In this document: positions 1 to 58,344 of the stretch, in pieces | Position numbering within the stretch: the first letter of the stretch is position 1 | Layout of the letters: each line of letters opens with the position of its first letter | Source of the DNA: Planctomycetia bacterium | Lineage (GTDB): Bacteria > Planctomycetota > Planctomycetia > Gemmatales > Gemmataceae | NCBI GenBank assembly: GCA_005808665.1 | Contig: SYLG01000031.1 | Coordinates: 1 to 58,344, forward strand | Length of the DNA: 58,344 nucleotides | Direction of reading: 5' to 3' | Notes under the pieces: model-generated | What the model was told of the DNA's origin: nothing | Seen by the model: the letters and a program-made list of their open reading frames with translations, nothing else | Databases searched by the model: none | Translations under genes and position numbers: made by a program

Positions 1-93
1 CAACCCAGGCAAGAATCATGACAGCTGGCATTACGAAAGGAAAGACCGAAAACAGCGTTTTCCCCCGGGAAAATCAACCGGCCGGGAATTGCT

Positions 94-512
94 GGGAAAC
101 TAACCATGCGGGGGTTGCGTTGGTTTGGAGCCTGTCTGAAAAACCGGATCCATGGCCTGACCCGACTTCACAATATCCACCCGGGCAATGAATGGCTGGC
201 GAAATTCCTGTTCAATCACCTGGAAGAGTGGTTTGTGTTCCTGAGGTTGGCTGATCTCGTGGAGGCCACCAACAATGTGTGGGAGAGGGCATTGCGGTTC
301 AACATTGCGGCAAGAAAGCTGTCAGTTTGCAATCGCAAGGAGATTGGTGCAAGGGCCCAGGAGATCCTTCCATCAGCAACCCAAACCTGCCTGCGTTTCG
401 GCAAAGATCTCACCGGCTTTTTGATGAAACTCATCAACAGGCAAACACTGGTCTCCCTCTATGACAACTTGCCAACTTCACCTCGCATCGCCTAGGCACG
501 GTAAACAGGTAC
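94..512 (+). pseudogene. IS66-family transposase remnant, C-terminal part (copy 1)
   Basis: The open frame at 106-495 encodes only the C-terminal end of an IS66-type transposase. It contains LADLVEATNNVWERAL, the family block that carries the last acidic residue of the DDE triad, followed by a basic stretch and a FLMKLIN tail. The N-terminal domains and the first two catalytic acids are absent, so it cannot be active. Bases 94-512 match 4672-5090 at a constant offset of 4578, with scattered substitutions and no net indel. Both copies end at the same bases (GGTAAACAGGTAC), after which the flanks diverge, so 512 is probably the true right end of the element. Family assignment is by motif recognition. 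Confidence 0.75.
94..512 (+). repeat. 419-bp direct repeat, copy A (matches 4672-5090)
   Basis: The segment matches 4672-5090 base for base with only scattered substitutions at a fixed offset of 4578. It derives from the 3' end of the IS66 element. The two copies lie in the same orientation on either side of genes 604-3811, so recombination between them would remove those three genes. Confidence 0.85.
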
Positions 513-603
513 ACCAAAATTAGGAAGCTTGATTTTTAGATTATAATTTGGGAAATGGATTAGAACAATTTGTCAAAAAAGTGATGTTAGGAATTTATAA
601 TAT

Positions 604-1725
604 ATGATCGTTAATATTGTTAAACCGTTTTTGCCAGACATGGAAAAAATTTATGAAAAATTTAAGTTGTCATTATCGACGGGATTAGTTACAAATAACT
701 CTGAAAATGTGAGATTATTTGAAAACAAATTACAAGATTTTTATAAATGCCCTTTTAAACCATCCGTAAATTGTAATGGTCAACTAGCTTTATATCATTT
801 GATACAGGCTTGGAAACATAAATTAGGGTATGGAACCCATGATTCGTTTGAAGTCCTTGTGCCATCATTTACCTTTTCAGGTACAATCAATGCTTTAGTG
901 ACCAATAATTTAAAACCAGTTTTTTGTGATGTTGACGATGGCCTTGTTCTTGATTTGAATAAAATCAATATTGATTCCAATGAAATCAAAATGATACTTC
1001 CTGTTGGAGCTTATGGTAACTTGGTAAACTTGGAGTTGTTACAAAATATTTCTGTTGAAAATAAATTGTCAGTTATTTTAGATAATGCTCCAGCCTTCGG
1101 ATCAAAATTTAAAAATAAATTCCCATGGGAATTTGGGTTTAGCGAAATGATTAGTTTCCATGCTACTAAAATTTTCAATTCAATGGAGGGAGGAGCTAAT
1201 ATTGTAAACGACTCCCAAATAGCTGATTATCTTTTGCGATTGCGGGATTTTGGGCAGTATGAAAAAGTTAGAGGTGATATTGATCTCCCAGGCCTAAATT
1301 CTAAGATGACCGAAATATGTGCTATTGTTGGACTTGCTAACTTAGAAAATATTGATTTTATTTTATCTAGTCGTGCTGCTAATGTCATCAAATATCTTGA
1401 TTTTTTTGGAAAACTAGAAGCGCAAGGCAAATTAAAAACGATGAAAGTAGCTAAACAAGTGTATTGCCCCTATCTTTATTTTCCTATCATTCTTAATGAT
1501 GACGCTACCAAATTTGTTAATTTCATGGCTATTAAAAATATTTCTGTTCGAAGGTATTACACTGCTACGCATGATTTAACTTTTTACCGAGGTAAATACC
1601 GAAGTCAGAATCTTGACTATACTAATCAAATAAAATATAATATTGTAGCTGTTCCGGTTCACACTATTATGGAAGATGATGAAATTAGTTATATTTTTGA
1701 TACAATTTCATCATACAATTTTTAG
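604..1725 (+). CDS. DegT/DnrJ/EryC1/StrS-family PLP sugar aminotransferase
   Basis: This 373-residue protein has the layout of the DegT/DnrJ/EryC1 (ArnB-like) aminotransferases, which put an amino group on a keto-sugar nucleotide using PLP. The block SFHATKIF (about 184-191) holds the lysine that would form the Schiff base (K189). The block VILDNAPAFGS holds the aspartate (D160) expected to contact the pyridine nitrogen. Length is normal for the family. The start is ATG at 604, with TTAGGAA about 10 bases upstream as a weak ribosome site. It is the first gene of the AT-rich sugar cluster, directly after an IS66 remnant, and is followed after 27 bases by an SDR gene that may supply its keto-sugar substrate. 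The actual sugar is unknown. Confidence 0.88.
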   Translation: MIVNIVKPFLPDMEKIYEKFKLSLSTGLVTNNSENVRLFENKLQDFYKCPFKPSVNCNGQLALYHLIQAWKHKLGYGTHDSFEVLVPSFTFSGTINALVTNNLKPVFCDVDDGLVLDLNKINIDSNEIKMILPVGAYGNLVNLELLQNISVENKLSVILDNAPAFGSKFKNKFPWEFGFSEMISFHATKIFNSMEGGANIVNDSQIADYLLRLRDFGQYEKVRGDIDLPGLNSKMTEICAIVGLANLENIDFILSSRAANVIKYLDFFGKLEAQGKLKTMKVAKQVYCPYLYFPIILNDDATKFVNFMAIKNISVRRYYTATHDLTFYRGKYRSQNLDYTNQIKYNIVAVPVHTIMEDDEISYIFDTISSYNF

Positions 1726-1752
1726 TAATTTATTTTGAATAGGTGCTGATAG

Positions 1753-2799
1753 ATGAATATACTTGTTACAGGTGGAGCAGGATATCTTGGTTCCATCATG
1801 GTCCCTAAACTTTTGGTTCGTGGACATAAGGTTAGAGTTGTGGATGTGGGATATTTTGGTGTTTCTCATCTTCGAAATTTGCGTCCTGGGGTAGAATTGA
1901 TTCGTGAGGATGTCAGGCGATACATTACTGATAAGGATCAAAGTGCAAATATTTTGGAGGGAATTGATTGCATTATTCACCTTGCAGCAATTTCCAATGA
2001 CCCTTCCGCAGAACTTAACCCCGACCTCACCAATCAGGTCAACTTTCAGGCTACTGCAGCTTTGGCTGAACAGGCTAAGAAACGGAATATTAAATTTCTT
2101 TTTTCGTCCTCCTGTTCCGTTTATGGTGAATCGCCAGGCAAGGTCGATGAAACAGGGGAGGTTAACCCTTTAACCGCCTATGCCCATTCCAAGGTGAATT
2201 CAGATAGGTTTTTAGCTAGCATTGCCAGTGATACTTGGTGCCCTGTCAGCTTAAGGAATGGGACACTTTATGGTTTTTCAACCCGGATGAGATTTGATTT
2301 GGTTATTAATATTTTTTCCTTTATGAGTACTCTTTATAACGAAATAAGAATTTTTGGAGATGGTAAACAATGGCGACCTTTTTTACATGTTTCCGACTGT
2401 GCAAAGGCATTTATCCATTTTGCGGAGTGTGATTGTAATGAACATTTGGTGTATAATATTGCTAATCAAAACCTAAGAGTTGTTGACCTTGTTAGAATCT
2501 TTAAAAATATTAACCCAAATGTTAAAGAAAAATATATTGATTCGATTGATAAAGATACGCGCAATTATAATGTATCCACTGAACGCATGTTAAAAGCAGG
2601 TTTTATTCCCAAAATTGATGTAAGTTTGGGTGTGGAAGAAATCGTGGATGCTATTACTACCGGGGCCATTCAGGACCCCGAATCGATTTTTTATCGCAAT
2701 GCGAAATGGATGAAAGAACTTACCCAATTTGGCGACACAAACCATAAAGAATTTGTTGAATTGATGGAATCCATGGCTCGTTTCATTATCTCAAGCTGA
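1753..2799 (+). CDS. NAD-dependent sugar-nucleotide epimerase/dehydratase (extended SDR)
   Basis: The 348-residue product is an extended short-chain dehydrogenase of the kind acting on NDP-sugars. The N-terminus carries the Rossmann motif TGGAGYLG (6-13). The active site shows SSSCSVYG (118-125) and the YAHSK pair (Y143, K147). The later block RPFLHVSDCAKAF matches the substrate-domain region of GalE/RfbB-type enzymes. It could be a 4-epimerase or a 4,6-dehydratase; the sequence alone does not settle this. It sits between the aminotransferase and a family 2 glycosyltransferase, so it probably feeds a modified sugar into the polysaccharide. Confidence 0.88.
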   Translation: MNILVTGGAGYLGSIMVPKLLVRGHKVRVVDVGYFGVSHLRNLRPGVELIREDVRRYITDKDQSANILEGIDCIIHLAAISNDPSAELNPDLTNQVNFQATAALAEQAKKRNIKFLFSSSCSVYGESPGKVDETGEVNPLTAYAHSKVNSDRFLASIASDTWCPVSLRNGTLYGFSTRMRFDLVINIFSFMSTLYNEIRIFGDGKQWRPFLHVSDCAKAFIHFAECDCNEHLVYNIANQNLRVVDLVRIFKNINPNVKEKYIDSIDKDTRNYNVSTERMLKAGFIPKIDVSLGVEEIVDAITTGAIQDPESIFYRNAKWMKELTQFGDTNHKEFVELMESMARFIISS

Positions 2800-2839
2800 A
2801 TTGTTTTGAAAAGTGCTCGATAATTCAATGGATTTTTGA

Positions 2840-3811
2840 TTGCAAACCGTTACAATTTTTATTCAGGCATTTAATTTAGATAATTATATTGGGGAATGTG
2901 TTCAATCCGTTCTCAATCTTAGGGGTCCTTATGATTTAGAAGTTTTGGTAGTAGATGATGCCTCTACGGATAAGACTCTGGAAATTATTAAGGATTTTTC
3001 CGACTCCCGTATCAACCTGATTGTTAATGAAAAAAATCTCGGTTGTATTGAAACTGCTAACATTGGGTATCGGGAAGCCCGGGGGGAGTTTTGTGCTCGA
3101 CTTGATGGCGATGATAGGTATCGACCAGATTTTTTGGAAAAAACTATCCCCATTTTTGAGAGTAATCCTAATGTTGGTGTGGTTTATGGCGATATTGCAA
3201 TGATAGATCCTTCAGGAAATATCTCATCGCCCAGCGGGTGTGTTGCACGACAGAGGGAAAACAGACCTGGGATTTCCAATGAACTGATTCCTTTGATGAA
3301 ATCCAATTTTTTACCGGCTCCAACCACCATCGGCCGAACCAAAATCTGGCAATCAATACTCCCGATTCCATCCAGTCTCTATTTTCTGGATTACTATATG
3401 ACAACTCAAGCAGCACATGTTTGTGATTTTGGATTTGTGGACAAGGTTTTAGCGGATTATCGAATTCACCCTGGAAACCAACATAGCCGGATGATTTTAG
3501 ATAAATCTGGGGAAAAATCAACTTTTGAAATGCTGAAACGGGCCTATAACCGAGCTGAATTTAAAAGTGAAAAGGAAAAATACCGAACCGTTATTGATGC
3601 TTCCCATTTTCTAAATTACGCCGAAAATTATTTCGGAGCCGGAATGACCAATGATGCCCGGAGATGTTATTGGCAAGCCTTCATTCGATCCCCATCTTTT
3701 TTGATCAATCTCGGTATTTTGAGGAGGTATCTTGGCACCATTATTGGCAAGCCTCAATATGAATACCTAAAAAAATACTTTGTTGGATCTAATACGAAGC
3801 GTGCCTGTTAG
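2840..3811 (+). CDS. Family 2 glycosyltransferase
   Basis: This 323-residue protein has a GT-A fold at its N-terminus: it begins with TVTIFIQAFN, followed by VLVVDDASTDKT and then ARLDGDDRYRPDF, which contains the DxD-like metal/nucleotide-sugar site. There is no strong transmembrane segment, so it should act at the inner face of the membrane. The start used is TTG at 2840. An ATG at 2829 is closed by a stop after three codons, and no clear Shine-Dalgarno is visible, so the start is uncertain. It is the last of three sugar genes lying between the two IS66 remnants. Confidence 0.85.
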   Translation: MQTVTIFIQAFNLDNYIGECVQSVLNLRGPYDLEVLVVDDASTDKTLEIIKDFSDSRINLIVNEKNLGCIETANIGYREARGEFCARLDGDDRYRPDFLEKTIPIFESNPNVGVVYGDIAMIDPSGNISSPSGCVARQRENRPGISNELIPLMKSNFLPAPTTIGRTKIWQSILPIPSSLYFLDYYMTTQAAHVCDFGFVDKVLADYRIHPGNQHSRMILDKSGEKSTFEMLKRAYNRAEFKSEKEKYRTVIDASHFLNYAENYFGAGMTNDARRCYWQAFIRSPSFLINLGILRRYLGTIIGKPQYEYLKKYFVGSNTKRAC

Positions 3812-3898
3812 AACAAATGGCAAGGTAAAAGTAATTCAAATACCTTTATAGCTATTAGCCTTAATCTATATGTCATAAGTCCCCATCCGGTAAGGTAT

Positions 3899-5090
3899 TA
3901 CCTCTTTTTCCGTGAATCTTCAGAATTTGGTTGGCAGGGCAGTTTTAAGTTGGTTTAGTTCCCCATTTGGAAGCCAAAGCTACGCCTGAACTTGTCACGG
4001 TTTCACGCCAGGAGTGCGACCCGGTTCAGGCTGAATTCATTCGACCTCGCCGCGATTTCCAGGACCTTCTCGCCCGTTTTGATCTCGTTTTCAAAGAGAA
4101 TGGCCGTCTACGCCGGATTGAAGGCGGTCTTCGACAAGAGAATGGGGACCTCCGCCAAAGGCTTCAGAATCAAGACCGGGATAAACAGCGCCAGGCGGGC
4201 CCTATTTCCCGAAACAAACCCAAGTTGGAACCCAAACCGCCAAGTCGGAAATCGGGTGATGATTATGGAAAACACCACTTTGGTGTTGTACCTGAACGCA
4301 TTGAAAAAATACATACCGACCCCTTACCCAAGTGCTTCATCATGATGAGACGGGGTGGCGGATGAATGGTCGCTCTGCCTAGGTTCATGTTTTTGTGAGT
4401 CCCAATGCAGTTGTGTACAAGGTAGCCCACCAAAGAGGTCATCAGGTGCCTCGGGACCTTGTGGGAATAGGGTATAGCGGGGTAATGGTTCATGATGGGT
4501 TCAAAAGTTACGAATGTTTCTGGAAGGCGACCCATCAACATGGCCTATTTCATTTGATTCGCCGAACCCGTGATCTTTGCGAAGAGGCGTGTGGGGGAGC
4601 GGTGACCTTCCCCCCGGTAGGTGATGCGGATCCTGAAGGAAAGTTTGAGTGCGTTGAATCGTTACAAGGAAGGGAAACTAACCTTGCGGGGGTTGCGTTG
4701 GTTTGGAGCCTGTCTGAAAAACCGGATCCATGGCATGGCCCGACTTCACAAGATCCACACGGGCAATGAATGGCTGGCGAAATTCCTGTTCAATCACCTG
4801 GAAGTGTGGTTTTTGTTCCTGAGGTTGGCTGATCTCGTGGAGGCCACCAACAATGTGGCGGAGAAGGCATTGGGGTTCAACATTGCAGCAAGAAAGCTGT
4901 GAGGTTGCAATCGCAAGGAGATTGGCGCAAGGGCCTAGGAAATCCTTACATCGGAAACACAAACCTGCCTGCGTATCGGCAAAGATCCCATCGACTTTTT
5001 GATGAAACTCATCAAAAGGCAAACACAAGTCTCCCTCGATGACATTTCGCCAACTTCACCTCGCATCGCCTAGGCACGGTAAACAGGTAC
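3899..5090 (+). pseudogene. Degenerate IS66-family element (copy 2), internally deleted and frameshifted
   Basis: Pieces of an IS66 transposase appear in order in different frames. Residues from 3967 to 4365 give the N-terminal coiled-coil and linker (ENGRLRRIEGGLRQENGDL, KPKLEPKPPSRK). From about 4389 comes the middle block GVMVHDGFKSY, which holds the second catalytic aspartate. From about 4625 to 4902 comes the C-terminal block with LVEATNNVAEKAL, then a stop. The zinc-binding and first-aspartate region is missing and at least one frameshift lies near 4620-4680. The right end is at 5090. The left end is probably near 3899, where TACCTCTTTTTCCGTG imperfectly matches the complement of the right end (TACCTGTTTACCGTG). 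At about 1.2 kb it is roughly half a normal IS66. No 8-bp target duplication was found. Confidence 0.72.
4672..5090 (+). repeat. 419-bp direct repeat, copy B (matches 94-512)
   Basis: This is the second copy of the IS66 3' segment. It differs from copy A by point changes, including one giving a TGA stop at the codon after AARKL (4900-4902), where copy A stays open. Both copies end precisely at the same terminal bases. Confidence 0.85.
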
Positions 5091-5127
5091 CAGATCAGTA
5101 TGTTAAATTAATATGCAATAAAATAAT

Positions 5128-6285
5128 ATGAAACAAAAAAAAATAGTTTATATTCAATATACTAATCCAGCTTGTTACCCACCTTTGCAGCATAGTTCTT
5201 GGATTTTTGCCAAGGCAGGCTGGAAAGTTTTGTTTTTAGGGAACGGTTCAATGAGTGAATCCAACGCATTTGAATTCCCTTTTCATGAAAATATTCAAGT
5301 CATTCGTTGGATGTATAAAAAGCCAGGAATAGTTCAAAAATTCCATTTCCTATTTTTTTGTATTTGGTCCGCTCTTTATGCTTGTTGGTGGGGAGGAAAA
5401 TGGGCCTATTGTTCCGATCCCTACTCGTGCTTACCTGCGATTATTTGTCAGAAAATATTTGGATTAAAAATTGTTTATCATGAGCATGATTCCCCAACGC
5501 TTAATTCCAAAAGTACTGCGCTTTTTAATCGGATATTATTAAAATGCCGTGCTATCATTGGCAGACAAGCGGAAATTGTCGTTTTTCCCAATCGAGAACG
5601 AGCCAATATCTTTCAAACTGAAACGGGAAGGAGACGACCCATAGAAATTGTTAGGAATGTTCCTGCATTAAGTGAGGTGGCCTTAATTCCATCTACTAAG
5701 TCCGAAAATGAAATTCTTTTTTACCATGGATCATTAAACAAGTACCGGTTACCAACAACAATATTGGATGCACTGGTTCATCTCGATCCAGCTATTACCT
5801 TGCGGTTTGCTGGATACGACACCACAAGCAATAAATATTTAGAATGGTTTATGAAAGAAGCTAAAGTTCGTGGATTAGAAAACCGGGTACGATATGTAGG
5901 AGGGTTTTTTTCAAGGCAAAATTTACTAATAGAATGTTCAAAAGCTACAATTGGTTTAGCATTAATGCCAATTGACTTGGATGATATTAATATGCGTTAT
6001 ATGACTGGAGCATCTAATAAACCATTTGACTATCTGGCATGTGGCTTGACCCTTATTGTATCCAATTTGCCTGACTGGGAAATATTTTTTGTTGATCGCG
6101 GTATAGCTTTAAGTTGTAATCCCGATTGTGGGAAATCAATTGCGGAAGCAGTAAACAAAGCTATTGTTTTACGAGCTAAAAGTAATATATATAGTGAAAA
6201 TGGGGAAAAATTATTATGTTCGGAATGGAATTATGAATATCAATTCCGAAATGTTTATGATATCGTGACAAAATCGTGTTGCTAG
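5128..6285 (+). CDS. Glycosyltransferase, GT4-like (GT-B fold)
   Basis: The 385-residue product reads as a two-domain GT-B glycosyltransferase. The C-terminal half has ILFYHGSLNKYRLPTTILDAL (196-216), LRFAGYD (225-231), VRYVGGFFSRQNLLIECS (254-271) and SNKPFDYLACGLTLIVSNLP (296-315), which are the nucleotide-sugar-binding blocks of GT4-type enzymes. A hydrophobic stretch at 73-90 could be a membrane-association segment. The start is ATG at 5128, 37 bases after the end of the IS66 remnant. The gene is AT-rich. It overlaps the next glycosyltransferase by 10 bases, so the two are probably translated together. Confidence 0.82.
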   Translation: MKQKKIVYIQYTNPACYPPLQHSSWIFAKAGWKVLFLGNGSMSESNAFEFPFHENIQVIRWMYKKPGIVQKFHFLFFCIWSALYACWWGGKWAYCSDPYSCLPAIICQKIFGLKIVYHEHDSPTLNSKSTALFNRILLKCRAIIGRQAEIVVFPNRERANIFQTETGRRRPIEIVRNVPALSEVALIPSTKSENEILFYHGSLNKYRLPTTILDALVHLDPAITLRFAGYDTTSNKYLEWFMKEAKVRGLENRVRYVGGFFSRQNLLIECSKATIGLALMPIDLDDINMRYMTGASNKPFDYLACGLTLIVSNLPDWEIFFVDRGIALSCNPDCGKSIAEAVNKAIVLRAKSNIYSENGEKLLCSEWNYEYQFRNVYDIVTKSCC

Positions 6286-7463
6286 TAATTGAAACACATC
6301 CTATTCAAAATCATGCTCCTGTATGGAGGTATTCAAACCAGGTCCTTGGTATTCCTGTTACCGTGATATATGGTTCAGATTTTAGTATTATTGGTTATAA
6401 GGACAAAGAATTTGGAACTTCGTTTTCGTGGGATGTTGATTTGCTTGACGGTTATTCCTCCATTTTTTTGTCCAAATCCGATGAGGGTGGAGCTGGGTCG
6501 GATGCAGAGGTTACCATCAATGGATTAGAGAAAGTGATTAACCAGGTAAACCCGAGTGTGATTTTGTCAGTAGGGTACAGTCCCAAATTTCATTACGATG
6601 CCGTAATGGTGGCTCGAAAGTTCGGGAAACCGCTAATGTTTCGTGCTGAAACCAACGATCAGGCTCGGGTTAGAGGACCTATCAAACGATTTTTCAGAGA
6701 TATAGTTTTAAAACGATTCTATCGAAATTTTAGAGCTTTGTTACATGTAGGAAACCGATCGGTTGAACATTACAACCGGTTGGGATTTTCAACCGATGCC
6801 AAATGGTTTTCCCCTTATTGTGTAGAAACCAAATCGTTTCAAACCGAAGAGTGCTCCCGTAGGTTGTTTCGGGATGATGCACGAAGGGAAATTGGTGCTG
6901 ATAAAGATCAAATCGTCCTATTGTTTTGTGGGAAATTAAGCCCAAGGAAAGCACCCAATTTAATCCTGGAAGCGATCACAAAATTGGATTGCTCCCATCA
7001 AGGAAAATTTTTTGTCTTGCTGGTTGGCGATGGGGAAATGCGCCAAGGATTGGAAAAGGACGCCATAAGGTTGAATATACCTTTTAAAAATGTTGGATTT
7101 AAGAAACAGCATGAACTTAGCCGTTATTATCATGCCTCAGATCTACTGGTGCTTCCAAGCATTTGGGGAGAAACTTGGGGGCTTGTGGTTAATGAAGCGT
7201 TGCACCATGGCGTCCCTGCGGTGGTTTCCAATACCGTCGGCTGTGCAATTGACTTGATTGAGCCCAAACAAACTGGAATGATTTTTAAAAACAAAGATTC
7301 CCAATCCCTAGCCGCATGTCTTAATTATGCTGTTCAATTGGTCGGTGATCCAGCAATTCGTATTAAATGCAAAAATAAAGTCGCCAAATATTCAGTTGAA
7401 ATTGCTGCTATTGGAATTCAAACAGCATATAAGGTTGTTAGTAAAAAAAATAGTTTAAATTGA
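6276..7463 (+). CDS. Glycosyltransferase, GT4 family
   Basis: This 395-residue GT-B enzyme has FCGKLSPRKAPNLILEA (217-233), the phosphate-binding block of GT4 proteins, and LPSIWGETWGLVVNEALHHG, which contains the E-x7-E signature (E299, E307). The N-terminal acceptor domain begins with MLLVIETHPIQNH. The start is GTG at 6276, inside the preceding gene (10-base overlap), and the stop overlaps the next start as TTGA. It therefore belongs to a tightly packed run of three transferases. Donor and acceptor sugars cannot be told from the sequence. Confidence 0.87.
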   Translation: MLLVIETHPIQNHAPVWRYSNQVLGIPVTVIYGSDFSIIGYKDKEFGTSFSWDVDLLDGYSSIFLSKSDEGGAGSDAEVTINGLEKVINQVNPSVILSVGYSPKFHYDAVMVARKFGKPLMFRAETNDQARVRGPIKRFFRDIVLKRFYRNFRALLHVGNRSVEHYNRLGFSTDAKWFSPYCVETKSFQTEECSRRLFRDDARREIGADKDQIVLLFCGKLSPRKAPNLILEAITKLDCSHQGKFFVLLVGDGEMRQGLEKDAIRLNIPFKNVGFKKQHELSRYYHASDLLVLPSIWGETWGLVVNEALHHGVPAVVSNTVGCAIDLIEPKQTGMIFKNKDSQSLAACLNYAVQLVGDPAIRIKCKNKVAKYSVEIAAIGIQTAYKVVSKKNSLN

Positions 7464-8482
7464 ATTTAAATAGTCTTATGGTTATAGGTAATCCAGAATC
7501 CTTTCATGTTGGTGCTCATTTTTTTAAGGCAGCTAATGAAATTGGTTTAAAGGCTGTAATAAAGGATATTAAAGGAGCTTTTTCAGAATCATTATTGATT
7601 CAATCGGCCTTGTGGAAATATGGAGGGCATAAACCAAAAAATCTTGGATCCTTTGGTAACGAAGTGGTAGCGCATTGTAAAGAGGGGTGCTATTCAACGG
7701 TTCTGGCTACGGGAATTGCACCCTTGGATCGAAATTGCCTTCGGCATTTAAGAAGTGCTGGTATCCAATCCATAAATTATCTCACCGATGACCCTTGGAA
7801 CAGAGCTCATCATGCTCCATGGTTTTTGAATGCGCTAAGTCTTTATGATAATGTATTTACAACCAAAAGCAGTATCATACAAGATTTAACAAATGCTGGA
7901 TGTAGGAAAATTCATTTTTGTCCTTTTGGCTATGACAGGGAAGTACATAACTATCCCCCACATAAGGACTCTGCGGTGGAGGGATTGGACATCTTGTTTG
8001 TTGGGGGGATGGATTCTGATCGCAAAAAAATAATGGAACCATTGATTGGGAACAATTTTTGCTTAGCCCTTTATGGGAGGTATTGGGATCAATCCGATAG
8101 GTTTGCTAAAAGTAGTTGTGGGCATGGAGACCTTTTTACTTTGGCAAAGCGTGGAAAAGAGGCGAAAATCACCTTATGCCTAGTTCGCCGGGCCAATCGG
8201 GATGGGCATGTTATGCGGAGTTTTGAAGCGGCTGCGGCGGGTGGTTGTATGTTGGTGGAAGATACAGAGGAACATCGGGAAATTTTTGGTCTGGATGGGG
8301 ATTGTGTTGTCTTTTTTAATAGTAATGAACAAATGGTACAGCGGGCGAGGTGGCTTCTCGATCATCCGGAAGAAAGATTACGACTCCGTCATGCGGTTTA
8401 CCGTCGGATTGTAACGGAAGGAAAAAATACATATACGGATCGACTTAAGACGATTCTTGAAAAGATTGGTTTGTCCCATTAA
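7460..8482 (+). CDS. CgeB-like glycosyltransferase
   Basis: The 340-residue protein resembles the CgeB / 'glycosyl transferases group 1, type 2' proteins. It has an N-terminal domain containing YLTDDPWNRAHHAPWFL, then a middle part VFTTKSSIIQDLTNAG with CPFGYD, and a C-terminal block RSFEAAAAGGCMLVEDTEEHREIF, typical of the family. CgeB was first described in Bacillus spore-coat polysaccharide; here a role in exopolysaccharide or O-antigen assembly is inferred from context. The start is TTG at 7460 and overlaps the stop of the previous gene by 4 bases, consistent with translational coupling. Confidence 0.78.
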   Translation: MNLNSLMVIGNPESFHVGAHFFKAANEIGLKAVIKDIKGAFSESLLIQSALWKYGGHKPKNLGSFGNEVVAHCKEGCYSTVLATGIAPLDRNCLRHLRSAGIQSINYLTDDPWNRAHHAPWFLNALSLYDNVFTTKSSIIQDLTNAGCRKIHFCPFGYDREVHNYPPHKDSAVEGLDILFVGGMDSDRKKIMEPLIGNNFCLALYGRYWDQSDRFAKSSCGHGDLFTLAKRGKEAKITLCLVRRANRDGHVMRSFEAAAAGGCMLVEDTEEHREIFGLDGDCVVFFNSNEQMVQRARWLLDHPEERLRLRHAVYRRIVTEGKNTYTDRLKTILEKIGLSH

Positions 8483-8486
8483 GTAA

Positions 8487-9875
8487 ATGGAGGAGATGTT
8501 TTTTAGCCATGAAGCAACATCCACTTTGTGGCTGGTTTTGTTTGGTCTTTTGATATGGAGGACTTTGTTTTTTTCCAAATTTATTGGTGGAATTGGTCTT
8601 TGCCATTGGTTTCAAATTGCAATCAATCATATTATCAGCGAAGTTATGTCAAGTCAAGCTATTGGATATGCCAATCCAGATCGATTAGCCGCAACCAATG
8701 GTTATCGTCTAACCGCATGGGCGGCTTTGGGTTTAATTTTTGCTTTTTTTACTATATTAATATTCGAGCGGAAAGAAACTTTAGGGGGAAAAATTTCGAA
8801 AATTGGTTTTGAATTAGAATATGGAATTGGCATTTTTATTTATGGATTAATTTGTTATTTTATACTTTCTGGATTGTTAGGATTTATTTCAAGTATAACT
8901 TCGATATTATCTGCGGGCTTGGGTGTTGCATGCGGGGGTTTTGCCTGGTGTTATTTGATAATTTATAAAGCGAAAGGCCCTTTAGTTTCCTTAATTTTCG
9001 CTAGTGGCATGTTTTTGTTTCCTGTATTAACATTGATTTTAGGTGGATTTATGGGATTTGGAATATCTGCTATTTTTGGAATTGCAGGTATTGTATTCGT
9101 AAATTTTCGACCTCGATGGGTAATAGGTATAATTATTCCGATTTTATTATTTTTTGGCCTGTCTCTTTATCCGTCCTATATGTCCACTAGGGATGATATT
9201 CGTTCAAGCGTTTGGGGTGGTGGGAGGATAGAGGAGCGGATTGAAGCGACCTTTGGTGGTATCTTTGAGAAATGGCAATGGTTTGATCCTAGTGATGAGA
9301 AACAATTGGATGTATTTAATGGTCGTTTAAATCAAAATGTGTTACTTGGGTATTCCCAAACCTATCTAGCAGCGGGTCAGGTGGAGTATGCTGGTGGGCA
9401 AACATTATGGGATGGAGTCTTATCTTTAATTCCTAGAATTATCTGGACGAATAAGCCTTTCCAGGCGGGAAGTTATGGTTTGGTTACCCAATATACTGGC
9501 ATTAAAGTGTCGGAAGGTACTTCCGTTGGAATTGGGTTCATCATGGAATTTTATGTTAATTTCGGATATATTGGAATTTTAGTTGGTTTTTATTTGTTAG
9601 GATTATGCGTCTATTTATTTGATTATAAAGTTGGTCAAGGTATACAAGCGATGAATTTTCCCGTTTTCATTTATTATTTTATTGCAGGCCAATGTTTCAT
9701 GAATATACTAGGGTCCTTTGTAGTGGTGGGACCTGCGTTGGTAGGTGGACTCATATTGACATGGATTTACCTTCGTATTTTTCAGAATAGGTTACAAGTT
9801 AAAAAGTGGGTTGATTCTTCAAATATATCCGCTAATGGTTTCGTAGTTTCTAAAAAGCAAAGTTTATTTAGCTAA
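8487..9875 (+). CDS. Probable O-antigen/exopolysaccharide polymerase (Wzy-like membrane protein)
   Basis: The 462-residue protein is strongly hydrophobic, with about ten to twelve likely membrane segments and one large soluble loop around residues 225-330. The loop ends with LIPRIIWTNKPFQAGSYGL, and after a short gap come EGTSVGIGFIMEFYVNFGY and a hydrophobic segment. This arrangement matches oligosaccharide repeat-unit polymerases of the Wzy type, which join lipid-linked repeat units on the outer side of the inner membrane. The identity rests on topology, this loop and its place among glycosyltransferases; Wzy proteins share little sequence. The start is ATG at 8487; a GGAGGA lies just inside the gene, one base before ATG 8496, too close to serve that codon. 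No flippase gene is visible nearby. Confidence 0.68.
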   Translation: MEEMFFSHEATSTLWLVLFGLLIWRTLFFSKFIGGIGLCHWFQIAINHIISEVMSSQAIGYANPDRLAATNGYRLTAWAALGLIFAFFTILIFERKETLGGKISKIGFELEYGIGIFIYGLICYFILSGLLGFISSITSILSAGLGVACGGFAWCYLIIYKAKGPLVSLIFASGMFLFPVLTLILGGFMGFGISAIFGIAGIVFVNFRPRWVIGIIIPILLFFGLSLYPSYMSTRDDIRSSVWGGGRIEERIEATFGGIFEKWQWFDPSDEKQLDVFNGRLNQNVLLGYSQTYLAAGQVEYAGGQTLWDGVLSLIPRIIWTNKPFQAGSYGLVTQYTGIKVSEGTSVGIGFIMEFYVNFGYIGILVGFYLLGLCVYLFDYKVGQGIQAMNFPVFIYYFIAGQCFMNILGSFVVVGPALVGGLILTWIYLRIFQNRLQVKKWVDSSNISANGFVVSKKQSLFS

Positions 9876-9995
9876 TAAAATCTATAATTGGCCTGCAAGC
9901 TTTTAATAGGAAAAATATTATATAGTATTTTTGAAGTCAATTCAACCATGATTCTGATTGATAAATTAATATGGTTCTATTATTGAAAAACTATT

Positions 9996-10979
9996 ATGAA
10001 AATTAGCCTTACCGGGGCAGGTGGATTAATTGGGTCAAAATTATTGCAAGTTATTATTGATTCTTCATTATTTGATGTTATTGGGATTGATAATTTTTCC
10101 ATGTACTATAGTGTTAAACTTAAAGAAGATCGAACGGAAGCTCTTCTAGGTAAATATAAAAGAGTAATTCATAGGATAGATCTTTGCGACGGTGTTCCTG
10201 AGGTTGGTTTTCCCCCCGATGTATTTATTCACCTTGCGGCGCAACCAGGCGTTAGGGAAAGCCTACGGGATCCCCTTGCCTATGAACAAAATAATCTCCG
10301 GGCCTTTGTAAATGTTCTGGAGTATTGTCGTAAAAACAAGGTTAACCATCTGATTTATGCTTCCTCTTCATCGGTTTACGGGCAGTCTTTGCAATTGCCT
10401 TTTTCTGAAAGTGATCCCTCTGACCGGCCGGCCAGTTTTTATGGAGCTACTAAAAAAGCCAATGAACTCATGGCCCATAGCTATTCTTCCTGTTTTGGAT
10501 TACCCTGCACGGGATTACGGTTTTTTACGGTTTATGGCCCTTGGGGAAGGCCGGATATGGCATATTTCAGTTTTGCTAAGGCGATTATGGAGGGTAAACC
10601 CATTACCCTCCATGGGAAAGGGGAGTTCTCGCGGGATTTTACTTACATTGACGATATTGTTGCGGGAATTATTTCCGTTATGAAAAGTGGCCCTCCCCAA
10701 ACTGATTCGCTGGGGGTTCCTCACAGAATATATAACCTAGGTAACGATCACCCTGAGAAGGTGTTGACCCTTGTTTCCTGTTTGGAGAAAAGCTTGGGGA
10801 AGAAGGCAATGGTAGAAACTTCTAATTTACCATTGGGTGATGTACCGCATACTTGGGCGAACATTGGTCTAATGCAAAAAGATTTTGGTTGGAGACCAAA
10901 AGTGGACTTGCATGAAGGAATTGATCGCTTCGCCAAGTGGTTTTTAGAATATCACGGATATAAAAAAGAGGGAATTTAG
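9996..10979 (+). CDS. UDP-glucuronate 4-epimerase-like SDR
   Basis: This 327-residue extended SDR carries TGAGGLIG (6-13) for NAD, SSSSVYG (123-129) and YGATK (Y149, K153) at the active site. The blocks QPGVRESLRDPLAYEQNN and LRFFTVYGPWGRPDMAYFSFAKAI are the ones seen in CapI/LspL-type UDP-glucuronate 4-epimerases, which make UDP-galacturonate. A related UDP-sugar 4-epimerase activity cannot be excluded. It is preceded by a 120-base AT-rich gap and followed after 22 bases by a glycosyltransferase, so it may start a new transcription unit within the cluster. Confidence 0.82.
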   Translation: MKISLTGAGGLIGSKLLQVIIDSSLFDVIGIDNFSMYYSVKLKEDRTEALLGKYKRVIHRIDLCDGVPEVGFPPDVFIHLAAQPGVRESLRDPLAYEQNNLRAFVNVLEYCRKNKVNHLIYASSSSVYGQSLQLPFSESDPSDRPASFYGATKKANELMAHSYSSCFGLPCTGLRFFTVYGPWGRPDMAYFSFAKAIMEGKPITLHGKGEFSRDFTYIDDIVAGIISVMKSGPPQTDSLGVPHRIYNLGNDHPEKVLTLVSCLEKSLGKKAMVETSNLPLGDVPHTWANIGLMQKDFGWRPKVDLHEGIDRFAKWFLEYHGYKKEGI

Positions 10980-11001
10980 TGAGGTTTTACAACAAAGGCG
11001 A

Positions 11002-12192
11002 ATGAAAATTGGCATAGGAGTCCATGGTCGGTTTCATGGGTTTGAATTAGCAAAAGCGCTTCTTTGCCTTGGACATGATGTCCGGATTTATACTAATTAT
11101 CCTGGATTCATTGTCAAACGATTTGGGTTGCCACCTGAAATCGTTACTACCTATTATTGGAATGGTTTGATTTCAAAGATTTCCCAAAAAATTGGGCGGG
11201 TTGGCAATGCATGTTTTATGAATCGGTACCTTTGCAACAATTTTGAAGTTTGGCTGGCTAAACGCTTGGCTAGGGAACAGTGGGATATAACCTACACATG
11301 GAGCAGTATTTCGGAGTGTTTTTTGCGCGGGTCAAGGACATCAAAAGCAAGGTTGATTGCCAGGGGCAGTTCTCACATAAGTACCCAAAACCGCCTTTTG
11401 GAAGAGGAAGAAATCAGATGTGGGATTCCCCAGGAGAAACCATTTGCTCACACCGTGACTAAAGAGTTGACTGAATACGATCTTGCGGACGGAGTCGTTG
11501 TTTTATCAAGTTTTTGTAAATCCACATTCCTTGAAAATGGTTATGATCCCCGAAAACTGGGCCTAATGGTTTCCGGAAGTCCTTCCGATAATTTTCGCCT
11601 CAATGAAAAGGATTTGGGAGCTAAAATTCGGTCCCTAACTGAAGGATTGCCCTTAAATATTTTAACGGTTGGGACTTTTTCTTTCAGGAAAGGAATTTTC
11701 GATTACGAAAAAATTGTTAATGAACTGGCCGGGGAAAGGTATCGATTTCGTTTTGTGGGTGCGGTTGCTGAGGAATGCGCCAAGATTCGCAAGCGCCTGG
11801 CTTCAAAAGTAGAATTTGTCCCAAGAGTGGCTCAATCGGATCTGAAAGAGCATTATCGGTGGGGCCATGTTTTTTTATTTCCAACGATTGAGGACGGTTT
11901 TCCGACTGTGATGGCACAAGCCAGGGCGGCTTGCTTACCTCAAATTACTACGACAAATGGAGCAGGTTTGGATGTTGTCGAGGAAGGCAAAAGCGGGTGG
12001 ATTTTTCCCATAAGGAAACCGGATTTAATGATAGCCAAGCTTCGAGAAATCCAATCGAATCGACCTTTCTTGGCACAAATGATTCAAAATATGCATCAAA
12101 AAAATATTTCCCGGACTTGGATTGATTCGGCAAAGGATTTTCTCGCCATTGCGGAAACGGTATTGTCAGAGCCAAATCGGACGATGGTTTAA
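11002..12192 (+). CDS. Glycosyltransferase, GT4-like
   Basis: The 396-residue protein has a GT-B layout: an N-terminal acceptor domain starting MKIGIGVHGRFHGFELAKAL, then ILTVGTFSFRKGIFDYEKI and VEFVPRVAQSDLKEHYRWG, and the block FPTIEDGFPTVMAQARAA. In the last block the second glutamate of the usual E-x7-E pair is replaced (EDGFPTVMAQ), a variation also found in active GT4 enzymes. The start is ATG at 11002. It ends 4 bases before the asparagine synthase gene, so the two probably share a transcript. Confidence 0.82.
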   Translation: MKIGIGVHGRFHGFELAKALLCLGHDVRIYTNYPGFIVKRFGLPPEIVTTYYWNGLISKISQKIGRVGNACFMNRYLCNNFEVWLAKRLAREQWDITYTWSSISECFLRGSRTSKARLIARGSSHISTQNRLLEEEEIRCGIPQEKPFAHTVTKELTEYDLADGVVVLSSFCKSTFLENGYDPRKLGLMVSGSPSDNFRLNEKDLGAKIRSLTEGLPLNILTVGTFSFRKGIFDYEKIVNELAGERYRFRFVGAVAEECAKIRKRLASKVEFVPRVAQSDLKEHYRWGHVFLFPTIEDGFPTVMAQARAACLPQITTTNGAGLDVVEEGKSGWIFPIRKPDLMIAKLREIQSNRPFLAQMIQNMHQKNISRTWIDSAKDFLAIAETVLSEPNRTMV

Positions 12193-12196
12193 CCGA

Positions 12197-14020
12197 ATGT
12201 GTGGCATTGCCGGATATTTTGGACTAACCCAATGCGGTATGCAAGAGGTTATGCATGCCACGGCTATGCAGCACCATCGTGGACCGGATGATGGAGGTGT
12301 GGAGGATATAGCTCCTGGGGTTGTTTTTGGCCATCGGCGCCTTTCCATTTTGGATCTTTCTCCCTTGGGGCACCAACCCATGAAGGATGCGGAGACGGGA
12401 TCCTGGCTGGTTTTCAACGGTGAGATTTACAATTTCCAAACGCTAAAGGGTGACTTGATAAACGCGGGAGCATCGTTTCGGGGACACTCCGATACGGAGG
12501 TAATATTGGCAGGTTTGGTTAGGCAGGGAAATGCTTTTCTTAAGAAGCTGGAGGGAATGTTTGCGTTTGCGTTTTGGAATGCACAGGAAAACACGCTTTT
12601 GGTAGCAAGGGATCCGATGGGGATCAAACCCCTGTATTATTTTCTGAAAGACAATGAATTCGGTTTTGCCAGTGAAACCAAAGCACTTTTATCCATGGGA
12701 AGAATTGAAAAAGAAATGGATGAAAAAGGCTTGGTCGGTTTTTTAAAATTTGGGGCGGTTCAGCAACCCAGCACTCTTTGGAAGGGTGTCCAATCCCTTG
12801 GCCCAGGGGAATGGATGCGTCTTAAACGGAATCCTGATGGAATCCTTGAAATCCACCGCCAGAAGTTTTGGACATTCCCCCAAGAAAAGGCGTGGACAGA
12901 GGAGGGGGCGATAGAGTTTCTCCAAAGGGAACTTCCCAGGGCGGTCCGGGATCATTTGGTCGCCGATGTACCGGTTGGGATTTTTCTTTCTTCGGGAATT
13001 GATAGCACCATTTTGGCGGGATTGGCATCTGAGGTGCATCCGGGGTTGCGAGCCTTTACAGTTTGTTTTGGTGACCACAAGGAATTTGATGAGGACCGAT
13101 TGGCGGTTGAAACGGCTAAAAGATTTGGTTTAAAACACGAACGCATTGTGATTTCCGAAAAGGAAGCCTTGGATTCCTTTGAGGGGTGGTTAGCTGCCAT
13201 GGATCAACCTTCGATAGATGGTTTAAATACTTTTATAATCAGCAAGGCAGTTCGGGAACGAGGAATCAAGGTTGCCCTTTCCGGGTTGGGGGCCGATGAA
13301 TTGTTTGGGGGATACCCGAGTTTTCACGAGATTCCAAAATGGAGCCGAAGAATCCAAAAGATCCAATGGGTCCCCAAAAGTATCAGAAAATTGACTTCAA
13401 GTGTATTAGGAATTGGACAGGGCCGGGTGGCTAAAGGCAAAATGCGGGATGCCATTTCTTCAAATGGCTTTCCTCAAGCATTGTTTCAAACAAGGCGGGG
13501 ACTTTTTGATAGCCAATGGATTGAAAAATTGCTTTGGAAAAAGCAAATAACCAACATTGAACCGGCCTTTCATGTTAATGGTGAAGAAACCGTTCGAAAA
13601 GTTCAGCAACTTGAAACAAAGATATATATGGGAAACATGTTGCTTTGCGACACGGATGTCTGTTCCATGGCTCATGGTCTTGAGGTAAGGGTCCCTTTTT
13701 TGGATCAAGTAATATTGAATTTCGCTTTTTCACTTCCCGGGCACCTGATTTCACAATCTGGGAAACCGGGGAAATACCTTTTGAAAAAGGCTTTTGCCAA
13801 ATATTTAAGTGTATCCCTTTTAGGTCAGGCCAAGCGTGGGTTTGTTCTTCCCTTTGCGAAGTGGTACAAGGGGCCATTGCGGTCAATTTGTAAGGGGCGC
13901 CTGGATAAACTTGATTTTCTTGACCAGTCCGAAGTCAAATCCTGTTTTAAAGCCTTGGTTGATTGGGATGAGACTTCCATGGCAAGCCGGATTACAGCCT
14001 TGTTATCGTTGACTGCGTAA
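12197..14020 (+). CDS. asnB: Asparagine synthase (glutamine-hydrolysing), AsnB family
   Basis: The 607-residue product is a two-domain AsnB. The mature N-terminus is MCGIAGYFG, with Cys2 as glutaminase nucleophile, followed by HHRGPDDGG, HRRLSILDLS and FNGEIYNF for the glutaminase site. The synthetase domain has the PP-loop FLSSGIDSTILAG, and later LSGLGADELFGGY. The frame is open upstream to 12122, but that would bury the catalytic cysteine, so ATG 12197 is chosen. AsnB-like amidotransferases are common in polysaccharide clusters, where some amidate uronic acids or peptides instead of making asparagine. Here it lies between two glycosyltransferases, so that role is possible but not shown. 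Confidence 0.92.
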   Translation: MCGIAGYFGLTQCGMQEVMHATAMQHHRGPDDGGVEDIAPGVVFGHRRLSILDLSPLGHQPMKDAETGSWLVFNGEIYNFQTLKGDLINAGASFRGHSDTEVILAGLVRQGNAFLKKLEGMFAFAFWNAQENTLLVARDPMGIKPLYYFLKDNEFGFASETKALLSMGRIEKEMDEKGLVGFLKFGAVQQPSTLWKGVQSLGPGEWMRLKRNPDGILEIHRQKFWTFPQEKAWTEEGAIEFLQRELPRAVRDHLVADVPVGIFLSSGIDSTILAGLASEVHPGLRAFTVCFGDHKEFDEDRLAVETAKRFGLKHERIVISEKEALDSFEGWLAAMDQPSIDGLNTFIISKAVRERGIKVALSGLGADELFGGYPSFHEIPKWSRRIQKIQWVPKSIRKLTSSVLGIGQGRVAKGKMRDAISSNGFPQALFQTRRGLFDSQWIEKLLWKKQITNIEPAFHVNGEETVRKVQQLETKIYMGNMLLCDTDVCSMAHGLEVRVPFLDQVILNFAFSLPGHLISQSGKPGKYLLKKAFAKYLSVSLLGQAKRGFVLPFAKWYKGPLRSICKGRLDKLDFLDQSEVKSCFKALVDWDETSMASRITALLSLTA

Positions 14021-14026
14021 CGAAAG

Positions 14027-15163
14027 TTGCGCATCCTCCACATTATTCCAGCTCTTTCTTCCCGATATGGTGGGCCAACAACCAATTTGTTTCCCCTTTG
14101 CCGCAGCTTGGCAAGAGAAGGGTGTCAGGTGGAAATAGCCTCCACCGATGCGGATGGTCCAGGGGGCAGGGTGGAGATATCCGACCTACCTTCGGATTTG
14201 TTTATTAGGCTTTTCCCTAGATCATGGTCCGAATCCTGGAAATATTCCAGACTTTTTGCCAAATGGATTGGAGTGCATGTTGCCGAATATGATTTGATCC
14301 ACACCCATGCCGTATGGTCGCATTTGCCTGGTTGTGGTGCTTTAGCTGCGATTCGCCAAAAGATTCCCTATGTTGTGCGACCGGCAGGTATGCTTTCCTC
14401 CTATTCGATGGCTAGAAAATCGGTTGCCAAGCAAGTCCTTTGGTGGCTAAGGGAAGGAAAAATGATTCAGGGTGCGTCTGCCTTTCACGCCACCAGCCAG
14501 GGCGAGGCACAAGAGATCAGGCGGTTGCGGCCAGATGCGGATATTTGGACCATTCCCCATGGATTACCCGAGGAGTCTTTATCCATTCCACCTGAACCCG
14601 GATGGTTGAGGCAACAGTGTCAGGGTGCGGGAGACAAGCCGATCATTCTCTTTTTTTCCCGTATTCACCCTAAAAAGGGATTATCCGATATTTTGATTCC
14701 TGCCTTTGCCCAAATGCACCTAGATGCTCACCTGGCTATCGCCGGAGGCGAGGATTCCCATGTTCCAGGGTACGAAAATGAAGTGAGGCGGCAGGTCCGA
14801 CTCCTTGGTTTGGAAAACCGGGTCACTTTCCTTGGGCCTATCCCTCCGGTTGATCGTTGGCGGCTCTTGGATGGTGCGGATGTTTTTGCCCTTCCCAGCC
14901 AGGCAGAAAATTTTGGAGTGGTCGTTACCGAGGCAATGGCCAGGGGGACCCCGGTGGTCATATCCGATCAGGTTCAGATTGGAGACATTGTGGAAAATAA
15001 TTGTGGGGGCAGGGTGATTTCCCGGGATGTGAATCTCTGGGCCAAAACCCTAACCGAAGTGATTCAAACACCTTGGGATAGGTATCCCCGTTTTCGGGGA
15101 ACCTGGGACACAGCTGCAAAGGCAGTGATACAGGGGTATGAAAAGATATTAAAAGCTAAGTAG
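14027..15163 (+). CDS. Glycosyltransferase, GT4 family
   Basis: This 378-residue GT4 enzyme begins MRILHIIPALSSRYGGPTT, the glycine-rich first loop of the GT-B fold. It continues with DLIHTHAVWSHLPGC, ILFFSRIHPKKGLSDIL and LPSQAENFGVVVTEAMARG, which contains a perfect E-x7-E motif. The start is TTG at 14027, six bases after the asparagine synthase stop. It is the last gene of the polysaccharide cluster and is followed by a terminator. Its composition is less AT-rich than the genes before 11 kb. Confidence 0.88.
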   Translation: MRILHIIPALSSRYGGPTTNLFPLCRSLAREGCQVEIASTDADGPGGRVEISDLPSDLFIRLFPRSWSESWKYSRLFAKWIGVHVAEYDLIHTHAVWSHLPGCGALAAIRQKIPYVVRPAGMLSSYSMARKSVAKQVLWWLREGKMIQGASAFHATSQGEAQEIRRLRPDADIWTIPHGLPEESLSIPPEPGWLRQQCQGAGDKPIILFFSRIHPKKGLSDILIPAFAQMHLDAHLAIAGGEDSHVPGYENEVRRQVRLLGLENRVTFLGPIPPVDRWRLLDGADVFALPSQAENFGVVVTEAMARGTPVVISDQVQIGDIVENNCGGRVISRDVNLWAKTLTEVIQTPWDRYPRFRGTWDTAAKAVIQGYEKILKAK

Positions 15164-15193
15164 TTTTTGAATTGGATGATTGGTTAGGTTAAG

Positions 15194-15219
15194 CCCGGGA
15201 AGCATCTCGGGTTTTTTTT
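15194..15219 (+). terminator. Rho-independent terminator of the polysaccharide cluster
   Basis: A 7-bp stem (one G-U pair) with a 4-base loop, CCCGGGA/TCTCGGG at 15194-15211, is followed directly by eight T residues. It lies 30 bases after the last glycosyltransferase stop. Confidence 0.8.
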
Positions 15220-15292
15220 ATTTTATCCAAATTTTTCTCCGCGGGAAATAGGCGCAAATCTTTCGATTTGTTCATTCCTGGGCAAATTGGAT

Positions 15293-15321
15293 TTGAAGAA
15301 TACTTGGTGCTGTGCTATACT
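15293..15321 (+). promoter_or_regulatory. Predicted sigma-70-type promoter of the DEAD-box helicase gene
   Basis: TTGAAG (15293-15298) and TATACT (15316-15321) are separated by 17 bases, and the -10 box is preceded by TG in extended form (TGCTATACT). It lies just after the upstream terminator and about 130 bases before the gene, leaving a leader of a size often seen in cold-regulated helicase genes. Confidence 0.6.
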
Positions 15322-15459
15322 TTGGGCTTCCAGTCCATTTGCCTTTAGGCCGTTGGATGTTTGGCCAGGGCCACCTGTTTTCATTGGGCACATTGCGTGC
15401 CCTAACGCATTCGGTCCTGAGATTTGGTTCCCTTTTGGGAACATGAAAAGGACCGATTG

Positions 15460-17145
15460 ATGAAGTTCTCCGAAATGGGGCTCGCTGAGCCCGTCCTTTG
15501 TGCTATTGAATCCGAAGGTTACCACACCCCCAGCCCCATTCAGGCTCAGGCTATTCCTGCAGTTATTGCGGGGAGAGATGTGCTGGGTTGTGCTCAAACA
15601 GGCACGGGAAAGACCGCTGCGTTTGCGCTTCCGACCATTCATCGGCTCGTACAATCGGGAAATCCCGCCAAAGGGCAGGGCAGGCGGATACGGGTTTTGG
15701 CGATTGCCCCTACCCGGGAATTGGCGGCCCAAATTTGTGATAGTTTTTTGGCCTATGGTCGCAAAACCGCCCTCAGGGCGATTGCCGTTTATGGGGGTGT
15801 GGGTCAAGGTCTCCAGGTTCGTGCCCTTCGTCATGGTGTGGATGTGCTGGTTGCCACGCCTGGTCGCTTGGTCGATTTGATGGGTCAGGGCTTTATTGAA
15901 TTGGGTTCGGTGGAAACGCTCATTCTGGACGAAGCAGACCGCATGTTTGACATGGGGTTTGCGCCTGATTTAAAGCGGGTTATTGCCAAACTGCCCCAGT
16001 CGAGGCAAAACCTTTTGTTTTCTGCGACCATTCCACGGGCAATCCAGGAATTGGCGAATGCCATTCTAAAGGATCCTGTTCGGATCGATATTGTCCCTGA
16101 GAAAACGCCTCTGGAGATTATTGAGCAATCCCTGCTCAAGGTACCCACCAAATCCGCCAAAGCACGGGCTTTGGCCGGTTACCTCAAGTCGGTGGATTTG
16201 GTTCGCGGGATCGTTTTCACGCGGACCAAACATGGAGCGGATCGGGTTACCCGAAGCTTGGTTCGGTATGGTTTTTCGGCCGATTCGATTCATGGCGACA
16301 AGCGTCAAAATGTGCGCCAAAGGACCTTGGATGCCTTCAAAACGAACCGGATCAAAGTGCTTGTGGCTACGGATATTGCCGCAAGGGGTATTGATGTGGA
16401 TGGGGTGAGCCATGTTGTCAATTATGATATGCCCCTTGACCCTGAAACCTATGTCCATCGCATTGGTCGGACAGGTCGGGCTGGGGCCGGGGGAACCGCC
16501 CTTTCCCTTTGCATTCCCGAGGAAAAAAACCTTTTGTTTGCGATTGAAAGGCTAACCGGAAAGCGCATGGAAATCGCTTCCTTTGACATGAAAAACCTGC
16601 CCCCTCATCTGGAGGAGGAACAGGGTGATGAAATGGCGGACGAACGGGATGCCTTCGGGCCCAGGGGAGACCGTCGGGGTGGAAAGCGGGGGGGGCCGGG
16701 TCAAGGTTTCAATCCCGAGGATGAAATGCGAAGGGGGTTGAGTCGGATTCGTGCCTCAAGGCAAGGGGAGGGCAAACCCTTTCGACCTCGGGTTGATCGA
16801 AAAAGAGAGCCCGAACAGGGCGGATTTCGGGGTTCGGCCGAAATACCCCCCGTGGCGGAAGGTACCCAAAACAGGGGAGTTCCAGTGGAGGTTAGGCAAC
16901 CCAATTGTTTTGGCCCCAATCAAGGCCAACCTTCCCAAGGTGGTGAATACCGGGGTGGGGACTTTGTCCCGGATCATGGCGGTCCTCGTCCAGGGGTTCG
17001 GTTGGGACCGATTGGGCCACGAGCCGAAAGTCCGCATGGGGAGGCTCGACGCCCCTTTCGGGAAAGCCGACTTCCAGGAAAAGGGGGTGCGGTGAAATTC
17101 AAACGCAAGAAAAAAAGTCCGGGTGGGCCAGGAAGACAGGGTTAA
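15460..17145 (+). CDS. DEAD-box ATP-dependent RNA helicase, RhlE-like
   Basis: The 561-residue protein has all helicase motifs in order: Q motif (GYHTPSPIQAQAIP), AQTGTGKT, PTRELA, TPGR, DEAD in LDEADRMFDMGF, SAT, GIVFTRTK, VATDIAARGID and HRIGRTGRAG. These unwind short RNA duplexes using ATP. After the core come about 190 residues rich in Arg, Gly, Pro and Glu, ending with a Lys-rich patch (KFKRKKKSPGG), likely a non-specific RNA-binding tail. The frame extends to a TTG at 15424, but ATG 15460 has AAAAGGA seven bases upstream and begins at the normal family position. The gene has its own promoter and terminator. RhlE-type is the best fit; other DEAD-box subgroups cannot be ruled out. Confidence 0.92.
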   Translation: MKFSEMGLAEPVLCAIESEGYHTPSPIQAQAIPAVIAGRDVLGCAQTGTGKTAAFALPTIHRLVQSGNPAKGQGRRIRVLAIAPTRELAAQICDSFLAYGRKTALRAIAVYGGVGQGLQVRALRHGVDVLVATPGRLVDLMGQGFIELGSVETLILDEADRMFDMGFAPDLKRVIAKLPQSRQNLLFSATIPRAIQELANAILKDPVRIDIVPEKTPLEIIEQSLLKVPTKSAKARALAGYLKSVDLVRGIVFTRTKHGADRVTRSLVRYGFSADSIHGDKRQNVRQRTLDAFKTNRIKVLVATDIAARGIDVDGVSHVVNYDMPLDPETYVHRIGRTGRAGAGGTALSLCIPEEKNLLFAIERLTGKRMEIASFDMKNLPPHLEEEQGDEMADERDAFGPRGDRRGGKRGGPGQGFNPEDEMRRGLSRIRASRQGEGKPFRPRVDRKREPEQGGFRGSAEIPPVAEGTQNRGVPVEVRQPNCFGPNQGQPSQGGEYRGGDFVPDHGGPRPGVRLGPIGPRAESPHGEARRPFRESRLPGKGGAVKFKRKKKSPGGPGRQG

Positions 17146-17174
17146 ATCCCACAAGGAAGAAGGGTTCACAGCCT

Positions 17175-17216
17175 AAACCGTAACGGGAGCAAAAACGCTT
17201 CCATTACGGTTTTTTT
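17175..17216 (+). terminator. Rho-independent terminator after the helicase gene
   Basis: The two arms AAACCGTAA (17175-17183) and TTACGGTTT (17204-17212) enclose a second, inner stem GGGAGC/GCTTCC. A run of T follows directly. It lies 30 bases after the helicase stop. Confidence 0.85.
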
Positions 17217-17692
17217 CTTGCATTTGCATTTTGATATAGTTTGAAATCTTTTGGATTGCAAAGCACCTGAAGGGATTGTAGCGTTATTCCATTTTCGGCT
17301 TGTTGCCATTTATTTTGGAATTCAGGTGTTTGTTTGCAAAGGTATACTAGTACTTTGGCACTCATTAAATTTCGGATTACATGGCATCAACCCTCCCTGA
17401 TTCTCACTACTTTCTCATATCCAACAGCTGCTGGCCACCCTAAATCTTAGTCAAGACCCGGCACTAGAATCAATTTAAGTGAAGAATGGGATGGTTTGGC
17501 TAGCGAGTTTCTGACCACAAGGGTTTCATTGGGAAGTGCTTCCCTCCTCAACCCCAATTCTCAAGGAAACGATTGATTTTCAAACCCCGGGACGAACAGT
17601 TTCCAGCATTTCTATTCCCCAAGAAAAAATAAAGGTTCCTTATTCCAACGGCCCAAACTTTATTTTAACACGGATCGGAGAATAGCGCCCCC
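17217..17692. other. Intergenic stretch with no gene recognised
   Basis: About 475 bases between the helicase terminator and the second asparagine synthase. No coding frame with family-like sequence is seen on either strand. A TATACT lies at 17343-17348 without a convincing -35 box, and a small hairpin GGGAAGTGCTTCCC lies at 17531-17544 without a T run. GGAG at about 17675 is a distant possible ribosome site for the following gene. Confidence 0.5.
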
Positions 17693-19373
17693 ATGTGCGG
17701 TTTCCTGGGCAGAAATGGAAATTTGGACCAGCTTCCGCCTCTTGAAAAGGGTTTGCCCCTATTAATTAATGCGACGGGGCTCGGACTCCCAACACTATTG
17801 GCGGTCTGTTTCGGGTGCCGTGGAATTGATTCAGGCACGGTTAGCAATTGTGGATCCATTTGCCCGATCGGATCAACCTTTTAAACTGCCCGAATACGGT
17901 CTTACTGTAGCCTTCAATGGAGAGGTCTACAACTATGAGGAAATTCGGCTTTCGTTACAAACCAAACATTCGTTTCAAACGCAATCGGATACCGAAGTTT
18001 TGCTTGCTTCCTATGCCCAAGGTGGTATTGAGGGAATAAAAGATCTTCGTGGAATGTTTTCCTTTGCGATTGTGGACGAACGCAATCAGGAAACTGTTTT
18101 GGTTCGTGACCCGGTTGGGAAAAAGCCCCTTTATGTAGGGTTTTGGTCAGGTGGGGCTTGGTTCGGATCAACCTTGTTGGCCATGGCAGCATCGGCACCT
18201 ACCAAGCCTTTGATCAACCAATCGGCGATCGCCCATTATTTCAAACGGGGTTTTATTTCCCCTGCAACCTCCGTTTTAGAGGGTGCCCGCCCCCTTCGAC
18301 CTGGCGAGGTATTGGTTCTTGATCCTCTGGGAAAAATCAAACGGAAAGACCATTGTCGTCCCAAGTCCATTGTCTATTCCTTTGGGGATTTTGAAAAAAC
18401 CAAATCGGAATTACTGGTCCAACTGGATAAAGCGGTTGAACTTAGGCTCCATAACAATCCCAATCCGGTGACCCTCCTTTCCGGGGGAATTGATTCGACA
18501 ATAATTGCGAGTCGGCTTGGTCAAAAAACAAAATTCAAAGCGTTAACCCTTAAATCGTGGACAGGCTGGGATTCCGACGAATGGTATGCCCGTTATGCAG
18601 CCAGGAAAATAGGGTGTCCCTTGCAACCGGTTGCTTTGAATTACAAGGACCTTGCCTCGGATGTGAAATGGTGTGCGGACTTGCAAGATGAACCCCTTGG
18701 CATGATCTCCTTTTTCCCGCTTTGTCTCCTATTGCGAGCGGCCAAGGAGCATGGCAAAATGCTCCTTACGGGGGAAGGAGGGGATGAGGTGTTCCTGGGG
18801 TATGGCAAGCCAACCGATTGGACCGACCCGGAATTTGAGAAGGATGACTACACCGAGGAAGAAGTTTCCCATTGGGTAGGTCCCGATAATCCGGCCTGGA
18901 TGAGTCCTTGGGGGCGTTTTACGGCCGGGTTTTCCATGTTGGGCCATATATTCGCCAAAGCGGACCGGGCCTCCGCGGAACAAGGTGTGGAGCTGCGGTC
19001 TCCCTTTTTGAGTTATGATCACTTTTCCTTCCTGAAACAATTGCCTCCCAATTGGATTTTTGACGGGGATAAGCCCAAGGGCCTCCTCAAATCCTATCTC
19101 AAAGATTCGTTCCCGGACTGGTATATTAACCGGAGAAAAATGGGTTTTCCGTTACGCATTCGTTACGCTTGGGGGATTCGCCTCTATTCCGGGTTACGAG
19201 AATTGGTTTCTGAAAAATCGATGGAGGTTTCGGCGGCTTACTTGCCCAAGGTGCTTTGCCAAACTCCCCAAAAGTGGTCCTCGTTTGCTATTTTCAGAAA
19301 CTTTCCGGAGGTTTGGAAAGCGTTGATGTGGTCCCAATTTCAAGATCGATATGATTCTCTTCCCCAATCGTAG
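17693..19373 (+). pseudogene. Second asparagine synthase-like gene, frameshifted near its start
   Basis: The first 26 codons from ATG 17693 read MCGFLGRNG...PLLIN, the expected Cys2 start of a glutaminase domain. The remainder of the protein (RRGSDSQHYWR, FNGEVYNYEEI, SDTEVLLASY, VRDPVGKKPLY, LLSGGIDSTIIAS, LLTGEGGDEVFLGYG) lies in the next frame, opened by ATG 17769. In that frame a TAA at 17763-17765 separates the two, so a single extra base at about 17757-17770 (within TTAATTAATG) explains the break. Read as it stands, a 534-residue protein from 17769 keeps the PP-loop synthetase but lacks the glutaminase cysteine. RRGSDS in place of the usual HRGPDD is a second oddity. It could be a pseudogene, an ammonia-using enzyme or a sequencing error. 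Confidence 0.75.
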
Positions 19374-19732
19374 AAATGGTAATCGTTGGTAGGCTTAACA
19401 CCCTTCCGGCTCATTATTGGCGTAAATTCATTCCTTTGAAAAGGCACCCCCTATTTGACCCCGGCCGAACTGGGATCAAGGAATGTAACCTCCCGTCCTA
19501 ATGCCCTTTTGGTTCAACTGTTCCCTTTTTTCTTGGGTGAAGTTTCCAAAGGAATTTGGCTGTACTTTGTTGTTACCCTTTAATATTGGCAGAAGGAATT
19601 CCCGTTTCACAATTGGCTTTTCCACCCAAATAATGGGTGAAGTTCCCGATTTTTTCGGAAATCCATGGAACCAAATTGGGGCGTTGGAAACCCATCCGGC
19701 CTGTCCTAAGATACTCAGGGAAAGGAATCCCA
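19374..19732. other. Intergenic region upstream of the complex I operon
   Basis: About 360 bases without a recognisable gene. It should hold the promoter and leader of the nuo operon. One candidate promoter is listed separately. No terminator hairpin was seen after the asparagine synthase-like gene. Confidence 0.5.
19556..19584 (+). promoter_or_regulatory. Candidate promoter for the nuo operon
   Basis: TTGGCT (19556-19561) and TTTAAT (19579-19584) are spaced by 17 bases. An overlapping TAATAT begins at 19581. The boxes are only moderately close to consensus, and the leader would be about 140 bases. Confidence 0.3.
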
Positions 19733-20146
19733 ATGTTTGCCATGACCCTTCATGAATTTGATTTTAAACTGGCCGACTATTACGGCCTTTTGCTTTTTGT
19801 TGGGGTGGTGATTGGGTTTGCAGTGATCCTCCTTTCCCTTTCGCAGATCATCAACCCACTGAAAACCACCAAGGTGAAGGAATCTCCCTATGAGTCGGGT
19901 ATGGATCCCATTGGCGATGCCAGGCAAAAATTCGATGTAAAGTTTTACATTATTGCCATCCTGTTTTTGGTGTTTGATATTGAGCTTTTGTTTCTTTACC
20001 CCTGGGCGGTAGCCGCAGGGGGAGATCATCCGGCGATTCCGGGTGGATTTGGGGATATTGTTTTCATTGAGGTTTTGCTTTTTTTTGCAAGCCTTTTAGT
20101 GGCCTATATTTACGCATACCGTAAGGGGGTGTTTCGGTGGCGTTAG
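19733..20146 (+). CDS. nuoA: NADH-quinone oxidoreductase subunit A
   Basis: The 137-residue protein is the small membrane subunit of complex I. It shows three membrane segments and the conserved loop PYESGMDPIGDARQKFDVKFY, which lies next to the quinone chamber, followed by FDIELLFLYPW. The frame is open further upstream, but ATG 19733 has AAAGGA seven bases before it and gives the normal family length. It opens the 14-gene nuo operon and overlaps nuoB by 10 bases. Confidence 0.95.
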   Translation: MFAMTLHEFDFKLADYYGLLLFVGVVIGFAVILLSLSQIINPLKTTKVKESPYESGMDPIGDARQKFDVKFYIIAILFLVFDIELLFLYPWAVAAGGDHPAIPGGFGDIVFIEVLLFFASLLVAYIYAYRKGVFRWR

Positions 20147-20766
20147 AGGATTATCTTGGAGACAATATATTTGTCACCAAGTTGGATGAAATTGCCAGTT
20201 GGTGTCGCAAGAATAGCCTTTGGCCTATGCCTTTTGCCACCGCCTGTTGCGGAATTGAGCTTATGGCCACCGGGGCGTCGAAACACGACATCGCCCGTTT
20301 TGGGGCCGAGGCTATGCGATTTACCCCCCGACAATGTGATTTGATGATCGTTGCCGGGCGTGTGGTAATGAAAATGGTGCCTGTCCTCCAACGGATTTGG
20401 CTTCAAATGCCTGAACCGAAATGGTGTATTTCCATGGGTGCCTGTGCCTCCTCCGGAGGCGTGTTCGATACCTATTCGGTTGTTCAGGGGATTGACCGAT
20501 TCCTGCCGGTGGACATTTATATTCCAGGATGCCCGCCAAGGCCGGAGCAACTCCTTCAGGCGGTAATCGACCTCCAAGACAAAATCCAGCGAACAGGGAC
20601 CGTCTTTGGGTCGGAGTTTGACAGAAGGTTTCGCCCGGAAGGGCCAAGGCCCTTATCCCTTGAGATACCGTTGAATCTCCAGATTGTGGCCCCGGGTAAC
20701 TTTGAGACATCCACCCGACTCATTTCCGATTCCAATAAACAGCCGGGTGGGGGCCAACCCTCGTGA
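20137..20766 (+). CDS. nuoB: NADH-quinone oxidoreductase subunit B
   Basis: NuoB (209 residues) holds the terminal iron-sulfur cluster N2, which passes electrons to quinone. The ligand motifs are present: the adjacent cysteines in TACCGIELM, the cysteine in GACASSGG and the one in PGCPPRPEQL. The region SKHDIARFGAEAMRFTPRQ is also typical. The start is GTG at 20137 inside the end of nuoA, giving MALEDYLGDN. The C-terminus has a tail of about 40 residues, rich in Pro and Gly, beyond the conserved core. Confidence 0.96.
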   Translation: MALEDYLGDNIFVTKLDEIASWCRKNSLWPMPFATACCGIELMATGASKHDIARFGAEAMRFTPRQCDLMIVAGRVVMKMVPVLQRIWLQMPEPKWCISMGACASSGGVFDTYSVVQGIDRFLPVDIYIPGCPPRPEQLLQAVIDLQDKIQRTGTVFGSEFDRRFRPEGPRPLSLEIPLNLQIVAPGNFETSTRLISDSNKQPGGGQPS

Positions 20767-21284
20767 GTAACGAAATCCCTCCCGTAATTCAGGCCCTTGG
20801 CGAGGCAGTCTCGGCAGAATTCCCTGGTGGTTTATTGGCAATCACAACTTTTCGTGGCAACCATCGTTTTCATGTTTGCCCAAAGCATGCCTATGGGGTC
20901 CTCAAATACTTGCGGGCCCGGGCGGGATTTGGAATGTTGATTGATCTTTCTGCCGCAGATTATCTCCAATATCCAGACCTCGAGGATCGATATGGAATCT
21001 GGTATTGCCTTCTTGATGTCGATAATGGCCGCCGTTTGATCGTGAAAACCACGGCCAACGACCCCGACCCCAAGGTAGAATCGGTGGTTGACCTTTGGGA
21101 AGGGGCCAACTGGATGGAACGCGAGGTCTACGATATGTATGGAATCGAATTCCTGCATCATCCGGACCTTCGCCGCATTTTATTGCCTGATGAATTTGTG
21201 GGATACCCCCTTCGTCGGGACTATCCGATGCGAGGCAAGGGCGAGCGGCACAATTTCCCCGTACTTACCCGGGCGGAAGGCTAG
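20763..21284 (+). CDS. nuoC: NADH-quinone oxidoreductase subunit C
   Basis: This 173-residue protein is the 30-kDa-type subunit of the peripheral arm. The signature WMEREVYDMYGIEFLHHPDLRR is intact, followed by GYPLRRDYP. It begins at GTG 20763, overlapping the nuoB stop by 4 bases (GTGA). NuoC and NuoD are separate genes here rather than the fused NuoCD of enterobacteria. Confidence 0.95.
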   Translation: MSNEIPPVIQALGEAVSAEFPGGLLAITTFRGNHRFHVCPKHAYGVLKYLRARAGFGMLIDLSAADYLQYPDLEDRYGIWYCLLDVDNGRRLIVKTTANDPDPKVESVVDLWEGANWMEREVYDMYGIEFLHHPDLRRILLPDEFVGYPLRRDYPMRGKGERHNFPVLTRAEG

Positions 21285-21287
21285 GCA

Positions 21288-22514
21288 ATGGCTCTCAAGC
21301 TCTCTGATGTGATTGCTCCTCCGGCAGATGGCCGGGAAAAGGACTACCAATGGACCTTGAATTTCGGTCCACAGCACCCGGCTACCCATACCACGCTCCG
21401 AATCATTCTGAATCTCGATGGTGAGGTGATAATCCATTCCATTCCGGATATTGGCTATCTCCATTCCGGATTTGAAAAATTGGGGGAACACCTCGATTTC
21501 AACCAATATGTCACCATTGTTGACAGGATGAATTACATTTCACCAGTGGCCAATGAAATCGCCTGGCACCATGCAGTGGAATCCCTTTTGGGGATAGACC
21601 TGACTCCGCGGTGCAAATATATTCGCGTCATCTTTGCCGAATTGATGCGGCTTCACGACCATTTGCTTTGCGTGGGTGCGGCGGCCCTTGACATGGGTGC
21701 ATTCACGGCATTCCTGTACGCCTTTAACCAGCGTGAAAAAATCAATGAACTTAACGAATGGGCTTCGGGTCAGCGCTTCCATCCAAGTTACACCCGGGTA
21801 GGGGGGCTTCAAAGGGACATTGACGACAACTGGATCGCTAAACTGCGCGCGTTTATCAAACAATTACCGAGTGCCATAGTTGATGTAACCAGACTGCTCA
21901 ACCGGAACCGGATCTTCCTCGATCGAACCCGGGGTGTTGGGGTTCTGACAAGGGAAGAAGCGATCAATCGTTCCGTAACCGGACCTGTGGCCCGTGCATC
22001 CGGTTTGGTACGGGACTTGCGTAAAGACGAACCCTATCTGGCGTACAAGGATTTCGATTTCAAGGTGGTCGCCGCAAAGGAGGGTGATTGCCTGGCCCGT
22101 TACCTGGTTCGAATGGAAGAAATGCAGGAGAGCCTGAAAATCCTCAGTCAGGCGGTCGAAAACCTCCCTTCTGGGCCGGTAAATGCTGCGGTCGATGACC
22201 GAATGGTCCTTCCCAACCAGCTATCCGTTTATCGATCGATCGAAGGATTGATTCACCATTTCGAGCTGTTCATGAACAATCGAAAATGGAGTCCACCCGT
22301 GGAAGAGGTCTATGCGGCCACAGAATCACCCAACGGAGAACTGGGTTTTTACATCGTTTCAGATGGGACCGGAACCGCCTACCGGGCTCGTACCCGTCCA
22401 CCCTCCTTCATTCACTTTGCGTTATTCAACCACCTGGTCCAGGGCCACACCATAAGTGAGGTTGCACCCATCCTGGGCAGTCTCAATATCATTGCCGCGG
22501 AGTTGGATCGATGA
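21288..22514 (+). CDS. nuoD: NADH-quinone oxidoreductase subunit D
   Basis: The 408-residue 49-kDa subunit lines the quinone site with NuoB. FGPQHPATHTTLR, GYLHSGFEKL and YTRVGGLQRDID are as expected, and the [NiFe]-hydrogenase-like cysteines are absent, as in all complex I. It starts 3 bases after nuoC and ends with an ATGA overlap into nuoE. Confidence 0.96.
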   Translation: MALKLSDVIAPPADGREKDYQWTLNFGPQHPATHTTLRIILNLDGEVIIHSIPDIGYLHSGFEKLGEHLDFNQYVTIVDRMNYISPVANEIAWHHAVESLLGIDLTPRCKYIRVIFAELMRLHDHLLCVGAAALDMGAFTAFLYAFNQREKINELNEWASGQRFHPSYTRVGGLQRDIDDNWIAKLRAFIKQLPSAIVDVTRLLNRNRIFLDRTRGVGVLTREEAINRSVTGPVARASGLVRDLRKDEPYLAYKDFDFKVVAAKEGDCLARYLVRMEEMQESLKILSQAVENLPSGPVNAAVDDRMVLPNQLSVYRSIEGLIHHFELFMNNRKWSPPVEEVYAATESPNGELGFYIVSDGTGTAYRARTRPPSFIHFALFNHLVQGHTISEVAPILGSLNIIAAELDR

Positions 22515-23029
22515 TTCAGGACAACCCCATGGCCGGTATCGGAGTGGAAAAATTAAGCCATTCTGTTCGGGACCAAATAATTGGGCTTCTACCCCGGTAT
22601 CCCTGCAAACAGGCCGTTACCCTACCCGCCCTCCACATCGTCCAGGATGAGCTAAGGTGCGTGCCCTTTTGGGCCATGCGTGAGATTGCTGACATTTTGG
22701 ATCTTTCTCCTGCAGAAGTCCATGACACCATGAGCTTCTATGGCTTCTTTCGAACCGGCGAGGACCCATTGGGCAAGACAAGGCTCTGGGTTTGCCGAAG
22801 TTTGGCTTGCCAACTGAGGGGGGGAGATGATTTGCTTTCCCAGTTTTGCAAAAAACTGGGAGTATCCCCTACGGAAACGACTGGGGATGGCATGATCACT
22901 CTGGAGTTTGCCGAGTGTATTGGAGCCTGTGAAGGTGCCCCGGCAGTGATGGTAAACGATGAACACCGGTTGAATATTGATCAACCTGAAAAGGTGGATG
23001 CGCTAATCGAGGAGCTTAGAGCCCTTTAG
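22511..23029 (+). CDS. nuoE: NADH-quinone oxidoreductase subunit E (24 kDa)
   Basis: NuoE (172 residues) carries the [2Fe-2S] cluster N1a in a thioredoxin-like fold. The ligands are seen in VCRSLACQL and in the pair ECIGACEGAPA. The N-terminal helical region PALHIVQDEL...MREIADILDLSPAEVH is typical. The start ATG overlaps the nuoD stop by 4 bases. Confidence 0.95.
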   Translation: MIQDNPMAGIGVEKLSHSVRDQIIGLLPRYPCKQAVTLPALHIVQDELRCVPFWAMREIADILDLSPAEVHDTMSFYGFFRTGEDPLGKTRLWVCRSLACQLRGGDDLLSQFCKKLGVSPTETTGDGMITLEFAECIGACEGAPAVMVNDEHRLNIDQPEKVDALIEELRAL

Positions 23030-23068
23030 CGATACTAAAAGGTGGTGGGGTTTCCCTTGCAGGTTTTT

Positions 23069-23087
23069 CCAGGGACGGTTTCCCTGG
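23069..23087 (+). repeat. Inverted repeat (hairpin) between nuoE and nuoF
   Basis: CCAGGGA and TCCCTGG, fully complementary over 7 bp, are separated by a 5-base loop. No T run follows, so it is not a standard terminator. It sits in the 75-base gap between nuoE and nuoF, one of the few real gaps in the operon, just upstream of GGGAGTGAGAG. Confidence 0.6.
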
Positions 23088-23104
23088 GTTGGGAGTGAGA
23101 GATC

Positions 23105-24436
23105 ATGGCTTACGAGCCAGTGCTTTTGGGACGCGCAAACAAGGCGGACAGTACCTCCCTGGAAGGGTATCGTCGTGACGGTGGCTATGAAACCCTAGGA
23201 CGCATCCTGAAGGAAATGACCTGCGATCAGGTGACCGAAGCTGTCAAGAGTTCCGGATTGCGGGGTCGGGGGGGAGCAGGTTTTCCAACCGGCCTCAAAT
23301 GGACCTTTCTTCCCAAGGGACACCCTGGCCCGATATACCTCTGTGTAAATGTCGATGAATCCGAACCTTGTACTTTCAATAATCGGGTATTGGTGGAAAA
23401 GGATCCCCATCAGGTTCTCGAGGGAATCGCCCTTTCCGCCTACGCAGTCAAGGCCAGTACAGCTTATTTTTATATCCGCTATGAGTATGGTGCCGGAATG
23501 CGCATCATGCAAAAGGCCATAGATGAGGCTTATGCGGCGGGAATTTTAGGCAAGAATATTTTGGGATCAAACTACTCTCTTGATGTCTTTATCCACCGGG
23601 GTGCGGGTGCCTATATTTGTGGGGAAGAAACCGGCCTTATCGAAAGCCTGGAAGGCAAGCGGGCCTGGCCACGCATCAAACCTCCCTTTCCCGCAATCGA
23701 GGGGGCCTTCCGGAAACCCACTATTGTCAACAATCCTGAAACCTTGGCAAATGTGGTCCATATACTCCAAAAAGGGTCCGATTGGTTCAAGTCCATTGGC
23801 GTTCCTCCGGATCCCAAAAACCCCCGTGATCCGGGAAGCTATGGCCCCAAACTTTATTGCATTAGTGGTCATGTCAACAGTCCTGGGGTTGTGGAACTTC
23901 CTTTGGGTGTGACAGTCCGGCAACTAATTACCGATCATGGGGGCGGGGTTTGGAAGGGGAAAAAGGCCAAAGGCTGTATTCCCGGTGGAAACAGCATGGG
24001 TGTCATGACCGAGGCAGAATTTGACACTCCCCTCGATTTCAACGGGCCTGGCCGGGTTGGATGTCTTGGGCTGGGAACCGGTGCGGTCACCGTTTTCGAT
24101 GAGGATACCAGCATTGTCGATGTGCTTCATAATCTTTGCCGCTTTTTTCAACACGAATCGTGTGGCCAATGTACCCCATGTCGCGAGGGTACCGGGTGGA
24201 TGTTCAAGATCATTGACCGTTTTGCCAAAGGGCAGGGTCGGGGCGAGGACCTTGCGGTCCTTGAAGAGATTGCGGATAAAATTGGAATCATGCCTGGGAC
24301 AACCATTTGCGGTTTGGCGGATGGTGCCGGTTGGCCGGTGAAAAACGCAATTCGCAAGTTTCGCCCTGAATTTGAAAAATACATTCAGGATGGCAGTTCC
24401 AAGCGAAGCAAACCACTCCCCATGGCCGCCCATTAG
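23105..24436 (+). CDS. nuoF: NADH-quinone oxidoreductase subunit F (51 kDa, NADH/FMN)
   Basis: NuoF (443 residues) takes electrons from NADH through FMN to cluster N3. The glycine-rich block GLRGRGGAGFPTGLKW binds NADH/FMN, and CVNVDESEPCTFNNR and GAYICGEETGLIESLEGK follow. The N3 ligands are in HESCGQCTPCREGTGW and TICGLADG. ATG 23105 follows GGGAGTGAGAG. It is the first gene after a small hairpin, so expression may differ from nuoA-E. Confidence 0.96.
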   Translation: MAYEPVLLGRANKADSTSLEGYRRDGGYETLGRILKEMTCDQVTEAVKSSGLRGRGGAGFPTGLKWTFLPKGHPGPIYLCVNVDESEPCTFNNRVLVEKDPHQVLEGIALSAYAVKASTAYFYIRYEYGAGMRIMQKAIDEAYAAGILGKNILGSNYSLDVFIHRGAGAYICGEETGLIESLEGKRAWPRIKPPFPAIEGAFRKPTIVNNPETLANVVHILQKGSDWFKSIGVPPDPKNPRDPGSYGPKLYCISGHVNSPGVVELPLGVTVRQLITDHGGGVWKGKKAKGCIPGGNSMGVMTEAEFDTPLDFNGPGRVGCLGLGTGAVTVFDEDTSIVDVLHNLCRFFQHESCGQCTPCREGTGWMFKIIDRFAKGQGRGEDLAVLEEIADKIGIMPGTTICGLADGAGWPVKNAIRKFRPEFEKYIQDGSSKRSKPLPMAAH

Positions 24437-24456
24437 GTAACACCGGAACAAAGACC

Positions 24457-26154
24457 ATGGCAACTGTATTTGTAAATAACCAACCGGTAGACATCGGCAA
24501 CGAAAAGCTGAACTGCGTTCAGGCGGCGGAGAAGGCCGGGGTCCTCATTCCCCACTATTGCTATCATCCTGCCCTCAGCGTAGTGGCATCCTGTCGCATG
24601 TGCCTGGTGGAAGTGGGCGAGAAAAAAGCCGATGGCACAATCTCCATGTTGCCCAAGGTTGTCCCAGGGTGTCAAACACCCGTCAAGGATGGAACCGTAA
24701 TCGTCACCCGTTCCGACAAGGCCAGGGATGCCCAGGAACGAACCCTGGAAAGCCTTCTGCTTAATCATCCTCTGGATTGTCCGGTTTGTGACAAAGCAGG
24801 GGAATGCTCACTTCAAGACTATAGTTTTGAATTTGGCAAAGCTGAAAGTCGAATGCACGACGAAAAAAAGACACCCCCCAACAAACCAGACCTCGGTCCC
24901 AATATCAATCTGTTTACCGATCGCTGCATTATGTGCAGTCGGTGTGTTCGCTTCACAAGGGAGATCTCAGGTACTTCTGAATTGTACATTACCAACCGGG
25001 GTGACCATTCCGAAATTGCGGTGTTTCCCGGCGATCCCCTTGACAACAAATTATCCACCAATGTGGTTGACCTGTGCCCGGTAGGGGCCCTGGCCTCCAA
25101 GGATTTTCTCTATAAACAGCGGGTTTGGAATCTTAAAACGGTGGACAGTGTTTGTCCCGGTTGCTCCACCGGATGCAGCATTCACATCGATGGGAACAAA
25201 GGAGTGATCCATCGCCTTCGCCCCCGAACCAATCCCAAAGCACAGGGTCATTTCATGTGCGATGAGGGCCGTTTGGGTTTCCACTATGCCAACTCGGCAG
25301 AACGCCTTCGCGAGCCAACGATTCGTGGACCTCATGGTTGGACAACCGTTGGCCACCGGGAGGCGGTCCAATCCGTCCAACAGGGTTTCAACGAACATTC
25401 CCTTCGTAGCATTACCGGAGTTTGGGCGGTTCTATCCCCATTCATGACAATCGAGGAGGCCTACCTGTTGGCCAATTGGATTCGTGATTTTGGGAGGGAA
25501 GCCCGACTGGTGCTTGGCCCCGTGCCAATTGTTGGCGAGGATGACCACTACCCTAAAGATTGTAGGGGGGAGGCGTCTCCGGGTGTGCCGAAGTTTACCA
25601 TTCGCGCCGAGAAGTGCCCCAATCGCAAGGGTGTGGAAGCCATTCTTCAGCACTTTACCGGGACCGTGCTTGGATTTGACAGTTTCTTGACCGCCCTGGC
25701 CAAGGGTCAGGTAAAAGCGGCCATACTTTCCGGGGGCTATATCCCCTTGGGCCGGGGCCATTGGTTTCCCGCAGAGTCGGTTCCTTTGCTGGAAAAGATA
25801 AACATGTTGGTGGTCCAGGAAATTTTTGCCAGCGCCCTTTCTCAAAAGGCCCATGTCGTTTTTCCCTCGGCCACTTGGGCCGAAAAGGAAGGAACCTATA
25901 TCAACCATCAAGGGTTAGCCCAGGAGATTCACTGGAATTCAGGCCCCCCAGGCGAGTCCCGAACCGATGGCCAGGTTTATCTGGACCTTTTGGGGCGAAC
26001 CGGTTTGATGCGAGCTCATCAGCTTCGGCGTGAAATTGCCCAGGTAGTTCCTGCGTTGAACCAACTATCCACAGGCTATTTGGGTACCCAGGGCGTCCTC
26101 CCCGGCGAGGCCCCTCCTGTCCAATCCCAAAAACGCAAAATCCCGGTGCACTAA
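24457..26154 (+). CDS. nuoG: NADH-quinone oxidoreductase subunit G (75 kDa), short form
   Basis: The 565-residue protein starts with a ferredoxin-like [2Fe-2S] domain (HYCYHPALSVVASCRMC, PGCQTPV). Then come the N5 ligands HPLDCPVCDKAGEC, with the unusual histidine, and the N4 ligands DRCIMCSRCVRF with CPVGAL. Next is CPGCSTGC followed 27 residues later by a cysteine, the C-x2-C-x3-C-x27-C pattern of the extra cluster N7, kept only in some bacteria. The C-terminal molybdopterin-type domain is short compared with the roughly 700-900 residues of many NuoG proteins but still has its final fold (AHVVFPSATWAEKEGTYIN). Confidence 0.95.
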   Translation: MATVFVNNQPVDIGNEKLNCVQAAEKAGVLIPHYCYHPALSVVASCRMCLVEVGEKKADGTISMLPKVVPGCQTPVKDGTVIVTRSDKARDAQERTLESLLLNHPLDCPVCDKAGECSLQDYSFEFGKAESRMHDEKKTPPNKPDLGPNINLFTDRCIMCSRCVRFTREISGTSELYITNRGDHSEIAVFPGDPLDNKLSTNVVDLCPVGALASKDFLYKQRVWNLKTVDSVCPGCSTGCSIHIDGNKGVIHRLRPRTNPKAQGHFMCDEGRLGFHYANSAERLREPTIRGPHGWTTVGHREAVQSVQQGFNEHSLRSITGVWAVLSPFMTIEEAYLLANWIRDFGREARLVLGPVPIVGEDDHYPKDCRGEASPGVPKFTIRAEKCPNRKGVEAILQHFTGTVLGFDSFLTALAKGQVKAAILSGGYIPLGRGHWFPAESVPLLEKINMLVVQEIFASALSQKAHVVFPSATWAEKEGTYINHQGLAQEIHWNSGPPGESRTDGQVYLDLLGRTGLMRAHQLRREIAQVVPALNQLSTGYLGTQGVLPGEAPPVQSQKRKIPVH

Positions 26155-26157
26155 GCC

Positions 26158-27591
26158 ATGAACATTACGGAACTTGTCGTTGTGCTCGTGACCATAGGGA
26201 TAGTCTTTGCCGGGGTCATGACATTTGTAGGTTATGGCAGTCTGTTAGAGCGAAAAATATCCGCATGGGTACAAGATCGCATTGGCCCCAATCGGGTCGG
26301 TTTCGATTTGAACCAACCGATACTTGGCCTTTTCAAGGGATTTTTTGGCCTGGGCCAACCTCTGGCAGACGGTGTCAAATTCTTCCTCAAGGAAGAATTT
26401 ATACCTAAAAATGTCGATAAAGTGTTTTATTTTCTTGCTCCAGCGGTGGCATTATCAACCGCCATGATCGCCTTCGCGGTTGTTCCCTTTGGATCCACCT
26501 CCGTTGTCCCACCCCTTGTGGATAATCGAATTGACCTGGCGGTTTCCCAACCCAATCCCAACTACCAGCATCGGGTCTATCCCCGAACCCATGGCGAACT
26601 GGATAAAATCAGGGCTGCCAACCCTTTTCGTTCCGAAATCCTTGACCAGGCCAGGAATCAGAACCCCAATATCGAGTTACCAAAGGTGGCTGGTTTCGAT
26701 TTGGGGAGATCAGAAGTTCGTTTTGGCATTGCTCCCCACCTTGATATTGGGGTCCTTTTCGTGTTTGCGGTCTCAAGCCTGGCTGTTTATGGGGTGGTTC
26801 TGGCCGGGTGGTCGTCCAATAGCAAATATTCCCTTTTCGGGGCCCTGAGGGCCAGTGCCCAACTAATCAGTTATGAGATTCCGATGGGTATGTCGATCCT
26901 GGTTGTTGTGTTCATGGTTGGGTCGCTAAACCTTCAGGCGATTGTCGAATTTCAGGCCAGGCATACATGGTTCATCGTGTATCAACCTCTTGGCTGCCTT
27001 TTGTTTTTGACGGCAATCTTTGCCGAATGCAACCGGCTTCCCTTTGATTTACCGGAATGTGAACAGGAGCTGGTTGGAGGGTACCATACAGAATACAGCT
27101 CCATGAAATTTGCCTGCTTTATGATGGGGGAATACACCCACATGGTTACCACCAGTTTCCTTTTGGTTGCAATGTTTTTCGGTGGGTGGAACATTCCCTT
27201 CCTGGTCACCCAGGATTTTCCAGGGGGTGCCCTTGGGTGGGGTGCAAAACTCGTGGTGTTTTGTGGCAAGATGGTTGCCGTGATTGCCTTCTTTATGCTG
27301 GTTCGCTGGAGCCTTCTTCGATTCCGCTTTGATCAGCTCATGGGTTTGGCCTGGAAGGGTTTAATGACCTTGGGAATTCTCAACACCGTTGGGGCTGTTG
27401 TAATTCTGCAAACCAGACCTTTGGGTGAATTAAGCCTTTGGCTCCTTCCTGCATGGTCGGTTATCGCCCTGTTAGCGGTTACCGGGTATAGCATGACCCG
27501 ACCCAAAGCCCCTAACCGGTTCCGGACGGGAATCAAGCGTGTGGACCAGCGGTTGCCATCCCACCAGGAGCTTGTGGGAAACCGGGTATAA
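26158..27591 (+). CDS. nuoH: NADH-quinone oxidoreductase subunit H with a large loop insertion
   Basis: NuoH (477 residues) is the membrane subunit that helps form the quinone tunnel. ERKISAWVQDRIGPNRVG and RLPFDLPECEQELVGGYHTEYS are intact. Most homologues have about 320-430 residues. The difference lies mainly between residues 115 and 190, where a hydrophilic stretch (NRIDLAVSQPNPNYQHRVYP to VAGFDLGRSEVRFG) separates AVVPFG from APHLDIGVLF; in E. coli this loop is short. The C-terminus also has a basic tail after the last membrane segment. Starts 3 bases after nuoG. Confidence 0.95.
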   Translation: MNITELVVVLVTIGIVFAGVMTFVGYGSLLERKISAWVQDRIGPNRVGFDLNQPILGLFKGFFGLGQPLADGVKFFLKEEFIPKNVDKVFYFLAPAVALSTAMIAFAVVPFGSTSVVPPLVDNRIDLAVSQPNPNYQHRVYPRTHGELDKIRAANPFRSEILDQARNQNPNIELPKVAGFDLGRSEVRFGIAPHLDIGVLFVFAVSSLAVYGVVLAGWSSNSKYSLFGALRASAQLISYEIPMGMSILVVVFMVGSLNLQAIVEFQARHTWFIVYQPLGCLLFLTAIFAECNRLPFDLPECEQELVGGYHTEYSSMKFACFMMGEYTHMVTTSFLLVAMFFGGWNIPFLVTQDFPGGALGWGAKLVVFCGKMVAVIAFFMLVRWSLLRFRFDQLMGLAWKGLMTLGILNTVGAVVILQTRPLGELSLWLLPAWSVIALLAVTGYSMTRPKAPNRFRTGIKRVDQRLPSHQELVGNRV

Positions 27592-27615
27592 CCAAGAAAG
27601 TGGCATGGATTTCCA

Positions 27616-28218
27616 ATGGCGATTAACACAAATGAGGTGACATGGGTAGAGCCTCCCCAATTGGGGATTCTCGACCAGTTGTATTTGCCTGCGATAGCGG
27701 GGGGTATGGCCACGGCGTTCAAACACCTTCTTGAAACGGTAACGGGAACCGGGCCAGAACCAACCCAGCAATATCCCGAAGAAAAACCCAAATTACCACC
27801 GCATTATCGTGGGTTACACCGTCTCAATCGGGACGAAGAGGGGCGGGTCAAGTGTGTGGCCTGTTATATGTGCTCAACTGCCTGTCCCGCACACTGCATC
27901 GACATCGTTGCCGCACCATCCCCTTGGAAGGATCGTGAAAAATATCCGGAAACCTTCGTCATTGATGAACTACGGTGCATCTACTGTGGAATGTGCGAAC
28001 AAGCGTGTCCCGTAGATGCCATTGAATTGACCAGTATTTTTGATCTGACCGGGCTTTCCCGGGAACAGATGATCTTTAACAAGGAAAAACTCCTAGGTGT
28101 TTTTGATGAAACGGTCCGTAAGGGAACAGATCCGATTCGGACCCATACCGGGAAACTTGGGCCCGCCAGTGAACCGGCGGAAGGTGGATTGACCGAATCA
28201 AGCAGTGCACAAAGCTAG
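27616..28218 (+). CDS. nuoI: NADH-quinone oxidoreductase subunit I
   Basis: This 200-residue subunit carries two [4Fe-4S] clusters (N6a and N6b). The ligand sets CVACYMCSTACP and CIYCGMCEQACP are perfect. The C-terminal 50 residues are Gly/Glu/Ser-rich and poorly conserved. A 104-base gap separates it from nuoJ; it contains no obvious terminator. Confidence 0.96.
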   Translation: MAINTNEVTWVEPPQLGILDQLYLPAIAGGMATAFKHLLETVTGTGPEPTQQYPEEKPKLPPHYRGLHRLNRDEEGRVKCVACYMCSTACPAHCIDIVAAPSPWKDREKYPETFVIDELRCIYCGMCEQACPVDAIELTSIFDLTGLSREQMIFNKEKLLGVFDETVRKGTDPIRTHTGKLGPASEPAEGGLTESSSAQS

Positions 28219-28322
28219 GATTATTGATTAGGGTAGGTCGATTCCTGGTGGGATGCTGACCTTGAATCCTGAAAAACAAGGAACGGGCCCCAGGGGAATG
28301 GAGCCCAAAGTGATTTGGGGAA

Positions 28323-29114
28323 ATGATGGAACTTTTTGCGGCTAGCCAACCTGGCCTTTTGCGAATGGACTATTTTTTTGCTTTGGCCCTTGGTGCCCTG
28401 GGGATTTACCTCCTTTTGCCCAAACCAAAAGGCAAAACCAGCCTCCTTGGTTCCTTGGCTGCGTTGGGTTCGCTTGCCTGGCTTGGCTACCTTGGTTTTT
28501 CGCCAACCGGAATCACGATTGAAACCGGGCTTTTTTACCTTTTTGGATTTTTTGCGTTGGTGGGTGCGGGGCTAATGGTGACCCAAACCAATCCAGCCCG
28601 GGCGGCAATATCCTTTGTCCTTGTGGTGATTTGTGTGGGGGGGCTGATGTTGTTGCTGGCAGCTCCTTTCCTTATGGCTGCCAACATGATCGTTTATGCC
28701 GGGGCAATTGTGGTTACTTTCCTTTTTGTTTTAATGCTCGCTTCGCAACGGGCCCCTTCCGATTCGGACAATCGCTCCCGGGAACCTGCCTTGGCATGTT
28801 TCACCGGCTTGGCTCTTTCGGCTAGCCTGATCCTGTTGCTTCAAAGGGATCAGGAAAATGCAAACAAGGGTATGGGCCAATGGAAGGGGCTTGGTGCCCC
28901 AGTTGCTGCTGTTCGCTTGCATCAAGAGGAAAACCTGCGGCGCGACGCAAGCGGTCGACCGCATTCCCCTGCCGACAACACCACTTTTTTGGGTCAAACC
29001 CTTTATACCTCCCTGCTTTTGCCGGTGGAACTTGCCGGGGCACTCTTGTTGGTGGCAACGGTTGGGGCAATCCTGATCGCCCAAAGGCGTTCCGGTGTGG
29101 AGGTGATGCCATGA
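28323..29114 (+). CDS. nuoJ: NADH-quinone oxidoreductase subunit J
   Basis: NuoJ (263 residues) is a membrane subunit. The conserved helix with the pi-bulge is recognisable in YLFGFFALVGAGLMVTQTNPARAAI and MIVYAGAIVVTFLFVLML. Compared with E. coli it has an extra N-terminal hydrophobic segment and a long hydrophilic loop (about residues 178-220, RDQENANKGMGQWKG onward) before the last helix. It ends with an ATGA overlap into nuoK. Confidence 0.92.
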   Translation: MMELFAASQPGLLRMDYFFALALGALGIYLLLPKPKGKTSLLGSLAALGSLAWLGYLGFSPTGITIETGLFYLFGFFALVGAGLMVTQTNPARAAISFVLVVICVGGLMLLLAAPFLMAANMIVYAGAIVVTFLFVLMLASQRAPSDSDNRSREPALACFTGLALSASLILLLQRDQENANKGMGQWKGLGAPVAAVRLHQEENLRRDASGRPHSPADNTTFLGQTLYTSLLLPVELAGALLLVATVGAILIAQRRSGVEVMP

Positions 29115-29554
29115 TGGAGGTTATTGATTTCCCCCCTGGTCTAACCCATTACCTTTCCCTTGGGGCCCTGTTGTTCGTGTTGGGATTGGTTGGGTTTTTG
29201 AGTCGGCGGAACATGATCCTCATGTTCCTGAATGCCGAACTGATGATTCAAGGTGTCGCTCTTAATTTTGTGGCGTTTGCAAGGCATCGCGGAAATTTGG
29301 AAGGGCAGGGATTCGTCCTTTTCCTTTTGGCGGTAGCTGCCTGTGAGGCGGCAATTGCCTTGGCCCTTATTCTGGTTTTGTACCGGACCCAACATTCGCT
29401 GGATGTGAGCGTGTGGCAAAACCTCCGCGAAGAAGGCCTGGATCCAACTCTGGATGAGGAGCCGCTGCCACTTGGTCCATTGGAAGAAAAAAGCCCCGTC
29501 CTTACCCCGGCCGGGATCGGGCCCCAACAGCCCGAGGAGACAAGCCATGTTTGA
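29111..29554 (+). CDS. nuoK: NADH-quinone oxidoreductase subunit K with C-terminal extension
   Basis: The first 100 residues match NuoK: LSLGALLFVLGLVGFLSRRN, MFLNAELMIQGVALNFVAF with the membrane glutamate, and AACEAAIALALILVLYR with the second glutamate; both are needed for proton transfer in the family. After that a tail of about 45 Pro/Glu-rich residues follows, absent from most NuoK proteins, which have about 100 residues. The frame is open upstream, but ATG 29111 sits in the ATGATG at the end of nuoJ and gives the standard N-terminus. Confidence 0.93.
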   Translation: MMEVIDFPPGLTHYLSLGALLFVLGLVGFLSRRNMILMFLNAELMIQGVALNFVAFARHRGNLEGQGFVLFLLAVAACEAAIALALILVLYRTQHSLDVSVWQNLREEGLDPTLDEEPLPLGPLEEKSPVLTPAGIGPQQPEETSHV

Positions 29555-31586
29555 CCCTTTCGGACTTGCCTTGATTCCATTGTTTCCTGCTTTGGCTGGT
29601 GCGATAATCCTTCTGTTTGGTCCCAGGATATTAAAAGGCCAAAGTCATTGGCCTTTGATTGCGGCATGTGTTGTGTCGTTCGTGCTTTCCCTTTTTGCAA
29701 TCCAATCCCTGCAAGGTGACTTGGGTATCCGCGAAATTTCCTATCAGGGCGGGCATTGGTTTTCCACCTCTGGACCCAATCCGGTTAGTGTGGGTTGGCA
29801 ATTCCGGATGGATCCCATTTCGGGGATGATGGTCCCCATGGTCCTCTTTTTGTCCACCATTATTGCCACCTTCTCGGTCGGTTATATGAAGGATGATCCA
29901 GGTTATTCGCGTTATTTCGGGATCTTTGCCCTTTTCGTTGCCGCAATGACGCTTCTGGTGTTGGCGGATAATGTCCTATTGCTTTATGCCGGTTGGGAAG
30001 GGGTGGGTGTTTGCTCCTTCCTTTTGATTGGTTTCTGGTTCCAAAAGCCAACCGCCCTAAAGGCTGCCCGTAAGGCATTTATGGTCACCCGAATTGGTGA
30101 TGTTGGGTTACTGTTGGGAATTTTAATGCTGTGGGTGGGGTGTGGATATTCCCTCCATATTCCAACTTTGTTGGTCAAAGCCCAAGCCCTTTCACCTGAA
30201 TATCTTTATATGGCGGGTTTCCTTTTGTTTGTCGGAGCCATGGGCAAAAGTGCCCAATTCCCGCTTCATATCTGGCTGCCCGATGCGATGGAGGGGCCGA
30301 CCCCGGTTAGTGCCCTCATTCATGCGGCGACCATGGTAACCGCTGGGGTGTACCTCGTTGCCCGGTTCCTGCCGTTCATCAGTTTATCACCCGATTTGTT
30401 GATCTTTATTGGCTTCATTGGTGGAATTACTGCCCTTTTGGCCGCCTTGATAGCCCTTACCCAGAATGACCTGAAACGGATTTTAGCCTACTCCACCATC
30501 AGTCAATTGGGGTACATGTTTATGGCCTTGGGTTCGGGGCGATCTGACCTATCCGGAACCAGCCTTGTTACCTTTGCCATGGTGGCCGCCATGTTTCATC
30601 TTTTTACCCACGCCTTTTTCAAGGCACTTTTGTTTCTATCCGCAGGGAGTGTGATGCACTCCATGGGACATGTTGTCGACCTAAGGCGTTTGGGTGGTTT
30701 GAGGAGGGTGCTACCGCTAACCCATATTGCTTTCCTTTCGGGGTCCCTGGCGCTGGTTGGCCTTTTACCTTTTTCCGGATTCTGGAGCAAAGATGAAATC
30801 CTGGTTGCATTGGATGCGGCCTCCCATGGCCCCAATCGAACGATTTCCTACATTGTTCTCACCTGGATAGGCCTTATCACAGCGGGATTGACCGCATTTT
30901 ACACTTTCCGGGCCTATTTTTTGGTGTTCTGGGGTGAGGTAAAAATCCCTATTGAAGTGCTTGCCCACGGAAATGGTGATCATGGACATTCGCACCCACA
31001 AGACAGTTATGATCCTCTCGCCGTGCTGTCCGATAAGACCGTGGCCCATGAATCCCCATGGATAATGACTCTTCCCCTGCTTGTTTTGATTCCCTTTGCC
31101 CTTGGGGTTGGTGGACTGTTTGGTCCCTCGCACACGATGTTTGATTTTTTGGCGGCAACCCCGGGGTATAGTGCATTTCATGGAGATTTTAGCACAAGCC
31201 ATTGGGTGGCGTTCGCTTCCCAAGTATTTGGGTTGGGAGGTATCGGCCTTGCCTTCCTTATGTATGTATTGCACCCCAGATTGGCTGCCGTAACGAAAAA
31301 AGTTTCAGGATCGGTCTACAATCTGTCCTTGAATCGCTTTTATCTGGATGAATTGTTGACAATCCTGTTTGTCCGCTCGCTTCAGATCTTAAGTTGGTTA
31401 ATCCAGGCTTTGGACAGGGAACTTTGGGACAAACTTGTCGATTCCGTGGCCCGGATCCCGGCATGGCTAGGTGACAAATTTCGACCTGTGCAAAACGGGC
31501 TTGTTCAGTTTTACGCCTTGGCGATGGCGTTGGGATTGACCATTTTCCTGGTATTCCTCGCCTTTGGGGATCGGCTTTTCCGCTAA
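29547..31586 (+). CDS. nuoL: NADH-quinone oxidoreductase subunit L
   Basis: NuoL (679 residues) is the distal antiporter-like proton channel. The motifs GWEGVGVCSFLLIGFW, FPLHIWLPDAMEGPTPVSALIHAATMVTAGVYL and the lysine helix LTQNDLKRILAYSTISQLGYM are canonical. A His-rich loop (HGNGDHGHSHPQDSY) lies before the C-terminal lateral helix. ATG 29547 gives MFDPFGLALIPLFPAL and overlaps nuoK by 8 bases; the frame is open further upstream but that part overlaps nuoK more deeply and has no family similarity. Confidence 0.95.
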   Translation: MFDPFGLALIPLFPALAGAIILLFGPRILKGQSHWPLIAACVVSFVLSLFAIQSLQGDLGIREISYQGGHWFSTSGPNPVSVGWQFRMDPISGMMVPMVLFLSTIIATFSVGYMKDDPGYSRYFGIFALFVAAMTLLVLADNVLLLYAGWEGVGVCSFLLIGFWFQKPTALKAARKAFMVTRIGDVGLLLGILMLWVGCGYSLHIPTLLVKAQALSPEYLYMAGFLLFVGAMGKSAQFPLHIWLPDAMEGPTPVSALIHAATMVTAGVYLVARFLPFISLSPDLLIFIGFIGGITALLAALIALTQNDLKRILAYSTISQLGYMFMALGSGRSDLSGTSLVTFAMVAAMFHLFTHAFFKALLFLSAGSVMHSMGHVVDLRRLGGLRRVLPLTHIAFLSGSLALVGLLPFSGFWSKDEILVALDAASHGPNRTISYIVLTWIGLITAGLTAFYTFRAYFLVFWGEVKIPIEVLAHGNGDHGHSHPQDSYDPLAVLSDKTVAHESPWIMTLPLLVLIPFALGVGGLFGPSHTMFDFLAATPGYSAFHGDFSTSHWVAFASQVFGLGGIGLAFLMYVLHPRLAAVTKKVSGSVYNLSLNRFYLDELLTILFVRSLQILSWLIQALDRELWDKLVDSVARIPAWLGDKFRPVQNGLVQFYALAMALGLTIFLVFLAFGDRLFR

Positions 31587-31608
31587 GGATGCCGCTTAAG
31601 GACCACTC

Positions 31609-33423
31609 ATGAAGGAAGCGCTTTTAGCCCTGATTGCCATACCTCTTTTTGGGGCATTGCTAACTGTATTTACGGCCAGGCATTGCCGTAATCGGGCCCG
31701 GACCATTGCCTTGACAGCAACTATTATGACGCTTGCAATAAGCGTTTGGTTGGTGGCGGTTGATTTTTGTGGTTGGGGTGGGCAACCTGGTTCGTATGCA
31801 GGGGAAACGCGCTTTCTGATCCTAGGAACCGGTGGCCCGGTTGACCCTTTACGGGGCATATCCTTTCATATCGGATTGGATGGCATTAGCCTGGGGATGA
31901 TCTTCCTGACAGGCTTCCTTTTTCCTGCAGCCCTTTTCCTGACGGGTAAAGCCTCCCCTTTGAATGATTGGGGTTTTCTCGCCTGGTTTCAAGCTCTTCA
32001 GGGCCTTACTTTCGGGGCTTTCCTGTCACTGGACCTGGTTCTTTTTTATCTCTTCTTTGAGTTGACACTCATTCCCCTCTACTTCATGGTTGGGGGTTGG
32101 GGCGGGGGACTAAGGATTGAAGCCGCAACCAAACTTTTCCTTTACGGCTTAACGGGAAGCCTTTTCACATTAGGTGGAATTGTAGGTGTCAGTTTAGCTT
32201 TGGGTGGGATGGACAAGGGTTGTGATTTCTCCATTCCAAGGCTTGTTCTTGTAGCCCAGGATCGTGGCAAACCCATGGAAGCTTCCATGGAAAGGGTGGC
32301 CAAAGCAAAATCGGAAATGGAAAAAACCATGTCCGATAGGGAAAAAGATGCGGCTCGGGCCAGGTTTGACGAGGCGGAACATGACCTGTTTCAAAAACGC
32401 AAAGTGGAGGCACAGTGGTTCAATTGGCAAACCACCCTGTTTTTGATGCTCATGGCTGGCCTTGCGGTAAAGATTCCGATTATTCCTGTCCACTTTTGGC
32501 AACCCTTGGCGTATCGCGAGGCCCCAATTGCCCTAACGGTGGTTTTAAGTGCAGCTCTTGCCAAATTGGGCCTTTTTGGAGTGGTTCGAATCGTCCTTCC
32601 TTTGTTGCCTGATGCTTCCGTGAGGTTGGCCACTCCAGTCCTCGGGACTTTGGCAACCATCGGAATTTTGTACGGGGGATTGGCCGCTTTGGGCACCTCA
32701 AACCTTCGTTCGATGTTGGCATTCAGTAGTATCAGCCACTTGGGGTTCTGCCTTTTGGGTTTGGTTTCACTTAATGAAACCGGCCTCACCGGGGGTGTGC
32801 TTCAAATGATCAATCACGGCATTACCACGGGTGGGCTTTGGTTGCTTGCCCTTATCCTTCTGGAAAGGTTTCCCTCTCTGGAAATTCACACCTTTAGTGG
32901 CATGGGGAAGCGGTTCAAGGCGATGGGTGTCGTTGCGGTTTTGTTGGTGCTTTCCTCTGTGGGCCTGCCTGGCCTAAACAATTTTGTCGGGGAGGCTTTG
33001 TCCCTTTTGGGAATGTTTGCCCAGGGAGGGGAGGGACGCCAGCTTGCCGTCCTGGCAACCCTGGGTCTGATCCTGGGTGCCTGGTATATGCTTAATTTTT
33101 TGCTTAGAACTTTTTATGGTGATGAGCGGATACCAGCGACGGTTCAGGGTCGGATTCCCACCGACCTTACCGGTTGCGAAAAGATGGTCTTTACTTCAAT
33201 CCTTGCCCTTTGTTTTTTGTTAGGCCTTTATCCCCAACCCGCCCTGAAAAGAATCTCGGCAGATACCCATCTTGTTGCCCGGGAATTGGGTGAAGCCAGG
33301 CGCCGTCAAATGGGTAACCCAATACCCGAAAACATCGGTTCCATGGTCCTCACCCATGGTTCTCCCAAGTCGGGCACGAATCAACCATCCGCACCCCAAA
33401 CCCAAAAAGGGGGAGCCCGATAA
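31609..33423 (+). CDS. nuoM: NADH-quinone oxidoreductase subunit M with coiled-coil-like insertion
   Basis: NuoM (604 residues) is the second antiporter-like subunit; most homologues have about 490-560. The key glutamate is in FFELTLIPLYFMVGGWGG and the membrane lysine in KIPIIPVHFW. Between residues about 205 and 272 lies a charged, Ala/Glu/Lys-rich stretch (MERVAKAKSEMEKTMSDREK and on) that looks like a helical hairpin or coiled coil and is not part of the usual fold. The nearby LPDAH segment reads QPLAY here, unlike NuoL, so the proton path may differ. Overlaps nuoN by one base (TAATG). Confidence 0.93.
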   Translation: MKEALLALIAIPLFGALLTVFTARHCRNRARTIALTATIMTLAISVWLVAVDFCGWGGQPGSYAGETRFLILGTGGPVDPLRGISFHIGLDGISLGMIFLTGFLFPAALFLTGKASPLNDWGFLAWFQALQGLTFGAFLSLDLVLFYLFFELTLIPLYFMVGGWGGGLRIEAATKLFLYGLTGSLFTLGGIVGVSLALGGMDKGCDFSIPRLVLVAQDRGKPMEASMERVAKAKSEMEKTMSDREKDAARARFDEAEHDLFQKRKVEAQWFNWQTTLFLMLMAGLAVKIPIIPVHFWQPLAYREAPIALTVVLSAALAKLGLFGVVRIVLPLLPDASVRLATPVLGTLATIGILYGGLAALGTSNLRSMLAFSSISHLGFCLLGLVSLNETGLTGGVLQMINHGITTGGLWLLALILLERFPSLEIHTFSGMGKRFKAMGVVAVLLVLSSVGLPGLNNFVGEALSLLGMFAQGGEGRQLAVLATLGLILGAWYMLNFLLRTFYGDERIPATVQGRIPTDLTGCEKMVFTSILALCFLLGLYPQPALKRISADTHLVARELGEARRRQMGNPIPENIGSMVLTHGSPKSGTNQPSAPQTQKGGAR

Positions 33424-35057
33424 TGGATATGGACCTAACTCTTTCCAGTTCAAGTCCCAGCGATTTTCTCGCCTCGGTGGCCCCGGGATTCCCCGAATTT
33501 TTCCTTCTTGCCCTTGGGTCTCTTGTTTTCCTTGGTGGAACTTTCCGTCAGGATCGGCCACTTTGGGGTTGGATCAGTTTTTTTGGATTGGTGACTGCTT
33601 TGGCCTTGGCATTAAGACCTATTTTCCACTCCCCGATGGAAGGCAATGCCTACCATGGGCCACTGGTTTATGATGGGCTTTCCCAAACCCTTAGGCTGCT
33701 TACCTTTTTGTGTGGGGCCGGCTTGGTCCTTATGGGTTGGGAGGAAGGGGATTCCACCCATATAGCAGAGCGAAACGGGCTGATCCTTTTTGCAACCGCC
33801 GGGGCATCTTTGTGTGTGGCGGCAAACGACTTGGCGACCCTTTTCCTATCCCTTGAGTTGGTCAGCATACCAACCTATTTGATTCTTTTCCTGACTCGGG
33901 GGGACAAATTCGGGAGAGAATCAACCCTCAAATATTTCCTTTTAAGCATTTTTTCCTCGGCTATGATGCTTTTTGGATTTAGTTACCTTTATGGCATTAC
34001 CGGATCTTTGCAGATTCCCGAAATTTTGGCGATATTGTCCCAAAGTAGCCTGAACCCTGTTCCCGAGGCGGTTCCTACTGCCCGTTTGGTGGGATTGGTA
34101 ATGGTGGTGGCGGGGCTCGGTTTCAAGGTAACTGCTGTCCCATTTCACTTTTATGCACCTGATGTTTATCAGGGAACTAGCCATTTTGGGGCTTCCGTTT
34201 TGTCAACACTTCCCAAGATTGCCGGCTTTGCTGCCTTGGCAAGGCTTACTGGTCTCACCTTTGAAACCAATGGAGGCGTGTTTTTACCCTTCGAAAGCCA
34301 GTCCAGCTATCTCTTCTGGATTTTAGCCTCCGTTACCATGACCCTGGGTAATGTCATCGCCCTTTGGCAAACCAACCTGAGAAGGCTGTTTGCCTATTCA
34401 GGGATTGCCCACGCCGGCTACATGCTGGTTGCACTTTCCGTGGGGAAGGAGGTCGGTGCCACGGGAGCCTTGGCCGCATTGGTGGTATACCTCTGGGCCT
34501 ATGTGGCCATGACCCTGGGTGTGTTTGCGATTTTCATTTACCTCGATAAAAAAGGCAAACATGTTGAAAAAGTGGAACACCTGAATGGGTTGGCAAAAAC
34601 CGACCCGGTTGCCGGTGGAATCATGGTGGTTCTCCTCATGAGCCTGATTGGGCTTCCCTTGACAGCGGGGTTCATTGGCAAGTTGGCATTGGTGCAATGT
34701 GCCTTAAGAAGGGGACTTGAAAGTGCCATTACCGAAGCCCATCCCAATAGTGAATTAAGGCTCTTTTTTGGCCTCTCAATCATGATCCTTGTCAATGCGG
34801 CCATTGCCGGCTGGTATTACCTTCGCATGATTGGGGCCCTTTACCTGCGCAAGGGAAAAGATACACACCCATCCAACCGCCCTGTGGCCGCCTTGGTTAC
34901 CGGGTTTGTCTGTGTGGTGGTTACTGTTGCCGTAGGGATATTGCCTGGCTTGGTGACTCGGGGAATAGGCGAGGTCCCATGGCATGGGATAAAGTCCAAA
35001 GCTGGGATGGCCAACCCCATGGATAAATCCCCCATGGAAAAACCACCCGGACATTAG
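33423..35057 (+). CDS. nuoN: NADH-quinone oxidoreductase subunit N
   Basis: NuoN (544 residues) is the third antiporter-like subunit. FLSLELVSIPTYLILFLTR, VPFHFYAPDVYQGTSHFGASVLSTLPKIAGFAAL and WQTNLRRLFAYSGIAHAGYML match the family, including the membrane glutamate and lysines. It is the last nuo gene; the following kinase-like gene starts 3 bases later, so the transcript probably runs on. Confidence 0.95.
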   Translation: MDMDLTLSSSSPSDFLASVAPGFPEFFLLALGSLVFLGGTFRQDRPLWGWISFFGLVTALALALRPIFHSPMEGNAYHGPLVYDGLSQTLRLLTFLCGAGLVLMGWEEGDSTHIAERNGLILFATAGASLCVAANDLATLFLSLELVSIPTYLILFLTRGDKFGRESTLKYFLLSIFSSAMMLFGFSYLYGITGSLQIPEILAILSQSSLNPVPEAVPTARLVGLVMVVAGLGFKVTAVPFHFYAPDVYQGTSHFGASVLSTLPKIAGFAALARLTGLTFETNGGVFLPFESQSSYLFWILASVTMTLGNVIALWQTNLRRLFAYSGIAHAGYMLVALSVGKEVGATGALAALVVYLWAYVAMTLGVFAIFIYLDKKGKHVEKVEHLNGLAKTDPVAGGIMVVLLMSLIGLPLTAGFIGKLALVQCALRRGLESAITEAHPNSELRLFFGLSIMILVNAAIAGWYYLRMIGALYLRKGKDTHPSNRPVAALVTGFVCVVVTVAVGILPGLVTRGIGEVPWHGIKSKAGMANPMDKSPMEKPPGH

Positions 35058-35060
35058 CCC

Positions 35061-36053
35061 ATGTCATCCTTGGGTCGCAAACCGTGGCCACCCGAGGAAA
35101 TTTGGGCCAGATTTTCCCTGCCAATACCTTCCTCCGTTCAACCCATTCTTTCGGGTCAATCCCGTGCCTGGGTGTTCCGGGTTCAAACCCAATCGGGGGA
35201 CTGGGCCCTCAAGGCTACTTGTCAAAGTTCCCAACAATTTCGATCTCGTTATTCGCAGCACGACCTGTTCAAAAAGGCAAATCTGTTTGATTCAGGAGAC
35301 CTGCCGAAACCTCCGGTGATTTCCCTGGTTTACTACCTTGGATTTCTATGGGAATTGCTTCCATGGATCGTTGGGGAACATCTCACATGGAACCAAATGA
35401 CCGATGGACATTGGACCGCCGCATCCGAATCGTTGGAACGGGTTCACCGTAGTTTGGCTTCGGCTGGGGGCCAATCGGTGCTTCCCTTTGCAAGATCCCG
35501 GGCGTTTCAAATCCGGTCTCAGGTGTTGCGAAACGCCAAGGCGGATGGGAGCAAAGGACAACCTCAATGGCCCTTGGTATTTGTTGTCCATCCAGCTTGG
35601 CAGAATGTACTTTCCTGTGTGAAAGAAGCGGTGGATTTGGCCATTTCCGATTTGAATCGAAGGGAAAAGGAGAAGGTTCGCCTTCAACCCATTCATGGCG
35701 ACCCTCATCTTGGGAATTGGGTTTGGAAAGGACTCAAACCAAATGGGTTAATCGACTTCCTTTGTCCCATTGATCCTGCCGAAGCCGACCTGGCACGATT
35801 TGGAGGTAGCCATGATCCGGATTCCTTATCGAATATCACTCGTGTTTGCAGGGAATATAAGAAATCTGATGGGGTAGGCCCTGATCGAAAACTTGCCTTG
35901 GAGTTGGGATTTTCCGGTTTGATCTCCCGATTATTTCGGTGGAGACATTGGCTTGGGGAAGAACCAAATCCTGGAGAAAAGACCATTGGCAGGGTTTCAG
36001 GAATTGTTAGCCAGATTCCTGCCGCTTTTGCCTGGAGAAAACAATGGGGTTGA
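35061..36053 (+). CDS. APH-like phosphotransferase (protein kinase-like fold)
   Basis: The 330-residue protein shows the aminoglycoside-phosphotransferase/choline-kinase pattern. PIHGDPHLGNWVWKG near residue 210 is the catalytic loop (HGDxHxxN), followed by GLIDF, the metal-binding aspartate. Near the N-terminus GDWALKAT could hold the ATP lysine, and WELLPWIVGEHL matches the hinge region. The family phosphorylates small molecules such as aminoglycosides, choline or homoserine; this substrate is unknown. It starts 3 bases after nuoN, so it is probably co-transcribed with complex I, which is unusual. Resistance is not implied. Confidence 0.75.
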   Translation: MSSLGRKPWPPEEIWARFSLPIPSSVQPILSGQSRAWVFRVQTQSGDWALKATCQSSQQFRSRYSQHDLFKKANLFDSGDLPKPPVISLVYYLGFLWELLPWIVGEHLTWNQMTDGHWTAASESLERVHRSLASAGGQSVLPFARSRAFQIRSQVLRNAKADGSKGQPQWPLVFVVHPAWQNVLSCVKEAVDLAISDLNRREKEKVRLQPIHGDPHLGNWVWKGLKPNGLIDFLCPIDPAEADLARFGGSHDPDSLSNITRVCREYKKSDGVGPDRKLALELGFSGLISRLFRWRHWLGEEPNPGEKTIGRVSGIVSQIPAAFAWRKQWG

Positions 36054-36082
36054 CAGGAAAATGTTGCAAGGCGGGTACAAAA

Positions 36083-36109
36083 AAGCGGCCAGGGTTCCCC
36101 TGGCCGCTT
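36083..36109 (-). terminator. Terminator of the rplM-rpsI operon (possibly bidirectional)
   Basis: A perfect 12-bp stem (AAGCGGCCAGGG and its complement) with a 3-base loop lies between two convergent genes. On the minus strand the stem is followed by six T residues (the A run at 36078-36083), making a strong terminator 28 bases after rpsI. On the plus strand it is followed by few T residues but may also stop the kinase transcript. Confidence 0.85.
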
Positions 36110-36136
36110 CTGGACTATTGGCTGCAATCAAAAATA

Positions 36137-36613
36137 CTAGCGTTTGCTGAACTGGAACGACTTGCGGGCACCCTTGCGACCGTATTTTTTCCGTTCCTTC
36201 ATGCGGCCATCCCGGGTGAGAAAACCGGAATCACGAAGGCCACGCGCCATGGAATTGGCGGGATCTTCCACAACCGCCTCGGCCCCTTCCGAGGAAGCTA
36301 CAGGGGCACCGGCACTTGCCAAACCGTACATTTTTTTGATTGCCCGGGCAAGGCCTTGGCCAACCGCTCCGGCTTGGCCGGTACCACCACCACCCTTGAC
36401 ATCGGCCACCACATCGATCCGACCACGAAGGTCGGTAACCAGAAGGGGCCCTTCGACAAAATAGCGATCCTTGTCTTCATGAAAGTAGGCGACAAAATCC
36501 TTGCCGTTGATTTCGATTTTGCCTGTTCCTGCGAAAATCCGAACACGGGCAACCGAGGTCTTGCGACGACCGGTACCCCGATAAAACTTGGTTTTGGTAA
36601 CAGTGGAAGCCAC
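36137..36613 (-). CDS. rpsI: 30S ribosomal protein S9 with internal insertion
   Basis: S9 (158 residues) is identified by YRGTGRRKTSVARVRI, GGGGTGQAGAVGQGLARAI and the C-terminal tail RKGARKSFQFSKR, which reaches the P-site tRNA. The usual protein has about 130 residues. Here about 24 Ala/Glu-rich residues (GLASAGAPVASSEGAEAVVE and a few more) are inserted between the conserved helix ending KKMY and LRDSGFLTRDGR. The start chosen is GTG at 36613, seven bases after AGGAGAG; a TTG at 36619 is too close to that site. It follows rplM after 18 bases. Confidence 0.93.
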   Translation of the reverse strand: MASTVTKTKFYRGTGRRKTSVARVRIFAGTGKIEINGKDFVAYFHEDKDRYFVEGPLLVTDLRGRIDVVADVKGGGGTGQAGAVGQGLARAIKKMYGLASAGAPVASSEGAEAVVEDPANSMARGLRDSGFLTRDGRMKERKKYGRKGARKSFQFSKR

Positions 36614-36631
36614 GATCAATCTCTCCTGGAC

Positions 36632-37069
36632 TTAAGCTTGGGGGGTAAGGGTACGGGGTTGTTGAGCTTGGTGCGGATGCGTTGCACCGGCAAACAGTTT
36701 AAGCTTGGTCATTTGTTGGCGTCCCAATCGGGTCCGGGGGACCATACGCCTTACGGCCTCCATCAGGATGTGTTCGGGCCTACGAACCATAAGGTCTTTG
36801 GCACGAACCCGTTTTTGACCACCAGGATAACCCGAATAGCTTTGATATTCCTTGGTTTCGAGTTTGCGCCCGGTGAATTTGACTTTGCTTGTGTTGATTA
36901 CAACCACAAAATCCCCGGTGTCCACATGGGGGGTGTAATCCGCCCGATGTTTGCCACGAAGAATCGAGGCAATTTGGGTTGCCAAGCGGCCCACTACCAA
37001 ATCGGAAGCATCAATGACCCACCATCCATGCTTCACTGAAGCCGGCTGGGCCATGGTTGTCGTCGTCAT
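36632..37069 (-). CDS. rplM: 50S ribosomal protein L13
   Basis: The 145-residue protein matches L13: WWVIDASDLVVGRLATQIASILRGKH, DFVVVINTSKVKFTGRKLETKEY, SGYPGG and AVRRMVPRTRLGRQQMTKLKLF. L13 binds 23S rRNA early in 50S assembly. It forms the standard rplM-rpsI operon, read leftwards, with a predicted promoter at 37104-37131. Confidence 0.96.
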   Translation of the reverse strand: MTTTTMAQPASVKHGWWVIDASDLVVGRLATQIASILRGKHRADYTPHVDTGDFVVVINTSKVKFTGRKLETKEYQSYSGYPGGQKRVRAKDLMVRRPEHILMEAVRRMVPRTRLGRQQMTKLKLFAGATHPHQAQQPRTLTPQA

Positions 37070-37103
37070 GAGAAACTACCCTTTGAAAAATCCGTAAGCT
37101 GCT

Positions 37104-37131
37104 AACATAGCAGAATATCAGGGCAGGTCAA
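37104..37131 (-). promoter_or_regulatory. Predicted sigma-70-type promoter of rplM-rpsI
   Basis: On the minus strand TTGACC (37131-37126) and TATGTT (37109-37104) are 16 bases apart. The start of transcription would fall about 30 bases upstream of the rplM ATG. Confidence 0.5.
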
Positions 37132-37229
37132 GCTCTGGGAAAGATTCCCAAGGATTAGAACCCGATTTGATCCGGCTTGGCGTTTTTTTAAGAATGACCC
37201 GCAAAAAAGCATCCCCCAAGCACCACCCC

Positions 37230-38006
37230 TTAACGAAATTGGACCTGAAAAGCATAATGGTGAAAGCCACTGGTGCTATCAAGTTGGTCAATAATGCTAA
37301 GGAAGTATGCCTTTTCGCCCTCCCAAGGGATTTCTAGTTCCTGATTTTTGTCCCATTCAAATGCCTTGACAAGGTCCCCCTGGGCGTTGTGGAGCATGAA
37401 ATAGGGCCTAAGTAAGGTCATTTGGGGTGCTTTTGGACCGGAAAGGACAAGTGACCGGCTTCCTTTAGGGCTAAAAAGGGCAAAAACATCGACATCTTTT
37501 GCAGGGGAAATCGAGCCTACAATCAGCTGATTGGGTAGGCATTTTTGGGCTTCTTCAAATCCCCCATTGGGTTCCTTTTCGTTTTGAATGGCCAATAGGG
37601 ACTGCGTTAGTGCAAAGTCAAAGGGTTTGGGAGAGCCTTTGGATTGAAAACGCAATGTGGTTGGGGCAGGGGATCCCTCGGGCCATTGGAGCTCGATCTG
37701 GCTTTCTCCACCTTCCAATGGTTCCCGATTGGCGGGAGGGGCTGATTTCTCCTTTTGAACGATTTTCAGGGTAAGGGATTTCCCGTCCTTGGAAATGGCT
37801 TCGGCCTTCTCAACCGATTCAAGTGCCATACCCCTCAGGGTAAGTTTGGATTGGCCCTTTGGAAAGAAATTGGGGAGGGGCCATCGATCAGCCAAAAGGA
37901 TTTTGGGCTCAACACCCTTTTTTGCGACCTCTTTTGGGTTTTGTGCTTCCACCCACAAAAGGGAACAAAAAACCGAAGCAATTGCCCCGAGAAACCAGGG
38001 TCTCAT
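37230..38006 (-). CDS. Secreted protein with pre-peptidase C-terminal-like domain
   Basis: The 258-residue protein starts with a signal peptide (MRPWFLGAIASVFCSLLWVEA). The C-terminal half contains EKEPNGGFEEAQKCLPNQLIVGSISPAKDVDVFALFSPKG, the pattern of the PPC-type beta-sandwich found in many planctomycete secreted proteins (EKEPNd...aq...G.i...gDvDvF). No enzymatic motif is visible. Its ATG overlaps the stop of the DUF1501 gene by 4 bases, so the two are coupled and it is the last gene of a three-gene operon. Confidence 0.68.
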   Translation of the reverse strand: MRPWFLGAIASVFCSLLWVEAQNPKEVAKKGVEPKILLADRWPLPNFFPKGQSKLTLRGMALESVEKAEAISKDGKSLTLKIVQKEKSAPPANREPLEGGESQIELQWPEGSPAPTTLRFQSKGSPKPFDFALTQSLLAIQNEKEPNGGFEEAQKCLPNQLIVGSISPAKDVDVFALFSPKGSRSLVLSGPKAPQMTLLRPYFMLHNAQGDLVKAFEWDKNQELEIPWEGEKAYFLSIIDQLDSTSGFHHYAFQVQFR

Positions 38007-39298
38007 GCGAAAAGCTCGTGAATGTTGTCCCCTTGGTCCAAAATTTCAATGGGTCGACCATCCGGGCTGAATAATGGCTTCCTGGGGTCAATACCCAAAG
38101 CGTCAAAAATGGTGAAGGCAACATCCGCCGGGGAAACGGGTCTTTTGGCGGCAAAGCCACCTGTTTTATCTGTGGCCCCAATGACTTGACCGGGCAATAC
38201 TCCGGCCCCGGCAAACCAAAGGGAGGCCGCTTGTCCCCAATGGTCCCGCCCCGCATCCTTGTTGACCTTGGGGGATCGACCAAATTCACCAAATACCGTA
38301 AGCAAGGTGTCCTCCATGAGGCCCCGTTGGCCAAGGTCCTCCATCAGAGCCGACAATCCCAAATCCAGGTCAGGAAGTTTTTTGTCCAGGCTTTGATAAA
38401 TCTTGGCATGGTGATCCCAGCCACCATAATTGATGGTGGCAAAAGTCACACCCCGTTCCATGAGCCTTCTTGCCAAAAGGCAACTTTGGCCAAAGGTGGA
38501 CTTGCCGTATCGTTCCCGAATTTTGTCCGATTCCTCTTCGATGGCAAAAGCCCTACGGGCCTCGGGGAAAAGAACCATGTTGGCGGCCCGTTTGTGGAAT
38601 TCATCAAAAGTGGATAATTGATCGTTTTTATCCACCTTCCTGGCAAGGTCATCGACAGCACTTAACAATGTCTGGCGTCTTTTTTGTCCGTTGGAAGAGT
38701 CGGGCGTGGTGGGGCTAACATCCTCAACCTTATAGCCAGTTAGACTAGGATCACCGGTACGAAAGGATTCGTAACGGCCCCCGAGATAAGCACTTTTTCC
38801 CAATTCCCAGGTAAAGGACGGGTTTTTGGGAATGGAAACATAGGGGGGCAGGGTGCTGGTAAATCCTTTTTGGTGGGCAACCACCGCCCCGATTGCGGGA
38901 TAGTCTCCAAAAGGGGTGCCAAACCGGCCAGAAAGGACCCAGTTGGTGGCCGTTTCGTGGTGGTCATTGTTATGGGAACCGGACCGGATAAGGGTTGCCT
39001 TGGCCAGGCTTTGGGCCAAAAGGGGCATTTTTTCGCTGAAACGGATGCCTGGCAAGGCGGTAGCAATGGAGGAATATTGCCCCTTGATCTCGGCGGGCGC
39101 ATCCGGCTTGGGATCGAAGCTATCGTGATGGGAAAGGCCCCCACCCAAAAAAACAAGAATAGCCCGTTTCGCCCGGTTGCCCTTGGCGGTTGCCGACTGG
39201 GCTTGGCGGCTTAGGATTTCTGGCAAACCAAGTGCCCCCAAAGCTCCAGCGGTCAAAAAAGTTCGTCTCGATTGGGCGTCGGGATGAATGCGAATCAT
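38003..39298 (-). CDS. DUF1501 family protein (sulfatase-like fold), Tat-type signal
   Basis: This 431-residue protein belongs to the DUF1501 family, related in fold to sulfatases/alkaline phosphatases and abundant in planctomycetes. The N-terminus SRRTFLTAGALGALGL has the twin arginine and hydrophobic core of a Tat signal. Conserved blocks are ILVFLGGGLSHHDSFDPKPDAPAE, IRSGSHNNDHHETATNWV and GVTFATINYGGWDHHAKIY, plus a late FGEFGRSPKVNKDAGRDHWG. The histidine- and aspartate-rich blocks suggest metal binding. The function is not known; these genes are normally paired with DUF1549/DUF1553 genes, as here, and may act in polysaccharide breakdown. Confidence 0.88.
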   Translation of the reverse strand: MIRIHPDAQSRRTFLTAGALGALGLPEILSRQAQSATAKGNRAKRAILVFLGGGLSHHDSFDPKPDAPAEIKGQYSSIATALPGIRFSEKMPLLAQSLAKATLIRSGSHNNDHHETATNWVLSGRFGTPFGDYPAIGAVVAHQKGFTSTLPPYVSIPKNPSFTWELGKSAYLGGRYESFRTGDPSLTGYKVEDVSPTTPDSSNGQKRRQTLLSAVDDLARKVDKNDQLSTFDEFHKRAANMVLFPEARRAFAIEEESDKIRERYGKSTFGQSCLLARRLMERGVTFATINYGGWDHHAKIYQSLDKKLPDLDLGLSALMEDLGQRGLMEDTLLTVFGEFGRSPKVNKDAGRDHWGQAASLWFAGAGVLPGQVIGATDKTGGFAAKRPVSPADVAFTIFDALGIDPRKPLFSPDGRPIEILDQGDNIHELFA

Positions 39299-39331
39299 GA
39301 GTAAGTCCCCGAAGAAGTGTCCATTGGTTGG

Positions 39332-41524
39332 TTAATGTTGGAAGGCAAATTCCTTGGAGTTCAATAATGCCCATAAAAGGTCCGAAAGAACCACTTCCGG
39401 TTTGTTGGTCGCAAGTTCCTTTTCCAGAAGGAGGACCACTTTGGGATCCATGGGCCGGGTGAAAGCGGCCATGTGCAGATTTTTGGCGATTTCCAATGGT
39501 TCGGTTTTTTGGGAAAGAGCGGTTTGAATGGCCCCTTTGGCATGGCCAATTTTGATTTGGATTTCCCGGTTGTTCTGGAGGTGGAGAAGTTGGGGAAGGG
39601 TGACTTCCCCTTCCCTTTCACAAGCGCAAGCTGTAACCCGTTCAGACCTGCCAAAAACTTTTAGAAAATACGAAGGAAAGGTGGGATCAGGGATTTGCTG
39701 GGACCGTATTCCAACGGGATAGCCTGGAAAGTTGTCCGGGATGCAGGTAACCTGGCTGATGGCATCAAGTAATTGCTCGGCGGGAAGCCGTCTTGCCGGG
39801 AAGTGGGAAAAGAGTTTTTGGTCGTCGGCGTTGGTGATTAGAGTGGTGCTGGATTGCTGATACACTTTGGAAATCATGATGAACCGGATGATGTGTTTAA
39901 GGGACATTCCACCCTTGTCAAATTCTTTTGCCAGCAGATCAAATAGCTGGGGATCTACCGGGGGATTCGTTGCCCTAAGGTCATCAACAGGTTCGACCAA
40001 CCCCCTCCCAAATAGTTCTTTCCAGATGCGATTTGACATTCCCTGGGCCATCTGATTGCGGGCCGGGCCAGTCATCCACTGTGCCAAGGCCAACCTGGGG
40101 TCTACCTCTTTACCCAATGGGGAAAGGGTGCGATCCAGGGGGCGAGGTGCAAGAAATTGACCTGTACGGGGTTGGTTGGTGCCCGGCCGTGATTCCGGTT
40201 TTACCTCAATCAATCGGGATACACCCTTTTCCGGTTCTTTTCTTTCCAATTTCAACCGGGAAAAGTACCCTGCATAGTGGTAATAGTCGTCTTGGGTGTA
40301 ACGCTCCAAAGGATGATTATGGCATTGGGCGCAACCAATCCGAATTCCCAAAAAAGCCTGGGCGGTCGAAGCGGCCACTTCGGACCTTGTTGGGTCCTGG
40401 TTTTCACCCACCGTCACAAGGAAATACCCAACCGCAGGAGAATCAACAACCGAACCGGATGCCGTCAGGATTTGCCTTGTCAGTTGGTCCCAGGGGGTAT
40501 CAAGGGCGACCTTTTCCCTTAACCAGGTATGGAAAGACCTGACGCCCTGGATGCCCCGGACATCGTGGTCGCGTTCCTTGCGATTTTGGAGGAGGTCTGC
40601 CAAAAAAAGAGTCCACTTGTCTACAAATGCGGAACTTGCCAGGAGGCGGTCCAAATAGGCCAGCCGGCGATTTGGGGACTTGTCCTCAAAAAACAAACGA
40701 ACCTGTTCCTTGGTTGGGAGGAGGCCCGTGGCATCAATTGTCGAACGGCGCAAATAGGTGAAATCATCACAAGCAGGCGAAGGGGGCAATCCTAGCGAAC
40801 TTTGGTTGGCTCCAAGGATTTGGTCTATGGGATGTTGGTTGGCAAGTGTGGATAAACCAGAGGGTTTATTCTCCCGGTAGGGAACCCTTACCGAGGCAGT
40901 TGCTACCTCGGTTCCAAACGAAGCACGAACGGCAGTGATGCCTGGGCGGATCGACCTGGTTTGACCTGAGAGGGTGCACTCCAACATTCCACTATCATTG
41001 GAATCGAAACGGCACAACCAGGTTACATCTGACTCAGTTCCATCCGTGTAACGGGCCTTGGCGGAAAAGGAGAGGTCTTGCCCCTTTTCCATAATGACCG
41101 AGGTGGGGAAAATGGCCAAGGATTGGAGCGGAGCCTCTTTAGGGTCAGGCCCGGGCATTCCCCCGGCAATCCAGCGGGATAAAACTCCATAGGGACGCGA
41201 GCTTTGGGGAAAAAGTTTGCCCCCTTCATGGGGTGTGAGCCCTATTGCCTTGCGAAGGATTAGGCTTTCATTGGGAAAGGAGCGGTTTGCTCGCCTTGCC
41301 ATGAACTCCTTGGAGAGCCAGGTGTGATCCTGATCAGGGGCAAAACCGCGCAAGGACAGTCGAAATCCATTTTGCCCGGATCCTTTGCCATGACAAGCGC
41401 CTTGATTGCACCCAAACCTGGTCAAAATCGGGAGGATTTCACGGGAAAACGAAGGGACCTCCTCTGCCCGGACAAACCCGCCAAAGCCCATTGCAATTAA
41501 AAGACAAAGAAACCGAAAGCGCAT
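39332..41524 (-). CDS. DUF1549/DUF1553 protein with cytochrome-like CxxCH and Ig-like domain
   Basis: The 730-residue protein has a signal peptide (MRFRFLCLLIAMGFGGFVRA). A haem-type N-terminal region follows, with GCNQGACHG near residue 38 and GGKLFPQSSRPYGVLSRWIAGGMP. Residues about 135-215 look like a bacterial Ig (Big_2) domain (AIFPTSVIMEKGQDLSFSAK onward). The DUF1549 part runs from about 235 with FTYLRRSTIDATGLLPT and includes GCAQCHNHPLERY near 400. The DUF1553 part covers the C-terminus (NRIWKELFGRGLVEPVDDLRATNPP). The family is typical of planctomycetes; its biochemical role is not established. It heads an operon with the DUF1501 gene 33 bases downstream. Confidence 0.9.
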   Translation of the reverse strand: MRFRFLCLLIAMGFGGFVRAEEVPSFSREILPILTRFGCNQGACHGKGSGQNGFRLSLRGFAPDQDHTWLSKEFMARRANRSFPNESLILRKAIGLTPHEGGKLFPQSSRPYGVLSRWIAGGMPGPDPKEAPLQSLAIFPTSVIMEKGQDLSFSAKARYTDGTESDVTWLCRFDSNDSGMLECTLSGQTRSIRPGITAVRASFGTEVATASVRVPYRENKPSGLSTLANQHPIDQILGANQSSLGLPPSPACDDFTYLRRSTIDATGLLPTKEQVRLFFEDKSPNRRLAYLDRLLASSAFVDKWTLFLADLLQNRKERDHDVRGIQGVRSFHTWLREKVALDTPWDQLTRQILTASGSVVDSPAVGYFLVTVGENQDPTRSEVAASTAQAFLGIRIGCAQCHNHPLERYTQDDYYHYAGYFSRLKLERKEPEKGVSRLIEVKPESRPGTNQPRTGQFLAPRPLDRTLSPLGKEVDPRLALAQWMTGPARNQMAQGMSNRIWKELFGRGLVEPVDDLRATNPPVDPQLFDLLAKEFDKGGMSLKHIIRFIMISKVYQQSSTTLITNADDQKLFSHFPARRLPAEQLLDAISQVTCIPDNFPGYPVGIRSQQIPDPTFPSYFLKVFGRSERVTACACEREGEVTLPQLLHLQNNREIQIKIGHAKGAIQTALSQKTEPLEIAKNLHMAAFTRPMDPKVVLLLEKELATNKPEVVLSDLLWALLNSKEFAFQH

Positions 41525-41599
41525 AGGGGGAATTCCAGGGAGGGAAACAGGTGCAAAATCGGTGGGGAGGATACCTTTCAGGATAGCCTGGATGGGGCG

Positions 41600-42652
41600 T
41601 TATTGCAATAAATTCGGTTTGTCCCCTCTTGGATGAAATGCTCTATGGATGGATTTTAGGCGTTCCCTATCCACATGGGTGTAGCGTTGGGTGGTTGTGA
41701 TGCTCGAGTGTCCAAGCATTTCCTGCACCGCCCTTAGGTCCGCCCCTCCGCTCAAAAGGTGGGTAGCAAAGCTGTGCCTTAGGGTATGGGTGCTTACCTT
41801 GTGGTTAAAGCCAAGTGCCCTGACATGGCGTTTGACAACATACCATATTTGGGCCCGGTTGAGGGGTTGCCCCGAGGTTGTCGCAAAAAGGGTGGTATTG
41901 GACCCTGGTTGAAGGATGAGGCCTGGTCGTGCGTGGGAAAGGTAGTCTTGAATGGCCTGAATTGCAGGGCGCCCCAGAAGCACCAGCCTCTGTTTCGAAC
42001 CCTTGCCGGTGCAACGACACCATGCTTCTCCGAAATGGATGTCCCGAAACTTAAGCCCGCAAACCTCGGAAGCCCGGCACCCGGTGGCGTAAAGCGTTTC
42101 CAAAAGGGCCCGATCCCTCAGGTAATGGCGATGGGTAGGATCGGGACCGTTAAGGAGGCGGTGGACCGATTCCGGACTAAGAACCTGTGGAATTTTGTGC
42201 CAAAGGCCAGGGGACGCCAACAAATGAACCGCACTGTCCCCGACCTTTTCTTCCAGTTTGAGGAACCGATAAAAACCACGAAGGGCCGCCAAATTGCGTG
42301 CCACCGAAGGCGGGGCAAGGTCAAGGGATTTGAGGTGTTCCAAATAGCTTGAAAAATCATCAAGGGTTGGGGTCAAATGATTACGAAGGCCCGTTTCGGT
42401 AACCCAATCGGTGAAGTGGTTTAGGTCCCTTTGATAGGCGGAAAGGGTGTTGGGGCTCAATCCTCGTTCCGAGGTTAAGTAGGCCCGAAACGAACGAATA
42501 TCCGAATCAAGTTCCATTAGGCCATTGGGGATGGCCCTTTTTTTGATCGGTGCCAACAATTGGGGTGGTTTGGCGGGAAACTTGGGAACGATTTTAGGCC
42601 GGATGTTTTTCCGGGTGGAGCCAGATAAAGCTTTTTCCGAGTCGGCCGCCAT
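41600..42652 (-). CDS. Tyrosine recombinase, XerC/XerD-like
   Basis: The 350-residue protein has a SAM-like core-binding domain (FRAYLTSERGLSPNTLSAYQRDL) and a catalytic domain with all expected residues: R193 in TGCRASEV, K217 in TGKGSKQR, H289/R292 in HTLRHSFATHLL, H315 in LGHSS and nucleophile Y324 in TQRYTHV. It is closer to the Xer housekeeping enzymes, which resolve chromosome dimers, than to phage integrases, and no att sites or phage genes lie nearby. ATG 42652 is preceded by GCAGGGA; a shorter start at ATG 42517 (MELDSDIRSF) would give the usual Xer length and avoid a 59-base overlap with the upstream gene. Confidence 0.85.
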   Translation of the reverse strand: MAADSEKALSGSTRKNIRPKIVPKFPAKPPQLLAPIKKRAIPNGLMELDSDIRSFRAYLTSERGLSPNTLSAYQRDLNHFTDWVTETGLRNHLTPTLDDFSSYLEHLKSLDLAPPSVARNLAALRGFYRFLKLEEKVGDSAVHLLASPGLWHKIPQVLSPESVHRLLNGPDPTHRHYLRDRALLETLYATGCRASEVCGLKFRDIHFGEAWCRCTGKGSKQRLVLLGRPAIQAIQDYLSHARPGLILQPGSNTTLFATTSGQPLNRAQIWYVVKRHVRALGFNHKVSTHTLRHSFATHLLSGGADLRAVQEMLGHSSITTTQRYTHVDRERLKSIHRAFHPRGDKPNLLQ

Positions 42653-43514
42653 AATTCCCTGCCGAAATCCTGATTAAACCACGGGTGTCCTTGCAAGCAT
42701 CGATCGCCCGAACGGTTGCCCGTTGGATGGTGGCTACATCCTGACCATTGAGTATCAATTCCATGATCGACACCACCCCATTGGGAACTTTGGATTGATC
42801 CCCCAACTTGGTTTTAAGGGTTGGGCAAAAGGCCTCATAAGTGCTAGCAATGGCAAATTTATAGCTTGAACCGGCCTTTGACCCACTTGAGGCAAGTCCA
42901 CCCGGGAAAGGGGCAATAACCCCCGGTTCAAGCATGGCAGCTTCGTGGGCCCGCTCCGCAGCCAAAAGGGCGGAATCGACGGAATCCCCCATAAACCAAA
43001 GATTGCCACCCATTACCCCATCCCGGTAGCCGAAGCGGCGGTCAAGAATGAATTCTCCCCCGAGAATGGGCACTACCCATACTTTGCGACCATGGCGAAC
43101 ATCGCGGAATTGATGACGGTCCCCAAAGTAGGCTAATTTTCTCCCCAAAGGGACCCAGTCGCCGTCCTGAACCGGGGAAAAACAGGAGGCGGTGGCACAG
43201 GTAAGGACATTTTGGGAAACCCGAACCAAAAGAGACCTACCCAAAGCCTCCACCCGGTCCTTGCGAAAACGGGGAACATGAAACTGGACCAAGGCCCCGG
43301 GGCGACCATCAGGGGTTTGGTACGATTCGTCTCCACCGGGGCCGACATACCGGTCAAGGGCGGCTTCGCAGTCACAAAGGATCGAGCTTGCGGCGTTCCC
43401 GGTGCTGGCCAAAACGGCAATATCAAGCCATTTTCGGTCCCGGGCGGTGATAAGCACCTCGGCGAAAATACTGCGAAAACCTTCTGCGTAGGTATCCTCG
43501 ATTTCGGCAGCCAT
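42594..43514 (-). CDS. ftr: Formylmethanofuran--tetrahydromethanopterin N-formyltransferase
   Basis: The 306-residue product matches Ftr (FhcD), which moves a formyl group between methanofuran and tetrahydromethanopterin in methanogens, methylotrophs and planctomycetes. Recognisable blocks are EIEDTYAEGFRSIFAEVLITARDRKW near the start, SILCDCEAALDRYV, TPDGRPGALVQFH, QNVLTCATASCFS and the C-terminal ISAGNYGGRLGKSFIWLH. The frame is open to a TTG at 43553, but ATG 43514 gives the family N-terminus, does not overlap the gene upstream and has AAGGA before it. It follows a formyl-THF cyclo-ligase gene after 19 bases, suggesting a C1 operon. The other fhc subunit genes are not in this window. Confidence 0.85.
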   Translation of the reverse strand: MAAEIEDTYAEGFRSIFAEVLITARDRKWLDIAVLASTGNAASSILCDCEAALDRYVGPGGDESYQTPDGRPGALVQFHVPRFRKDRVEALGRSLLVRVSQNVLTCATASCFSPVQDGDWVPLGRKLAYFGDRHQFRDVRHGRKVWVVPILGGEFILDRRFGYRDGVMGGNLWFMGDSVDSALLAAERAHEAAMLEPGVIAPFPGGLASSGSKAGSSYKFAIASTYEAFCPTLKTKLGDQSKVPNGVVSIMELILNGQDVATIQRATVRAIDACKDTRGLIRISAGNYGGRLGKSFIWLHPEKHPA

Positions 43515-43533
43515 GGATTGTGATGTCCTTTGC

Positions 43534-44148
43534 TTAGGGGCCTTTTCGACCAAGGCCCAAGTGGCTCGTTTTTTCAGTCATGATTTTGTCCATGAACATA
43601 TCGTGGGAGGCCGTTGGGATTTCCGGGAAAAGTTGGCATTCAAAGGCCAGGGCGATAAAAGGGGTGTCTTTGCGGGCGTGTTCAAGCAGTTTGTCATAAT
43701 AGCCAAAACCATGCCCCATCCGGGCTCCGCGACGATCAAAAGCCACCCCGGGTACCACGATCAGGTCGATTTCCTGGACATCGACCCGGTATTCGGGCAA
43801 ATCACGAAGTACCGCTTTGGGTTCAAGAATCTTGTACATGCCAACGGTTAGGTCATCCATGGACCTCAGGTGGAAGAGTTGGAGGAACCCATCCACGCAG
43901 TAGGGCACAACGATTTTTTTGGTGGATAAAAGGGCGGATGGAATAAAATGTCGGGTCCGCACCTCGCTACGAGCATCCAGGTACCACAGAATGGTATTGG
44001 CTTTTTGGTATTCTTCCGAGGCCACCAAAGTCTGGCAAATGCCCAAACTAAGGCCATCCTTTTCCGGTAATTCATTGCGAAGCCGATGGGCTTCCTCACG
44101 GATGACTTTTTTTTTGGCTTGGAACTCGGCCAGGTTTGTGGTTGACAT
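43534..44148 (-). CDS. 5-formyltetrahydrofolate cyclo-ligase family protein
   Basis: This 204-residue protein resembles 5-formyl-THF cyclo-ligase (YgfA/MTHFS), which turns 5-formyl-THF into 5,10-methenyl-THF using ATP. The signature DLIVVPGVAFDRRGARMGHGFGYYDKLL is clear and the N-terminal KKKVIREEAHRLRNEL fits the usual K/R-x-x-R start. It is the first gene of a leftward set with ftr. The pairing suggests a job in C1 cofactor metabolism; activity on a folate or on a methanopterin derivative cannot be told apart. Confidence 0.85.
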   Translation of the reverse strand: MSTTNLAEFQAKKKVIREEAHRLRNELPEKDGLSLGICQTLVASEEYQKANTILWYLDARSEVRTRHFIPSALLSTKKIVVPYCVDGFLQLFHLRSMDDLTVGMYKILEPKAVLRDLPEYRVDVQEIDLIVVPGVAFDRRGARMGHGFGYYDKLLEHARKDTPFIALAFECQLFPEIPTASHDMFMDKIMTEKTSHLGLGRKGP

Positions 44149-44395
44149 GTTGGTTTTTTCCCCGATGGATCCGATGGGGCCCCGTGAAAGGCAAAAAAAT
44201 TGAAATTGGGTGACCTATGGACTCATTTCATCAATGGCCCAAGGATTGTGAAGCCCTTTTAGACCAAAAATGTGGTTTGGCTGCTCCTTTTACCGGAAAA
44301 ACCGTTGAAGTTGGGGGATTTTTTTAAGATTTTCCTTTTTTTAACTTGAGATCCGCCCCCTTCACAGGTGTTAATGGAGGGTACGGAGAAATGTA

Positions 44396-45481
44396 ATGAA
44401 ACGATTCTGGAAGCAATTTTGCCTGTTTGTATTGGCGGGTACTCTTTTGGAAGGGTGCCAAAATACTGGTAATTCCACCAACCGTACCACCAAAAAACCA
44501 TTTGGGCAAAGATTATTTGGAACCCTTGGAGACCCCGCTCGTCCAGCAACAACTCCTGGAAATGGATCCGCCAGGGGCTTGCCTAATGGAGTCCCAAACG
44601 GGTCGGTGCTGACGCCTCCTCCCGGTGCCACTATACTGGATGCAAACGGGCAACCCTTGCCCCCGGGTCTTGCCCCACCTCCGGGGACCGTTGTCCCGGC
44701 CAATACCTTTGGCGTACCGGGTAACCCATCCCTACCGTTGACCACAAACCCCCCTTCCGGTGGTAGCATTGAGGCCGGGACTCCCTTGAGCCCTCCTCCC
44801 TTTGGGGCCTTACCCCCTCTTCCGCCGACGGTGACAACCAACCCGGCCCCATCGCCCACCGGGCCGATCCAGTCCCAATCCAAAAGGATATCCAATGAGG
44901 AGATGCATAATGCGGTTCGGTTGGGAATTCCTGAAACCCCACTAAATGAGGCGATTCCAAAAACAAAAATCGAAAAATCGGACAATGTGGCTGGAGCCCA
45001 GGTGCCTCAGGTTTCCGGTATCCCTTCTCCGTTGGATATTCCCCGATTTGTAAAAGTGAAAAATGGTTTAGCCTTTGGGCGACAACCCTTTCCGGATGGC
45101 ATCGTTTGGCTAAGGCAGGCTGGGTTCAAAAAGGTGATCCATATCGCCGGGTCATCGGAGTTGGATGATGCCGCCCAAAGGCTTTTTGAGCAGGAGGGCA
45201 TTCAGTACATTCGTCTGGAAATCCTACCTGAAAAATTTGATCAGGCTTTGGTAAACCGGTTTGCCGGGACCTTTGTCGATGCCGAAAAAAACCCTGTTTT
45301 CATTTATGACCGGGATGGCTCCCGCCTTGGTTCCCTTTGGATGGCCCATCGGGTTTTGAACGAAAAGAGTACCCTTGGCCAAGCCAAATCCGAGGCGGAA
45401 ACGGTTGGTTTTCATTATGAAAAAACCGCAACCAATGACCCCGTTCGCAAGGCCTTGGACAAGCTCCTGTCTGCCTTTTAA
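44396..45481 (+). CDS. Lipoprotein with Pro-rich linker and degenerate tyrosine-phosphatase-like domain
   Basis: The 361-residue protein begins with a lipoprotein signal (MKRFWKQFCLFVLAGTLLEGC; lipobox LLEGC, Cys21). Residues about 45-165 are a Pro/Gly/Thr-rich linker. The C-terminal 140 residues follow the DSP/DUF442-type phosphatase pattern: GRQPFPDGIVWLRQAGFKKVIHI, DDAAQRLFEQEGIQYIRLEI and a P-loop-like VFIYDRDGSRLG (301-312). In active enzymes this last motif reads like VHCxxGxxRTG; here the cysteine position is Asp305 and the arginine spacing is off, so catalysis is unlikely. A sensing or binding role at the outer membrane is a guess. Preceded by 247 bases without a gene. Confidence 0.7.
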   Translation: MKRFWKQFCLFVLAGTLLEGCQNTGNSTNRTTKKPFGQRLFGTLGDPARPATTPGNGSARGLPNGVPNGSVLTPPPGATILDANGQPLPPGLAPPPGTVVPANTFGVPGNPSLPLTTNPPSGGSIEAGTPLSPPPFGALPPLPPTVTTNPAPSPTGPIQSQSKRISNEEMHNAVRLGIPETPLNEAIPKTKIEKSDNVAGAQVPQVSGIPSPLDIPRFVKVKNGLAFGRQPFPDGIVWLRQAGFKKVIHIAGSSELDDAAQRLFEQEGIQYIRLEILPEKFDQALVNRFAGTFVDAEKNPVFIYDRDGSRLGSLWMAHRVLNEKSTLGQAKSEAETVGFHYEKTATNDPVRKALDKLLSAF

Positions 45482-45553
45482 TATCACCCGATTTCATTAA
45501 ATACAAACCGAGTCGTTTTTCGGCCAACAAATCGTTTTGGGCAGGAGGGGTCC

Positions 45554-47005
45554 ATGCAGGAGCAACGGCTTCCCCGGGTTTTGGGTTTGATTTCTGCCTC
45601 AAGCATGGTCGCAGGATGTGTAATCGGTTCCGGGGTTTTTCGAAAGGCACCTATTCTTGCCCAAAATCTCCCGGACCTATTTTGGATCATCTCTGTTTGG
45701 ATTCTGGGTGGTTTCTTTGCTTTTCTGGGGGGTCTCTGTTTTGCCGAATCTGTATCCCGTTTGCCCCAGGCGGGGGGGAATCATGGCATCCTGACGGTAG
45801 CGTATGGTCCCATGTGGGGATTCCTTTGGGGATGGACCGATTTTTGGATCATTCGGTCCGCTTCGATTGCGGCCCTGGTTTCCATTTTTGTCGATGCATT
45901 TGCCGATCTATTACCGACCGGCGGTCAGTCCATGGGAGGATTGGCGCGGGTGGTTTTGGGGAGTTTTATCCTCATGGGGCTTGGGGGAATACAACTTTTT
46001 GGGATTGCTTTAGGCGCAAGATTGATGGTCGGGATAACCGCAATCAAGATTTTGTTTTTGTTGGTATTGGCAACACTTCCCTGGTTGGGATTGTGGTTTC
46101 CTGAGGGTGCATCCCAAATCACCAATCTAACGACCCAAGCCGGGGGGCAACCTACCGGTTTCTACGCCCGTTTAGGGGGTTTGGGGACAGCTCTATTGGC
46201 GGTCCTTTGGGCCTACCATGGCTGGGGCAACATCGCCCCCATTTCCGAGGAGATTAAGGACCCCAAGAGCAACATTCCAAAAGCCCTATTTCTCGGCATT
46301 GCCATCGTCACCGGCCTCTACATTCTGGTAAATCTCGGCTATCACCTGGTTATGCCGATGGCGGAAATGGCATCAATTGCTCACCACAAAGCGGTGGCTA
46401 CCGAGGTTTTTCACAAGTTGTTGGGTGCCCCTGGGGTCACTCTTGCCAGCTTGGCCATCCTTTGCTCGGTTTTGGGTTCGTTATCTGGCAATCTTCTTGC
46501 CGGCCCCCGGTTGCCTTTTGCCATGGCAAGGTCCGGCCAGGCACCCCATTTTTTGGCACAGCTGCACCCGGTTTATAGAACGCCCATTTGGTCTACGGTG
46601 GCTCTTGTCAGTTGGTCGGTGAGCCTTTTATGGTTGGGGCTATACCTAACCACTTTGGGAGAAATATCCCTTTTGGGATGGGTCAAAATACCCATGGAAG
46701 CCTCCGCGGATTTGTTCGATTGGTTGACCAATTTTGCCATGTTTGGCTCAATTCTTTTTGAATCAATGGGAGTGGTATCCGTCCTCATGTTAAGGCGGAG
46801 GGCCGGATCCTGGAACGGGTATCGATGCCCATGGGTCCCGCTAATCCCCTTGGTGTATCTGATTTTGCCGGTCTTTTTGTTCTTCAATATGGTTCAAAAA
46901 CAATCGAGTGAGGCGGTTATGGGGATTCTGTTTTCATTGGCCGGAATGATAACTTACCTTGTCTTTTACAGGGGAAAAGGGCGGGTTGTGGAAATGGCCC
47001 ACTGA
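45554..47005 (+). CDS. APC-superfamily amino acid permease
   Basis: The 483-residue protein has about twelve membrane segments. The first, GLISASSMVAGCVIGSGVFRKAP, contains the glycine-rich G-S-G unwound helix that binds the amino group in LeuT-fold APC transporters. LWAYHGWGNIAPISEEIKDPKSNIPKAL is the helix 6/loop block of the LAT-like branch. Substrate is probably an amino acid, not determined further. ATG 45554 is preceded by GGCAGGAGGGG at good spacing. It stands alone, converging on the CPBP protease gene. Confidence 0.88.
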   Translation: MQEQRLPRVLGLISASSMVAGCVIGSGVFRKAPILAQNLPDLFWIISVWILGGFFAFLGGLCFAESVSRLPQAGGNHGILTVAYGPMWGFLWGWTDFWIIRSASIAALVSIFVDAFADLLPTGGQSMGGLARVVLGSFILMGLGGIQLFGIALGARLMVGITAIKILFLLVLATLPWLGLWFPEGASQITNLTTQAGGQPTGFYARLGGLGTALLAVLWAYHGWGNIAPISEEIKDPKSNIPKALFLGIAIVTGLYILVNLGYHLVMPMAEMASIAHHKAVATEVFHKLLGAPGVTLASLAILCSVLGSLSGNLLAGPRLPFAMARSGQAPHFLAQLHPVYRTPIWSTVALVSWSVSLLWLGLYLTTLGEISLLGWVKIPMEASADLFDWLTNFAMFGSILFESMGVVSVLMLRRRAGSWNGYRCPWVPLIPLVYLILPVFLFFNMVQKQSSEAVMGILFSLAGMITYLVFYRGKGRVVEMAH

Positions 47006-47025
47006 ACCCCTGTCAAGAAAATCGG

Positions 47026-47751
47026 TTAGGCCCCCTGGCCACCCAAATCGGCAAGGCCATTGTAAAAGGAGTGGGCAATTACCGGAGTCCCGGCACCTCT
47101 TAACAGAAACGCAATTCCCAACAAAGCTCCTGAAGCTGCCCGAAACAGGAAAACTTGCTTTTCCTGGGGGGTTTGGGGTGGGCCATGGTGGTGGGCTATC
47201 GAAAAGAGCAAAGCACTCAGGATGGTTGCAAAAAGGGCAGAAACAATCGTTCCGGTTCGGAAATAAAGTAGGACCTCATAGAAGATCCCCAATAAGAGGA
47301 TTCGAAAAACCCCTTCCTCATAGACTGCCGCACCCAATAGGGAAACGGATTTTACGGCTTGTTCCTGGGTCATAAGGGCCAATTCAGGAATCAATCGGCT
47401 CCAGAGCCTGGCGGCCACCCATAGGATCAAGGCCACTCCAAAGCCTTCCAAAACCATGCCGGGAAGTTCTCCCAGGGAGAGGAAAAACCCCGGTTGATAA
47501 TGGGCAAGGAATTTCCAAATCAGGGCTCCGATAATGAGCGCGGTAGGAAACCACTCCCCTCCGGGAATGAGGTCCCCACACCACAACTTCAGGCGGCCAT
47601 CCAATTCCCCCGAAGCGTTGACCCCTGCCGTGAGGTGGAAATAGTGTTTCAACCCTTCATAAAGGCTAAGTAAACCACCCACCACCATAAGGTCGGCCAA
47701 TGGCGACCGCCCGAAGGGTTTGGCGCCATGGATTTGAGGGGTGTGGCTCAT
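47026..47751 (-). CDS. CPBP-family intramembrane metalloprotease
   Basis: This 241-residue membrane protein has the CPBP (Abi/Rce1-like) motifs: VYEEGVFR (E145, E146, R150), FSIAHHHG and IAHSFYNGLADL, which place glutamates and histidines in the membrane to bind zinc. Bacterial members can cut membrane peptides or protect against bacteriocins, but the substrate is unknown here. Its ATG overlaps the stop of an unknown gene (47748-48839) by 4 bases, so the two form an operon. Confidence 0.85.
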   Translation of the reverse strand: MSHTPQIHGAKPFGRSPLADLMVVGGLLSLYEGLKHYFHLTAGVNASGELDGRLKLWCGDLIPGGEWFPTALIIGALIWKFLAHYQPGFFLSLGELPGMVLEGFGVALILWVAARLWSRLIPELALMTQEQAVKSVSLLGAAVYEEGVFRILLLGIFYEVLLYFRTGTIVSALFATILSALLFSIAHHHGPPQTPQEKQVFLFRAASGALLGIAFLLRGAGTPVIAHSFYNGLADLGGQGA

Positions 47752-48839
47752 GATTTGTTTCCACCCAGGCTCAATTGGGCAATTTTTTGACGCAAATTGG
47801 CCAGCGGAAGATCCCTGATCAAGGAGTGGTCCTTTGGACCCAAAGTCACCGTGGCCAGTTCATTACCCATTGGGGAAGGCCTCCCCCATCGTAAGGCACG
47901 AAAACTAGGGTGACTGGAGGGGTTTCCAAAAACCAACAGGGTTCCCATGATGGAATGATCCACAGGAATCCACTCGGAAGCGAACGGGTGGTTGCATTTT
48001 CCGAAAGGATCAGGTTTTGTGGATTGGCAAAAGGCCCATGGACCTTGAGGGCTGCCCTTTGTTTTCAAGGGGAACCAATTTTCCTTTGGGTTGGGGCTTT
48101 CAATAGGGGCCGGGTGGGGTTTTAAAGCGTCAAAGGCAGCCTTATGCATGGCCCAAACGCCCTCAGCAAAGGCGTCCAGAGTTGCCATCCAGGCCCTGAC
48201 CAACGGGGTGCGGTCGGTTAGGGGAACCCGTTCCCAAGGCAAAAGCCATAGCCCCAGGAATCCCGATTGTTGGCTAAACCGGACAATGGAGGCTGCCAGG
48301 GCGGAACGAGCGCCATCATCGATTGAATGGAACGGTGTATCAGCCAATTGGATTAATTCAAAATAGCTTTGGGCTCTTTGGTGCCAAAGGCAAATTTTAT
48401 CCCAAAGGGGCAGGAGGATTGTTTCCAGGGCAGCAGCCAGGGGATCCAATATTTCCTGGTTGGTGGGAAAGGATGGGATCAATCTTAATGCCGCATCCGC
48501 CACCTGAACAATTTTGGAGAATTCAGAAGGCTCTAAAATAACCTCGATTTCCGGGGCCCCGGATTCCGCACGGGCTTGCCAACCCTTTAGTTCATTGGTA
48601 AGAGCCAGCCCTTTTTGGACGAGGTGGGTTTTCCGCCAGGAAAACGGTTGGTTTGTTCCAGGAAAGGGCTGGGTTTCCACGCCGGGTGGCAATCGTTCCA
48701 AGTCGGTTTTGGAAGCCAACTTGGCCAATTTCTCCAAGGGCAAGAGGGGCCTATCCAAAAGGGAAATTTGGAAGCGAAGGTCACGAATCCGGTCCAAAAG
48801 CAGCCCTGGATTAACCACCTTCTCCTCCCCAAAATCCAA
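47748..48839 (-). CDS. Unknown protein, partner of the CPBP protease
   Basis: I do not recognise this 363-residue protein. It has no signal peptide and no clear membrane segment. It is rich in Leu and Pro, with several amphipathic helix-like parts in the middle (ILDPLAAALETILLPLWDKICLWHQRAQ) and a Pro/Lys-rich segment near 245-290, followed by a likely beta-rich C-terminal part with GNELATVTLGPKDHSLI. It is translationally coupled to the downstream CPBP protease (TGA/ATG overlap), which suggests a shared job, and is divergent from the sigma-54 regulator. Confidence 0.65.
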   Translation of the reverse strand: MDFGEEKVVNPGLLLDRIRDLRFQISLLDRPLLPLEKLAKLASKTDLERLPPGVETQPFPGTNQPFSWRKTHLVQKGLALTNELKGWQARAESGAPEIEVILEPSEFSKIVQVADAALRLIPSFPTNQEILDPLAAALETILLPLWDKICLWHQRAQSYFELIQLADTPFHSIDDGARSALAASIVRFSQQSGFLGLWLLPWERVPLTDRTPLVRAWMATLDAFAEGVWAMHKAAFDALKPHPAPIESPNPKENWFPLKTKGSPQGPWAFCQSTKPDPFGKCNHPFASEWIPVDHSIMGTLLVFGNPSSHPSFRALRWGRPSPMGNELATVTLGPKDHSLIRDLPLANLRQKIAQLSLGGNKS

Positions 48840-49029
48840 GCAGAATCGACCACCCTTCCTTATCGGAAAAGGAAAGATGTGACCTTTAGGATTTTGAGGG
48901 TTTGGTTAAATGGGATGGTTGGAGGGGGAGTGACGGGGCAAAGGCGATTGGGATTTGGCCTTCGTTTCCTCAAATCTTCGGGCAAGCGTTTGGAGGATTC
49001 TTAAAATGGCACCAAGGAGTTAGTTCAAA

Positions 49030-50565
49030 ATGTCTATTTCGACGGATAAATCCAAATCGAAGGTTGGCGAAGGCATAAGAGTCCTGGTTGTTGATGATGA
49101 CAAAGCCCATGCCGAGGTGGTTGCGGAAAGTTTGGAACGGGTTGGTTATGAAACAGACCGGGTTAACAGTGGTGCCGCCGCCTTCAAAAAGTTGGAAAGT
49201 GAACCATTTGACATCATCGTCACGGACCTAAGGCTTGGTGACACCGATGGTTTGGTAGTGTTACAGGCTAGCAAGGCCCATAATCCGGATTCAGAAGTGG
49301 TGGTTATTACCGGCCATGCCGATGTGCGAACGGCCGTGGATGCCATTAAACAGGGTGCGGCGCATTATCTCACCAAACCGCTCGACATGGGCGAGTTGCG
49401 ATCGGTTTTGGAACGGGCCAGTGAAAAGGTTCGTTTGGCCCAGGTAAACAGCGATCTTCATCGGCAGTTGGATGAAAAATTCGGCTTTGAAGGGGTGGTA
49501 GGGTCCAGCCCTAAAATGCACGATCTCATCGCTAAACTGCGTCATATCGCTCCCACCCAAGCTACCGTCCTTATCCAGGGGGAGACAGGAACCGGCAAGG
49601 AACTGGTTGCCAAGGCCCTTCATAATAACAGCCCCCGCCGAGCCAAACCTTTTGTGGCAATGAACTGTACTGCATTAAATGAAAACCTTTTGGATGATGA
49701 ATTGTTTGGTCATGATGCCGGGGCGTTTACGGGTGCGGAAAAACTCCGGAAAGGGCGGTTTGAGTACGCCAATGGCGGAACACTTTTCCTGGACGAGATT
49801 GGCGATATGCCCATGCTTCTCCAGGCCAAGCTTCTCCGGGTCCTGGAAAATAACGAAATCACCCGCATTGGGTCGAATGAATCAATGAAAGTAAATGTTC
49901 GGGTTGTCTCGGCGACTCACAGGGACCTGGACCAGGCTGTGAATGATGGCAAGTTTCGCCAAGACCTTTATTTTCGCCTGAACAGGCTCAAAGTGCGCAT
50001 TCCCCCTTTGCGGGAACGCCGTGAGGACATTCCTCTTTTGGCCACCCACTTTATGAAGGAATTCAATCAGCATCACGGCAAGCAAGGTGGGTCCATTTCG
50101 GAGGCGGTTCGCCGGGCGATGACTACCTACGATTGGCCGGGGAATGTTCGGGAATTGCGCAATTTTGTTGAGAGCATGGTTGTTTTGGACAGAGACGGGA
50201 TCCTGGGGGTGGAGGATGTCCAGGAGGGGGAGGTCCTAAACCGGATTCCTTCTGCCCAGTTGGTTCATCATGGACCGGATGGCCTGATTGGTAGACCCCT
50301 TAGCGAAGTGGAACGCTATTACATCGAACAGGCACTTACCTTGATGCAGGGCAATCGCGAGGAGGCGGCAAAGGCACTTGGTATCGGTGAACGAACCCTT
50401 TACCGGGTGATTCAGGATTGGAAACTTCAAGACAGAATCAAGGAGGCCCTGGCCCAGGGGGGTGGGGATTTGGCCAAGGCAGCCGTAATCCTTGAGATGA
50501 CGCTTGCCACCCTTCAAAGGAAGATGAAAAAAATGGCAATGCTCGATGAGGACATGGACGAGTGA
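49030..50565 (+). CDS. Sigma-54-dependent response regulator (NtrC type) with two C-terminal HTH units
   Basis: The 511-residue protein has a receiver domain (D66 phospho-acceptor in VTDLRLG, K116), then an AAA+ domain with GETGTGKE (184-191), GAFTGA (231-236, contacts sigma-54) and FLDEIGD (253-259), with R-finger region [18 protein letters not shown]. The C-terminus holds a Fis-type helix-turn-helix at 441-466 ([20 protein letters not shown]). A second similar unit follows at 478-504 ([20 protein letters not shown]), so DNA binding may be doubled. No partner histidine kinase is seen nearby. The stop overlaps mutL by 4 bases. Confidence 0.93.
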
Positions 50566-52577
50566 GTGAAGTATTGTCCGGTGAGTGTGTGATCGAAAGG
50601 GTGCCTCGACGACCCATTCATCGCCTTGATGCCCTTACCATTGCCCAAATCGCGGCTGGTGAGGTGGTGGAACGGCCAGGCAGTGTTGTCCGCGAATTGG
50701 TGGAAAACGCTGTGGATGCCGGTGCCAAGCGTATTGAAGTGGATTTTGAACAGGGAGGTATTGAACTCATTCGCATTGTGGATGATGGACACGGCATTAC
50801 CCGGGAGGAAATTGCCCTGGCCCTCACCTCTCATGCGACATCAAAACTCTCTAAAAGTGAGGATTTGGACCAGATCCAAACCCTTGGCTTTCGGGGGGAA
50901 GCTTTGGCGAGTATCGGTAGTGTTTCCCGGACCCTTCTTCAAACCAGAACTGCTGACCAGACAGTAGGGGCCCAAGCCTCCTGTGATGGTGGCGTTTTGG
51001 GTCCGATCACCCCGTGGACCGGGCCCCAAGGTACCCGGATTGAGGTCAGAAATCTCTTTCATAACACCCCTGCCCGGCGCAAGTTTCTCAAAGCCCAATC
51101 CGCCGAAACCACCTTTTTGATAGAAACAGTTCAACGGTTGATGCTCGCCCTTTCAAGGTTGGGTGCCATGGCACCCCATTTGGTGGTCCGTAACCAGGGC
51201 AAGGTGGCTTTGGAATGTCCCTCTGGAGCAATGCTCCGTGAACGGGCCGAGATCCTTTGGGGTGTCGAGGTTGCATCCGACCTTCTGGAGCTTGAAGCCA
51301 AGGGCCCAGGCATTAAACTCACTGGGGTCATTGGTAACAATCGCCTGGACCGGGCCACCAGCAAGTTTCAGCATTTTCTCGTGAATGGAAGGTGGATTCG
51401 CGACAAAAGTTTAAATCATGCCCTTATGGAGGGATTTCGCGGTTTGATCATGGTGGGTCGATTCCCGGTTGGTATTTTGATTTTGGAAGTTGAACCAGGC
51501 TTGGTCGATGTCAATGTTCACCCGGCAAAAGCCGAGGTTCGCTTCCGGGATTCGCAAGTCGTCCATCATTTGGTCTTCAAAGCAGTTCGGGAAAGGCTTC
51601 GTCGGGAAAATATCCATCCCACTCTTACCATGACAACCAGCTTGGCAGGGACAAAAAGCCTTCCCATGGGGTTGGGGGCGGCGGCCTTTTCGCCCCTATT
51701 GTTTACACAGCAAAACCAATGGCAAGATTTAGGTTCCTTTGGCCCTCCTGATGAGCATCCATTGGCGTTAAAACCGCCAGTAAGACCCGCCCCTGGTTTG
51801 GATTTCCCAAAGGAATTCCCTCGGGGGCTTGGACCACCCTCCTTGCATGAAATTGCAAGTAATCTTTCTCCAAAAATTGAACCGTTAGCCGCTTGGGAAA
51901 ATGGATTACCAACCGAATCAAGGGTTTCAGAGCCACATGGGGTTTCCAATCCAAATCCAACCCCCAACCAACCCAACCCCAAGAACCTATTTCCCGCAAA
52001 CCATGCTCTGGGTCGGTTTGTTCAGGTTTTCGACTCTTATTTGATCGTTGAAATTGAGAAAGGGGTCATGGTTATTGACCAGCACGCCTTACACGAACGC
52101 ATTCTCTTCGATCAGATCAGGAAAAGATTGGAATTGGGAGCTTTGCCCATGCAAAAACTTCTCATTCCCGAGGTGGTGGAGTTTCAATCGGGCCAGGCCC
52201 AGGCAATTCTTGACCAAAAAACAGCGTGGGAAAAACTCGGTTTTGAAATCGAATCATTTGGCGGAGGTGCAATTGCCCTTGGGGGGTTTCCGGTGGTTTT
52301 GGCCCATCGGTCCCCCTCTGCGGTTTTTCAAAATTTGGCCGAGAAATTACTTCAAAATGATTTGCTACCAACCCGGGAAGAGATGCTCCATTCGCTTTTG
52401 GCTATGATTGCCTGTCATAGTGCCGTTAGGGCCAATGAACGCCTTACCCCACTCCAGATGGAGGCGTTGGTGGAACAGAGGCAACTAGCCTTGGATCCCA
52501 ACCATTGCCCCCATGGCCGACCAACTGCCCTCCTATTATCAAGGCAAGACCTTGAGAAACAGTTTGGAAGGATTTAA
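50562..52577 (+). CDS. mutL: DNA mismatch repair protein MutL (endonuclease-type)
   Basis: MutL (671 residues) has the GHKL ATPase N-terminus: IAAGEVVERPGSVVRELVENAVDAGA, DDGHGI, and TLGFRGEALASI. A linker of about 130 Pro-rich residues precedes a C-terminal dimerisation domain with VIDQHALHERILFDQI (DQHA at 506-509), ACHSAVRAN and CPHGRPT. These are the motifs of MutL proteins that nick DNA themselves, although the second glutamate of DQHAxxExxxxE is an aspartate here. The start is GTG 50562, overlapping the response regulator stop (GTGA); the protein has about 17 extra N-terminal residues before IHRLDALTIAQI. Confidence 0.95.
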   Translation: MSEVLSGECVIERVPRRPIHRLDALTIAQIAAGEVVERPGSVVRELVENAVDAGAKRIEVDFEQGGIELIRIVDDGHGITREEIALALTSHATSKLSKSEDLDQIQTLGFRGEALASIGSVSRTLLQTRTADQTVGAQASCDGGVLGPITPWTGPQGTRIEVRNLFHNTPARRKFLKAQSAETTFLIETVQRLMLALSRLGAMAPHLVVRNQGKVALECPSGAMLRERAEILWGVEVASDLLELEAKGPGIKLTGVIGNNRLDRATSKFQHFLVNGRWIRDKSLNHALMEGFRGLIMVGRFPVGILILEVEPGLVDVNVHPAKAEVRFRDSQVVHHLVFKAVRERLRRENIHPTLTMTTSLAGTKSLPMGLGAAAFSPLLFTQQNQWQDLGSFGPPDEHPLALKPPVRPAPGLDFPKEFPRGLGPPSLHEIASNLSPKIEPLAAWENGLPTESRVSEPHGVSNPNPTPNQPNPKNLFPANHALGRFVQVFDSYLIVEIEKGVMVIDQHALHERILFDQIRKRLELGALPMQKLLIPEVVEFQSGQAQAILDQKTAWEKLGFEIESFGGGAIALGGFPVVLAHRSPSAVFQNLAEKLLQNDLLPTREEMLHSLLAMIACHSAVRANERLTPLQMEALVEQRQLALDPNHCPHGRPTALLLSRQDLEKQFGRI

Positions 52578-52641
52578 GGAAAAGAATGGGTCTGTCTGGC
52601 TCAAACCCGTCCAAAGGTTACGGGTTTTGTGGGTAACCGGA

Positions 52642-52670
52642 TTGGATAAACTACCCGGGCCCGTTAGGAT
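52642..52670 (+). promoter_or_regulatory. Candidate promoter for the Lys-rich secreted protein gene
   Basis: TTGGAT (52642-52647) and TAGGAT (52665-52670) are 17 bases apart, with the start codon about 50 bases downstream. A small inverted repeat GGTTAC/GTAACC lies just upstream, at about 52616-52638. Confidence 0.38.
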
Positions 52671-52721
52671 GAATTCATAATAGCCTCTACTTTTTTAAAC
52701 CTCTCAACGGGGGATTATCTG

Positions 52722-53447
52722 ATGCAAATGTGGCTTCGGTTGGTGGGCATTTTTTCGCTTTCTCTGCTAACCTTGTTAGGCTCGGTTTGGACTCCGGAAC
52801 GGATTTCTGCCGAGGATTCCCCAGAATTTGTTGTTTTTCAGGAGGAAACCAAAAAGGGGGACCTGAAAAAAGATCTGGAAACCAAAAAGGGAGATCCGAA
52901 GAAGGATTTGGAAAAGAAAAAAGAGCCGGACCCAAAAAAAGATTCCGGATCTGATGGGACCATGAAGAAAAAGGTCATCAGCTCCAAAAAAGAGAAAGCG
53001 GAAGTGCCCAAGAACCCCTATGTGAAAATCAATACCATAGTGGGCAAGGTGAGCAAATACGATGATAGCAGCAATAGCCTCACTGTGAAAGTACCTATTC
53101 CCGTTTTCAATGGGAAAAAATTCGAGCCCAAGGAAATGGATGTAAAGGCACTTTTAACGGATGATGTGAAAATCCGTGTCCTCATTCCACCCTCAAAGTA
53201 TGATGATAAAGGCCGCAAGAAATCCTACACCAACAAAGAACTTATGGAGTTGAAAGGGGAGGACAAACGAACGCCCGGTTATCCCGGAGATACGGATGAA
53301 TTGCAGCCTAACGCCGTGGTCAAGGTAGAATTGGTCCGAACCAAGGAAGACTATGCCAAATTAAAACGCAGCAAAAAAGATGATCCGGCCAACGAATTGG
53401 CAAGCACCAATTTGATCATTGTGATCTCGCCTCCCCCCTCCAACTAG
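52722..53447 (+). CDS. Secreted Lys-rich protein of unknown function
   Basis: The 241-residue protein has a signal peptide (RLVGIFSLSLLTLLGSVW, cleavage probably near SAEDS). Residues about 42-75 are a run of imperfect repeats, KKGDLKKDLETKKGDPKKDL and similar, strongly basic and acidic by turns. The remaining part has a beta-rich look (INTIVGKVSKYDDSSNSLTV, VKALLTDDVKIRVLIPPSKY, VVKVELVRTKEDYAKL). No known enzyme motif is visible. Such repeat-plus-domain proteins are common in planctomycetes and may sit in the periplasm or cell surface. An in-frame ATG lies two codons later. Confidence 0.75.
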   Translation: MQMWLRLVGIFSLSLLTLLGSVWTPERISAEDSPEFVVFQEETKKGDLKKDLETKKGDPKKDLEKKKEPDPKKDSGSDGTMKKKVISSKKEKAEVPKNPYVKINTIVGKVSKYDDSSNSLTVKVPIPVFNGKKFEPKEMDVKALLTDDVKIRVLIPPSKYDDKGRKKSYTNKELMELKGEDKRTPGYPGDTDELQPNAVVKVELVRTKEDYAKLKRSKKDDPANELASTNLIIVISPPPSN

Positions 53448-53540
53448 CCGACCGCAATGCTGTACAGAATCAACGACCGATTCCGTTTTCACCCAACCTC
53501 TGGAATTGCGCCTCAATAAACACTTTGATTCGGGGCCAGG

Positions 53541-54335
53541 TTAATATTTTGCCGAGGCTGAGTTGTTGCCCTTGCCGGTAGCTCGCAGGGCGGCTTCGGC
53601 CCCGTCTAACATAAATCGCAAGTCGCTAGCCACCGCCACAAACCTCCATCCTTGTTCAAGGCGCATTTTCCCTTCCTCGGGGGTCATGGCATGAAATCCA
53701 GGAGCAATCCCGTGTCGCTGGCAAGCTTCGAGAATGGTTTGGTGAACACGGGCCATTTCTTCACCGCTTGGGGATTTGCCATCCGGGGTGCGGTAGCTGG
53801 CCGCCAAATCGTTTGGCCCCACAAATAGCGCATCAAAGCCCCCTACGGAGAGAATGGCGTCGATATTTTCCACGGCGATTCTGTGCTCACATTGCAGGAC
53901 GATGAGGATCTCCCTATTGGCCCTTGCATTATACTCCGCTGAGGAAGTTTGAAAGTTGAGGGCATGGAGGCTTCCTCCTACGGAACGGTCTCCCTCGGGG
54001 GGATAAAGGCACGCTTTAACTGCTGCTTTAGCCTCTTCGACACTATTAACCATGGGCACCACAACGCCTTGGGCACCAATGTCCAATACCCTTTTGATGT
54101 GATCATGTCGGTTGCTGGGAACCCGTGCCAAGGCAATACAGCCTTGGTCCGCACAGGTGGCAAATATGGATGCGGCATTTTCCAAATCGGCCTGGCTATG
54201 TTCCAAATCAAGGGTTAACCAGTCGAAACCGAGGCGTGAGAGAAACCTGGCACTGGTCCAGTTGGCCAATGATAGCCAAGTGCCCACAGTAGGTTTTCCT
54301 TCGGCAAGGGTTGCTTTGGTCTGGTTTTGGCGCAT
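53541..54335 (-). CDS. HpcH/HpaI-family aldolase
   Basis: The 264-residue protein matches class II pyruvate aldolases of the HpcH/HpaI family (such as 2-dehydro-3-deoxyglucarate aldolase). The start VGTWLSLANWTSARFLSRLGFDWLTLDLEHS contains the conserved acidic/His block, IALARVPSN the arginine, GAQGVVVPMVNSVEEAKAAV the middle block, and FVGPNDLAAS the metal-side Asp. They cleave or form pyruvate-derived hydroxy acids; the sugar acid used here is unknown. It directly follows a small zincin gene on the same strand (TAGATG). Confidence 0.9.
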   Translation of the reverse strand: MRQNQTKATLAEGKPTVGTWLSLANWTSARFLSRLGFDWLTLDLEHSQADLENAASIFATCADQGCIALARVPSNRHDHIKRVLDIGAQGVVVPMVNSVEEAKAAVKACLYPPEGDRSVGGSLHALNFQTSSAEYNARANREILIVLQCEHRIAVENIDAILSVGGFDALFVGPNDLAASYRTPDGKSPSGEEMARVHQTILEACQRHGIAPGFHAMTPEEGKMRLEQGWRFVAVASDLRFMLDGAEAALRATGKGNNSASAKY

Positions 54336-54764
54336 CTACATATCCTCAAAAATGTCATCTGGAAAGGGATCGTCCCTATTATCAAACGACTCCAGGTCCC
54401 TATCCGTCCACCCAAAATGGTGTGCTAATTCGTGAATTACCGTTTTTCGTATTTCAATCTTCAGGATTTTGGGGTCGGGAAACGCATTTTCAAGGGGGCC
54501 CTGAAATAAAATCAGCCGATGAGGAGAATCACCGATGTCGATGGTATCACCCCCCCATGGGTGGCCCGCCTCAAAGGGTACGAAAAGGCCAAAGAGGGTG
54601 TCCCCTTTTTCGATATTGGCCTTTGAAAAACCGGCATGGTGCAAGCATTCTTTATCGGGCCACTGTTCGACATCCACCACCACATTGTCGAGGTGGCTCC
54701 GGAAAGATTCAGGAAGGCGGTCCATAACCCGACTTACCATTCGGCAAAATGTGTTCTCTTTCAC
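54336..54764 (-). CDS. Small zincin-like metallopeptidase family protein
   Basis: From GTG 54764 the protein is about 142 residues and starts KENTFCRMVSRVMDRLPESF, matching the N-terminus of the family of small metallopeptidase-like proteins with a C-terminal HExxH. The zinc motif is HELAHHFGWTDRDLE near the end, with Asp and Glu after it. The frame is open up to 54917, but that part overlaps the divergent moxR gene and lacks family similarity. The function of the family is unknown. It is coupled to the aldolase gene downstream (stop and start directly adjoin). Confidence 0.75.
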   Translation of the reverse strand: MKENTFCRMVSRVMDRLPESFRSHLDNVVVDVEQWPDKECLHHAGFSKANIEKGDTLFGLFVPFEAGHPWGGDTIDIGDSPHRLILFQGPLENAFPDPKILKIEIRKTVIHELAHHFGWTDRDLESFDNRDDPFPDDIFEDM

Positions 54765-54889
54765 ATGTAAGTACCCAAATGGGGGAAAAAACGGCCAACT
54801 CCCCATAGAGAAGATAAGAAAAAATGGAACAGGGAAAGGGTATATACCCTGAGTTCCCATCTCCATGACTTTTTTCGGGAAGGAAATCC

Positions 54890-55849
54890 ATGACCGAACC
54901 GGATTGGGTGAAATCAATTAGAACCACCTGTTCCCGGCATGTTGTCGGGCAAGACAAGGCCGTTGAACGCCTATTGCTTGCGGTTGCCTGTCGTGGCCAT
55001 GTGCTTTTGGAGGGAGTCCCGGGTTTGGCAAAAACCCGTTTAGCTTCGGCATTTGCGAAAAGTTTGGGCCTTGGTTTTCAACGCATCTCCTTTACCTCGG
55101 ACATGCTTCCCGGGGACATTTTGGGGGGCCCGGTTTACCATCCCGGTACAGGGGAATTCCGACTTCGCAAGGGACCCCTTTTTCATCCGGTGATCCTTGC
55201 CGATGAATTCAATCGTGCACCCCCCAGAACCCATTCCGCCCTTTTGGAAGCGATGCAGGAACAGCAGGTCACACTTGGGGAGGAAACACTTTCCCTGGGG
55301 GATCCCTTCCTGGTGATAGCTACCCAAAACCCGATTGAAACCGAGGGGGTTTACCCTCTTCCTGAGGCGGAATTGGATCGGTTCCTTTTTCGGGTGGTCA
55401 TGGTGTACCCCAATCGGGGGGAAGAATTAAATATCCTGAGGGACCACAGTAACATCGGTCAACCGCTTGCAGAATCGGAAGGGATTGATCCGGAGGTGCT
55501 TTCGAAACTGCCCCGAATGGTGGACCAGATCCATGCTTCGTCTGCCATACAAGGGTATATTGTCGATCTGGTTCGTGCCACTCGTCAACCCGGCCTGGTT
55601 CCCGCATTATCACTATACGAGGGGTTGGTTCGATTGGGAGCATCCCCAAGGGCTGGGGTCATGCTTCTTCAGGCATCACGGTCCCATGCCCTGATTCGTG
55701 GCATGGATCATGTTTTGCCCGAGGATGTGCAAGCCGTTTTCGAGGATGTCCTAGGCCACCGACTTTTGCTGGACTGGCGTGCGGCTGAAAAGGGTTTGAC
55801 GGTTTCCAGGTTTCTGGGGGAAATTGCCTGTTCTGTTAGTGTTGTTTGA
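54890..55849 (+). CDS. MoxR-family AAA+ ATPase
   Basis: The 319-residue protein has Walker A GVPGLAKT (42-49), Walker B VILADEFNRA (101-110), the sensor 1 block FLVIATQNPIE and LPEAELDRFLFRV, all typical of MoxR ATPases. These act as chaperones that load metals or activate partner proteins, often VWA-domain or DUF58 proteins. No such partner gene lies within the window, which is unusual. ATG 54890 is preceded by GGGAAGGA. Its 3' end overlaps the convergent PfkB kinase gene by 14 bases. Confidence 0.93.
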   Translation: MTEPDWVKSIRTTCSRHVVGQDKAVERLLLAVACRGHVLLEGVPGLAKTRLASAFAKSLGLGFQRISFTSDMLPGDILGGPVYHPGTGEFRLRKGPLFHPVILADEFNRAPPRTHSALLEAMQEQQVTLGEETLSLGDPFLVIATQNPIETEGVYPLPEAELDRFLFRVVMVYPNRGEELNILRDHSNIGQPLAESEGIDPEVLSKLPRMVDQIHASSAIQGYIVDLVRATRQPGLVPALSLYEGLVRLGASPRAGVMLLQASRSHALIRGMDHVLPEDVQAVFEDVLGHRLLLDWRAAEKGLTVSRFLGEIACSVSVV

Positions 55850-56795
55850 TGGTTAAACGGTGTTTGGCCAGGTAAGCATGGAGTTCCCTGGCGGTGAACA
55901 CACCGGTAGTTGTGCCAATGGCACGGACACAACTGGCACCAACCGCACTGCCCAGGATGAGGCATTCCGTTGCCGATTTGCCACCGACCAAACCCAGGAT
56001 AAAGCCCGCCGCAAAGGCATCCCCACCGCCCGATCCATCGACATAGTCGATGGGAAAAGTATTTGACTCCAGGTGGTCCTTTTCTCCCAGCAAAAGGGTG
56101 CCCCGATCTCCCATCGTTATCACGACGGTTTTGGCCCCAAGGTCCCGAAAAGCCTTGGCTTGGTCCAAGGGAGAAGAGAGTCCGGTAATCAGGCCTGCCT
56201 CGTGGTCGTTGGGCATGAAAACATCGGTGTAGGGTAGAACGGGTATTAATTTTTCAAGGTAGGCGGCTGGTCCGGGGGTAACCACATCCAGTACGGTTTG
56301 CAGGCCCCTTTGTTGGGCTTGGGAAAGGACTTGACCGGTTTCCTCCGGATCCAAAGCTTCCATCAAAAGGTAGCCACCCAGGTAGAGGATTTTCCCGGCA
56401 CGGGAAAGGGGTATGTCCGAAGCTACATACCGGCTGTTGGCCCCAAAGGTGTGAATGAACCGCCTGTCCTCACCCTTGACATTAACGATCAAGGTTTGAC
56501 TGGTGTCGATCCCGGGAGTGGCTTTAAGTTCGGTGGCGGCAACCCCGGCACTTTTGATCATTTGGGCCAAAACCCCGGCAAAGAGGTCATCTCCAACCCG
56601 GCCGGATACAAGTGCGTCCACACCCAATTTGGTGAGGTTTACCGCAACATTCGCCGCACATCCCCCCATCGTAAGTGCCAAACGATCCGCCAGGATCAGT
56701 TCGCCTGAGGTAGGCATATGTTCAATCGGTGTGGAAACATGGTCTGCAACGAGAATGCCCGCACAAACAACATCATGGGTGGTGGAGGAGGTCAT
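55836..56795 (-). CDS. PfkB-family carbohydrate kinase
   Basis: This 319-residue ribokinase-like enzyme has the first PfkB signature around MGGCAANVAVNLTKLG and the second at YVDGSGGGDAFAAGFILGL, where the catalytic aspartate and anion-hole glycines lie. Most members read DTxGAGD; here DGSGGGD, a mild variant. PfkB kinases phosphorylate sugars or nucleosides such as ribose, fructose or adenosine; the substrate is not apparent. The gene stands alone on the minus strand, converging with moxR. Confidence 0.9.
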   Translation of the reverse strand: MTSSTTHDVVCAGILVADHVSTPIEHMPTSGELILADRLALTMGGCAANVAVNLTKLGVDALVSGRVGDDLFAGVLAQMIKSAGVAATELKATPGIDTSQTLIVNVKGEDRRFIHTFGANSRYVASDIPLSRAGKILYLGGYLLMEALDPEETGQVLSQAQQRGLQTVLDVVTPGPAAYLEKLIPVLPYTDVFMPNDHEAGLITGLSSPLDQAKAFRDLGAKTVVITMGDRGTLLLGEKDHLESNTFPIDYVDGSGGGDAFAAGFILGLVGGKSATECLILGSAVGASCVRAIGTTTGVFTARELHAYLAKHRLTIKQH

Positions 56796-56825
56796 AGGTC
56801 CGACTTGAACAGGGGTTTAAAGGGG

Positions 56826-57536
56826 TCAATTGTTCCAGGGGTATTCATCTGGCGTTTGATTGTCTTCCTTAAGGGCTTGGAGGGTTTGAAAGTTTATCAC
56901 CGCATACATGCCAAGGAAGATGCCAAATAACATATTACCCAAACCGGAAATGAAATAGAGGGCTAATGCACCAGCAATGACCATGGAAAGGGCATGACCC
57001 AACCGGCGGCCATTTTGCTTGAAGAAAAACCCCAATAGGTCGCAAGTGATTTGCCCCCCATCCAAAGGAAAAACAGGCAAAAGGTTTAAAAGCGCCCAGT
57101 AGAGATTGATGAAAAGGAGAAATCCAAGGAATTGGTTGGCTTCCGTGGGTAACCCGCCAAGGAAATCGGGGAAAAATTCGCGCAACAACCAAAGAATGCC
57201 AAAAAGCAACAATTGGATGCTTGGCCCAGCAGCGGTTACGGCAATTCGTTTCCAGGCGGAAGTGAAATTGGCAGACCCAATGGCTACTCCACCAAAGGCC
57301 TGCAATACGATTGTTCCCTCGGATCCAAACGCTCGTCCCACCCAAACATGGCCAAACTCATGCAACAAAATGGAGATGGATCCCGCCAAAACCCAAAGTA
57401 ACAAAAGGGAGGCTCCCCCCACGGTGAAATAGGGCCATCCAATCAGGGCAAGGGAAATCCAAAACCAGGGCTGAACAATGACCCTTGTGCCGAAAAGGCG
57501 AAGGGAAATGTCCATGGGTGAGGGTTGGTCCCACAT
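56826..57536 (-). CDS. M50-family (site-2 protease-like) membrane metalloprotease
   Basis: The 236-residue protein has about five membrane segments, with the zinc motif HEFGH at 59-63 inside one of them and the second motif NLLPVFPLDGG (151-161) supplying the aspartate. These are the marks of site-2 proteases, which cut membrane-spanning regulators. Compared with RseP it lacks PDZ domains. Its substrate is unknown. ATG 57536 has no good ribosome site; an ATG at 57515 (MDISLRLFGT) is an alternative. The gene is divergent from coaD. Confidence 0.87.
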   Translation of the reverse strand: MWDQPSPMDISLRLFGTRVIVQPWFWISLALIGWPYFTVGGASLLLLWVLAGSISILLHEFGHVWVGRAFGSEGTIVLQAFGGVAIGSANFTSAWKRIAVTAAGPSIQLLLFGILWLLREFFPDFLGGLPTEANQFLGFLLFINLYWALLNLLPVFPLDGGQITCDLLGFFFKQNGRRLGHALSMVIAGALALYFISGLGNMLFGIFLGMYAVINFQTLQALKEDNQTPDEYPWNN

Positions 57537-57707
57537 GGGATAAAATCTCTAAACAAAGGAATGTGAGAACGCTAAAAAGGAAATTCCTTCAAAGTTGGGT
57601 TTCCCACCGGGCCTAGGGTGGATGATAATGAACTCTGGCCAACCTCCCACCTTGATTGGAAATCCTTGGGGGCTGTTGGGCCAATGAAATCCATGAGGCG
57701 AGTTTCC

Positions 57708-58214
57708 ATGAAGGGTCGTTTAGCGGTATACCTTGGCACTTTTGACCCGGTGCATCTTGGGCATTTGGACATCATTAGCCGTGGATTAAAGGCCTTTGAT
57801 CGAATCCTTGTAGGAGTGGGCAATAATCCGGACAAGAAAACCCTGCTTAACCTGGAAGAACGGGTAGGATTGATGGAAAAGGTGGTCCGGGAGGTGATTA
57901 CTGAACCCCATAGGGTGGAGGTCAAGCCGTTTTCGGGTTTGGCAGTTCATTTTGTTAAAGATTCAGGTTCCTCCGTCATGCTAAGGGGGTTAAGAACCAC
58001 CTCGGACATGGATTATGAATTTACCATGTCGCTTGCCAACATGTCCTTGGACCCAGACATCGAAACCCTGTTTCTCATGGCGAAAGACATTTATTCACAC
58101 TTAAGTAGTTCCCTTTTAAGGCAAATCGCTTCGTTTGGAGGGGACATGAGTAAATTCCTTCCGCCAGGAGCGGTAGAAATAGTTTACAAAAGATATAAAG
58201 AATTAGCCAAATAA
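57708..58214 (+). CDS. coaD: Pantetheine-phosphate adenylyltransferase (CoaD)
   Basis: The 168-residue enzyme joins 4'-phosphopantetheine and ATP to make dephospho-CoA. The nucleotidyltransferase motif reads YLGTFDPVHLGHLDII (H16-x-G-H19), and the second motif YSHLSSSLLRQIASFGGDMSKFLPP fits CoaD (ISSxxxR). The GTFDPVH form of the first motif is more often seen in NadD, but the rest of the chain and its length match CoaD. The frame is open to ATG 57618, but ATG 57708 gives the family start with GAGGCGAG upstream. Confidence 0.92.
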   Translation: MKGRLAVYLGTFDPVHLGHLDIISRGLKAFDRILVGVGNNPDKKTLLNLEERVGLMEKVVREVITEPHRVEVKPFSGLAVHFVKDSGSSVMLRGLRTTSDMDYEFTMSLANMSLDPDIETLFLMAKDIYSHLSSSLLRQIASFGGDMSKFLPPGAVEIVYKRYKELAK

Positions 58215-58248
58215 TTTTTTCTGGAAAAACAAATAAAGAGATGGAATT

Positions 58249-58269
58249 ATCTTAAGGAGTCCTTAAGAT
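58249..58269. promoter_or_regulatory. 21-bp palindrome downstream of coaD
   Basis: The arms ATCTTAAGGA (58249-58258) and its exact complement (58260-58269) flank a single central G. Such a tight, symmetrical site is more like an operator for a dimeric regulator than a terminator; no T run follows. It lies 35 bases after coaD, before whatever gene starts beyond the window edge. Confidence 0.45.
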
Positions 58270-58344
58270 TGACCTTGCCCATTTTTCATTCTCAAATAAC
58301 ATACCGCCCAAATCCAATATCCTGCATTTGCCATCCATGGATGG

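Follow-up and report, generated by a model that had tools for sequence, protein, structure and literature searches.

Several membrane-arm subunits of complex I are enlarged in the Gemmataceae contig SYLG01000031.1 (Planctomycetota), which raises the question of whether these additions form one shared outer layer that takes the place of accessory subunits, as proposed in an earlier sequence-only reading, or represent separate developments. The window, that is, the whole stretch of 58,344 nucleotides that was analysed, belongs to a 4.48 Mb genome that has one copy of nuoH and contains a complete nuoA-N operon of 14 genes at approximately 19.7 to 35.1 kb. The genes nuoH (26158..27591, 477 aa), nuoJ (28323..29114, 263 aa), nuoK (29111..29554, 147 aa) and nuoM (31609..33423, 604 aa), all located on the + strand, were correctly identified and placed by the earlier reading, and the expected Pfam families PF00146, PF00499, PF00420 and PF00361 were matched well above their cut-offs. 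The membrane-arm subunits H, J, K, L, M and N thus correspond to the complex I core. Moreover, a motif check together with the inspection of invariant columns revealed that the E and K motifs of NuoM, the glutamates of NuoK and the signature motifs of NuoJ and NuoH are intact. On balance, we consider it somewhat probable that the locus encodes an ordinary 14-subunit, predicted proton-pumping complex I that carries two fixed additions marking its type, with putative roles, and three independent periplasmic loops.

The nearest named records by NuoH identity were the loci L004 (90%) and L003 (82%). Compared with these relatives, dN/dS or pN/pS amounted to 0.05-0.31 in each extra part, some of these values being rough pN/pS ratios because the silent-site estimates were saturated in several comparisons with L003. 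Since changes at silent sites predominate in every part, the substitution pattern indicates that the extra parts are real coding sequence evolving as protein.

To size the loops, we aligned about 75 to 150 loci and counted the residues between fixed anchor positions. In NuoH, anchored alignment, insertion scan and solved structures revealed an insertion between TM2 and TM3 (26497..26709, +), a loop that is hypervariable in the family. It comprises 81 residues in the window versus mostly 15 (6-27) in other classes of the Planctomycetota, and solved structures of Thermus and Mycobacterium have 12-13 residues where the window has 80. Hence, the insertion is real, with about 66 extra residues instead of the approximately 75 originally claimed. 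Likewise, the charged insertion between TM6 and TM7 of NuoM (32221..32424, +) exists at a smaller size than the proposed 65 residues: the window has 99 residues versus 41-57, corresponding to 42-58 extra, and the comparison with the solved Paracoccus and Mycobacterium structures (73-76 versus about 29-30 residues) yields 44-46. The TM4-5 loop of NuoJ (28845..28988, +), described as long, is longer than usual only to a modest degree, with 58 residues versus mostly 28-39 and thus about 25 extra; the same length of 58 is found in L016 and L017 from other phyla. Two further additions had been missed, namely about 65 residues at the N-terminus of NuoJ and about 13 residues between TM1 and TM2 of NuoH. 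According to the known topology, the TM2-3 loop of NuoH, the TM4-5 loop of NuoJ and the TM6-7 loop of NuoM are periplasmic, while the C-terminus of NuoK and the TM1-2 loop of NuoH face the cytoplasm. A periplasmic location has likewise been described for the TMH6-7 loops of ND4 and ND5 (PMC11522691).

The small NuoH insertion (26302..26343, +), detected by insertion scan and motif check on the cytoplasmic, quinone side, sits within the conserved loop GPNRVG...QPLADG. It is also present in L003, L004, L051, L052, L149 and L151, shorter versions occur in L130, L165-L167, L172-L180 and L182, and extra residues of several lengths are found at this place in separate lineages. In the closest relative pair, the window and L003, the insertion is identical despite many silent changes.

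Structure prediction, one of the checks put forward along with the sequence-only reading, was performed for NuoM and NuoH and gave a helical insert in the former and an insert of low confidence in the latter. The AlphaFold model of NuoM comprises helices at residues 209-239 and 243-288, the latter continuing into TM7, with a local pLDDT of mostly 66-81, whereas the NuoH TM2-3 insert lies mostly below pLDDT 50 and has no confident predicted structure. Because they were built from few sequences (9 for NuoM, mean pLDDT 59; 17 for NuoH, mean pLDDT 55), the models are weak, and they lend some support only to a helical NuoM insert. When compared with solved structures, the models matched the expected NuoM and NuoH folds, a result that does not bear on the inserts.

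The C-terminal extension of NuoK (29432..29551, +) was delineated by anchored alignment, insertion scan, conservation and comparison with solved structures. In the window, 55 residues follow the last helix versus usually 15, so that the cytoplasmic tail, which had been estimated at 45 residues, has 40 extra. We compared 87 related loci of this tailed type, including 51 from Gemmataceae. The tail measures 53-59 residues in 50 of the 51 Gemmataceae loci and 69 in the remaining one, and ranges from 43 to 76 over all 87. Moreover, the residues L97, D98, W102, E107, L131, G135 and P138 are conserved at 97-100% across the 87 loci, and column conservation highlights the segment PVLTPAGIGP (29495..29524, +), which follows the family pattern PxLTPAGxxP. 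The tail contains many prolines and acidic residues and may serve as a flexible linker. When 198 genomes of the class were searched, it was present in most sampled families of the Planctomycetia, often alongside a second NuoK without tail; it is absent from all matched solved structures. Among 19,184 open reading frames in the fetched loci the tail motif recurred in one other, short frame, so that a docking motif shared with other proteins is not indicated. Outside subscription journals, our literature search yielded no paper treating a C-terminal extension of NuoK. The His- and Asp-rich tails in which NuoK ends in L114, L117, L127 and L128 from other classes were set aside, as they show no sequence relationship with the PxLTPAGxxP tail.

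The 3′-end of nuoK also harbors a GAGGAG site and the ATG of nuoL (29534..29549, +), and one might ask whether the tail is conserved solely on account of these translation signals in its DNA. In 64 of the 87 loci nuoL starts before nuoK has ended, in 55 a Shine-Dalgarno core lies within nuoK, and in the window GAGGAG encodes the two glutamates of the terminal EETSHV. Thus, about six residues at the very end of NuoK would be kept partly as the ribosome-binding site and start of nuoL, since these signals overlap them. However, the overlap accounts for no more than these residues and leaves the upstream motif unexplained: W102, E107, L131, G135 and P138 are located upstream of the signals, and the 23 loci without overlap still have the tail and keep the motif. 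Translation signals as the sole cause are therefore highly improbable.

The second addition is located at the N-terminus of NuoJ (28326..28520, +), where the insertion scan showed about 65 extra residues with two hydrophobic segments. As assessed by hydropathy and conservation, these segments, at approximately residues 12-33 and 41-59, resemble an additional pair of membrane helices. The pair was seen in 86 of 86 tailed-type loci, compared with 3 of the 30 canonical loci and none of the 6 loci of a second type, and it is missing from all matched solved structures. It would leave the N-terminus of NuoJ in the periplasm, and basic residues between the helices fit a cytoplasmic turn. Papers linking Planctomycetes with NuoJ were not found in our search, which covered literature other than subscription journals.

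A tree of the core subunits H, L, M and N unites the 87 tailed loci in a single clade (support 1.0); the branch that attaches next holds the three canonical loci carrying the NuoJ pair (support 1.0). On the simplest reading of this tree, the NuoJ pair was gained first and the NuoK tail second, each once. Judged by its NuoK tail with LD, W, E and LTPAG together with the NuoJ pair, the complex I of the window belongs to the tailed type. As far as sampled, with the range outside the Planctomycetota judged from five loci of other phyla and the solved structures, this type is confined to Planctomycetia and present across most of the class. The claim of a lineage-specific core enlargement is supported by the lack of both additions in the matched solved structures, and by a search for NDUFA12 and NDUFS4 homologues that gave no match in the window genome while the Caulobacter control was positive.

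The second, tail-less type (L183-L188) stems from the same class and often from the same genome as the tailed type, and several of its members have an enlarged NuoM TM6-7 loop of 47-135 residues. Unlike the window, these loci have a canonical NuoK tail of 15 residues, no NuoJ pair and a NuoH loop of 6 residues. The window genome, with its single nuoH, lacks this type. The enlarged NuoM loop of the second type is seen in Gemmataceae, and the NuoL open reading frame of L183-L188 is unusually long (834-915 residues).

Some peculiarities of the operons may be added. NuoG of the window (24457-26154) has 565 residues; the NuoG of well-studied bacteria is longer. In L052, L073, L079, L149 and L151, nuoM was not recognised between nuoL and nuoN and nuoL is followed with almost no gap by the frame assigned to nuoN; nuoM may reside elsewhere in these genomes or be misassigned. 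In the relatives L081, L082, L103, L104, L111, L116 and L138, nuoH has no recognised nuoI-N neighbours, and the operon appears to be split.

In contrast to the NuoK tail and the NuoJ pair, which are fixed, the loops of NuoH, NuoM and NuoJ are hypervariable and differ in length between genera, so that the parts fall into two sets. The alignment over planctomycete subunits accordingly bore out a common lineage pattern for the fixed additions, with the three loops varying independently. Within Gemmataceae, the loops range from 15 to 112 (NuoH), 44 to 178 (NuoM, leaving out one value of 9 that reflects a fragment or misalignment) and 56 to 296 residues (NuoJ); a NuoH loop of 152 residues occurs in one locus not included in this count. 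Phylogenetically independent contrasts of loop lengths gave r 0.22, p 0.06 for NuoH and NuoM, r 0.13, p 0.43 for NuoH and NuoJ, and r 0.08, p 0.33 for NuoM and NuoJ; the first correlation is borderline and may reflect a weak link. The NuoM loop comprises 44-53 residues in L049-L051 versus 99 in the window and L003, an alignment pattern indicating expansion in the genus of the window. Conversely, the NuoJ loop of the window is among the shortest of its own family, in which most loops measure 115-296 residues. A single clade (support 1.0) unites the window with L003 and L049-L051. As its NuoJ loops measure 56-63 residues and it is nested among the lineages with 115-296, this clade most simply appears to have lost roughly 100 residues of the NuoJ loop while its NuoH loop stayed long.

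These data bear directly on the proposal that all enlarged parts form a single coordinated outer layer replacing accessory subunits. Three of the parts do share the periplasmic side, the search of the genome yielded neither NDUFA12 nor NDUFS4, and accessory subunits are replaced by core extensions in other bacteria (PMC11522691). However, the parts differ in age and in membrane side, the NuoK tail being cytoplasmic and the three loops periplasmic, and the loop lengths do not significantly co-vary. Moreover, the NuoJ loop was shortened in the window clade with NuoH still long, and in many Gemmataceae the NuoJ loop is long although that of NuoH has remained short. The shared layer is therefore unsupported, and we regard it as improbable.

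Alternatively, every extra part could be neutral, disordered and devoid of a role. The low confidence of the predicted NuoH insert and the freely varying loop lengths are compatible with this notion, as is the disordered periplasmic insertion of 44 residues in Paracoccus ND5 (PMC11522691). Yet over 87 loci the NuoK tail has preserved its length together with seven near-invariant residues, and the tailed type invariably has the NuoJ pair. This explanation is unlikely for the parts as a whole but could well be correct if restricted to the loops of NuoH and NuoJ.

In E. coli, Mycobacterium, Thermus and Paracoccus, extensions of core subunits have been described as taking the place of accessory subunits (PMC11522691, PMC8357420). 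The principle is thus already established, and the particular additions seen here are, as far as we found, undescribed. Like the window, the complex I of Paracoccus denitrificans (8qby; PMC11522691) combines 14 core subunits with core extensions, among them periplasmic hairpins in the TMH6-7 loops of ND4 and ND5 and a cytoplasmic C-terminal extension of ND6, 33 residues long, that touches the hydrophilic arm. ND4L and ND6 are located at the corner between the arms, and ND4L is among the subunits contacted there (PMC11522691). Unlike the window, the matched Paracoccus chains have neither a NuoK tail nor an N-terminal NuoJ helix pair, and the enzyme has the accessory subunits NDUFS4, NDUFS6 and NDUFA12, the first and last of which were not found in the window genome. 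In the minimal bacterial complex of E. coli, core extensions likewise overlap the places of accessory subunits; in contrast to the window, those described belong to the peripheral arm, and NuoK and NuoJ comprise 100 and 184 residues (PMC8357420).

Taken together, in the reading that we favor, an ordinary complex I with two fixed additions and three independent loops, the NuoK tail would act as a strap on the cytoplasmic side, stabilising the complex by docking its PxLTPAGxxP segment on an adjacent subunit close to the corner where the two arms meet. The NuoJ pair would pack along the membrane-arm edge and serve as built-in accessory helices, and the variable loops would be mostly tolerated elaborations, the NuoM loop possibly forming a helical hairpin on the periplasmic face. 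NuoK adjoins the channel linking quinone chemistry to pumping, and the third helix of NuoJ moves during the catalytic cycle. A more far-reaching version, which we put forward tentatively and consider rather unlikely, is that a form of complex I peculiar to Planctomycetia has evolved in which the NuoK tail straps the membrane arm to the hydrophilic arm, the NuoJ pair serves as accessory helices and the opening and closing in coupling is altered. Structures of bacterial complex I come from few phyla and, to our knowledge, none from Planctomycetota. The NuoK tail and the NuoJ helices would lend themselves to studying the way in which accessory subunits are replaced by core extensions, and both provide simple sequence markers separating the two complex I types in Planctomycetia genomes.
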